A stretch of 31,341 nucleotides of DNA from a virus. The notes below the pieces were generated by a model, which did not search any database, was not told where the DNA came from, and saw only the letters and a program-made list of their open reading frames with translations. Position 1 is the first letter of the stretch; every line of letters starts with the position of its first letter. The translations under genes and the position numbers were made by a program. Shown here piece after piece: positions 1-31,341 of this stretch. The DNA lies in IMG/VR virus record IMGVR_UViG_3300044225_001647, positions 1 through 31,341 of that record, one strand, 5' to 3'.

Positions 1-126
1 AGCATTTAAACAGCATATAGAATGAAAACATTGAAGAACTATAAAAAGTTGTTCTCAGACTTTTGGGGGTATTGTGAAAGCGATATCCCCGTATGCTGGG
101 GCTGTTTTATGGCACAGGCGGTAGAT
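1..126. repeat. Direct terminal repeat, left copy
   Basis: Bases 1-126 are identical to 31214-31339. The repeat covers the last codons of the gene that ends at 31238 on the right copy and the start of the HNH gene beginning at 22. It shows that the genome is circular or circularly permuted with a 31,213-bp unit. It may be a true terminal redundancy or the overlap left by an assembler; the sequence alone cannot decide. Confidence 0.97.
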
Positions 127-312
127 ATACACCATTTAGAAAATAAAGGGCTTGGTGGGGTTAAAAATCACCGATTAAATAGAATTGATAATTTATTCCC
201 CGTTTGCCGAAAGTGTCACGATAAAGCCCATGCAGATAAATCAATAAACAAAAAATGGAAACAGGTTTTATTGGATAGGATAGAAGCAAAAGAATTTATG
301 GATAAGATATGA
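22..312 (+). CDS. HNH endonuclease
   Basis: A 96-aa protein with a zinc-bound HNH fold. The first knuckle is C25-x2-C28, followed by the VDIHH motif (H37, H38), N57 in DNLFPVC, and a second knuckle C62-x2-C65 with H66 and H70. This is the common phage 'DIHH...NL..CR.CH..AH' type. Members cut DNA in packaging, recombination or homing; which applies here is not visible. The start ATG overlaps the stop of the upstream gene as ATGA (seen at 31235-31238), so it belongs to the early operon running through the circle junction. It precedes a conserved phage protein, a winged-helix protein and a RecB-like nuclease, so a recombination or replication role is the more likely. Confidence 0.85.
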   Translation: MKTLKNYKKLFSDFWGYCESDIPVCWGCFMAQAVDIHHLENKGLGGVKNHRLNRIDNLFPVCRKCHDKAHADKSINKKWKQVLLDRIEAKEFMDKI

Positions 313-665
313 ACGATATATATTTATTAGAATTTGAACCACATTTACTATCACACAAACAAGAAGAATTAGGTTTGGTGTTTGCCGATTTAGATACAGC
401 GGTAGACCTTATGAAAAAAGAAGAAAAAGTTTTGATTGCAGAATTAACACTTTATTATGTTGAAAAGGGCGGATATAAGAACATGACCGAATTAAATGGA
501 CATATTTATTCGGACAAGAAATTTAAGGATTACTTTGATAGGTACAAGGTAACCTTGAAGCAAAGAAATCAAGCCAAAATTAGGTTTGAATCTTTTAAGA
601 CTTTTCGTGATGACCTTAGAACAAAAGTTGTCAACGAAAGGGAAATGGTGAAAAAACATTTATAG
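309..665 (+). CDS. Conserved phage protein, helical, unknown function
   Basis: A 118-aa, charged, almost entirely helical protein. The layout (acidic N-terminal helix, a KxGGYKN turn, then a long Lys/Arg-rich helix ending in LRTKVVNEREMV) resembles small phage proteins that often sit in replication/recombination clusters, but I cannot name a family. The ATG overlaps the upstream TGA (ATGA), indicating translational coupling to the HNH gene. No catalytic motif, membrane segment or signal peptide is visible. It could act as an accessory to the nearby RecB-like nuclease; that is inferred only from position. Confidence 0.7.
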   Translation: MNDIYLLEFEPHLLSHKQEELGLVFADLDTAVDLMKKEEKVLIAELTLYYVEKGGYKNMTELNGHIYSDKKFKDYFDRYKVTLKQRNQAKIRFESFKTFRDDLRTKVVNEREMVKKHL

Positions 666-677
666 AAAGGAATAGTT

Positions 678-917
678 ATGAGCCAACAATCACAAAGAAA
701 ATTAGTCCTACAAAGACTACTAGAGAAAAAAACCATTACATCTTGGGAAGCAATAACCGATTTTAGATGCACAAGACTTAGTGCAATTATTTTTGATTTG
801 CGACAAGAAGGTTATAACATTGATACAAAAAGAATGGTTAATGAAAATAATGGAAAAAATTTCGCAGAATATCGTTTAATATCCAAAGATTTATTACAAC
901 CTGTTGATGGAGTATAA
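678..917 (+). CDS. Winged helix-turn-helix DNA-binding protein
   Basis: A 79-aa protein with a clear wHTH pattern: helix 1 (QRKLVLQRLLEKK), the turn TITSWEAIT, a recognition helix (CTRLSAIIFDLRQEGY) and a wing (NIDTKRM...FAEYRL). The 'ITsweAI..f..tRLsa.I..LR..GY.I' signature is widespread in phage early regions. It probably binds DNA as a transcription or replication accessory factor. A Shine-Dalgarno (AGAAAGGAA) lies just before the ATG. It is the only obvious transcription-factor-like protein in the window besides the small terminase, so it is the best candidate for the early/late regulator. Confidence 0.8.
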   Translation: MSQQSQRKLVLQRLLEKKTITSWEAITDFRCTRLSAIIFDLRQEGYNIDTKRMVNENNGKNFAEYRLISKDLLQPVDGV

Positions 918-918
918 A

Positions 919-1134
919 ATGATAAATGAAATTGAAAGATTATGCACAGAACAGCATAAAAGAACTGTAAATAAAGATATAAAAGTTATGGAAGATACTT
1001 TGTTTCATTTGAGAAATTATAAAATTCATTTTGGTATTTGCAGTAATGTTTTTGATGATATTGGTCACCTTATTAATCAAATAGAAAAAAATCTATCTGT
1101 TTGTAAAAAATATGTGAGGTCTATTGATGATTGA
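919..1134 (+). CDS. Small hypothetical helical protein
   Basis: A 71-aa protein starting at ATG 919, chosen because GGAG at 909-912 sits six bases upstream; in-frame upstream starts would place the Shine-Dalgarno inside the gene. It begins MINEIERLC and is predicted by eye to be helical and mildly basic, with four scattered Cys that do not form a zinc motif. It starts one base after the stop of the wHTH gene and overlaps the next gene by eight bases. I recognise no family. A small helper of the RecB-like nuclease downstream is possible but unsupported. Confidence 0.6.
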   Translation: MINEIERLCTEQHKRTVNKDIKVMEDTLFHLRNYKIHFGICSNVFDDIGHLINQIEKNLSVCKKYVRSIDD

Positions 1135-1918
1135 ACATTTTAAAAAGTTTGACGAGGGTGACAAAAGTTTGTTGCCCTTGTCTTTTAGTCATTTAAACGA
1201 ATTTGCTTTCTACAGGGAAAGATGGGCTTTAAGAAGAATATTTGGCTATCAATTCCCAACAAGTGCTTCAGCAGAAAGAGGGAGTGCAGTTGAAAGCGGT
1301 TTAAATATGGTTTTAAACGGAATATCAGTTGAAGAAGCTAGTAAAAAGATGATTGATGAATACAATGCAAATTGTAGTCGTATCACAGACCCAAAAATTG
1401 ACGATGAAAGAGAAAATTTAGTACCATTGTTAGAATTAGGGGCGAGGACATTTCAAAACTATGCTTTTCGCTGGGAACTTTTAGATTATCAAAAAAAGGT
1501 TCAACTTGATATTGAGGGAATACCTTTTATCGGTTATACAGATTTTCATTTCGAGGATAAAAACACAAAAGAGGATTTTTACATAGATTTGAAAACATCT
1601 AAAAATTTACCAAAAGAAGTATCAATTTCCCATGCCATGCAACAAGCAGTTTATTTTAAAGGTACAAATGCAAGACAATCTTTGTGGTATTTGAAAACAC
1701 CAACAAAAACAAAAGGTGCAGAATTTACAAACCTATCTATTGAGGATTATAAAACACCAATGTCAATTTGTATTCATGCAGTAAAAGCAATGGCAAATTT
1801 TCTTAAAATGGTTGATAATAAAGAAGATGTAAGGGATATTTTAATCCCTAATCCCGATAACTGGATTTGGAAAGAGGAAACTGTCCTAAATGCAAGAAAA
1901 GAGGTTTGGGGTTATTAA
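1127..1918 (+). CDS. PD-(D/E)XK nuclease, RecB/Cas4-like
   Basis: A 263-aa nuclease of the PDDEXK_1 type. The visible core is GYTDF with D139, then IDLKT with D154 and K156 (motif D-x-K), and the helix MQQAVYF with Q172/Q173, the usual RecB-type 'Q.a.Y' motif. The N-terminus carries LSFSHLNEFAFYRERW and an ERGSAVESG segment typical of RecB/AddB/Cas4 nuclease domains. There is no four-Cys iron-sulphur cluster as in Cas4. Phage members act as exonucleases in recombination or genome processing. The start at ATG 1127 has GAGG at 1115-1118, better placed than the TTG three bases earlier. A separate DUF1376 replication gene follows 25 bases downstream. Confidence 0.88.
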   Translation: MIEHFKKFDEGDKSLLPLSFSHLNEFAFYRERWALRRIFGYQFPTSASAERGSAVESGLNMVLNGISVEEASKKMIDEYNANCSRITDPKIDDERENLVPLLELGARTFQNYAFRWELLDYQKKVQLDIEGIPFIGYTDFHFEDKNTKEDFYIDLKTSKNLPKEVSISHAMQQAVYFKGTNARQSLWYLKTPTKTKGAEFTNLSIEDYKTPMSICIHAVKAMANFLKMVDNKEDVRDILIPNPDNWIWKEETVLNARKEVWGY

Positions 1919-1943
1919 TAAACTGATGAGATTGGAGTGATTT

Positions 1944-2831
1944 ATGTTTATAGAAGAAAATTCAAAACCAAGTGAAAAGTTAAAGGCTTGGTATCTGTTC
2001 ACAGATGATTTTATTGCTGGAACAGCACATTTAACAAATACACATATTGGTTGTTATATTCGATTATTGTGTTGGAATTGGAACAAGAGGTGTCAAGGTA
2101 TACCAAACAATGCCACTACATATCATCGTATAGCAATGTGTGTCACAGAAGCAGAAAAATTAGCTTGTGATGAGGTAATAAAAGAGTTTTTTGTTGAGGT
2201 AAATAATATTTATCAAAATGAAAGACAATTACAGGAATATCTTTACATTACAAATAGAAGGGAAGCGTCAAGGCAAAATGGAAAGCTAGGTGGTAGACCA
2301 AAAAAACCTAGCCAAAACCCCCCTACCCCTACCCCTACCACTACCATTACACGTTCTATAAAAGACCAAATGATTGAAAAGGTTCTTTCTAAAAATAAAT
2401 CAAATCTTGGTCAAAATATGATGTTGTTCCATGATTTTTGGAAAAATATCAAATATAAAGTTAGTAAAGGTAAAGCTGAAAAAAAATATTCTTTATTAAA
2501 TAAAGAATGGAAAAATAAACCAACTGAACTTTGTGAACTGTATAATAAATATTATGATTCTGTTACAGATAAACAATATGTCAAACACCCCGCATATTGG
2601 TTATCAGATAAAAAATATTTAGATGAAATACCATCGAACAATACAGAAAAGGTTGATATGTATGATTTGAGGTTAAAAGGTTTCAAAGAATGTATAGATA
2701 AAAAGATAACAAAACCTTTTATTGTTACATCTGCAAGACAAAACCCAAGCGATGTTTTAAGAGCCATAAAAGAAGGTCAGTTCACAAAAAAAGAAGCAGA
2801 ACTTTATTTAGACATGAAGGGTTGGGTTTAA
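1944..2831 (+). CDS. DUF1376 phage replication protein
   Basis: A 295-aa protein with an N-terminal DUF1376 domain (about residues 10-115: AWYLFTDDF, AHLTNTHIGCYIRLLCWNW, then RREASRQNGKLGGRPKKP). A Pro/Thr-rich linker at about 120-135 precedes a C-terminal helical domain with FHDFWKNIKYKVSKGKAEK and a PAYWLSDKKYLDE motif around 165-225, seen in phage helicase-loader or initiator proteins. DUF1376 proteins are linked to replication initiation. With no helicase, primase or polymerase in the genome, this is the most likely protein to recruit the host replisome. TTGGAGTGATTT precedes the ATG as ribosome-binding site. Confidence 0.82.
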   Translation: MFIEENSKPSEKLKAWYLFTDDFIAGTAHLTNTHIGCYIRLLCWNWNKRCQGIPNNATTYHRIAMCVTEAEKLACDEVIKEFFVEVNNIYQNERQLQEYLYITNRREASRQNGKLGGRPKKPSQNPPTPTPTTTITRSIKDQMIEKVLSKNKSNLGQNMMLFHDFWKNIKYKVSKGKAEKKYSLLNKEWKNKPTELCELYNKYYDSVTDKQYVKHPAYWLSDKKYLDEIPSNNTEKVDMYDLRLKGFKECIDKKITKPFIVTSARQNPSDVLRAIKEGQFTKKEAELYLDMKGWV

Positions 2832-2833
2832 TT

Positions 2834-3052
2834 TTGTTAAAAGAAAGAAAATGGAAATATCAAAAATTACGATTTCCCGAATATAAAAAACATATGCTTG
2901 GTGATGCTTTGAAATGTAATAAATGTAATTCTGCTGTAGTATGGATTTTTAATCATGGAGAATATAATTATACAAGACAAAATAACAGAATAAAAAATGT
3001 TAATGGTAAAGACTACAAAATTTGTTTATGCAAGGATAAAAAAGATGTTTAA
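2834..3052 (+). CDS. Small zinc-knuckle-like hypothetical protein
   Basis: A 72-aa basic protein with a CNKC pair in the middle and a CLCKDK pair near the C-terminus, which could bind one zinc ion. No family recognised. The start is uncertain: TTG 2834 directly follows the stop of the replication gene, while TTG 2822 would overlap it; no ATG lies upstream of the Cys pair except an internal one at MLGDALKCNKC. The end overlaps the next gene by eight bases. It lies in the early operon, so a nucleic-acid-binding role is plausible. Confidence 0.55.
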   Translation: MLKERKWKYQKLRFPEYKKHMLGDALKCNKCNSAVVWIFNHGEYNYTRQNNRIKNVNGKDYKICLCKDKKDV

Positions 3053-3245
3053 GGCAATAGCATTAATTTGTTCAGCTTGGATAGCAAACGGAGAAGCCAA
3101 ACAAGCCTGTTTTACTCATATGTTTAATTGGAAGTTTGAAACAAAAAAAGAATGTCAAATGCGATTAATATATTATCGTGCTAAAGAAGTCCCGCCATAT
3201 CACAATATTGTTATGGGCGAATGTATAGAAGTAAATAAATTATGA
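3045..3245 (+). CDS. Small exported Cys-containing protein
   Basis: A 66-aa protein starting at ATG 3045 (AAGGA at 3032-3036 upstream), with a signal-peptide-like N-terminus (MFKAIALICSAWIANGEA) followed by a short domain with CFTHMFNWKFETKKEC and a late GECIEV. The pattern 'C..f..w.f.T..eC..R......C' is common in small secreted proteins of marine phages, function unknown. It probably acts in the periplasm or envelope. It overlaps the previous gene by eight bases and ends in an ATGA overlap with the next. A protein of similar plan lies at 25690-25884. Confidence 0.62.
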   Translation: MFKAIALICSAWIANGEAKQACFTHMFNWKFETKKECQMRLIYYRAKEVPPYHNIVMGECIEVNKL

Positions 3246-3469
3246 CATACGATAATGGATTGACAAAAGAACAACAAGCCGAGGTAGATGCTAAATATGA
3301 AGAACTTATGGCAAATCTTAAAATTAAAAACCCTAATGCTTATAATTCAATAATAAAACACATAGACGAAATAAATCGTTATAGTGCTACATGGAAAAAA
3401 AGCGAACAAAAAAAATTGTTAGCTACAAATAAAAAGTTTTTTAATGAGCAGATAGAAATGTTATTTTAG
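3242..3469 (+). CDS. Small helical hypothetical protein
   Basis: A 75-aa, highly charged, all-helical protein (LTKEQQAEVDAKYEELMANLK) ending the early operon. Its ATG overlaps the upstream TGA. No domain is recognised. Its stop codon lies within the left arm of a perfect 8-bp inverted repeat (3467-3474 with 3501-3508), and a terminator-like hairpin follows at 3510-3544. Confidence 0.6.
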   Translation: MTYDNGLTKEQQAEVDAKYEELMANLKIKNPNAYNSIIKHIDEINRYSATWKKSEQKKLLATNKKFFNEQIEMLF

Positions 3470-3508
3470 GGGGTACTAACATACCCGAACACTTGTTTAC
3501 ACCCCCTA
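3467..3508. repeat. Inverted repeat TAGGGGGT / ACCCCCTA
   Basis: A perfect 8-bp inverted repeat with arms 3467-3474 and 3501-3508, separated by 26 bases. The left arm includes the stop codon of the preceding gene. There is no U-tract after the right arm, so it is not a typical intrinsic terminator; a protein-binding site or an RNA 3'-end structure is possible. Confidence 0.5.
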
Positions 3509-3509
3509 G

Positions 3510-3544
3510 AAACCGCTTAAATCAAGATTTAAAGCTAGGTTTTT
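3510..3544 (+). terminator. Hairpin terminator after early operon
   Basis: A hairpin with outer arms AAACC (3510-3514) and GGTTT (3538-3542) and inner arms GCTTAAATC (3515-3523) and GATTTAAAGC (3526-3535), with one bulged base and an AA loop, followed by further T residues. It sits between the end of the early operon and the small terminase. A closely related hairpin occurs at 28305-28328 on the opposite strand. Confidence 0.6.
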
Positions 3545-3613
3545 AATAAAAAAGTAGATTTTTATGTAAATACTAGATAAATTCTAATTACCTACACTTA
3601 GGGTTAAAAGGAC
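3545..3613 (+). promoter_or_regulatory. AT-rich leader before the packaging operon
   Basis: The stretch between the hairpin terminator and the small terminase is very AT-rich and is the natural place for a late promoter. TAGATA/TAAATT hexamers around 3572-3582 could be -10 elements, but no convincing -35 is visible. AAAAGGA just before the ATG is the ribosome-binding site of the terminase gene. The exact promoter cannot be fixed by eye. Confidence 0.3.
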
Positions 3614-3919
3614 ATGGCAAGACCAAAGAAATATCATATTGATACAAAACAATTACAAAAATTAGCGAAGTTTGGCTGTACTAATAAAGAAATGGCAGAC
3701 TTTTTTGGTTGTTCAGCAGACCTTTTAGAAAAGAGTTATTCGGAATATCTAACAAAAGGTAGAGCAGAACAGAAAATGAGATTAAGACAACTTCAATGGA
3801 AGTCAGCAGAAAAAGGTAATGTATCGATGCTTATATTCTTAGGTAAAAACATATTAGGTCAGCAAGATAGATTAGAAGAAAACCAATTAGAAGAACCCTT
3901 AACATGGTCTAATGATTAA
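3614..3919 (+). CDS. terS: Terminase small subunit
   Basis: A 101-aa DNA-binding subunit that would recognise viral DNA and hand it to the large terminase. It starts MARPKKYHID and contains an HTH (LAKFGCTNKEMADFFGCSADLL at about 17-38), then a helix ending in KGRAEQKMRLRQLQWKSA and the segment 'KGNVSMLIFLGKNILGQQD', a hallmark of this small-terminase type. The acidic C-terminal tail (EENQLEEPL) fits contact with TerL. It is short for the family but complete. The HNH gene overlaps its 3' end and TerL follows. Confidence 0.88.
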   Translation: MARPKKYHIDTKQLQKLAKFGCTNKEMADFFGCSADLLEKSYSEYLTKGRAEQKMRLRQLQWKSAEKGNVSMLIFLGKNILGQQDRLEENQLEEPLTWSND

Positions 3920-4136
3920 AAGAAATTACAAAAAAGAATATGGGAATTATCATTCAAAACCAAAACAGATAAAAAATAGAGCCAGTAGAAATAAAGCAAG
4001 GGCAATATTAAAGAAGATTAGAGGAATAAAAGCGTTAAAAGGTAAAGATGTTGACCATAAAAATAGAAACCCAAGAGATAATAGGATTAAAAATTTAAGG
4101 GTTAGGTCAATCAAATTAAATCGAGGTAGAAAATAA
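3912..4136 (+). CDS. Small HNH-type endonuclease in terminase cassette
   Basis: A 74-aa, extremely basic protein with a compact HNH core: DVDHKNRNPRDNRIKNLRV followed by 'KLNRGR'. The 'DH.n.n..DN...NLR' pattern matches the short HNH proteins common in phages. It lacks zinc knuckles. HNH proteins next to terminases are known to assist genome cutting during packaging in several phages, and its place between small and large terminase genes fits that. It overlaps terS by eight bases and is immediately followed by terL with no gap. Confidence 0.78.
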   Translation: MIKRNYKKEYGNYHSKPKQIKNRASRNKARAILKKIRGIKALKGKDVDHKNRNPRDNRIKNLRVRSIKLNRGRK

Positions 4137-5354
4137 ATGCCACTTACAGAACCACAAAAGAAAGTAATTAACAATCCATCAAGATTTAGGGTTTTGATTA
4201 CAGGCAGAAGGTTTGGAAAAACATATTTAGCAATCAATGAAATAGCCAAGTTTGCTTCACAGCCCAAGAAGAAGGTTTGGTATGTTGCCCCCAGTTATAG
4301 ACAAGCAAAGGCGATTTGCTGGGGTGTATTGAAAGAAAAAATGATATATCACAAATGGGTCAAAACAATAAATCATAGTGACCTTACAATCACACTAAGA
4401 AATAATTCACAGATTACACTTAGGGGTAGTGATAATGAACAATCACTTAGAGGTGTTGGGCTTGACTTTATTGTTTGTGATGAATTTTCAGACATCAATA
4501 AAACAGCTTGGTTTGAAGTGCTTAGACCAACATTATCAGATACAAATGGTCATGCTTTATTCTGCGGAAGCCCTAGAGGGTTTGGGAACTGGTCATATGA
4601 ATTATTTAAAATGGGTGAAATGAACAATGAATGGTCATCATTTAAATACACCACACTAGAAGGCGGACAAGTTCCACAAGAAGAAATAGAACAGGCAAAA
4701 CAAGATTTAGATTTAAGAACATTCCAACAAGAATATGAAGCAACATTTGTTAATTATTCGGGAATGATTTATTACAACTTTAATCGAGATAAAAACATAT
4801 TAGAAAAATATACTAGCGACAGCCCTATTTATCACATTGGTTTAGACTTTAATATTGACCCTATGTGCGGTGTTGTTTGTATTGTTCAGCATGATAAAAT
4901 AATTGTAATAGATGAAATACAGATATACAGTAGTAATACGAATGAAATGTGTGAAGAAATTAGAAATAGATATAAAAACAAACAGATAGCTGTTTATCCC
5001 GACCCAAGTGCAAGACAAAGAAAGACTTCTGCGGGTGGTGTTACAGATTTGGCTATACTTAAAAATGCTGGGTTTAGTGTAAGGACAAGAAACACAGCCC
5101 CTTTAGTTAGAAACCGAATAAATGCAGTAAATTCAAAATTAAAAAATGTTAATGGAAAAAATTCTTTGTTTATTGTAAAATCATGTAAAAATGTTATTAA
5201 AAGTTTGGAAAGACAAATTTATAAGGAAGGCACAACACAGCCCGATAAAGACAGCGGTTTCGACCACATGAACGATGCCTTGGGTTACTTAGTGGAATAT
5301 TTATTTCCATTGCGAAGAAACTTTGTGCCTAGCCAACCGCAAAGGTGGAGTTAA
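4137..5354 (+). CDS. terL: Terminase large subunit
   Basis: A 405-aa packaging motor with all hallmarks: a Walker A-type loop GRRFGKT (G23-T29), Walker B IVCDEF (D115, E116), a coupling motif around CGSPRGFGNW, and a RNase H-like nuclease domain beginning GLDFNIDP (D237), with YPDPSARQRK and a final DHMNDALGYL supplying further acidic residues. It drives DNA into the prohead and cuts the concatemer. Length and order fit the Terminase_6 / Terminase_3 type. The start follows the HNH stop directly, and its stop overlaps the portal start as TAATG. Confidence 0.95.
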   Translation: MPLTEPQKKVINNPSRFRVLITGRRFGKTYLAINEIAKFASQPKKKVWYVAPSYRQAKAICWGVLKEKMIYHKWVKTINHSDLTITLRNNSQITLRGSDNEQSLRGVGLDFIVCDEFSDINKTAWFEVLRPTLSDTNGHALFCGSPRGFGNWSYELFKMGEMNNEWSSFKYTTLEGGQVPQEEIEQAKQDLDLRTFQQEYEATFVNYSGMIYYNFNRDKNILEKYTSDSPIYHIGLDFNIDPMCGVVCIVQHDKIIVIDEIQIYSSNTNEMCEEIRNRYKNKQIAVYPDPSARQRKTSAGGVTDLAILKNAGFSVRTRNTAPLVRNRINAVNSKLKNVNGKNSLFIVKSCKNVIKSLERQIYKEGTTQPDKDSGFDHMNDALGYLVEYLFPLRRNFVPSQPQRWS

Positions 5355-6778
5355 TGAACAGAAAACAATTACAGCAAAAACATGAATTATGGGAAGCAAA
5401 TATAGCAAATTGGGAATTTTACATAAGAAGTTATTTAGGCGGTAATGATTACAAAAACGGATATTATTTAAACAGATACATTTTAGAAAGCCCCGAAGAA
5501 TATGACGCTAGGGTAAAACATACACCTGTTGATAATCATTGTAAAAATGTTGTTCAGATATACACCAGCTTTCTTTGGAGAGTACCACCATCAAGAGATT
5601 ATGGCGATTTAGATGGTGATGAATCATTATTGTCTTTTTTAGATGATGCAGATTTAGACGGAAGAAACTTTAATACTGTTATGCGGGAAGTTCAAATGAA
5701 CGCTAGTATTTATGGTAATTGTTGGGTTATTGTCGATAAGCCACAAACTGTTACAAAGACTAGAGCAGAAGAATTAGCACAGGATATTCGACCATATATA
5801 TCTATTCTTACCCCCGAAAATGTTGTCGATTGGAATTATGCAAGGGCTTCAAGCGGTAGGTTTTATTTAGATTATTTGGTTGTCATTGAAGATATAAATG
5901 CAGAACGGGCAATCGTAAAAGTATTTACAGAAGAATTAATAAGTACATACGAAGTTGAAGAATACGAAAAAGAGTATGAAGAAGGTAGTGCAACACTTAT
6001 TGAAGAAATTGCAAACCCGATAGGCAGAATTCCAGCAGTAAATGTCTATAACCTCAGAGGACATAAAAGACCTATCGGGATAAGTGATTTAGCAGATGTC
6101 GCTTATTTACAGCAATCCATCTATAATGATTATTCCGAGAAAGAACAGCTAATAAGATTATCAAATCACCCAAGTTTAGTTAAAACACCAAATGTCGAAG
6201 CAAGTGCTGGTGCTGGGTCAATTATTGAAATACCCGAAGATTTAGAAGCTAGTTTAAAGCCCTATATTATCCAGCCTAGCGGTCAAAACCTAGACGGGAT
6301 AATGAAATGTATACAAATGAAAGTTGATGCCATAGACCGCATTACACACATGGGAAGCGTTAGGGCTACAGGGCAACAGATTGCAAGTGGGATAGCATTA
6401 CAAACAGAATTTCAGCTTTTAAATGCACGATTGTCAGAAAAAGCAGATTATTTAGAAAATGCAGAAATGCAGATATGGTCATTATTTGCTACATGGCAAG
6501 ATAAACAATGGAATGGTCAAGTTAATTACCCCGATACATTTGACATTCGTGATTGGGCTAATGATTTACAATATTTACAAATGGCTAAAGCTAGTGGGAT
6601 TAAATCAGAAACATTTAATAAAGAACTTGATAAGCAAATTGCAGAAGCGGTTATTGATGATAGTGAAACAATCAGAACTATTAACGATGAAATTGATGCA
6701 ACAAGAGCAGTAAGAGGGCAGTTTCAAACAACAGAAGTGGAAGGTCAAACAGTTGGCGAAGAAGAAGCGGAAAGTTAG
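5354..6778 (+). CDS. Portal protein
   Basis: A 474-aa dodecameric-portal candidate, directly after TerL. The start is ATG 5354, overlapping the TerL stop with GGTGGAG just upstream; a GTG nine bases earlier would place the Shine-Dalgarno inside the gene. The sequence resembles DUF4055-type portals: YLNRYILESPEEYDARVKHT, DNHCKNVVQIYTSFLWRVPP, later IGRIPAVNVYNL and ISDLADVAYLQQSIYNDYSEKEQLIRLS, then the tunnel/crown helices with KADYLENAEMQIWSLFATWQ. The acidic C-terminal tail (VEGQTVGEEEAES) is typical. It forms the vertex through which DNA enters and to which neck proteins attach. Confidence 0.88.
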   Translation: MNRKQLQQKHELWEANIANWEFYIRSYLGGNDYKNGYYLNRYILESPEEYDARVKHTPVDNHCKNVVQIYTSFLWRVPPSRDYGDLDGDESLLSFLDDADLDGRNFNTVMREVQMNASIYGNCWVIVDKPQTVTKTRAEELAQDIRPYISILTPENVVDWNYARASSGRFYLDYLVVIEDINAERAIVKVFTEELISTYEVEEYEKEYEEGSATLIEEIANPIGRIPAVNVYNLRGHKRPIGISDLADVAYLQQSIYNDYSEKEQLIRLSNHPSLVKTPNVEASAGAGSIIEIPEDLEASLKPYIIQPSGQNLDGIMKCIQMKVDAIDRITHMGSVRATGQQIASGIALQTEFQLLNARLSEKADYLENAEMQIWSLFATWQDKQWNGQVNYPDTFDIRDWANDLQYLQMAKASGIKSETFNKELDKQIAEAVIDDSETIRTINDEIDATRAVRGQFQTTEVEGQTVGEEEAES

Positions 6779-6944
6779 ACGAGTACCCAAAGATAAAGAA
6801 ACCAAGATACCTAAAAAATATCTTGCTGGTTTAAAGGGTGCAAAACGAAGGGCTAGGGCTAGTTTAATTAAACAGGTGAGTGCTTTATATCGTGCTGGTT
6901 TAAGAATACCTAGAGCCTTATTACAGCGAAGGAACAGGTCATAA
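6753..6944 (+). CDS. Small very basic protein (TTG start)
   Basis: A 63-aa Lys/Arg-rich protein (MAKKKRKVRRVPKDKETK, then IPKKYLAGLKGAKRRARASL, ending LLQRRNRS). It starts at TTG 6753 inside the portal 3' end, with AAGG at 6741-6744; no ATG exists in frame. It is the first of a run of basic proteins between portal and MuF. The 'KKYLAGLKG..R..R...I' stretch resembles small marine-phage proteins of unknown function. The charge suggests packaged-DNA or RNA binding. The next gene overlaps its stop by one base (TAATG). Confidence 0.68.
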   Translation: MAKKKRKVRRVPKDKETKIPKKYLAGLKGAKRRARASLIKQVSALYRAGLRIPRALLQRRNRS

Positions 6945-7207
6945 TGGCAGTAAGAAGAAAACCTTTATCAGCAAAAGTAGTTGCAACATTAAAGGCAAAA
7001 GCAAAAAAATCTAAATTATTTAATTTAACCGATTTAAAAAGAAGTTATAGAAAAGGGCAAGGTGCTTTTTTAAGTGCTGGAAGCAGACCTAGAATTCCTA
7101 TGTCGGCTTGGGCTATGGCAAGGGTAAACAAACTAATTAAACTGGGTAGAAGGGCAACATTTGATAAAGAGATTATTCGTTCTGCTACCAAAAGGAAAAA
7201 GAAATAA
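6944..7207 (+). CDS. DUF5824-like small basic protein
   Basis: An 87-aa basic protein matching my memory of DUF5824: TLKAKAKKS, DLKRSYRKGQGAFLSAGSRP, then SAWAMARVNKLIKLG. The family signature is 'LK..Y..G.GA....GSRP......WAM.RVN.F'. DUF5824 proteins are common in marine phages near portal and capsid genes, with no proven function; virion association is likely. The start ATG overlaps the previous stop (TAATG). The C-terminus is a bare Lys/Arg tail (TKRKKK). The family name is from memory and should be confirmed. Confidence 0.75.
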   Translation: MAVRRKPLSAKVVATLKAKAKKSKLFNLTDLKRSYRKGQGAFLSAGSRPRIPMSAWAMARVNKLIKLGRRATFDKEIIRSATKRKKK

Positions 7208-7209
7208 GT

Positions 7210-7350
7210 TTGGTTAAACTTTGTATTAGGTGCAAGGTTGCTTTGAAGGAAGTGATTAAAAAGGTTTGGAAATGTCCAATCTGTAAAACAATTATTAACG
7301 ATAGGTTAAAAAATGGCGAAGTATCGGGGCAAGGAAGTCAAACTAAATAA
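7210..7350 (+). CDS. Putative 46-aa zinc-ribbon protein
   Basis: A short reading frame filling the otherwise empty gap after the DUF5824 gene. It encodes MVKLCIRCKVALK, then VWKCPICKTIIND, giving two CxxC knuckles 13 residues apart, the geometry of a treble-clef or zinc-ribbon. It would start at TTG 7210 and overlap the next gene by 38 bases. The ribosome-binding site is weak (AAGG at 7192-7195 is too far), so expression is unproven. The well-formed four-Cys pattern is the main argument that it is real. Confidence 0.45.
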   Translation: MVKLCIRCKVALKEVIKKVWKCPICKTIINDRLKNGEVSGQGSQTK

Positions 7351-7600
7351 ACCTTTTAGATTGTCAGCAGATGAATCTAAAAATAAAAAGTTTGGTGTTT
7401 ATGTCAGAAATAAGGCAACAGGCAAGATTAAGAAAGTTACTTATGGTGCAAGGGGTATGTCGATTAAAAAGAATATACCAGCAAGGCAGAAATCTTTTTT
7501 GGCTAGAATGGGCGGAGTTTTAAAAAAGGTTAAAGGTCAAAAGTCTTTATCCCCCGCATTTTGGTCTATAAGGGCATGGAAAAAAAGTTCCACATTATAA
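7313..7600 (+). CDS. Small basic capsid-associated-type protein
   Basis: A 95-aa basic protein with a recognisable module: VYVRNKATGKIKKVTYGARG, MSIKKNIPARQKSFLARMGG, then SPAFWSIRAWKKSS. The usual phage version reads 'FG...M.IkK..PARRKSFRARH.C......K...YWSCR.W' and is found in cyanophage and other marine-phage head genes. Here the His and both Cys of that motif are replaced (ARMGG, FWSIRAW), so any metal site is gone. It is followed four bases later by the MuF gene. The role is unknown; the location suggests head assembly or a virion component. Confidence 0.7.
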   Translation: MAKYRGKEVKLNKPFRLSADESKNKKFGVYVRNKATGKIKKVTYGARGMSIKKNIPARQKSFLARMGGVLKKVKGQKSLSPAFWSIRAWKKSSTL

Positions 7601-7603
7601 TTC

Positions 7604-9601
7604 ATGTCAAAAATTTTAGAAAAACTAGCAGACCAGCATGAAGAAAGAATAATCAATGTTTTATATAAACTTGAAGAAGATGTTGTCAAAGAAGTTACAA
7701 GAGCAACAAAAGGGCAACTGGTTTCACAAAGATTAGCTATTCAATTACGACCAGCTATAAAAAAACTAATTGATGAAAGTTTTTTAGATGAAGCAGACAC
7801 AATTATAAATCGAGAATACAACAAAATAGCAAAAGAAGTTTTAGATAGATTTGGTGAAATGCCAATCCCAAGTAAATTCAAAAGCCTTACAGAAGTTGAC
7901 CTTAGAACTATAAATGCCCTTAAATATCAATCATTTAGCGGATTTGAGGACATTGCAGAAAGATTTCTCAAAGTAATTAATGATGAAGTTTATCAAAGTA
8001 CAATAGCTGGTAGACCTTTTGAAGATATGGTCAGCAATATTAGGTCACATATTAATGGGGTTTATAAATCGTCAAATAGTGCAGAAATAAATGAACTGGT
8101 AGATTTTATAAATGAAAACAAATTTGATAATGCAAAGAAAGCACAGGTAGAAGAAGCGGTCAGAAAGTTACACACACAATATGCAAGTGATAGGGCTGGA
8201 AACAATTTAAGAAGGTATGCAAGTCAGATAGCCCATGATTCTGTAATGCAGTTTCACGGACAATTCACAGTTGCAAAAGCAAAAGAAGCTGGGCTTACTC
8301 ATTTTACCTACACAGGCACTTTAGTTCGAGATAGTAGAGAATTTTGTGTTGGTATGCTTAACAGGACACTCACAGAAGAACAAATACGAGAAATGTGGAA
8401 CAGAAGGTCTTGGCAAGGTAAATCAACTGGTGACCCTTTTATTGTAAGGGGTGGTTATAGATGCAGACATACTTGGCTACCAACAGACCCAGCATGGGGC
8501 GAAGAAGCAGATGAAGTACCCGAAGAAACACCAGTACAACCGACAACACCCCCGCCAGTTGTTGACGAAACAGACATATTTCAACCTATCAATCGTGAAG
8601 GTGTTACAGAACAAACAATTAAAATAGTTTCTGCAAATGAAGCTACAAAAAGACTAAATAAAATATTTAATGATGCTAGTAAAGATGATAGGTATTTAAA
8701 TAAAAATAAAGTTCATTATTCAAGACAAAAAGTTTCAGACTTTGGAACTATAGCGGGTTCAAAATTAGATGACGATAGTTTATCTATGATATTGGCTTTG
8801 ATGCCCGAAGCAGAACAATTATGTAAAAAATTTAATGTGCCTATGATAAGAGGAATTAGAGGTTCAAAAAATGAGCGTTCTTTTTTAGCTAATATGGGCG
8901 ATGGAACAATGGGTATACAAGTTCAATTTGCAAAAAGAACTTCTAAAAATATTGGAAGCAAATCTGTAAGGGAAGCTAGAAGCAAAAAAATTGAACAACA
9001 ACTAGATAAACTTTTAGATGAAGAAGTAGTTTTAGTAAAGCAATTAGAAAAAATTTATAAAGAAGTTGGGGCTGAAACCTATTATGAATTTAGAAGAAGC
9101 ACAGGCATAACTTTAGTTCAACTAAGAGCAGTACAACAATTATTGAAAAAGAAAACTAAAGTTAAAGACAAATATAATGAACTTAATAAATTATCAACTA
9201 CATCACTACATACCGAAAAATCTAATTGGAAAAGAGGTGATAATTTAAAAGATAGACCTTTTTCAGCTAAAGCATTTGAAGATAATAATTTAGACCAGTT
9301 TAGAGCCACATTTTACCATGAAATAGGACATCATGTTCATCAGCAATACAAAATTAAAGATATTAGGGTAAGCCCCGCTAGTGGGCTTGAACCCGAATGG
9401 ACACAAGTTGAAAGACCATTAGAAAAAAGACTAAATAAAGTTAAAAACATTAAAGAACACAGCCCATCGGGTTATGGAACAACTAATACTAAAGAATGGT
9501 TTGTTGAAAACTTTTCACTTTATTATAGGGGCAAAGAAGATTTAGTAGCCCCCGAATTTTTGAAATTACTACAGGAAATAAAAGATGACAAAATCCCTTG
9601 A
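7604..9601 (+). CDS. MuF head-morphogenesis protein fused to zincin domain
   Basis: A 665-aa two-part protein. Residues about 1-300 are a MuF/SPP1-gp7-like minor capsid protein: RRYASQIAHDSVMQFHGQF, then FTYTGTLVRDSREFC and finally RGGYRCRHTWLPTDP. A Pro/Thr-rich linker (about 300-325) leads to a C-terminal domain with FYHEIGHHVHQQ (H572, E573, H576) and, about 60 residues on, KEWFVENFSLYY (E635), the pattern of a gluzincin metalloprotease. MuF proteins carrying C-terminal toxins are known polymorphic effectors of phages; the zincin could be such a cargo delivered with DNA, or could process head proteins, since no separate prohead protease is seen. Its 3' end overlaps a 62-aa gene. Confidence 0.88.
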   Translation: MSKILEKLADQHEERIINVLYKLEEDVVKEVTRATKGQLVSQRLAIQLRPAIKKLIDESFLDEADTIINREYNKIAKEVLDRFGEMPIPSKFKSLTEVDLRTINALKYQSFSGFEDIAERFLKVINDEVYQSTIAGRPFEDMVSNIRSHINGVYKSSNSAEINELVDFINENKFDNAKKAQVEEAVRKLHTQYASDRAGNNLRRYASQIAHDSVMQFHGQFTVAKAKEAGLTHFTYTGTLVRDSREFCVGMLNRTLTEEQIREMWNRRSWQGKSTGDPFIVRGGYRCRHTWLPTDPAWGEEADEVPEETPVQPTTPPPVVDETDIFQPINREGVTEQTIKIVSANEATKRLNKIFNDASKDDRYLNKNKVHYSRQKVSDFGTIAGSKLDDDSLSMILALMPEAEQLCKKFNVPMIRGIRGSKNERSFLANMGDGTMGIQVQFAKRTSKNIGSKSVREARSKKIEQQLDKLLDEEVVLVKQLEKIYKEVGAETYYEFRRSTGITLVQLRAVQQLLKKKTKVKDKYNELNKLSTTSLHTEKSNWKRGDNLKDRPFSAKAFEDNNLDQFRATFYHEIGHHVHQQYKIKDIRVSPASGLEPEWTQVERPLEKRLNKVKNIKEHSPSGYGTTNTKEWFVENFSLYYRGKEDLVAPEFLKLLQEIKDDKIP

Positions 9602-9773
9602 AAAAATAATAGAAATTTTACAAGAAAAAGGCGAAAATCTTTCTAAAGAAGATATTGCACAAATTAGAGAATTGTATGTGGATTTAAGTTTGAAAGAGAA
9701 TACAATCATCAATGATATCGAAGAAATAATATCACAAATTGAAATAACACCGAAAGAAGATGTAAAGATTTGA
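9585..9773 (+). CDS. Small acidic helical protein after MuF-zincin
   Basis: A 62-aa acidic, helical protein (KSLEKIIEILQEKGENL, IAQIRELYVDLSLKEN, ISQIEITPKEDVKI). Its ATG lies 17 bases inside the MuF gene with AGGA at 9572-9575, so it is translated in step with it. No family recognised. Because small acidic proteins coded directly behind polymorphic toxins are often their immunity partners, this is a candidate inhibitor of the zincin domain, but it could equally be a capsid-assembly helper. The stop is followed by a promoter-like sequence. Confidence 0.6.
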   Translation: MTKSLEKIIEILQEKGENLSKEDIAQIRELYVDLSLKENTIINDIEEIISQIEITPKEDVKI

Positions 9774-9798
9774 AAAAATTCAATAAATTTGATATAAA
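9770..9798 (+). promoter_or_regulatory. Sigma70-like promoter before scaffold gene
   Basis: TTGAAA (9770-9775) and TATAAA (9793-9798) are separated by exactly 17 bases, each one base from the sigma70 consensus. It lies just upstream of the scaffold and major capsid genes, where extra transcription would boost the most abundant virion proteins. In AT-rich DNA such matches can occur by chance. Confidence 0.45.
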
Positions 9799-9818
9799 TA
9801 GTAAAATGGAGGACATAA

Positions 9819-10532
9819 ATGTCAGAAGAAAATAAAGTAGAACAAACAGAAGAACAGGAACAGGTTACACAGCCCGAAGTTACTGAAGAAAAGCCAAAAG
9901 AAAGAATGTTTACAGAAGCAGAAATGCAAGAGATTGTCACGAACAGAATGGCTAGAGATAGAAGTGCCTTGAATAAAAGGTTAGGTGTAAAAGATTTTGA
10001 AGAAGCTGTGTTAGCTGTTAAGCAACAAAAAGAAGCCGAAGAAAAACAAAAAATTCAAAAAGGCGAGTTTGAAGAAATCATAAAAAACAAAACTCAAGAG
10101 TTTAACAGGGAAAAAGAAGAATTACAAAACCAATTAAGAGATATAAAGATTAATAAAGCATTGTTATCGTCTGCTTCAAAAGGCAGAGCAATAAACCCCG
10201 ACCAAGTGGTTTCACTTTTACAAAACCAAATCAAATTAAATGAAAGTGGAAATGTTGAAATACTTGATTCAAAAGGTTTACCAAGATATAACAATAATGG
10301 GGAACTCTTTACAACTGATGAACTGGTTCAAGAGTTTTTGACACAGAACCCGCACTTTGTATCTGCAACCCCTAGCGGTAGTGGCACAAGGTCAAATGTG
10401 GACAGACAAGAACTCAAATCGTCTTTTAAACTTGAGGATTTAGATTTTAGTAACAAAGAGCATAGAGATATGTATCGCAAATATAAAGCGGAAAGAGATT
10501 CTAAGCCTAGAGTTATTAATATGAACAAATAA
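9819..10532 (+). CDS. Capsid scaffolding protein
   Basis: A 237-aa, strongly acidic and helical protein immediately before the major capsid gene. The N-terminus is Glu/Gln/Pro-rich (EQTEEQEQVTQPEVTEEKP), followed by MFTEAEMQEIVTNRMARDR, a long coiled coil (about 60-115), and a C-terminal region with NPDQVVSLLQNQIKL and FLTQNPHFVSATPSGSG. This is the typical plan of GP20/DUF4355-like scaffolds that guide prohead assembly and leave before packaging. GGAGG six bases before the ATG gives a strong ribosome-binding site. No protease motif is present. Confidence 0.85.
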   Translation: MSEENKVEQTEEQEQVTQPEVTEEKPKERMFTEAEMQEIVTNRMARDRSALNKRLGVKDFEEAVLAVKQQKEAEEKQKIQKGEFEEIIKNKTQEFNREKEELQNQLRDIKINKALLSSASKGRAINPDQVVSLLQNQIKLNESGNVEILDSKGLPRYNNNGELFTTDELVQEFLTQNPHFVSATPSGSGTRSNVDRQELKSSFKLEDLDFSNKEHRDMYRKYKAERDSKPRVINMNK

Positions 10533-10560
10533 TATAGCTATTTTTTTTAAGGAGTAATAT

Positions 10561-11400
10561 ATGGCTAATGAAACAACCAGTTCAACCATTTCGGAGTTGT
10601 ATACCGAGATAGTTGCAGAAGCATTGTTCATTGCTAATGAGCAATCAATTATGAGAAACCTTGTTAGAAACTACACTATTGCGGGTGGTGGTAAATCAGT
10701 TGAAGTTCCAATATATTCAGCAGTATCAGCGTCAGCAGTTAATGAAGCTACTGATTTAAGTAATACAGCAGTAAATCCAACATCAGTTACTATAACAGCT
10801 TCAGAGGTTGGTATTATGACAACATTAACAGACCTTGCAAGAAATTCAGCTTCAAGAAATGTAGCTGGAGATATTGGAAGATTATTTGGCGAAGCTATTG
10901 CGAAAAAGATAGATGGTGATTTATCAGCATTATTTAGTGGCTTTTCTACAGAAAAAGCGGGTGGTGCTGGTCAAGAACTTACTGTTCAAGACTTATTTGA
11001 AGCAAGTGCAGAACTTAGAACAAATAATGCCCCAGCCCCTTACTATGGTGTATTTCACCCGAAGCAGATTTTTAATGTTAAGAAATCTTTAACAAATACA
11101 TTTGCTGGTTTAAATACAGAATTATCAAACGAAGCTATGAGAAATGGTTTAGTTGGTCAGATTGCTGGTATTCAAATTTTTGAATCAAGTAATATTTCTG
11201 TTGATGGTTCAGACGATAGTATTGGTGGAGTATTTTCCCAAGATGCTTTAGCTTTGGCAATGATGCAAGACCTAAAGATTGAAAGTCAAAGAGATGCTTC
11301 ATTAAGAGCAGACGAAATCGTTGCAACAGCGGTTTATGGTGTCGGTGAATTACACGATACATATGGTGTTAAATTAACAGCAGACTCAGTTGCAAGTTAA
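10561..11400 (+). CDS. Major capsid protein
   Basis: A 279-aa HK97-fold-like shell protein. It begins with a helix (SSTISELYTEIVAEALFIAN), then RNYTIAGGGKSVEVPIYSAV, EIVATAVYGVGELHDTYGVK at the end, and the A-domain stretch PYYGVFHPKQIFNVKKSLT and GQIAGIQIFESSNIS. The plan matches compact marine-phage capsid proteins without an N-terminal pro-region. AAGGAG before the ATG is near-perfect, and a strong intrinsic terminator directly follows at 11408-11430, as expected for a highly expressed gene. It follows its scaffold by 28 bases. Confidence 0.9.
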   Translation: MANETTSSTISELYTEIVAEALFIANEQSIMRNLVRNYTIAGGGKSVEVPIYSAVSASAVNEATDLSNTAVNPTSVTITASEVGIMTTLTDLARNSASRNVAGDIGRLFGEAIAKKIDGDLSALFSGFSTEKAGGAGQELTVQDLFEASAELRTNNAPAPYYGVFHPKQIFNVKKSLTNTFAGLNTELSNEAMRNGLVGQIAGIQIFESSNISVDGSDDSIGGVFSQDALALAMMQDLKIESQRDASLRADEIVATAVYGVGELHDTYGVKLTADSVAS

Positions 11401-11407
11401 AACTTAT

Positions 11408-11430
11408 GGGGTGGTTTTTCCACCCCTTTT
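11408..11430 (+). terminator. Intrinsic terminator after major capsid gene
   Basis: A perfect 7-bp G+C-rich stem GGGGTGG (11408-11414) / CCACCCC (11420-11426) with a TTTTT loop and four trailing T residues. It stands eight bases after the capsid stop codon. It would trim transcription of the downstream neck and tail genes relative to the capsid gene, probably with partial read-through because no new promoter is obvious after it. Confidence 0.85.
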
Positions 11431-11446
11431 CATTAAGGGATAGATT

Positions 11447-11635
11447 ATGGATAAGGTAAAACTTACAAAAGACGATAGAGTTATCGAAAGACCTAAAGTA
11501 GATTACGAAAACAATATTGATATATGGACAAGAAGGGGTTGGAAGCTAGACGAAGGCAAACCAAAAGCCCCGCCAAAAGACCAAACTATTATCGAGGAAA
11601 AACCAACCCCAAAACCAGCTAAAAAGGATAAGTAA
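11447..11635 (+). CDS. Small hypothetical head/neck-region protein
   Basis: A 62-aa protein: MDKVKLTKDDRVIERPKVDY, then ENNIDIWTRRGWKLDEG and a Lys/Pro-rich tail (EKPTPKPAKKDK). Short proteins with 'D.....W...GW...' and a charged tail often follow phage capsid genes. It resembles the protein at 13015-13170 in plan (K-DD-x-I start, G-[WY]-K turn, lysine tail). Function unknown; a head-decoration or connector accessory is possible. Its stop overlaps the next start (TAATG). Confidence 0.65.
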   Translation: MDKVKLTKDDRVIERPKVDYENNIDIWTRRGWKLDEGKPKAPPKDQTIIEEKPTPKPAKKDK

Positions 11636-12111
11636 TGTCCTCAACAGTTTTTAGTGTGCAAAATACACATCTGCAAAAGATACAGCCCGATATTTTAGAA
11701 TTTGGGATTACAACTTTTGTTGACCAAATACAATTTGCTGAAAATGATGTTATAAGACGAATTAGGGAAGAATGGTGGGAAAGATACAGGCACACAGTTC
11801 GTTACAAGGATATTACTAAAGTAACATCTGTTGAAATGGAAAATAGTAAACTTACACCAGCACAATTTGAATTGGCAGTTGTTTATTTGGCATTATGGAA
11901 ATATGTTTATCCTCAACTAACGAAATGGCGTGACCCCGACACAGGCGAGGGAAAAGACACATTTCAAGTTCAGATTGACTTTTATCGGGATAGATATGAT
12001 GAAGAATTTAATGCTATTCTGCGAGATGGTGTCGAATACGATGAAGATGGTGGTGGAACTGTAAGTGATAGTGAAAAAGAACCAATTCATCATTTAAGAT
12101 TAGTTAGATGA
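11635..12111 (+). CDS. Head-tail connector / adaptor protein
   Basis: A 158-aa protein in the connector position after the capsid gene. The N-terminus is followed by helices (FVDQIQFAENDVIRRIREEWWERYR), a long central helix with LTPAQFELAVVYLALWKYVYPQL, and FYRDRYDEEFNAILRDGVEYDED, the usual helical-bundle pattern of gp6/gp15-like adaptor proteins that dock beneath the portal. The tail is acidic. No membrane segment or enzyme motif is visible. Start and stop both overlap neighbouring genes by a few bases, so it is translated as part of the neck block. Confidence 0.7.
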   Translation: MSSTVFSVQNTHLQKIQPDILEFGITTFVDQIQFAENDVIRRIREEWWERYRHTVRYKDITKVTSVEMENSKLTPAQFELAVVYLALWKYVYPQLTKWRDPDTGEGKDTFQVQIDFYRDRYDEEFNAILRDGVEYDEDGGGTVSDSEKEPIHHLRLVR

Positions 12112-12575
12112 TACAAGCACAAGCCAAAGTGAACACAATAGAGGTAACGAACCTTTTAAAAAGAATTGGTAGAAAACAAAGGGCTGTTATTAATAAATCA
12201 CTTAATAGAGTTTCAAACATGGCTGTAATGATGATTACAAAGCGTACACAGGCTGGAAAATTACCCGATGGTGGTCAAATGCGGTCATATGCAAAAGGTA
12301 CTGTCAGAAGCAGAAAAAAACGGGGTAGACAAACAGGTTTTGTTGACCTTACAGACACGGGCAAAATGTTTCGCAGTTTAGATTTTAGAACAACAGGATT
12401 TAAAAGCACATTGTTTTTTTCAAATATGGAGAGAGCAAAAATAGCTTCTTATCACGATACTTTTGGTGTTGGTAGAAGAAAAATTACACGACCATTTTTT
12501 TCTATTGGAGATAAAGAAGAAATTAAATTAAAAGCTGAATTTTCAAAGTTTTATTTTAAAGAAATGAGATTATGA
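12108..12575 (+). CDS. Neck / tail-completion protein (HK97 gp10-like)
   Basis: A 155-aa basic protein: an N-terminal segment with LLKRIGRKQRAVINKSLNRV, GKLPDGGQMRSYAKGTVRSR in the middle, and YHDTFGVGRRKITRPFFSIG near the C-terminus. The late 'H..G......PRPF' type motif is characteristic of phage virion-morphogenesis / gpG-like tail-completion proteins joining head and tail. Its ATG overlaps the connector stop (ATGATACAA context), and the next gene overlaps its TGA. Confidence 0.78.
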   Translation: MIQAQAKVNTIEVTNLLKRIGRKQRAVINKSLNRVSNMAVMMITKRTQAGKLPDGGQMRSYAKGTVRSRKKRGRQTGFVDLTDTGKMFRSLDFRTTGFKSTLFFSNMERAKIASYHDTFGVGRRKITRPFFSIGDKEEIKLKAEFSKFYFKEMRL

Positions 12576-13015
12576 GCAAAAGAGAAAACATAGCTGGTGA
12601 TATAATTACAAAACTTGATGCAGTTACAAGCCCTATCGAGTTTAAAAAAATTACAAGAGAACCTTTTGAAGTTGAAGAATTAAGTGATGCACAATTCCCA
12701 GCATTATTTGTGCAATCGGGTGACGAAACAAGGGAAGTATCAAGCATAGGTGATACAGGTGCTGGAACTTACAGGGGAACTTTAGATTTCTTAATTGTTG
12801 CTTTTGGTAAAGGCACAACAAGCAACATTGATACAGTTAGAAACCAAATTATTGAAGTTATCGAAGAAACACTTGATAATGATGTAACAAGAAACGGAAA
12901 CGCTATTGATACACAGATTATTGAAGCAACAACAGACGAAGGAACAATTTATCCCTATGGCGGGGTAAGAATAACTGTTAGAGTAATATATGAATTTACA
13001 AGAGGGAGTGCATAA
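12572..13015 (+). CDS. Tail terminator protein
   Basis: A 147-aa protein in the tail-terminator position, between the neck protein and tail tube. Features of lambda gpU-like proteins are visible: an N-terminal helix (ENIAGDIITKLDAV), FPALFVQSGDETREV, a central strand TYRGTLDFLIVAFGKG, helix IDTVRNQIIEVIEETLDND and a final GVRITVRVIYEFTRG strand. It would cap the tail tube and set its end for joining to the head. It overlaps both neighbours by one to four bases. Confidence 0.75.
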   Translation: MSKRENIAGDIITKLDAVTSPIEFKKITREPFEVEELSDAQFPALFVQSGDETREVSSIGDTGAGTYRGTLDFLIVAFGKGTTSNIDTVRNQIIEVIEETLDNDVTRNGNAIDTQIIEATTDEGTIYPYGGVRITVRVIYEFTRGSA

Positions 13016-13170
13016 TGGCAAAACAAATCACAATGTCAAAAGATGATATGATTATTCGTTGTTCAGAAGACCATATAGAACATTTTAAAAATCTTGGGTA
13101 CAAAGAACAAAATAATACTTCAAAGAAATCCGAAAAAATGTTAAAACCAAAAGAAGAAGAAAAGGAGTAA
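13015..13170 (+). CDS. Small Lys-rich hypothetical protein
   Basis: A 51-aa protein (MAKQITMSKDDMIIRCSED, HIEHFKNLGYKEQNNTS, ending KPKEEEKE). The start overlaps the terminator-protein stop as TAATG, and its own stop contains the GGAG of the tail-tube ribosome-binding site. It has the same plan as the 62-aa protein at 11447: a K-DD-x-I start, a short core ending in a glycine-aromatic-lysine turn, and a lysine-rich tail. Function unknown. Confidence 0.6.
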   Translation: MAKQITMSKDDMIIRCSEDHIEHFKNLGYKEQNNTSKKSEKMLKPKEEEKE

Positions 13171-13173
13171 AGC

Positions 13174-13560
13174 ATGGCTACACATCACGGAAAAGAAGGT
13201 GTTGTTACTATTGGTGGAACGACACTTGGCAATGCAACTGGATTTACAGTTGATACTACACACGATGTTGTTGAAGATACAGCATTAGGGAGTTCAATGA
13301 AATCTTTTTTAGTCGGAAGGGGTACATTTACCGCCACGATTGAAATGAATTTTGATGAAACCGATACTGGTCAGACAACAATGGTACAGGGTGCTGAATT
13401 AACATTTGCATTTTTGCCCGAAGGCAATGCAAGTGGCGATAGAAAATTTAGTGGTTCGGGTATCGTAACTGGAATGTCAGTTGGTGTTCCCTTAGATGGT
13501 GTAATAACTAGAACTGTTAATATTCAAGGCACAGGCGGTCTTACAATCGGCACAGTTTAA
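13174..13560 (+). CDS. Major tail tube protein
   Basis: A 128-aa all-beta protein. Typical segments: MATHHGKEGVVTIGGTTLGN, DTTHDVVEDTALGSSMKSFL, GRGTFTATIEMNFDETDTG, and a C-terminal GVITRTVNIQGTGGLTIG. The 'v.G..d..e.T..gs....f..G....t..i....d' pattern matches small tail-tube proteins of marine siphoviruses and gene transfer agents. It would polymerise into the tail tube around the tape measure. AAGGAG ends the previous gene and serves as ribosome-binding site. The tail chaperones follow directly, as expected. Confidence 0.85.
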   Translation: MATHHGKEGVVTIGGTTLGNATGFTVDTTHDVVEDTALGSSMKSFLVGRGTFTATIEMNFDETDTGQTTMVQGAELTFAFLPEGNASGDRKFSGSGIVTGMSVGVPLDGVITRTVNIQGTGGLTIGTV

Positions 13561-13574
13561 TTTAAGAGTTAAAC

Positions 13575-13928
13575 ATGGCAGATAACAAGATTGATTATTT
13601 TAGTGGTGTTCGTGACCATTTTAATAGCCTAGAAACACAAGTTATAGAAGTACCCGAATGGGGGTTGGTAGGTGATATGGCTATCCATACCAAACCTTTT
13701 AACATGATGGAAAAGCAAAAACTGTTCAAAGGTGCTACTAATACTGATTTATTAGTTTTGATTGATGTAATTATTACAAAGGCTTTAACAAAAGATGGTG
13801 AATTAATGTTTAATGCTAGTGATGCTTTAAGTTTTAAGAAAAAAGCAGACACAAACATTATTGCAGAAGTTGCTACAAAAATAATGGGAACAGGAAACAC
13901 CGATGTTGATGACTATAAAAAAAACTGA
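13575..13928 (+). CDS. Tail assembly chaperone (gpG-like)
   Basis: A 117-aa protein encoded between the tail tube and the tape measure, the invariant place of the gpG chaperone. It begins MADNKIDYFSGVRDHF, has WGLVGDMAIHTKPFNMMEKQ and a helix with LLVLIDVIITKALTKDGEL, and ends DVDDYKKN at TGA 13926-13928. The core resembles small-tail-chaperone proteins whose early part reads like a tail-tube recognition domain. The stop is immediately preceded by the slippery heptamer A AAA AAC, so a fraction of ribosomes continue into the gpGT extension. Confidence 0.85.
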   Translation: MADNKIDYFSGVRDHFNSLETQVIEVPEWGLVGDMAIHTKPFNMMEKQKLFKGATNTDLLVLIDVIITKALTKDGELMFNASDALSFKKKADTNIIAEVATKIMGTGNTDVDDYKKN

Positions 13929-14098
13929 AGAACGATAATGAACTTCACAATATTTTTAGTTTAGCCGAAAGATTACATAAAACAGTTTCCGAAATCTTGC
14001 AAATGCCAGTAAGTGAATTTTATATGTGGATAGCATATTATGAAATTCAAAACGAAGAAAGAGAACGGGAAATGAGATTGGCACAGGCAAGAAGATAA
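13575..14098 (+). CDS. Tail assembly chaperone gpGT by -1 frameshift
   Basis: Joined product of 13575-13925 (frame 0) and 13925-14095 (frame -1), then TAA 14096-14098, about 174 aa. After the slip the 57-residue extension reads LKNDNELHNIFSLAERLH, VSEILQMPVSEFYMWIAYYE, and ends in a Glu/Arg-rich helix. The 'M..sE...W.aYy.i' motif is that of the gpT domain that contacts the tape measure in lambda-like phages. The extension has no start codon of its own with a ribosome-binding site, and its stop abuts the tape-measure ATG, both supporting frameshift expression. Confidence 0.82.
13919..13925 (+). promoter_or_regulatory. -1 ribosomal frameshift site A AAA AAC
   Basis: The heptamer A_AAA_AAC lies in the correct phase (frame-0 codons AAA AAA AAC TGA), and its last base directly precedes the frame-0 stop codon. 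Simultaneous slippage of both lysine/asparagine tRNAs by one base opens the gpT-like frame. It is one of the canonical -1 heptamers; the run has eight A in total, so slippage could be efficient. Confidence 0.85.
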
Positions 14099-16207
14099 AT
14101 GGCAAGTAAACAAGTAAATATTGACATCATAGCGAAGGATAAAACCCGACAAGCTATGCAAAGTGCGACAACGAATGTCGACAAAATGAAAAATGCAGTA
14201 TTTAATTTGCGAAATGCACTAATCGGCTTGGGTGCTGGGGTTGCAATTAAATCTTTTATTGATGTTGGTAAACAAGTTGAATCTTTACAAATCAGATTAA
14301 AATTTTTATTTGGAAGTGTCGATGAAGGTGCGAAGGCTTTTGATGTCATGGCAAAGTTTGCTTCTAAAGTGCCTTTTAGTTTACAACAAATTCAACAGGG
14401 TGCGGGTAATTTAGCAGTCGTAAGTAAAAATGCCGAAGAATTACAAGAAATGCTTCAGATTACTGGAAGGGTTGCTTCTGTTACTGGTTTGGATTTTAGA
14501 ACTACAGCAGAACAAATTCAAAGGTCTTTTTCTGCTGGTGTAGCAAGTGCAGATATTTTTCGTGAAAGAGGTGTTAGGGATTTACTTGGATTTAAAGCTG
14601 GTGCAACAGTTACAGCAGAAGAAACAGCCGAAGCATTTAGAAGGGTTTTTGGTGCAAATGGTAGATTTGCAAATGCAACAAAAGATTTAGCTGAAACATT
14701 AGAGGGGACACTTTCGATGATAGGCGATAAGTTTTTTAACTTTCAAAAAGCTGTAGCCGAAGCGTTTTTTGTAGGATTAAAAAGGGAATTTGGTGCATTA
14801 GATAAAGCCCTTGAAGATAATCAAAAAACTATTGATGATATTGCAAAATCTATTGGTGAGGGTTTATCTACAGCAGTTATAAAAGCTGGTGAAGCAGTTC
14901 GATTTATAAAAGATAACTTTGAATTGTTAAAAGCACTTGGTATAGCGATTGTAGTTGGTAAAATTGCAACCGCTTTTATAAGTTTAGCAACAGCAATAAC
15001 AACAGCAAAAGGTGCTTTATTAGCATTTAATAGAGTTTCAAGAACTTCAATTATTGGTGCTTTTGTTGGTATCACTACAGCCATTTTGTTTATGAACGAT
15101 GCAATGGCAAAAGGAGAAAAGCCAACGAAAAAATTAAATGATTTATTGAAAGAAAAAAAGCGACTTGAAGAAATATTAGCAAAAACAAATGGTGTAAATA
15201 CTCAAAGTTTAAAAAATCATATAAAATTTATTGAATTAGAGATAAAAAAAATCAAAGAAGCTGAAGAAGCCCTTGCTCTACAAAAAGAGCAAAAAGATAA
15301 AATAATTGCTCAATCTAAAAATTATGTTGATGCAATAATGAGGGAAGCAAAAGCACTTGAAGCAGTAAAAAATGCACAACCAAAACCCACAGATGGAACA
15401 GCTTTTGGAATTGATGCCAGTTTACCAAGTGTTAAACCACAAGCATTAATAGATGAAGAAAAATTAGATGCTATAAAACAAATGGCAAAACTTGAAATGG
15501 ATATTATGACACAACTTCATAATGACAAAATTAAATCAATAATGGAGAATGATGAATTACAAGCTGAACTTGATAGAATAAGAGCAGATAAAAAAATACA
15601 ACTTGCACACGATACAGCACGAAAAGAATTAGAAATTCAAAAACAAGTCATGTCACAAACTATGCAATTATTAAAAGCTGGTAGGGCTGGTGAAATAAAT
15701 GTTGAAAAATTAACAGGTGAACAAAAAACTGATTTAGCAGTAAAGGTTGGAAGGGAAGCATTAGCCGAAATGGCAAGACATAATGAAAAAGCATTTAAAT
15801 TAAACAAAGCTTTTAATATGGCAGAAGCGATTATGTCAACCGCTAGAGGTGTTGCAAAAGCATTGCCGAATATACCATTAGCCATAGCAATAGGTGCTTT
15901 AGGTGCGGTTCAAATAGCCACGATTGCTAAAACAAAATATCAAGGAAGAAGGCTTGGCGGTAGAATGAACAAGGGTGAACCTTATATGGTAGGTGAAGCT
16001 GGTGCAGAAATGGTTGTTCCCGATGCCCCAAGTACAGTTATACCAAACAGTAAGTTAAATTCAGTAAGTCAGCCCGTTACAGTAAATTTTAACATAAATA
16101 CTGTTGATGCTAGAGGTTTTAATGAATTATTGGTAAACAGTAGAGGTACGATTGTAAATTTAATTAATAGTGCAGTAAATGAAAAAGGTAAAATGGCGAT
16201 AGTATGA
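14099..16207 (+). CDS. Tail tape measure protein
   Basis: A 702-aa helical protein. The N-terminus has DIIAKDKTRQAMQSATTNVD, and hydrophobic segments occur at about 40-55, 280-320 and 320-335. TMP signatures are present: AKFASKVPFSLQQIQQGAGN, TEEQIQRSFSAG-like repeats, and a C-terminal MNKGEPYMVGEAGAEMVVPD with 'TVIPN'. It sets the tail length and is ejected ahead of DNA; at 702 aa the tail would be roughly 100 nm at about 0.15 nm per residue. The start is immediately after the gpGT stop. The C-terminus is followed by an ATGA overlap with the next gene. Confidence 0.93.
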   Translation: MASKQVNIDIIAKDKTRQAMQSATTNVDKMKNAVFNLRNALIGLGAGVAIKSFIDVGKQVESLQIRLKFLFGSVDEGAKAFDVMAKFASKVPFSLQQIQQGAGNLAVVSKNAEELQEMLQITGRVASVTGLDFRTTAEQIQRSFSAGVASADIFRERGVRDLLGFKAGATVTAEETAEAFRRVFGANGRFANATKDLAETLEGTLSMIGDKFFNFQKAVAEAFFVGLKREFGALDKALEDNQKTIDDIAKSIGEGLSTAVIKAGEAVRFIKDNFELLKALGIAIVVGKIATAFISLATAITTAKGALLAFNRVSRTSIIGAFVGITTAILFMNDAMAKGEKPTKKLNDLLKEKKRLEEILAKTNGVNTQSLKNHIKFIELEIKKIKEAEEALALQKEQKDKIIAQSKNYVDAIMREAKALEAVKNAQPKPTDGTAFGIDASLPSVKPQALIDEEKLDAIKQMAKLEMDIMTQLHNDKIKSIMENDELQAELDRIRADKKIQLAHDTARKELEIQKQVMSQTMQLLKAGRAGEINVEKLTGEQKTDLAVKVGREALAEMARHNEKAFKLNKAFNMAEAIMSTARGVAKALPNIPLAIAIGALGAVQIATIAKTKYQGRRLGGRMNKGEPYMVGEAGAEMVVPDAPSTVIPNSKLNSVSQPVTVNFNINTVDARGFNELLVNSRGTIVNLINSAVNEKGKMAIV

Positions 16208-16812
16208 GCGGGGCGTTACCAAACACAGATTTTATGGCGATAAATCTAAAAAGTAATCAAAAAACTTTGTTTAGTGAAACAGATAGTGGCAAGACTTTTA
16301 GAAGGCAAGTTCAAGGTCAGCATTTTAGTTTTACAATACAATATCAGCCGATGACACGGGCAGATTTTGCCCCAATACAGGCTTTTATTATGGCACAAAG
16401 GTCAAGAAAAGAAGATTTTACAGTTACTTTTCCTAGTTATTTCAATGCTTTAGGAAATGAAACTGGCACATTACTTGTCAATGGAAGTCATGCTGTTGCA
16501 GATACAACAATAGCCATAGATGGTTTTGCTGGTGATGGTGCTGGAAGATTGAAAGCTGGTGATTTTATTAAATTTGCACATGATAAAGTTTATATGGTTG
16601 TTCAAGATGTAACTTCATCAAGCAATTCTGCAACAGTAACAATAGAACCACCATTGAGGGAAGCATTAGCAGATAATAGTTCGGTAACTTATGATAGTGT
16701 TCCATTTAAAGTTTATCTTACAAGTGATGTTCAAGAATTTAGCACAAGTTCAAATGATAAAAATGGTAATTTACTTTTTTCTTATGAATTCGATGTTCGA
16801 GAAAGTTTATAG
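16204..16812 (+). CDS. Distal-tail-type minor tail protein
   Basis: A 202-aa beta-rich protein directly after the tape measure. It contains MAINLKSNQKTLFSETDSG, RRQVQGQHFSFTIQYQPMTR, then FIMAQRSRKEDFTVTFPSYF, and a C-terminal SYEFDVRESL strand. A duplicated SH3-like stretch (VNGSHAVADTTIAIDGFAGD, LKAGDFIKFAHDKVYMV) is seen in its centre, a module found in minor tail proteins of this size from marine siphoviruses. It likely forms the tail-tip ring connecting the tube to the DUF2163-like protein. Start overlaps the TMP stop. Confidence 0.72.
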   Translation: MSGALPNTDFMAINLKSNQKTLFSETDSGKTFRRQVQGQHFSFTIQYQPMTRADFAPIQAFIMAQRSRKEDFTVTFPSYFNALGNETGTLLVNGSHAVADTTIAIDGFAGDGAGRLKAGDFIKFAHDKVYMVVQDVTSSSNSATVTIEPPLREALADNSSVTYDSVPFKVYLTSDVQEFSTSSNDKNGNLLFSYEFDVRESL

Positions 16813-17378
16813 TGGCTAGAGGTCTATCAAGTGCAGTAAAAACAGAATTAGCAACGGGGAATATTGACCCTGTTTTGTTAATTGAACTTGGTTTTTCTAC
16901 ACCAGTATATTTAACAAATGCTAGTTTTGATGTTGTCTCTAGTATTTCGGGTTCGTCAAGAACATATTCAGCAAATGGACATTTGAGAAATATTACAACT
17001 GTAAGCGAAACAAACAATCCAACAAAAAATTCTTTGATTGTAAGTTTATCGGGTGTTGACCAAACTTATATAGCTGGTGCATTAAATGAAAATATTATAA
17101 ATGATAATGTTTATGTGTATAGAGGGTTTTTTGATACAAATTTTTCTCTAATAGCAGACCCTTTTTTATTATTTTATGGCACAATAGATAGTTTTAAAAT
17201 TAGTGATAACACACAAAAAGCAACATTAAATCTTACAGCAACATCACATTGGGGAAACTTTTCAAAAACAAATGGAAGAACAACAACTGATAATTCACAA
17301 CAAAGATTTTTCAGCGGTGATAAAGGTATGGAATTTTCTGCATTAACTGTTCGTGATATTAAGTGGGGCAGATTATGA
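16812..17378 (+). CDS. Minor tail protein, DUF2163-like
   Basis: A 188-aa protein starting at GTG 16812, overlapping the preceding TAG. It reads MARGLSSAVKTELATGNIDP, VLLIELGFSTPVYLTNA, then ITTVSETNNPTKNSLIVSLS and FYGTIDSFKISDNTQKATLN, ending in IKWGRL. The arrangement 'v..el.tG...p..l.e..f' with a later 'G.i...ki.d....a.l...' resembles DUF2163 tail-tip proteins of gene transfer agents and lambda gpL-like proteins. It builds the tail tip between the distal tail protein and the J-like protein. A lambda gpL-type iron-sulphur Cys set is not present. Confidence 0.75.
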   Translation: MARGLSSAVKTELATGNIDPVLLIELGFSTPVYLTNASFDVVSSISGSSRTYSANGHLRNITTVSETNNPTKNSLIVSLSGVDQTYIAGALNENIINDNVYVYRGFFDTNFSLIADPFLLFYGTIDSFKISDNTQKATLNLTATSHWGNFSKTNGRTTTDNSQQRFFSGDKGMEFSALTVRDIKWGRL

Positions 17379-17815
17379 GTATACATTTATACAATGCAGA
17401 AAAAAAAGATATTCAAATTGTTTGCGATTTACTTAAAACATTTAAAGATGAAGATTTACAAAATTTAGATTATCCCGAAGTTGATGATAAAAAATTAGAA
17501 AATTTTATAAATGTTATGTTGGTAAAGGGAAAAGTAATTCTTCTAAAAGATTTAGATTTAGATGATATTTTAGGTTGTGCAATTTTCAATAAAACAGAAT
17601 ATTGGTTTAGTAAAAGTGAATGTATTCATATACATACAATTTACATTAAAAAGAATTACAGAAATTTTAAATTAGTCACAGCTTTATTTGAATCTATAAA
17701 AAAAGTTTCTGATAATTTGCCGATGTATTTACCTGTAACAAGCGGTTTAAATATTGACCCAGTATTTAATAAATTAGGTTTTAAAAACTTAGGTTCAAAT
17801 TGGAGATATAATTAA
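17375..17815 (+). CDS. GNAT-like acetyltransferase in tail-tip cluster
   Basis: A 146-aa protein starting at ATG 17375 (ATGA overlap with the upstream stop; the GTG 12 bases earlier is less likely). The GNAT pattern is visible: an N-terminal strand-helix (HLYNAEKKDIQIVCDLLKTF), DILGCAIFNKTEYWF, the central IHIHTIYIKKNYRNFKLVTA (strand beta4 plus the acetyl-CoA loop region) and NKLGFKNLGSNWRYN at the end. The usual R/Q-x-x-G-x-G/A loop is degenerate (YRNFKLV), so activity is uncertain. It stands where tail-tip NlpC/P60 peptidases normally occur, directly before the J-like protein. Confidence 0.72.
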   Translation: MSIHLYNAEKKDIQIVCDLLKTFKDEDLQNLDYPEVDDKKLENFINVMLVKGKVILLKDLDLDDILGCAIFNKTEYWFSKSECIHIHTIYIKKNYRNFKLVTALFESIKKVSDNLPMYLPVTSGLNIDPVFNKLGFKNLGSNWRYN

Positions 17816-20700
17816 TGTGTAATCCATTTGAAGCTATAGTTGATGTAATAGAAGATGTCGTAGATGTAGTTGTAGATGTTGTTGAAGATGTTATTGGTTG
17901 GCTTGTTCCTATGCCCGATATTCCCGATTTTGGGGAAAATTTACAAGAACAAAATGCAAGGGGTGTTTTAGTCAATAAAATAAATGCAAATGCACATATC
18001 CCTATTATTTACGGAACAAGAAAAGTCGGTGGTAATATTGTTTTTTTAGAAACATCGGGAACAGATAATCAATATCTTTACATGGCGTTAGTATTAAGTG
18101 AAGGCGAAATAAATGCTGTTTCATCATTAATAATAAATGATAATACAGTTACTTTAAGTGGTGCATTAACCGATGGAACACAAAGAACTGTAGCAAGTAG
18201 TGATGCTAATTTTTATTCGGGAAGCAGTTTAATAACTGTAGAAGCACATTTTGGAACAGATAGTCAAACAGCTTCAATATTATTATCAACTTTATCTTCA
18301 TGGACAAGCAACCATAGATTAAGAGGTTTGGCATATTTAGCATTAAGATTTGAATGGAATCAAGATAAGTTTGGTTCATTACCAACTGTTCAAGCTATAG
18401 TGCAAGGTAAAAAGGTTTATAATCCAAATCTTGATAGCACAGTAACAGGCGGAAGCGGAAGCCATAGAGCCGACACAAGCACAACATGGGAATATTCAGA
18501 CAATCCAATATATCAATTATTAGATTACTTGCGAAACGATAGATTTGGTATGGGAATAGCAAACAGCTATTTTGATACAAATTTTGCAGATTGGCAAGTT
18601 GCGGCAGATGTTTGTGATACCAATATAACCCCTTATAGTGGGGCAAGTCAGATTGATTTGATGGATAGCCATACAGTTGTAGACACTTCAAAAAAAGCTA
18701 TTGATAATGTTAGAGATTTTATTAGAGGTTCAAGGTCTTACTTAAATTTTTCTGCGGGTAAATATAATATTTTAGTAGAAACAACAGGTTCAGCTTCAAT
18801 CACATTAACAGAAGATAATATTATTGGAGGTATATCGGTACAAAGTAAAAATAAAAATTCAAGATATAATAGGGTTATTGTAAGTTTTATTAATCCCGAT
18901 AAAAATTATCAATCAGACACAGCACAATTTCCACCAGTAGATGAAACTGGTTTGGCAAGTGCAGACCAACACGCTACTATGAAAACAGCAGATGGCGGGT
19001 TACTTTTAGAAGGTAGGTTTGATTTTTCTATGTTTACAAGCCCATATCAAGCCCAAGAGATGGCAGAAATCATTTTAAGGCGGTCTAGGTCAAGTTTAGA
19101 TATATCCCTCACAGCAGACGCTACCGCCCTTGATTTGGCAATTGGTGATTTGGTAAATATTACTCATGCAACACCAGCATTTTCAGCAAAAGCATTTAGG
19201 GTGCAAGGTCTTTCTATAAATCCCGACCATACTGTTAGTTTACAATGTTCAGAACATCAAGACAGTTTTTATACTTTTGGAACACAGCAAGAAGTTCCAA
19301 CAATTCCATCTACAACATTGCCAAATGTTTTTACAGTTCAGCCCCCAGCAAGTGTAACATTATCAGACCAGTTAATCGAGTATAATGACGGAACTGTTAT
19401 TGTTGCTTTAGATATAGCAATCGGTGCAAGTACAGATAATTTTATAGATTTCTACCAAGTGGAATATAAACTTAGTTCCGATAGTAATTTTATTATTTAT
19501 GCACAAGGTTCGGGTTTAAATCATCGGGTTTTAAATGTGATTGACCAGCAAACTTATGATGTAAGGGTTAAGGCTGTAAACACGATTGGAGTTTCTTCAA
19601 CATATGTTTCTGCACAAAGAACGATAGTTGGTGCAATAGCCCCGCCTTCAGATGTTACAGATTTTTCAGCTAATGTAAGTGGTCAAGAAGTACATTTATC
19701 ATGGGAAGCTGTAGGCGATTTAGATTTAGCTTTTTACAATATTAGATTTTCAGAAGAAACAGATGGTACGGCAGATTGGCAAAATTCTGTTGCTTTAGTA
19801 GAAAAGGTTTCAAGACCAGCCACATCAGTAACAGTTCCCGCAAGACAAGGAACTTATCTTATAAAAGCAGTTGATAAACTTGGAAATTTTAGTTCAAATG
19901 CAACAGCAATCATATCAAATGTAACTAGCACATTAAATTTTAATCAAATAACCACACAATCAGAACACCCTACATTTAGCGGAACAAAAACAGATGTTGT
20001 TTTATTAGATGGTTCTTTAGAATTAGATTCATCAGAATTATTTGATAGTGCAAGTGGTCTATTTGATGCCGATACAACTAGATTTTTTGATAGTGGTGCT
20101 TCAAGTTCCGATTTTGTTTCATCGGGTAATTATGAATTTGCGAACGTAATTGATATTGGGGCAAAACATACAGCAAGAATAACAGCTTCCTTAACCCAAA
20201 CATCAGATAACCCCGATGATTTATTTGATAATAGAAGTGGAAATTTTGATGATGCAAGTTCAAATTTTGATGGAGACACACCCGCTAATTGTAATGCACA
20301 TTTAGAAATAGCAACAAGTGATGATAACAGTACATATACAGATTTTAGAGGTTTTGTTATTGGTGAATATGAAGCAAGATATTTTAAATTTAGGGTTGTG
20401 TTAATTTCAAGAGATAATGCAAGTACACCTGTCGTTTCGGAAGTAACTGTGACAATAGACATGATTGATAGAATATTTAGTGGAAACGATATAGTTTCGG
20501 GTACAGGCACAAAGTCAATAACATTTACAAATCCATTTAAAAGTTCAAATTATGCTGTAGGTGTTACTGGTCAAGGAATGGCAACTGGTGATTATTTCAC
20601 AGTATCAAATAAATCTATTAATGGTTTTGACGTTGCATTTTTTAATAGTTCAAATACTGGTGTTTCCAAAACTTTCGATTTTATTGCAAAAGGCTTTTAA
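17815..20700 (+). CDS. Tail tip host-specificity protein (J-like)
   Basis: A 961-aa receptor-interaction hub. The N-terminus has a Val/Asp repeat (VIEDVVDVVVDVVEDVIGW), then ARGVLVNKINANAHIPIIYG and a large baseplate-hub region with NPIYQLLDYLRNDRFGMGI and FDFSMFTSPYQAQEMAEIIL (phage-tail_3 type). Two fibronectin-III-like domains follow at about 505-600 and 605-700, and then a beta-rich tip with ELFDSASGLFDADTTRFFD and repeats of 'LFD...G.FD'. It caps the tail and probably contacts the cell surface. It is directly followed by two fibre genes. Confidence 0.88.
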   Translation: MCNPFEAIVDVIEDVVDVVVDVVEDVIGWLVPMPDIPDFGENLQEQNARGVLVNKINANAHIPIIYGTRKVGGNIVFLETSGTDNQYLYMALVLSEGEINAVSSLIINDNTVTLSGALTDGTQRTVASSDANFYSGSSLITVEAHFGTDSQTASILLSTLSSWTSNHRLRGLAYLALRFEWNQDKFGSLPTVQAIVQGKKVYNPNLDSTVTGGSGSHRADTSTTWEYSDNPIYQLLDYLRNDRFGMGIANSYFDTNFADWQVAADVCDTNITPYSGASQIDLMDSHTVVDTSKKAIDNVRDFIRGSRSYLNFSAGKYNILVETTGSASITLTEDNIIGGISVQSKNKNSRYNRVIVSFINPDKNYQSDTAQFPPVDETGLASADQHATMKTADGGLLLEGRFDFSMFTSPYQAQEMAEIILRRSRSSLDISLTADATALDLAIGDLVNITHATPAFSAKAFRVQGLSINPDHTVSLQCSEHQDSFYTFGTQQEVPTIPSTTLPNVFTVQPPASVTLSDQLIEYNDGTVIVALDIAIGASTDNFIDFYQVEYKLSSDSNFIIYAQGSGLNHRVLNVIDQQTYDVRVKAVNTIGVSSTYVSAQRTIVGAIAPPSDVTDFSANVSGQEVHLSWEAVGDLDLAFYNIRFSEETDGTADWQNSVALVEKVSRPATSVTVPARQGTYLIKAVDKLGNFSSNATAIISNVTSTLNFNQITTQSEHPTFSGTKTDVVLLDGSLELDSSELFDSASGLFDADTTRFFDSGASSSDFVSSGNYEFANVIDIGAKHTARITASLTQTSDNPDDLFDNRSGNFDDASSNFDGDTPANCNAHLEIATSDDNSTYTDFRGFVIGEYEARYFKFRVVLISRDNASTPVVSEVTVTIDMIDRIFSGNDIVSGTGTKSITFTNPFKSSNYAVGVTGQGMATGDYFTVSNKSINGFDVAFFNSSNTGVSKTFDFIAKGF

Positions 20701-20717
20701 AAGGAGTATAAATAATT

Positions 20718-21455
20718 ATGGCTTATCCAACTTCATCAAGACCTAGTGACCTTCAAGTTGCTAATCAATCATTTCCATCATTTAGAAGTGATTTAAATTT
20801 AATTTTAGAACACGTTACACAGAATCATGCTGGAACATCAAGACCAAGTTATATAAATCATGGCATGATGTGGCTTGATACAACAGATTCAGCAAACCCT
20901 ATTTTGAAATTTTATGATGGTACAGATGATATTACTTTCGCAACTTTTAACACATCTGCTAACACAGTAAACGTATCAGATTCATCAACAGACGTAGTTG
21001 GTGATACTTCACCACAATTAGGTGGCAATCTTGATGTTAATGGAAACAGCATTGTCAGTACAAGTAATGGCGATATAAATTTAACACCTAATGGAACTGG
21101 AAGAATTGTTTTAGGTAATGCAACTGTTACTGCTACTGAAACTGCAACAATATCTACAAGTAAAACCTTAGACTTTGATACTAATCAAAACTTTATCCTT
21201 ACTTTAGGTAGTGGTGCAAATACTTTAGCTAACCCAACAACTGAAGCGTCAAATGTAGGTCAAACAGGTGCAATGATATTTATTCAGCCAAGTTCGGGTA
21301 GTGCTGGAACAGTTTCTTTAGGCACAGATTATGAAACTGTTGGTGGAAGTGGTTTAACTTTATCAAGTGCTAATAGTGCTTATGATGTAGTTCCTTATAT
21401 GATTAAAGCGGATAATTCTATTTTACTTGGCACACCTCAGTTGGCTTTCAGCTAA
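20718..21455 (+). CDS. Tail fibre protein with LGGNLDVNGNSI repeat motif
   Basis: A 245-aa fibre. It contains MMWLDTTDSANPILKFYDGT (a typical adapter seen in phage fibres), then TSPQLGGNLDVNGNSIVS, GDINLTPNGTGRIVLGNATV and a beta-rich glycine tail. The 'LGGnLDvNgnsI.......I.l.PNGtG.v' motif is widespread in phage tail fibres and probably builds a triple beta-helix stalk. AAAAGGAGTATAAATA precedes the ATG. Its base words match the rest of the genome (TCGGG at 21294), unlike the next gene. Confidence 0.85.
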   Translation: MAYPTSSRPSDLQVANQSFPSFRSDLNLILEHVTQNHAGTSRPSYINHGMMWLDTTDSANPILKFYDGTDDITFATFNTSANTVNVSDSSTDVVGDTSPQLGGNLDVNGNSIVSTSNGDINLTPNGTGRIVLGNATVTATETATISTSKTLDFDTNQNFILTLGSGANTLANPTTEASNVGQTGAMIFIQPSSGSAGTVSLGTDYETVGGSGLTLSSANSAYDVVPYMIKADNSILLGTPQLAFS

Positions 21456-24247
21456 TGGTTTCAAATGAAAAATGGTTTGGTGCTAGTGCTGGATTTTATC
21501 CAGAAACTATAGGTCAATCTTTACGCTTTGATAGAGCAAGTAATTCATATTTAAGAAGAACTGGTATTTCAAGTGCAGGTAATCAAGATAAAATTACAAT
21601 AAGTGCTTGGTTAAAATTATCAAATACTGTTTATGCAAATGTTTATAATATATTTAGTCAAGGCTCAGATAATAATAATAGATCAGTATTTTATATTTGG
21701 AGACATAAACTAAGATATGCTCAAGTAGTAAGTGGTACTGATTATATTGTTGTAGCAACAGCAGATTTAAGAGATTATACAAATTTTTTACACGTTGCTC
21801 TAACAGTAGATATGACGCAATCTTCAAACTCAGATAAAGTACATTTTTATATTAATGGTAAACGAGAAGCAATTTCTTCTGGTAGTTATTTATCTACAAA
21901 TACTGATATGTATTTTAATGGAACAACTAATGCTACAATAGGTGGTAATTCAACTGGTACAAGTACATATGATGGTTATATGGCTGAACTAAATGTTTTA
22001 GATGGTGTGGTTGTTGGTGCAACACAAGTTGGTTCAGATTATATTTTAGATGAATTTGGCGAGCAAAAAAATGGTGTATGGATACCAAAACCATATTCTG
22101 GAAGTTATGGCACTACTGGTTTTAGATTAACATTTGCAAATTCAAGTTCTATTGGAGAAGATAGTGCAGGAAGTAATGATTTTGGAACAGTTAATAATAT
22201 AAATGATTATGATATTGTGCTAGATAGTCCAACAAATAATTTTTCTACATTTAATTCACTTGAACCATCTAGTGTAACATTATCTGAAGGTAATTTATTA
22301 GCAACAGTAAGTAGTGGATTTAAATTGCAAAGGTCAACATTTTTTGTTTCAAGTGGAAAATGGTATTGGGAAATATTATCAAAAGATGGTGGAAATGGTT
22401 ATATTGGAGCATCAACATTAGATGAAGCAATAGTCAGTAGAGGTGCTGAAACTAATTTAAGTGCTATGTTAGTAACTTCTGATGGAGATATTAGAAAAAA
22501 TGCAAGCGAAAGTTCTTATGGTAATTCTGTATCTGATGGCGATATAATAGGTGTTGCACTAGATATGGACAATGGGAAAATTTATTTTTCAGAAAATGGT
22601 ACATATTATAATTCTGGTAATCCTGCAAGTTCAACAAATCCTGCAACTACTGGTCTTACTTCGCCACTTTCACCAAGTGTTTCTTTATATGATAATGAAG
22701 ATTATATTGCAAATTTTGGACAAGACTCAAGTTTTGCAGGTAATAAAACTGCACAAGGGAACACAGATGGTAATGGAAAAGGCGATTTTTACTATGCACC
22801 TCCAAGTGGCTTTCTCGCATTATGCTCATCTAACCTACCAGACACTACACTAAGTCCAAATCAATCTGAACAAGCAGATGATTATTTTAATACAGTTCTT
22901 TATACTGGTAATGGCAGTACACAATCTATAACTGGTGTTGGATTCCAACCAGATTGGGTTTGGGTTAAAAATAGAGGTGATACTAATTGGCATAATTTGT
23001 ATGATTCAACTAGAGGTGTAACAGAAGCTCTTGCTTCAAATAGCACTAATGCTGAACAAACAAGGTCAACAGGTTTAAGTGCTTTTGGAACAGATGGCTT
23101 TACTTCTGGAGCAGATAACAATTCAAATAAACTTAATAATAATTATGCATCTTGGAACTGGAAAGCAGGTGGCACAGCACCTACAAAGACCTATAAAGTT
23201 GTAGTTGTTAGTGATAGTGGAAATAAATATAGATTTAGAAACTCAGCAGATAGTACAACTTTTGCTCAAAGTGCAGTTACATTAGATTTACAAGAGGGTG
23301 GCACATATGTTTTTGATTGGTCAGATAGTACAGCACAAGGACACCCAATAAGGTTTTCAACTACATCTGATGGAACTCATGGTGGTGGTTCAGAATATAC
23401 AACGGGAGTTGTAAAAGACGATAGTGCATATAAAACTACTATTACTGTGGCTAGTTCAGCCCCAACTTTGTATTATTATTGTCAGAACCATAGTGGCATG
23501 GGTGGTCAAGTAAACACTAATACAACACATGGCTCAACAAACTTTGATGGCTCAATTTTAAGTGTATCACAAACCAACGAAACTGCAGGATTTAGTATTA
23601 TAACTTATACTGGTACTGGTGTTGCAGGGACTATTGGTCATGGACTTGGTAAAACACCTGCATTATTGTTAACAAAAAATAGGTCATGGAGTCATGAATA
23701 TAGTGCTTGGTTATTGTGGCATCATGAGAGAAGTAATGCTTTTAATGCAAGTACAAATTTTGCTTATCTACATCTTACAACAACTGGAGGAACATCTACA
23801 ACATCATTTTATAGAGGTGATCAAATAAATACTACGACTTATGGTATCTATACAAATGATGCAATAAATGATGCAAGTTACAATTATGTTTGTTATGCCT
23901 TTGCTGAAGTTGAGGGCTACTCTAAGTTTGGAACTTATACAGGAAATGGCTCAACAGATGGCACATTTGTTTTTACTGGCTTTAGACCTGCGTGGGTTTT
24001 GACAAAAACAACTTCTGTAAGTTCTGGTTGGCGAATAAATGATGCTGTACGAAATCCTTTTAATGGTGTAGATGCAAATTTGTATCCATCAGCATCTAAT
24101 GCTGAAGATACTGGCACAGTTCGTATGGATTTTGTTAGCAATGGGTTTAAACTTAAAGTTTCTGGAGGAAGCCACCCAAATGCTTCAACCAGTTACATCT
24201 ATATGGCTTTTGCAGAACAGCCATTTAAATTTAGTAATGCAAGATAG
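21455..24247 (+). CDS. Large modular tail fibre: LamG, SPRY, cupredoxin, DUF7483-like
   Basis: A 930-aa receptor-binding candidate. Modules: a LamG/concanavalin-like sandwich (about 20-190: SLRFDRASNSYLRRTG, KITISAWLKL, DGYMAELNVLDG); a SPRY-like domain (about 290-430: GKWYWEIL, GDIIGVALDMDNGKIYFSENG); a cupredoxin-like domain (about 577-685) with H630, C676, H679 and M682; and three related beta modules (about 476, 695, 825) opening 'YTGNGST....GF.P.WV..K', DUF7483-like. The ends YMAFAEQPFKFSNAR and YAFAEVEGYSKFG fit those modules. Its base usage differs from the surrounding phage genes, suggesting transfer. Confidence 0.85.
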   Translation: MVSNEKWFGASAGFYPETIGQSLRFDRASNSYLRRTGISSAGNQDKITISAWLKLSNTVYANVYNIFSQGSDNNNRSVFYIWRHKLRYAQVVSGTDYIVVATADLRDYTNFLHVALTVDMTQSSNSDKVHFYINGKREAISSGSYLSTNTDMYFNGTTNATIGGNSTGTSTYDGYMAELNVLDGVVVGATQVGSDYILDEFGEQKNGVWIPKPYSGSYGTTGFRLTFANSSSIGEDSAGSNDFGTVNNINDYDIVLDSPTNNFSTFNSLEPSSVTLSEGNLLATVSSGFKLQRSTFFVSSGKWYWEILSKDGGNGYIGASTLDEAIVSRGAETNLSAMLVTSDGDIRKNASESSYGNSVSDGDIIGVALDMDNGKIYFSENGTYYNSGNPASSTNPATTGLTSPLSPSVSLYDNEDYIANFGQDSSFAGNKTAQGNTDGNGKGDFYYAPPSGFLALCSSNLPDTTLSPNQSEQADDYFNTVLYTGNGSTQSITGVGFQPDWVWVKNRGDTNWHNLYDSTRGVTEALASNSTNAEQTRSTGLSAFGTDGFTSGADNNSNKLNNNYASWNWKAGGTAPTKTYKVVVVSDSGNKYRFRNSADSTTFAQSAVTLDLQEGGTYVFDWSDSTAQGHPIRFSTTSDGTHGGGSEYTTGVVKDDSAYKTTITVASSAPTLYYYCQNHSGMGGQVNTNTTHGSTNFDGSILSVSQTNETAGFSIITYTGTGVAGTIGHGLGKTPALLLTKNRSWSHEYSAWLLWHHERSNAFNASTNFAYLHLTTTGGTSTTSFYRGDQINTTTYGIYTNDAINDASYNYVCYAFAEVEGYSKFGTYTGNGSTDGTFVFTGFRPAWVLTKTTSVSSGWRINDAVRNPFNGVDANLYPSASNAEDTGTVRMDFVSNGFKLKVSGGSHPNASTSYIYMAFAEQPFKFSNAR

Positions 24248-24256
24248 GAGAAAATT

Positions 24257-24808
24257 ATGCCTTGGAAACATAATGGAATAGTAATCAAAGAAGGAAAGTC
24301 TTGGTCAGATGGCACTTATAAACACCCTTATAATTGGGCAAGTGCTTGGAGTGATGCAGACAAAAAGAATTTTAAGTTAGTTTGGGAAGAAGAAGAAGAT
24401 ACAAGTTTTGACAATCGTTTTTATTGGGCAAAAGGTATTGAACGAAAACTTGATGACGAAGATGCTAAAGATGCAGATGGTAAACAACTGTATCAAGAAG
24501 ATGGCAAAACTAAACTTATCAATGAGGGATTAAAAACAATATGGATAAGGCAAACTAAACAAACAACAAATAATCTTTTATCTAAATGGGATTGGCAAAT
24601 AGTCAGAAAAGCTGAAAAAGACAAAGCTATAGATAGCAATGTTGCAACTTATAGAGATGCAGTTAGAACAGCATGTGATGCTATTGAAAAAAAAATCACC
24701 GATTGTAAAACACTAGCAGATTTTATGAAACTATTTGATATACCAGTAGATAAAGACAATGTGCCAACTGGAAATGCACCAATATATGATTTTCCAGACG
24801 AGATATAA
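24257..24808 (+). CDS. Fibre-associated protein, YHYH/assembly type
   Basis: A 183-aa protein after the large fibre. It begins MPWKHNGIVIKEGKSWSDG, continues with HPYNWASAWSDADKKNFKLV and RFYWAKGIERKLDDEDAKD, then a helical half with LSKWDWQIVRKAEKDKAI and VRTACDAIEKKITDCKTLAD, ending in an acidic tail. This resembles the proteins often coded right behind marine-phage fibres, probably fibre chaperones or attached tips (DUF4376-like C-terminal half). It shares the foreign word usage of the fibre gene (CCAGA at 24793), so both likely moved together. Confidence 0.65.
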   Translation: MPWKHNGIVIKEGKSWSDGTYKHPYNWASAWSDADKKNFKLVWEEEEDTSFDNRFYWAKGIERKLDDEDAKDADGKQLYQEDGKTKLINEGLKTIWIRQTKQTTNNLLSKWDWQIVRKAEKDKAIDSNVATYRDAVRTACDAIEKKITDCKTLADFMKLFDIPVDKDNVPTGNAPIYDFPDEI

Positions 24809-24820
24809 AGGGAGTGAGTT

Positions 24821-25300
24821 ATAGACCCTGCAACCATAGGATTATTACTAACTGGGGCTTCTAAAGCCTTTAATTACCTTAAACAAGGTGTTGCTTTAGG
24901 AAAAGATATTTCTGAAATGTCAAGTCAAGTATCGACATTTATGAGTAACACAAGTGATATTGAGAACTTTGAAAAAAGGGCTAAAAATCCAACATTAATT
25001 CAATCTATATTTAATAAAGGGAATGTTGAACAAGTTGCCATTGATAGTTTTATGGCTAAGAAAAAACTGCAAAAGCAAAGGCAAGAATTAAGAAATATGA
25101 TAATGATGTCATATGGAGAAGCAGGTTGGCAAGACTTCATTAAAGAAGAAGCAACGATTAGACGAAACAAACAAGAGTTTGAGCATAAGCGTATTGAGCA
25201 AAGAGATAAAATTATAAATTATTGTGCGATATTTTTATTAGTATGCACAATTATTGGTTTTATTGTATTTTTGGCATATTTGTATAAAATGAAAAACTGA
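24821..25300 (+). CDS. Membrane-anchored phage protein with ATA start
   Basis: A 159-aa protein if translation starts at ATA 24821: [M]DPATIGLLLTGASKAFNYLK, KQGVALGKDISEMSSQVSTF, KKKLQKQRQELRNMIMMSYG, GWQDFIKEEATIRRNKQEF and a C-terminal membrane helix (about 131-155). Marine phages encode a family with this plan and an N-terminal 'DP..i..l..ga...lk.gv.lG.di..m', so the first 30 residues are probably coding. An in-frame TGA at 24815 leaves no ATG, GTG or TTG before ATA, while AGGGAGTGAG sits at ribosome-binding distance. The alternative start ATG 24917 loses the conserved N-terminus. Function unknown; it opens the lysis region. Confidence 0.7.
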   Translation: MDPATIGLLLTGASKAFNYLKQGVALGKDISEMSSQVSTFMSNTSDIENFEKRAKNPTLIQSIFNKGNVEQVAIDSFMAKKKLQKQRQELRNMIMMSYGEAGWQDFIKEEATIRRNKQEFEHKRIEQRDKIINYCAIFLLVCTIIGFIVFLAYLYKMKN

Positions 25301-25371
25301 TGATAAATTTTATATATTTAACATTAGGTATATGGTCTTTTAGTTTTTTAGGGGGTTTTTACTTTGGCTAA
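25300..25371 (+). CDS. Putative 23-aa single-pass membrane peptide
   Basis: A 24-codon frame from ATG 25300 (overlapping the previous TGA as TGATG) to TAA 25371. It encodes MINFIYLTLGIWSFSFLGG followed by FYFG: one hydrophobic segment with no charged residue. It overlaps the start of the EF-hand gene by eight bases. There is no independent ribosome-binding site, but the overlap would allow coupling. It could be a tiny holin/antiholin-like peptide or simply a leader that couples the next gene. Confidence 0.4.
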   Translation: MINFIYLTLGIWSFSFLGGFYFG

Positions 25372-25693
25372 ACAAAAAAAATTTCAAAAAGATAGTGTTT
25401 TTTCAGATTATGACACCGATGGTGATGGTGTAGTTTCAGATGAAGAATTAAGCCATGTCAAAGAAATAAAAGAAACTGAAACAAAACTTAGAAAAAATTT
25501 AGCACAGCTTAGAATGGCAAGATATACCTTAATATTTATGGGTGTATATGCTTTATTACTTGCTTCACCATTAATAACATTAGAAAGGCTAGAAAAACTT
25601 TCTGCAATTACTGACCTTCTATTTTTAAGCGGTTCTTCGATTGTTGGCTTCTACATGGGTTCAACTGCTTACATGAGTAAAAACGGAAAATGA
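25364..25693 (+). CDS. EF-hand membrane protein (holin-like candidate)
   Basis: A 109-aa protein starting at TTG 25364, with AGGGGG about nine bases upstream. It contains a textbook calcium-binding EF-hand loop DTDGDGVVSDEE (D17, D19, D21, V23 backbone, E28), a charged helix (KEIKETETKLRKNLAQLRM), and two membrane helices (about 54-71 YTLIFMGVYALLLASPLI and 84-103 LLFLSGSSIVGFYMGSTAYM). Similar EF-hand plus two-helix proteins are coded near lysis genes in marine phages. A holin or an envelope protein tuned by calcium is plausible but unproven. Confidence 0.72.
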   Translation: MAKQKKFQKDSVFSDYDTDGDGVVSDEELSHVKEIKETETKLRKNLAQLRMARYTLIFMGVYALLLASPLITLERLEKLSAITDLLFLSGSSIVGFYMGSTAYMSKNGK

Positions 25694-25884
25694 AACCAGC
25701 CTTTTTGTTAGCCTGTTATTTAAGTGGAATTCCAGCGGGAAATTTGCATTTATCAAATGTGCATAATTGTAAATATTTTCAAAAGTATTTACATAAACAA
25801 GAAGTAAGAATTGGTGATGAAACAAAAAATTATCAATGTTATTGTAAATTAGTAAATGTAAATGAAAACATGAGATTATATTGA
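25690..25884 (+). CDS. Small exported Cys-containing protein
   Basis: A 64-aa protein whose ATG overlaps the previous TGA. A short signal-like N-terminus (MKPAFLLACYLSGIPAG) is followed by a domain with HNCKYFQKYLHKQEV and YQCYCKLVNV. The pattern of spaced Cys is like the secreted protein at 3045-3245 and the small secreted proteins common in marine phages. It probably acts outside the cytoplasm. Its place within the lysis/membrane cluster suggests an envelope target. Confidence 0.6.
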   Translation: MKPAFLLACYLSGIPAGNLHLSNVHNCKYFQKYLHKQEVRIGDETKNYQCYCKLVNVNENMRLY

Positions 25885-25915
25885 TATATAGTATAAAAAA
25901 TTATATGGTGTTTAC

Positions 25916-26110
25916 ATGGCAAAACTAGAACCAAAAACAAGCAAAGAACATTTAGTCAATCTTTACAATAAGATAGAACATTTGGAAACTAACCATATTT
26001 ATCATCTGCAAAAAGAGGTAAAGAAACTGAACTATGTTTTATGGGCTATTGGTTTTATGGTTGGTACACAGTTTATAGCTTTTGTATTATCGAGGGTAGA
26101 ATGGATTTAG
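25916..26110 (+). CDS. Coiled-coil membrane protein (XhlA-like plan)
   Basis: A 64-aa protein: a coiled coil (HLVNLYNKIEHLETNHIYHLQ, KEVKKL) followed by one C-terminal membrane helix (NYVLWAIGFMVGTQFIAFVL). This N-in coiled coil plus single helix is the plan of XhlA-like phage haemolysins/holin partners. It ends ten bases inside the lysozyme gene, i.e. it belongs to the lysis cassette. Upstream, TATAGTATAAAAAATTATA is a run of promoter-like -10 elements without a visible -35. Confidence 0.62.
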   Translation: MAKLEPKTSKEHLVNLYNKIEHLETNHIYHLQKEVKKLNYVLWAIGFMVGTQFIAFVLSRVEWI

Positions 26111-26535
26111 TAACTTTACAGGAAGATATAATTCGTGAAGAAGGCGGGTTATTGCTTGAGCCTTATCAAGACCATTTAGGATTTTGGACAATCGGTTGTG
26201 GACATTTAATTCGTGACCATGAAAAAGAAGAACTTATGAAACCGATTACACATGAAAGAGCAGTTGAACTATTTCAAAAAGATTTAGATGTTGCGATTGA
26301 TGATGCCAATACTTTTTGCGAAGGTATGGATATTGATGACAATGTAAGGGAATGTGTAATTCATATGTCATTTCAATTAGGTTTACCAAAACTAAGTCAA
26401 TTTAAAAAGTTTAAAGAAGCCCTACAAAATAATGATATTGAAACAGCTATTTTAGAAATGAAAGACAGCCGAGCCTATAACCAAACCACAAATAGATGGA
26501 ATAGGCTTATCGAGAAAATGGAAAAAAGCATATGA
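26101..26535 (+). CDS. Endolysin, T4-type lysozyme (GH24)
   Basis: A 144-aa muramidase that would cut the peptidoglycan glycan chain. It aligns by eye with T4 lysozyme: REEGGLLLEPYQDHLGFWTIG GCGH places the catalytic triad at E14, D24 and T30 (T4: E11, D20, T26), and the C-terminal part FQLGLPKLSQFKKFKEALQN with SRAYNQTTNRWNRLIEKM matches the 'SRWYNQTPNRAKR' region. There is one extra residue between E and D. No signal peptide or SAR helix is present, so a holin is needed for export. The start at ATG 26101 has GAGG at 26092-26095 and overlaps the previous gene. Confidence 0.92.
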   Translation: MDLVTLQEDIIREEGGLLLEPYQDHLGFWTIGCGHLIRDHEKEELMKPITHERAVELFQKDLDVAIDDANTFCEGMDIDDNVRECVIHMSFQLGLPKLSQFKKFKEALQNNDIETAILEMKDSRAYNQTTNRWNRLIEKMEKSI

Positions 26536-26909
26536 TAGCTAGTTTATTACCTGTAGCTTCAAAGTTATTAGGCAAATTTATTGAGGACAAAGACACAAAA
26601 AATAAACTAGCACATGAAATTGCTACTATGGCAGAAAAACACGCCCAGCAATTAGCATTAGAACAAATAAAGGTAAATCAAGAAGAAGCAAAAGGTAATT
26701 GGTTTCAAAGTTCATGGCGACCTTTAATTGGATGGATTTGCGGTTTGTCTTTAATGATAAATTATATGATTTCACCAATATTAGCTGGTTTTGGTATAAT
26801 TATACCACAAGCTGATATGTCGGTTATGATGCCACTTTTGTTTGGTATGCTGGGAATTGCTGGTATGCGGTCTTATGATAAAACAAAAAAAACGGACACA
26901 AAAAAATGA
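26532..26909 (+). CDS. Holin, three-helix GTA type
   Basis: A 125-aa protein of the GTA_holin_3TM type. It has a membrane-associating N-terminus (MIASLLPVASKLLGKFIEDK), a charged helix (HEIATMAEKHAQQLALEQIK), the motif 'NWFQSSWRPLIGWICG' and two hydrophobic segments (LIGWICGLSLMINYMISPIL and PLLFGMLGIAGMRSYDK). The 'W.rPl.gW.c' motif is a hallmark. Holins of this type occur in alphaproteobacterial phages and gene transfer agents and release the endolysin coded directly upstream (ATGA overlap). Confidence 0.85.
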   Translation: MIASLLPVASKLLGKFIEDKDTKNKLAHEIATMAEKHAQQLALEQIKVNQEEAKGNWFQSSWRPLIGWICGLSLMINYMISPILAGFGIIIPQADMSVMMPLLFGMLGIAGMRSYDKTKKTDTKK

Positions 26910-27103
26910 TGGTTTGCATGAATTGCTACCAAAAAAATTCAATACTTTTATTTAATAAAGAAGTTATAGAACTAGAAAGTGAAAGACATATTTGGTCATT
27001 ACATCAATACAAATGTAAAATTTGTAATGCAATACACCAAGTATCTGTACCAAGAGAAAAAGCCAATGATGGATTTATTCAGACATCTGCGAACACACAC
27101 TAA
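26906..27103 (+). CDS. Small zinc-ribbon protein
   Basis: A 65-aa protein with two CxxC knuckles: MVCMNCYQKNS at the N-terminus and YKCKICNAIHQVSVPRE in the middle, about 30 residues apart. This is a standard small zinc ribbon, likely binding nucleic acid or protein. Its ATG overlaps the holin stop (ATGA). No further family assignment is possible. Confidence 0.65.
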   Translation: MMVCMNCYQKNSILLFNKEVIELESERHIWSLHQYKCKICNAIHQVSVPREKANDGFIQTSANTH

Positions 27104-27119
27104 AAAAAGGGAGATTGGA

Positions 27120-27233
27120 ATGTTAGAAAAATTAAAAAATATTTGGGAAACTTTTGAACAATTAAAAACATGGGTTCAGATTTTAATTTTTTGTGCTATC
27201 CTAATTGTAATACATTCAACTGTATTACATTAA
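27120..27233 (+). CDS. 37-aa single-pass membrane protein
   Basis: A short frame with a good ribosome-binding site (AGGGAG and TGGA upstream of ATG 27120). It encodes MLEKLKNIWETFEQLKTWVQ followed by a membrane helix, ILIFCAILIVIHSTVLH. An amphipathic N-terminal helix plus one membrane segment is typical of small phage holin- or antiholin-like proteins. A longer in-frame reading from 26979 exists but would bury the ribosome-binding site and overlap the zinc-ribbon gene, so the short form is preferred. Confidence 0.6.
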   Translation: MLEKLKNIWETFEQLKTWVQILIFCAILIVIHSTVLH

Positions 27234-27242
27234 GAGGTAAAT

Positions 27243-27344
27243 ATGGCACTAACTAAAAAACAAAAAAAATTACCTAAAGGCTTACAAATGGCAATTCTAA
27301 AAAGTCAGAAAAAAGGTAATAAGAAAAAGAAAGGAAAAAAATAA
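27243..27344 (+). CDS. 33-aa Lys-rich peptide
   Basis: The first of four tandem basic mini-genes. AAGAGGTAAAT precedes ATG 27243. It encodes MALTKKQKKLPKGLQMAILK followed by SQKKGNKKKKGKK, of which about 15 of 33 residues are lysine. The stop overlaps the next ATG (TAATG). The 'TKKQKKLP.gLQ.AIl..qkk' part looks like a conserved marine-phage element rather than random sequence. It could bind DNA or RNA in the virion. Confidence 0.55.
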   Translation: MALTKKQKKLPKGLQMAILKSQKKGNKKKKGKK

Positions 27345-27439
27345 TGCCTTATCATACAGGAAAAGGTTCTCACTCAAAGGGAATGAAAAAAAAGGGTAAG
27401 AGGAAAAAAAACAAAATGAAGATGCGAAAGAAGAAGTAA
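27344..27439 (+). CDS. 31-aa protamine-like Lys-rich peptide
   Basis: Second of the basic mini-genes, ATG overlapping the previous stop as TAATG. It encodes MPYHTGKGSHSKGMKKKGKR followed by KKNKMKMRKKK: after the first ten residues it is almost only Lys, Arg, Gly and Met. MPYHTGK-type starts occur in marine phages next to structural genes. With this charge, DNA condensation or nucleic-acid binding is the only reasonable guess. Confidence 0.55.
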   Translation: MPYHTGKGSHSKGMKKKGKRKKNKMKMRKKK

Positions 27440-27622
27440 TTGGTCAAAGTAGCTTCGATTAAAAGATTTACAAAAAACCTTACATCAAGACAACAAAAGA
27501 CCATGAACCGCCATGCAAGACATCATAGTCTAAAACATATGCAAGAAATGGCAAAAGACATGGCAAAGGGTAGAACATTCGCACAAGCCCATGTTCGAGC
27601 AATGCGGAAAGTTGGAAAATGA
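27440..27622 (+). CDS. 60-aa basic protein (TTG start)
   Basis: Starts at TTG 27440 directly after the previous stop; no ATG is available without losing the N-terminus. It encodes MVKVASIKRFTKNLTSRQQK, TMNRHARHHSLKHMQEMAKD and MAKGRTFAQAHVRAMRKVGK, rich in Arg, His, Lys and Met with an amphipathic-helical plan. The stretch 'LT.RQ...M..H..HHs..HM..M...M..G.tF..AH..Am' is familiar from phage mini-proteins of unknown function. It ends in an ATGA overlap with the next gene. Confidence 0.65.
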   Translation: MVKVASIKRFTKNLTSRQQKTMNRHARHHSLKHMQEMAKDMAKGRTFAQAHVRAMRKVGK

Positions 27623-27756
27623 GTGGTTTCACAACTACATCAACTATTTCCGAATTAATTGATAAAAGACCGATAAATCGAAAAAAGAGGTCAAAAAGGC
27701 GAAATAAATCGTCATATAAAGCCCGTCAGCGGGTTTTAAGGCTTCGTAAGGTCTAA
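27619..27756 (+). CDS. 45-aa Arg-rich peptide
   Basis: Last of the four basic mini-genes, ATG overlapping the previous TGA (ATGA). It encodes MSGFTTTSTISELIDKRPIN followed by RKKRSKRRNKSSYKARQRVL and RLRKV. The polar N-terminus and Arg/Lys-rich second half suggest nucleic-acid binding. Its 3' part overlaps a CCCG-TCAG-CGGG hairpin with trailing T residues (27722-27737), so an RNA structure may lie inside the gene. It converges on the minus-strand VRR-NUC gene 15 bases later. Confidence 0.52.
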   Translation: MSGFTTTSTISELIDKRPINRKKRSKRRNKSSYKARQRVLRLRKV

Positions 27757-27771
27757 TCATACATGGAAAAT

Positions 27772-28149
27772 TTAACACCCCGCTGGAATGTTTTTTTGAA
27801 TAATACTTTTGATTTCGTCTAAACATTCGGTGATTTCCCCTTGCACTATATAGTGGGGTGTTCCCATAGCTTTTGATTGTATAGCCCACAATTTTTGAGA
27901 ATCAGACAACCGCCCTTTTTCTGTTTTTAATTCAATATATAAAATTTTGCCTTGAGGATATTCTATAATTATATCGGGGCAACCAGCTTTCAATCCCATT
28001 TTTTTTAGTTTTACTTTGTAAGAAACAGGTCTATTTCCTTCATTAGGTACATGAAAATGGCGAAATCTATAGCTTTTCGATAAATAGTTCAGATATTCAT
28101 TTACAGCAATTTGTAAGTCGTTTTCTAAGGTCATAGGGGATAATAACAT
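27772..28149 (-). CDS. VRR-NUC nuclease
   Basis: A 125-aa PD-(D/E)XK nuclease of the VRR-NUC family, the only gene I can support on the minus strand. The core is visible: GLKAGCPDIIIEYPQ (P58, D59), ILYIELKTEKGRLS (E73, L74, K75) and SDSQKLW (Q85), plus the N-terminal FRHFHVPNEGNRPV motif. Stand-alone VRR-NUC proteins of phages resolve branched DNA or nick replication intermediates. GGGGGT lies a few bases before the ATG. It faces the late genes and is transcribed divergently from the early operon, so it probably has its own promoter. Confidence 0.9.
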   Translation of the reverse strand: MLLSPMTLENDLQIAVNEYLNYLSKSYRFRHFHVPNEGNRPVSYKVKLKKMGLKAGCPDIIIEYPQGKILYIELKTEKGRLSDSQKLWAIQSKAMGTPHYIVQGEITECLDEIKSIIQKNIPAGC

Positions 28150-28361
28150 ATTACCCCCTATGTTTTGTTAAAAAATTGGAGTTCTTAACAAAAAGAGAGG
28201 ACAAACCCCTGTGAGGAGGAAATTATTACCAAGGGGAAATGCTCAACTTTATAATAAATAAATATAAAAAATACACAATAATTAATTATGTGCTTGACAT
28301 ACAAAAACCTAGGATTTAAGCTAGGTTTAAGGGCAATGATGCCGATAATAATAAAATAATA
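28150..28361. promoter_or_regulatory. Divergent intergenic control region
   Basis: A gene-free stretch, just over 220 bases to the next start codon, between the leftward nuclease gene and the rightward early operon, so both promoters should lie here. Visible elements: a TTGGAGTT leader-like sequence (28176-28183) with no gene behind it, a CCCCT/AGGGG inverted pair around 28207-28235, TTGACA at 28294-28299 as a perfect -35 with no good -10 at 16-18 bases, and a palindromic hairpin at 28305-28328. I see no convincing protein-coding frame with a ribosome-binding site. Confidence 0.5.
28305..28328 (-). terminator. Palindromic hairpin AAACCTAG / CTAGGTTT
   Basis: A perfect 8-bp stem (28305-28312 with 28321-28328) around an eight-base loop. 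Read on the minus strand it ends in CTAGGTTTTT and shares AAACC..GCTTAAATC...CTAGGTTTTT with the terminator at 3510-3544, so it could stop leftward transcription. It overlaps the place where a -10 would follow TTGACA 28294, so an operator role is the alternative. Confidence 0.5.
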
Positions 28362-28373
28362 ATGGAGTTCATA

Positions 28374-28811
28374 ATGACAAATAATAGAGAAACACAAAGA
28401 AAAGCATTAGATAAGTATTTTGACTTAATAAAAGATAAGAAAAATCGTAGGGTTGCTTTTAGAGCATATCTCACTTTTTTTCCAAGATTTTTTAGAAAAG
28501 ATAAATTAGCTTTGAAACAAGAAAGATACAATCAGTTTAGAAAAAATTCTGAAAATGGTCTTACTTGTATTATTGAAACTGGTATGGATTGTGATGGTGT
28601 TCAATATCGATTTGTTGGCGAAATAGTTAAATGTGTGCCAGTAGCTATCGATAAAGAAATGGATAGAATTCGTTATTCTGCTGATGGTTCGGTTTCAGTT
28701 TATTGTGTCAAACCTTCTGAAGCTGAAAAGATGCAAAATGTTTCTATTGATAGATGTATGGAAGCATTTGAAAATGGTCATGCACACACAATCAGAATGG
28801 GGAGTATCTAA
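28374..28811 (+). CDS. Early protein, unknown function
   Basis: A 145-aa protein, first gene of the rightward early operon. The start is ATG 28374 because GGAG lies seven bases upstream; an in-frame ATG at 28362 is part of that ribosome-binding site. A basic helical N-terminus (TQRKALDKYFDLIKDKKNRR, FFPRFFRKDK) precedes a beta-rich part with GMDCDGVQYRFVGEIVKCVP and RIRYSADGSVSVYCVKPSEA. No family recognised with confidence. Its place directly behind the main control region suggests an early host-interaction role. Confidence 0.65.
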   Translation: MTNNRETQRKALDKYFDLIKDKKNRRVAFRAYLTFFPRFFRKDKLALKQERYNQFRKNSENGLTCIIETGMDCDGVQYRFVGEIVKCVPVAIDKEMDRIRYSADGSVSVYCVKPSEAEKMQNVSIDRCMEAFENGHAHTIRMGSI

Positions 28812-29137
28812 TGGCGAATACATTTATAAATAATGAAAATGTTTTATACGAAAAAGTTTTGGATAGATGTCAAAATTGGTGGGGCAAAGAAAAGCTAACT
28901 GATTTATACCACAAAAAATTCTATAAAAATTTTTGGAACGCTGATAGACAAGCACAAAAAGTTCAAAAATTAATTAAAAGAAAATATGATACAGATATTT
29001 ATCCAGCTTACACAGTTGTTGAAGATAAACAATCGGGTAAATATTTTGTTGTATTCTTTTGGACAAATTTTCAGAAGCAATATGGAAATGGAACATATGC
29101 TTTTGAATTGAGTGATTACGGACATTTTCAAGTCTAA
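28811..29137 (+). CDS. Early protein, unknown function
   Basis: A 108-aa protein whose ATG overlaps the upstream stop (TAATG). It is rich in aromatic residues and Lys: DRCQNWWGKEKLTDLYHKKF, YKNFWNADRQAQKVQKL, then YFVVFFWTNFQKQYGNG and ELSDYGHFQV. No catalytic motif, Cys pair or membrane helix is clear. It is followed by a hairpin at 29148-29172. Function unknown. Confidence 0.6.
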   Translation: MANTFINNENVLYEKVLDRCQNWWGKEKLTDLYHKKFYKNFWNADRQAQKVQKLIKRKYDTDIYPAYTVVEDKQSGKYFVVFFWTNFQKQYGNGTYAFELSDYGHFQV

Positions 29138-29147
29138 GTAAACCTAT

Positions 29148-29172
29148 TAAGGCAGACATGATTTCTGCCTTA
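29148..29172 (+). terminator. Hairpin in early operon
   Basis: A perfect 8-bp stem TAAGGCAG (29148-29155) / CTGCCTTA (29165-29172) with a nine-base loop, starting ten bases after the stop of the previous gene. A second small hairpin, GATTTAC-TTG-GTAAATC, follows at 29176-29192. No U-tract follows the first stem, so these may attenuate transcription or protect RNA ends rather than fully terminate. Confidence 0.45.
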
Positions 29173-29220
29173 CAAGATTTACTTGGTAAATCATAATAAT
29201 AATAAAAAATGGAGTTTATA

Positions 29221-29655
29221 ATGAAAAGTAAAACAATACAAAATGACATTCTCAATTTAGAAGCAATTCAAGAAGGTCTTGATAAGGCTAATGATATAAA
29301 TGCTATCGGTCTTCCTAGACATCTTATTTCAGAGATGATTAAGGAAAAGAAAAAAAACTTACCAAAAGTAGAATTTGATGCTTTCGACATGAAAATTCTT
29401 ACAACTATAAATAATCTTGAAGCAAATATAATTGTAGATGCTTTAGACGTTTACTTAAAACAACTTAGCAAGAAAACATTTGAAGGCACAAATAAGCCAA
29501 AAGATAAAGTTGCTCAAGTGTGTTCCGATAACTTGTATTTTAGGGCAGAAAAACTTCGTAAACATTTACATAATATAGTTACTGAATATGGTTATGAAGA
29601 ATCTCAAGCAAAATTACATAAAGAAGCAGACAAAGAAATATGGGGGGATAAATAA
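29221..29655 (+). CDS. Early helical protein, unknown function
   Basis: A 144-aa protein with start ATG 29221, chosen over in-frame ATG 29209, which forms part of the TGGAGTT ribosome-binding site. It is predominantly helical: IQNDILNLEAIQEGLDKAND, AIGLPRHLISEMIKEKKKN, then NNLEANIIVDALDVYLKQLS and a charged C-terminal helix. No domain recognised. It is preceded by two hairpins and an AT-rich leader nearly identical to that of the gene at 28374. Confidence 0.62.
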   Translation: MKSKTIQNDILNLEAIQEGLDKANDINAIGLPRHLISEMIKEKKKNLPKVEFDAFDMKILTTINNLEANIIVDALDVYLKQLSKKTFEGTNKPKDKVAQVCSDNLYFRAEKLRKHLHNIVTEYGYEESQAKLHKEADKEIWGDK

Positions 29656-29828
29656 TGAATTTAAGACAATTATATAATCAAATTATTACTAATGAAAAAT
29701 CAAGAGATTTACACATTGAAATAATTGTAAATGGTAAAGTTTATTTAGTTGGAGATATTGAAAGTGATTTCAAAAATGATGCTTTGAAATTGTATACTGT
29801 TTACGAAAAAAAAGAGGGGGATAAATAA
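29655..29828 (+). CDS. 57-aa early protein
   Basis: A 57-aa protein between two overlapping neighbours: ATG 29655 shares one base with the upstream TAA, and its own TAA shares one base with the next ATG. GGGGGGAT precedes the start. It encodes MNLRQLYNQIITNEKSRDLH, a strand pair IEIIVNGKVYLVGDIE, then NDALKLYTVYEKKEGDK, a small helix-beta-helix plan. No family recognised. The strict TAATG linkage on both sides argues that it is real. Confidence 0.65.
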   Translation: MNLRQLYNQIITNEKSRDLHIEIIVNGKVYLVGDIESDFKNDALKLYTVYEKKEGDK

Positions 29829-30013
29829 TGTATTACAAGAAATTTAGCCAAAAAGAAGTAGAACTTTTAAGGCAAGGAATACAAGAGTTAGGACAAAATT
29901 TAACTTCTATGATTGATGATGGAGATGATACATGGAAAAAAGACCTAAAACTTGTGGAGAAAATAGAGAAAAAGCTAGTTCATGTTTATTACTTAGATAG
30001 GGGGAATAAATGA
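29828..30013 (+). CDS. 61-aa early helical protein
   Basis: A 61-aa protein starting at ATG 29828 behind GGGGGAT. It reads MYYKKFSQKEVELLRQGIQE, LGQNLTSMIDDGDDTWKKDL and KLVEKIEKKLVHVYYLDRG: two helices joined by an acidic turn (DDGDD), with no known motif. It ends in an ATGA overlap with the next gene, whose ribosome-binding site AGGGGGAATAA lies within this gene's last codons. Confidence 0.6.
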   Translation: MYYKKFSQKEVELLRQGIQELGQNLTSMIDDGDDTWKKDLKLVEKIEKKLVHVYYLDRGNK

Positions 30014-30192
30014 AATTATCTTTTAATAACTATGTGAGATTTGACTTTATCGAAAATGGTAAGGTCAAGCATTACTACAAAATTATATATCAAGATAAAT
30101 ATGCTTTGGTGTATAATAATTTTAAAATAATAAAAATCTATAATAATAAAATTGGAGTTCAATCATGTCAGCAAAATACAAAGAGCATTTAG
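30010..30192 (+). CDS. 60-aa early beta-rich protein
   Basis: A 60-aa protein with ATGA overlap upstream and AGGGGG as ribosome-binding site. It encodes MKLSFNNYVRFDFIENGKVK, HYYKIIYQDKYALVYNNFKI and IKIYNNKIGVQSCQQNTKSI: a small beta-sheet plan with many Tyr and Ile. Its 3' end overlaps the next gene by 28 bases, a larger overlap than elsewhere in this operon. Function unknown. Confidence 0.55.
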   Translation: MKLSFNNYVRFDFIENGKVKHYYKIIYQDKYALVYNNFKIIKIYNNKIGVQSCQQNTKSI

Positions 30193-30377
30193 AAGAAAAG
30201 TTTCTTTACACTTTGATTCCGAACATTTGCAAGAATAGCGATGCCCTAGAAGAAGCACAGGGCAAAGCTAAAGCCTTAAGAAAAAAAGGTTATGACTTTT
30301 TTATCACAGAAGATAACCTTGAAATCTATGTTGAAGAAACATGGAACGAAGTTTGGGGTAAGTTCAATGAACAATAA
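30165..30377 (+). CDS. 70-aa early protein
   Basis: A 70-aa protein preceded by the TTGGAGTT leader at 30150-30160, which supports its start despite overlapping the previous gene. It encodes MSAKYKEHLEEKFLYTLIPN, ICKNSDALEEAQGKAKALRK and KGYDFFITEDNLEIYVEETW. The helix-turn 'A.ALrk.GYDFFITEDnLEIyv' looks like a small ferredoxin-like or MazE-like fold, but no family can be assigned. Its last codons overlap the lipoprotein start. Confidence 0.6.
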   Translation: MSAKYKEHLEEKFLYTLIPNICKNSDALEEAQGKAKALRKKGYDFFITEDNLEIYVEETWNEVWGKFNEQ

Positions 30378-30756
30378 ATATTTCAAACTTCATATAGAAC
30401 AAGCGAACAGTTACCGCAAAAGAAATAAAGGTGCTGTTATCTTTTCAAAAATTCTAATTGGTATGGCTTCTTTAGTTGCATTAGGGTTTTTAATAAGTTG
30501 TTCAACTACACCGATTGTCGATAGTCGGGGTAAATCGTCAGCCAATATTAAGGGTGACATGAACAGATACCACGATGATTTGCATACTTGCAAAAGTATT
30601 GTTGAAGATAACACAAGTTATTTTTGGGATAAAAGTAAGGTGCTTTATAATAATCTAAGGTGGCGGGTGTTATGGCTAAGTCCAAAGTTACAGACAAGAA
30701 CAGATTTACTTAATAATTGTCTTGAAGGTCGTGGCTATAGCGTAATTAATAAATAA
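30367..30756 (+). CDS. Phage lipoprotein
   Basis: A 129-aa protein starting at ATG 30367 inside the previous gene; the longer in-frame reading from 30292 is unlikely. After a long basic n-region (to about residue 22), a hydrophobic helix (IFSKILIGMASLVALGFLIS) ends in the lipobox L-I-S-C (C45), followed by STTPIVDSRGKSSANIKG. The mature part contains YHDDLHTCKSIVEDN and ends DLLNNCLEGRGYSVINK; the 'C...........NCL.gRGY.Vl' pattern is common in small phage and bacterial lipoproteins. An envelope role such as superinfection exclusion is plausible, given early expression away from the lysis genes. Confidence 0.72.
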   Translation: MNNKYFKLHIEQANSYRKRNKGAVIFSKILIGMASLVALGFLISCSTTPIVDSRGKSSANIKGDMNRYHDDLHTCKSIVEDNTSYFWDKSKVLYNNLRWRVLWLSPKLQTRTDLLNNCLEGRGYSVINK

Positions 30757-30770
30757 AATTGGAGTTAATA

Positions 30771-31238
30771 ATGAATAAAACAATAAAAGAAATCGAAAAT
30801 AAAGGGAAAGTAAATGATGCTGGTATGATGGAATATAATTACCTTATCGTTACAACCGAAAATGAATGGCTATATATAAGAGAAAATTTAAACCCTGTAC
30901 CGCAAGTTGGTGACAATATTAGTTATGATATTACAAGTTCAAAAAGGTCGGGTAAGGGTAATGAATATTTCAATATAAAAAACCTTTATATCGTGCCTAA
31001 AAATGGTCAGCCACAAGAGCCACAAGACACAAGATATGCTCACCAACCATCAGAACCATCAGTTCAAAAAGCAGTAACAAATGAAATAAAAAAAACAGGT
31101 AATTATGTAAATCCAAATCTAGTTATGTTTGTAACAGGTATAACAGGAAGGTCTATGCAAAGTGGTAGATTTACAAAAGATGATATATCGGAACTTACAA
31201 GATTATCAGTTCAAGCATTTAAACAGCATATAGAATGA
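30771..31238 (+). CDS. Possible OB-fold single-strand-binding-like protein
   Basis: A 155-aa protein with start ATG 30771 behind TTGGAGTTAATA. The N-terminal half is beta-rich: TIKEIENKGKVNDAGMMEYN, YLIVTTENEWLYIRENL, QVGDNISYDITSSKRSGKGN and EYFNIKNLYIVP, a succession of strands like an OB fold. A Pro/Gln-rich linker leads to a helical C-terminus (FTKDDISELTRLSVQAFKQH). Position just before HNH, wHTH and RecB-like nuclease genes suggests a DNA-binding role. This assignment is an inference. The stop overlaps the HNH gene start, which is how the circle closes. Confidence 0.6.
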   Translation: MNKTIKEIENKGKVNDAGMMEYNYLIVTTENEWLYIRENLNPVPQVGDNISYDITSSKRSGKGNEYFNIKNLYIVPKNGQPQEPQDTRYAHQPSEPSVQKAVTNEIKKTGNYVNPNLVMFVTGITGRSMQSGRFTKDDISELTRLSVQAFKQHIE

Positions 31239-31341
31239 AAACATTGAAGAACTATAAAAAGTTGTTCTCAGACTTTTGGGGGTATTGTGAAAGCGATATC
31301 CCCGTATGCTGGGGCTGTTTTATGGCACAGGCGGTAGATCC
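31214..31341. repeat. Direct terminal repeat, right copy, with HNH gene start
   Basis: Bases 31214-31339 equal 1-126; the final two bases (CC) differ from positions 127-128 (AT). The repeat includes the truncated start of the HNH gene at 31235 (identical to 22), which is not a separate gene but the same one read across the junction. The two odd final bases create GATC, a word otherwise almost absent from the genome, so they may not be phage sequence. Confidence 0.95.

What the first reader, a model, noticed from the sequence alone, without database searches (positions are those of the whole stretch)
7604..9601. MuF capsid protein fused to a zincin metalloprotease-like domain
Seen: a MuF N-terminal part and a C-terminal HExxH (HEIGHH, H572/E573/H576) with a downstream E635 in WFVENF, spaced like a gluzincin. 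Known: MuF proteins with C-terminal toxins form a family of polymorphic effectors in (mostly temperate) phages. Inference: the zincin is injected or delivered with the genome as an effector, or matures the head, since no separate prohead protease is visible. Either is unusual for a small marine phage with no sign of lysogeny.
Basis: partly seen in the sequence, partly recalled or inferred. Interest (0 to 1): 0.75.

Follow-up and report, generated by a model that had tools for sequence, protein, structure and literature searches.

The report
Swappable phage metalloprotease with antidote gene
A small phage that probably infects the ocean bacterium SAR11 carries on one of its head proteins an exchangeable protein-cutting enzyme, always followed by a tiny partner gene that looks like its antidote, which suggests that a phage with no sign of lysogeny packs a protein weapon into its particles.

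Summary
In detail: window 7604-9601 encodes 665 aa with HEIGHH at 572-577 and a downstream Glu helix. The C-terminal domain models very well (pLDDT 96.3, pTM 0.92), and its profile finds the lethal-factor-like zincin fold. Two Glu are invariant, E631 and E635; mapping onto lethal factor favours E631 (with Y624), not E635, as zinc ligand.

The same MuF-like head protein occurs with zincin A, with an unrelated zincin B, or with no cargo. Zincin genes carry a downstream small ORF (59/59 in the first set); MuF-only genes never do (0/20 and 0/169). A-linked and B-linked small ORFs form two separate families. Small-ORF divergence follows the zincin (rho 0.84-0.88), not the MuF domain or scaffold (0.05-0.18). 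A near-identical phage (MCP 98%, portal 99%) lacks exactly this cassette, so the zincin is not needed to mature the head.

Best reading: a virion-borne zincin effector with a cognate immunity-like inhibitor, a MuF polymorphic-toxin module in apparently virulent SAR11 phages, where such toxins were reported absent. Delivery, proteolysis and inhibition are untested.

The parts
7604..8503 (+). MuF-like minor head domain, residues 1-300, constant between cargo types
   Evidence: 83-99% identical in 80 relatives with different C-termini; profile match to canonical MuF proteins E=3.8e-5; lies between portal and scaffold genes
8504..8578 (+). Proline-rich linker, residues 301-325 (VPEETPVQPTTPPPV...)
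   Evidence: sequence; proline-rich linkers also in the type B relatives
8579..9598 (+). Type A zincin domain, residues 326-665
   Evidence: AlphaFold2 pLDDT 96.3, pTM 0.92; profile finds lethal factor catalytic domain and a zinc metallohydrolase in PDB
8960..9196 (+). Helical hairpin insertion in the zincin, about residues 453-531, absent from the A2 subtype
   Evidence: alignment and model helices 128-162 and 179-206
9317..9331 (+). HExxH, H572-H576
   Evidence: H572, E573 and H576 invariant in 57 sequences
9473..9475 (+). Y624, candidate catalytic tyrosine
   Evidence: invariant; maps on Tyr728 of lethal factor
9494..9496 (+). E631, most likely third zinc ligand
   Evidence: invariant; maps on Glu735 of lethal factor
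9506..9508 (+).
   Evidence: invariant; one helical turn after E631
9573..9576 (+). AGGA, candidate ribosome-binding site of the small ORF, 8 nt before its ATG
   Evidence: sequence read
9585..9773 (+). 62-aa acidic small ORF, candidate cognate inhibitor (immunity protein), overlapping the zincin gene by 17 nt
8499..9773 (+). Exchangeable cassette: linker, zincin and small ORF; absent as a unit from L037
   Evidence: blastn breakpoints 8498 and 9763 against L037; MuF-side breakpoint 8506 and scaffold-side 9768 against type B locus L032
5345..6778 (+). Portal protein (context)
   Evidence: SPP1_portal E=1.5e-9, phrog_145 E=2e-55
9819..10532 (+). Scaffolding protein (context)
   Evidence: phrog_206 E=1e-12

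Best explanation
The gene is a modular virion effector. The MuF-like N-terminal domain docks the protein at the portal inside the head (inferred from family and position). The C-terminal lethal-factor-like zincin is the cargo and enters the next SAR11-type cell with the DNA, where it cuts an unknown protein (inferred). The overlapping 62-aa ORF is translated together with it and binds and blocks the zincin in the producing cell (inferred); it would stay behind when the genome is ejected, so only the new cell meets an active protease. Shown here: the domain anatomy, a conserved predicted active site, cargo exchange and loss on a constant MuF domain, the nearly obligatory and type-specific small partner ORF, and the lack of recognisable integration genes.
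For: Conserved active-site residues and a confident zincin-like model. Constant MuF domain with cargo A, B or none, plus rarer further cargo types (L339, L459, L406). Small ORF after 59/59 zincin genes and 0/20 MuF-only genes, repeated with 0/169 MuF-only genes. A-linked and B-linked small ORFs form two separate profile families with no crossing. Small ORF co-varies with the zincin, not with MuF or the adjacent scaffold. dN/dS about 0.2 in the window-L008 comparison shows a real gene. Cassette cleanly absent from L037. Known MuF toxins have the same toxin-immunity gene order, with Bsi blocking Bxa (PMC11699363; PMC5576092).
Against: No direct evidence for packaging, ejection, proteolysis or inhibition. 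MuF membership of the window protein is only profile-level. Two of 86 A-linked small ORFs and one of 43 B-linked ones are not recruited by the family profiles, and one type A gene (L140) showed no small ORF. A lytic phage has less obvious need of immunity than a prophage.
Confidence: 0.68

Rival explanations
1. The zincin is a head maturation (prohead) protease that cleaves scaffold or capsid protein during assembly.
For: Fused to a head protein beside scaffold and MCP, and no other prohead protease was recognised in the ORFs scanned. A weak PHROG hit is named head maturation protease.
Against: L037, with 97% identical scaffold and 98% identical MCP, lacks the zincin; 20 complete MuF-only loci and three complete cultured genomes do too, with no type A or B zincin elsewhere. 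A head protease would not be expected to be swapped for an unrelated zincin or to need a type-specific small partner.
Confidence: 0.04
2. The zincin is a self-processing domain: it cuts its own proline-rich linker to release itself or to finish MuF maturation, with no other target.
For: Zincin domains of polyvalent proteins are proposed to process their own polypeptides (PMC5512222); the linker is rich in prolines.
Against: MuF-only phages do without it. Pure self-processing does not explain two unrelated zincins, each with its own small partner family. Self-release could still be one step of effector delivery.
Confidence: 0.1
3. The small ORF is not an inhibitor but a dedicated chaperone or packaging partner of the zincin cargo; the zincin is still a delivered effector.
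For: Small, acidic, overlapping and specific for its zincin type, as would be expected of effector chaperones too.
Against: Small ORFs next to characterised MuF toxins neutralise the toxin (PMC11699363). The MuF domain would already provide head targeting.
Confidence: 0.15

Closest known systems
MuF polymorphic toxins (Jamet et al. 2017, PMC5576092; Bxa and Apk2, PMC11699363)
   Same: Constant MuF-type head domain, variable C-terminal enzyme, small ORF directly downstream; 20% of the described MuF toxins have a metallopeptidase domain
   Different: Here in phages without recognisable integration genes, whereas the survey found no MuF toxin domain in virulent phages; two zincin families with two separate partner families and natural cargo-free sister phages
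Polyvalent proteins with zincin-like metallopeptidase domains (PMC5512222)
   Same: Zincin joined to a virion protein and thought to act around invasion; profile link to lethal factor is also reported there
   Different: Only two domains here; cargo is swapped as a cassette with a small partner ORF, which the passages read do not describe for polyvalent proteins
Lethal-factor-like zincins (Pfam ATLF PF07737; Tox-ALF metallopeptidase of PMC3482391)
   Same: HExxH, downstream Glu helix, matching Tyr position; profile hit to the solved catalytic domain E=9e-5
   Different: Below the Pfam cut-off; different insertions; the toxin survey lists this domain with other delivery systems and with Imm-SuFu as immunity protein
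SPP1 gp7-type MuF minor head proteins
   Same: Minor head protein gene directly in the portal-MuF-scaffold-MCP block
   Different: SPP1 gp7 harbours no toxin domain (PMC5576092)

Membership tests
MuF polymorphic toxins | N-terminal MuF domain | tested here: inconclusive
   No PF04233 hit for the window protein; profile match to canonical MuF proteins with probability 71%, E=3.8e-5 over 64 columns; the 43% identical relative L216 has a sub-threshold Phage_min_cap2 hit. The same zincin cassette does sit on canonical Phage_Mu_F proteins.
MuF polymorphic toxins | Variable C-terminal domain on a conserved N-terminus | tested here: met
   Zincin A, zincin B or none on 83-99% identical MuF domains; further types L339, L459, L406
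MuF polymorphic toxins | Small ORF directly downstream, only when a toxin domain is present | tested here: met
   59/59 against 0/20, repeated with 0/169
MuF polymorphic toxins | Carried by temperate phages | tested here: not met
   No tyrosine or serine recombinase in the window, seven near relatives and five cultured pelagiphages; some distant carriers are temperate
MuF polymorphic toxins | C-terminal domain is toxic and neutralised by the small ORF | not testable with these tools
   needs expression experiments
Lethal-factor-like zincins (ATLF/M34) | Active-site HExxH, Tyr and Glu in the family spacing | tested here: met
   H572, E573, H576, Y624 and E631 invariant; spacing consistent with lethal factor
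Lethal-factor-like zincins (ATLF/M34) | Pfam ATLF gathering score | tested here: not met
   16.4 bits against 27.4
Prohead maturation protease | Needed for head assembly, hence conserved with the capsid genes | tested here: not met
   Absent from L037 and from complete relatives HTVC202P, HTVC111P and HTVC112P
Polyvalent proteins | Multidomain polypeptide (2 to 15 domains) of a mobile element combining effector and virion domains | tested here: met
   Two domains, the lower limit of the definition

The most novel reading that the evidence does not exclude
The cassette is a phage-against-phage weapon in virulent SAR11 phages: a superinfecting virion brings a zincin that harms the resident infection unless the resident makes the matching small protein. 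This would explain why zincin types and their partners are exchanged or lost on otherwise near-identical phages.
Probability: 0.18. Interest if true: 0.9.

Novelty: new variant of a known kind. Interest (0 to 1): 0.68.

Why it matters
MuF toxins were described as exclusive to temperate phages and tied to lysogeny. Here an equivalent module, with unusually clean evidence for cognate pairing, lies in phages of very abundant marine bacteria that show no sign of lysogeny. A cultured carrier (HTVC026P) and cargo-free cultured relatives (HTVC111P, HTVC112P, HTVC202P) exist, so delivery, inhibition and fitness effect can be tested directly. The small partner proteins are also candidate natural inhibitors of lethal-factor-like zincins.

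Tried and rejected
Single-sequence phmmer of the whole protein against PDB: no hit. Foldseek of the zincin A model against PDB: no match at E<=0.001, the list being mostly helical and coiled-coil proteins, probably drawn by the hairpin insertion; the profile search worked instead. Foldseek of the zincin B model against PDB: no match at E<=0.001; the top rows are lethal factor and Certhrax at E 0.3-0.8, treated as weak. Pfam hits MCM4_WHD and GeBP-like on the MuF part were dismissed as below cut-off. The stop after MuF in the cargo-free loci was considered as possible recoding and rejected, because the scaffold gene follows directly. Five loci with a B-like zincin first counted as carrying A-type small ORFs; their scores are borderline and three of the five match only the A profile (E 0.003-0.005), so I read them as a further subtype with its own partner rather than as proof of a mismatch, but this is not settled. 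Pfam scan of the small ORFs gave nothing above cut-off.

Full report
OBSERVATION. The frame 7604-9601 (+) encodes 665 aa with HEIGH at 572 and E635 in WFVENF. Neighbours are TerL 4137, SPP1-type portal 5345, two small basic proteins, this gene, scaffold 9819 and MCP 10561. In 57 relatives of the C-terminal domain H572, E573, H576, H579, Y624, E631, F633 and E635 never vary. AlphaFold2 on that alignment gave pLDDT 96.3 and pTM 0.92 for residues 326-665, with HExxH in one helix and E631/E635 in a following conserved helix. Coordinates were not returned, so the site geometry was not measured.

WHICH GLUTAMATE. A profile of the alignment finds a zinc metallohydrolase lipoprotein (E=1.3e-6) and the lethal factor catalytic domain (E=9.2e-5 and 0.003) in PDB. 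In the profile H572 is position 243, Y624 291, E631 298 and E635 302. If H572 aligns with His686 and the aligned end is ungapped, the distances in lethal factor from His686 to Tyr728 (42) and to Glu735 (49) put Y624 on Tyr728 and E631 on Glu735. The roles of His686, His690, Tyr728 and Glu735 are from PMC3496994. E631 is therefore the likelier ligand; this is an inference from residue spacing, not a structure. Pfam ATLF and Peptidase_Mx1 hits stay below their cut-offs, so this is a relative by profile, not a filed member.

THREE STATES OF ONE GENE. Eighty relatives from viral contigs share the MuF part at 83-99% identity but differ behind residue 300. In 46 the zincin is type A, in 13 it is an unrelated zincin B (HEYGHH plus an invariant downstream Glu; model pLDDT 94.2), and 20 complete genes stop at about 300 aa with the scaffold gene right behind (one further locus is cut). 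Profile comparison of A and B aligns only the HExxH stretch. Type A also sits on canonical Phage_Mu_F proteins of other phages, including cultured pelagiphage Kolga gp59 (PF04233 E=4e-15), and on a third N-terminal type of about 750-900 aa.

THE MISSED PARTNER. A 62-aa ORF (9585-9773) overlaps the zincin gene by 17 nt and has AGGA 8 nt before its ATG. Such a small ORF follows 46/46 A and 13/13 B genes and 0/20 MuF-only genes. In three later scans seeded on other MuF domains it follows the complete A (19) and B or B-like (20) genes and 0/169 MuF-only genes; in the wider zincin A scan one gene, L140, showed none. Profiles made from A-linked small ORFs recruit 84/86 of their kind and none of 43 B-linked ones; B profiles recruit 42/43 and none of 86. 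In sets of 30 and 38 type A genes, small-ORF distance correlates with zincin distance (rho 0.84 and 0.88), not with MuF (0.18 and 0.05) or with the scaffold next to it (0.13 and 0.15); MuF and scaffold correlate with each other (0.61 and 0.36). dN/dS of the small ORF is about 0.2 in the window-L008 comparison and below 1 in the other informative comparisons; in that pair zincin and small-ORF dN (0.22, 0.24) are about three times that of MuF (0.08). The pair is thus a real two-gene unit that moves between phage backbones.

NATURAL DELETION. L037 matches the window at 93-95% DNA identity on both sides (portal 99%, scaffold 97%, MCP 98% protein identity) but lacks the stretch from about 8499 to 9763-9773. 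It and other MuF-only records, including the complete genomes of HTVC202P, HTVC111P and HTVC112P, hold no type A or B zincin elsewhere (metagenome contigs may be fragments). A head maturation role is therefore very unlikely.

PHAGE GROUP AND LIFESTYLE. The nearest cultured phages by MCP are HTVC112P, HTVC026P, HTVC202P and HTVC111P (65-70%), all isolated on Pelagibacter, so a SAR11 host is inferred, not shown. No tyrosine or serine recombinase was found in the window, seven near relatives or five cultured pelagiphages. Three distant carriers have an integrase (G014, G016, G021) and Sphingobium genomes carry the MuF-zincin-small ORF set. The module therefore spans temperate and apparently virulent phages.

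MECHANISM. Shown: anatomy, conserved predicted active site, exchange, co-inheritance, dispensability for the head. [quoted passage not shown] The inhibitor step rests on analogy with MuF toxins, where Bsi blocks Bxa (PMC11699363).

NOVELTY. MuF toxins with small downstream ORFs are known, and 20% of the described ones have metallopeptidase domains; virulent phages were reported to have none (PMC5576092). Lethal-factor-like zincins are known toxin domains but were listed with other delivery systems (PMC3482391). The one paper in the library that holds both 'pelagiphage' and 'MuF' mentions each word once. I rate this a new variant of a known kind.

LIMITS. The locus sets are seeded by similarity to chosen proteins and capped at 80, so the counts of A, B and none are not natural frequencies. 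The MuF assignment of the window protein itself rests on a weak PHROG hit and a profile match plus gene position. All functional steps are untested.

Noticed in passing
L240 4456-6345 and L459: Two MuF-zincin genes from different sources are followed by a different, cysteine-containing small ORF (pattern C-FC...GTC-AFP-GIP-DI), apparently a third partner family.
   Followed up: partly
L323, L329, L330, L331, L340: Divergent B-like zincins whose small ORFs score only borderline to the A or B small-ORF profiles; probably a further cargo-partner subtype.
   Followed up: partly
L406 (451 aa, cut at the contig end): A window-type MuF domain with a cargo that matches neither zincin profile and shows no HExxH in the part present.
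   Followed up: no
window 17363-17815: An acetyltransferase-like gene (phrog_1249) lies among the tail genes; HTVC026P has a gene annotated toxin-activating lysine-acyltransferase just before its tail protein gene in the same region.
   Followed up: no
window 6944-7207 and 7313-7600: Two small basic proteins between portal and MuF, one with a weak PHROG hit to a minor head protein and DNA pilot family; possible packaged proteins.
   Followed up: no
L101, L107, L116, L120, L128: Zincin A with its partner ORF on a third N-terminal type of about 750-900 aa; one of these proteins (L120) had no Pfam or PHROG match at all.
   Followed up: no
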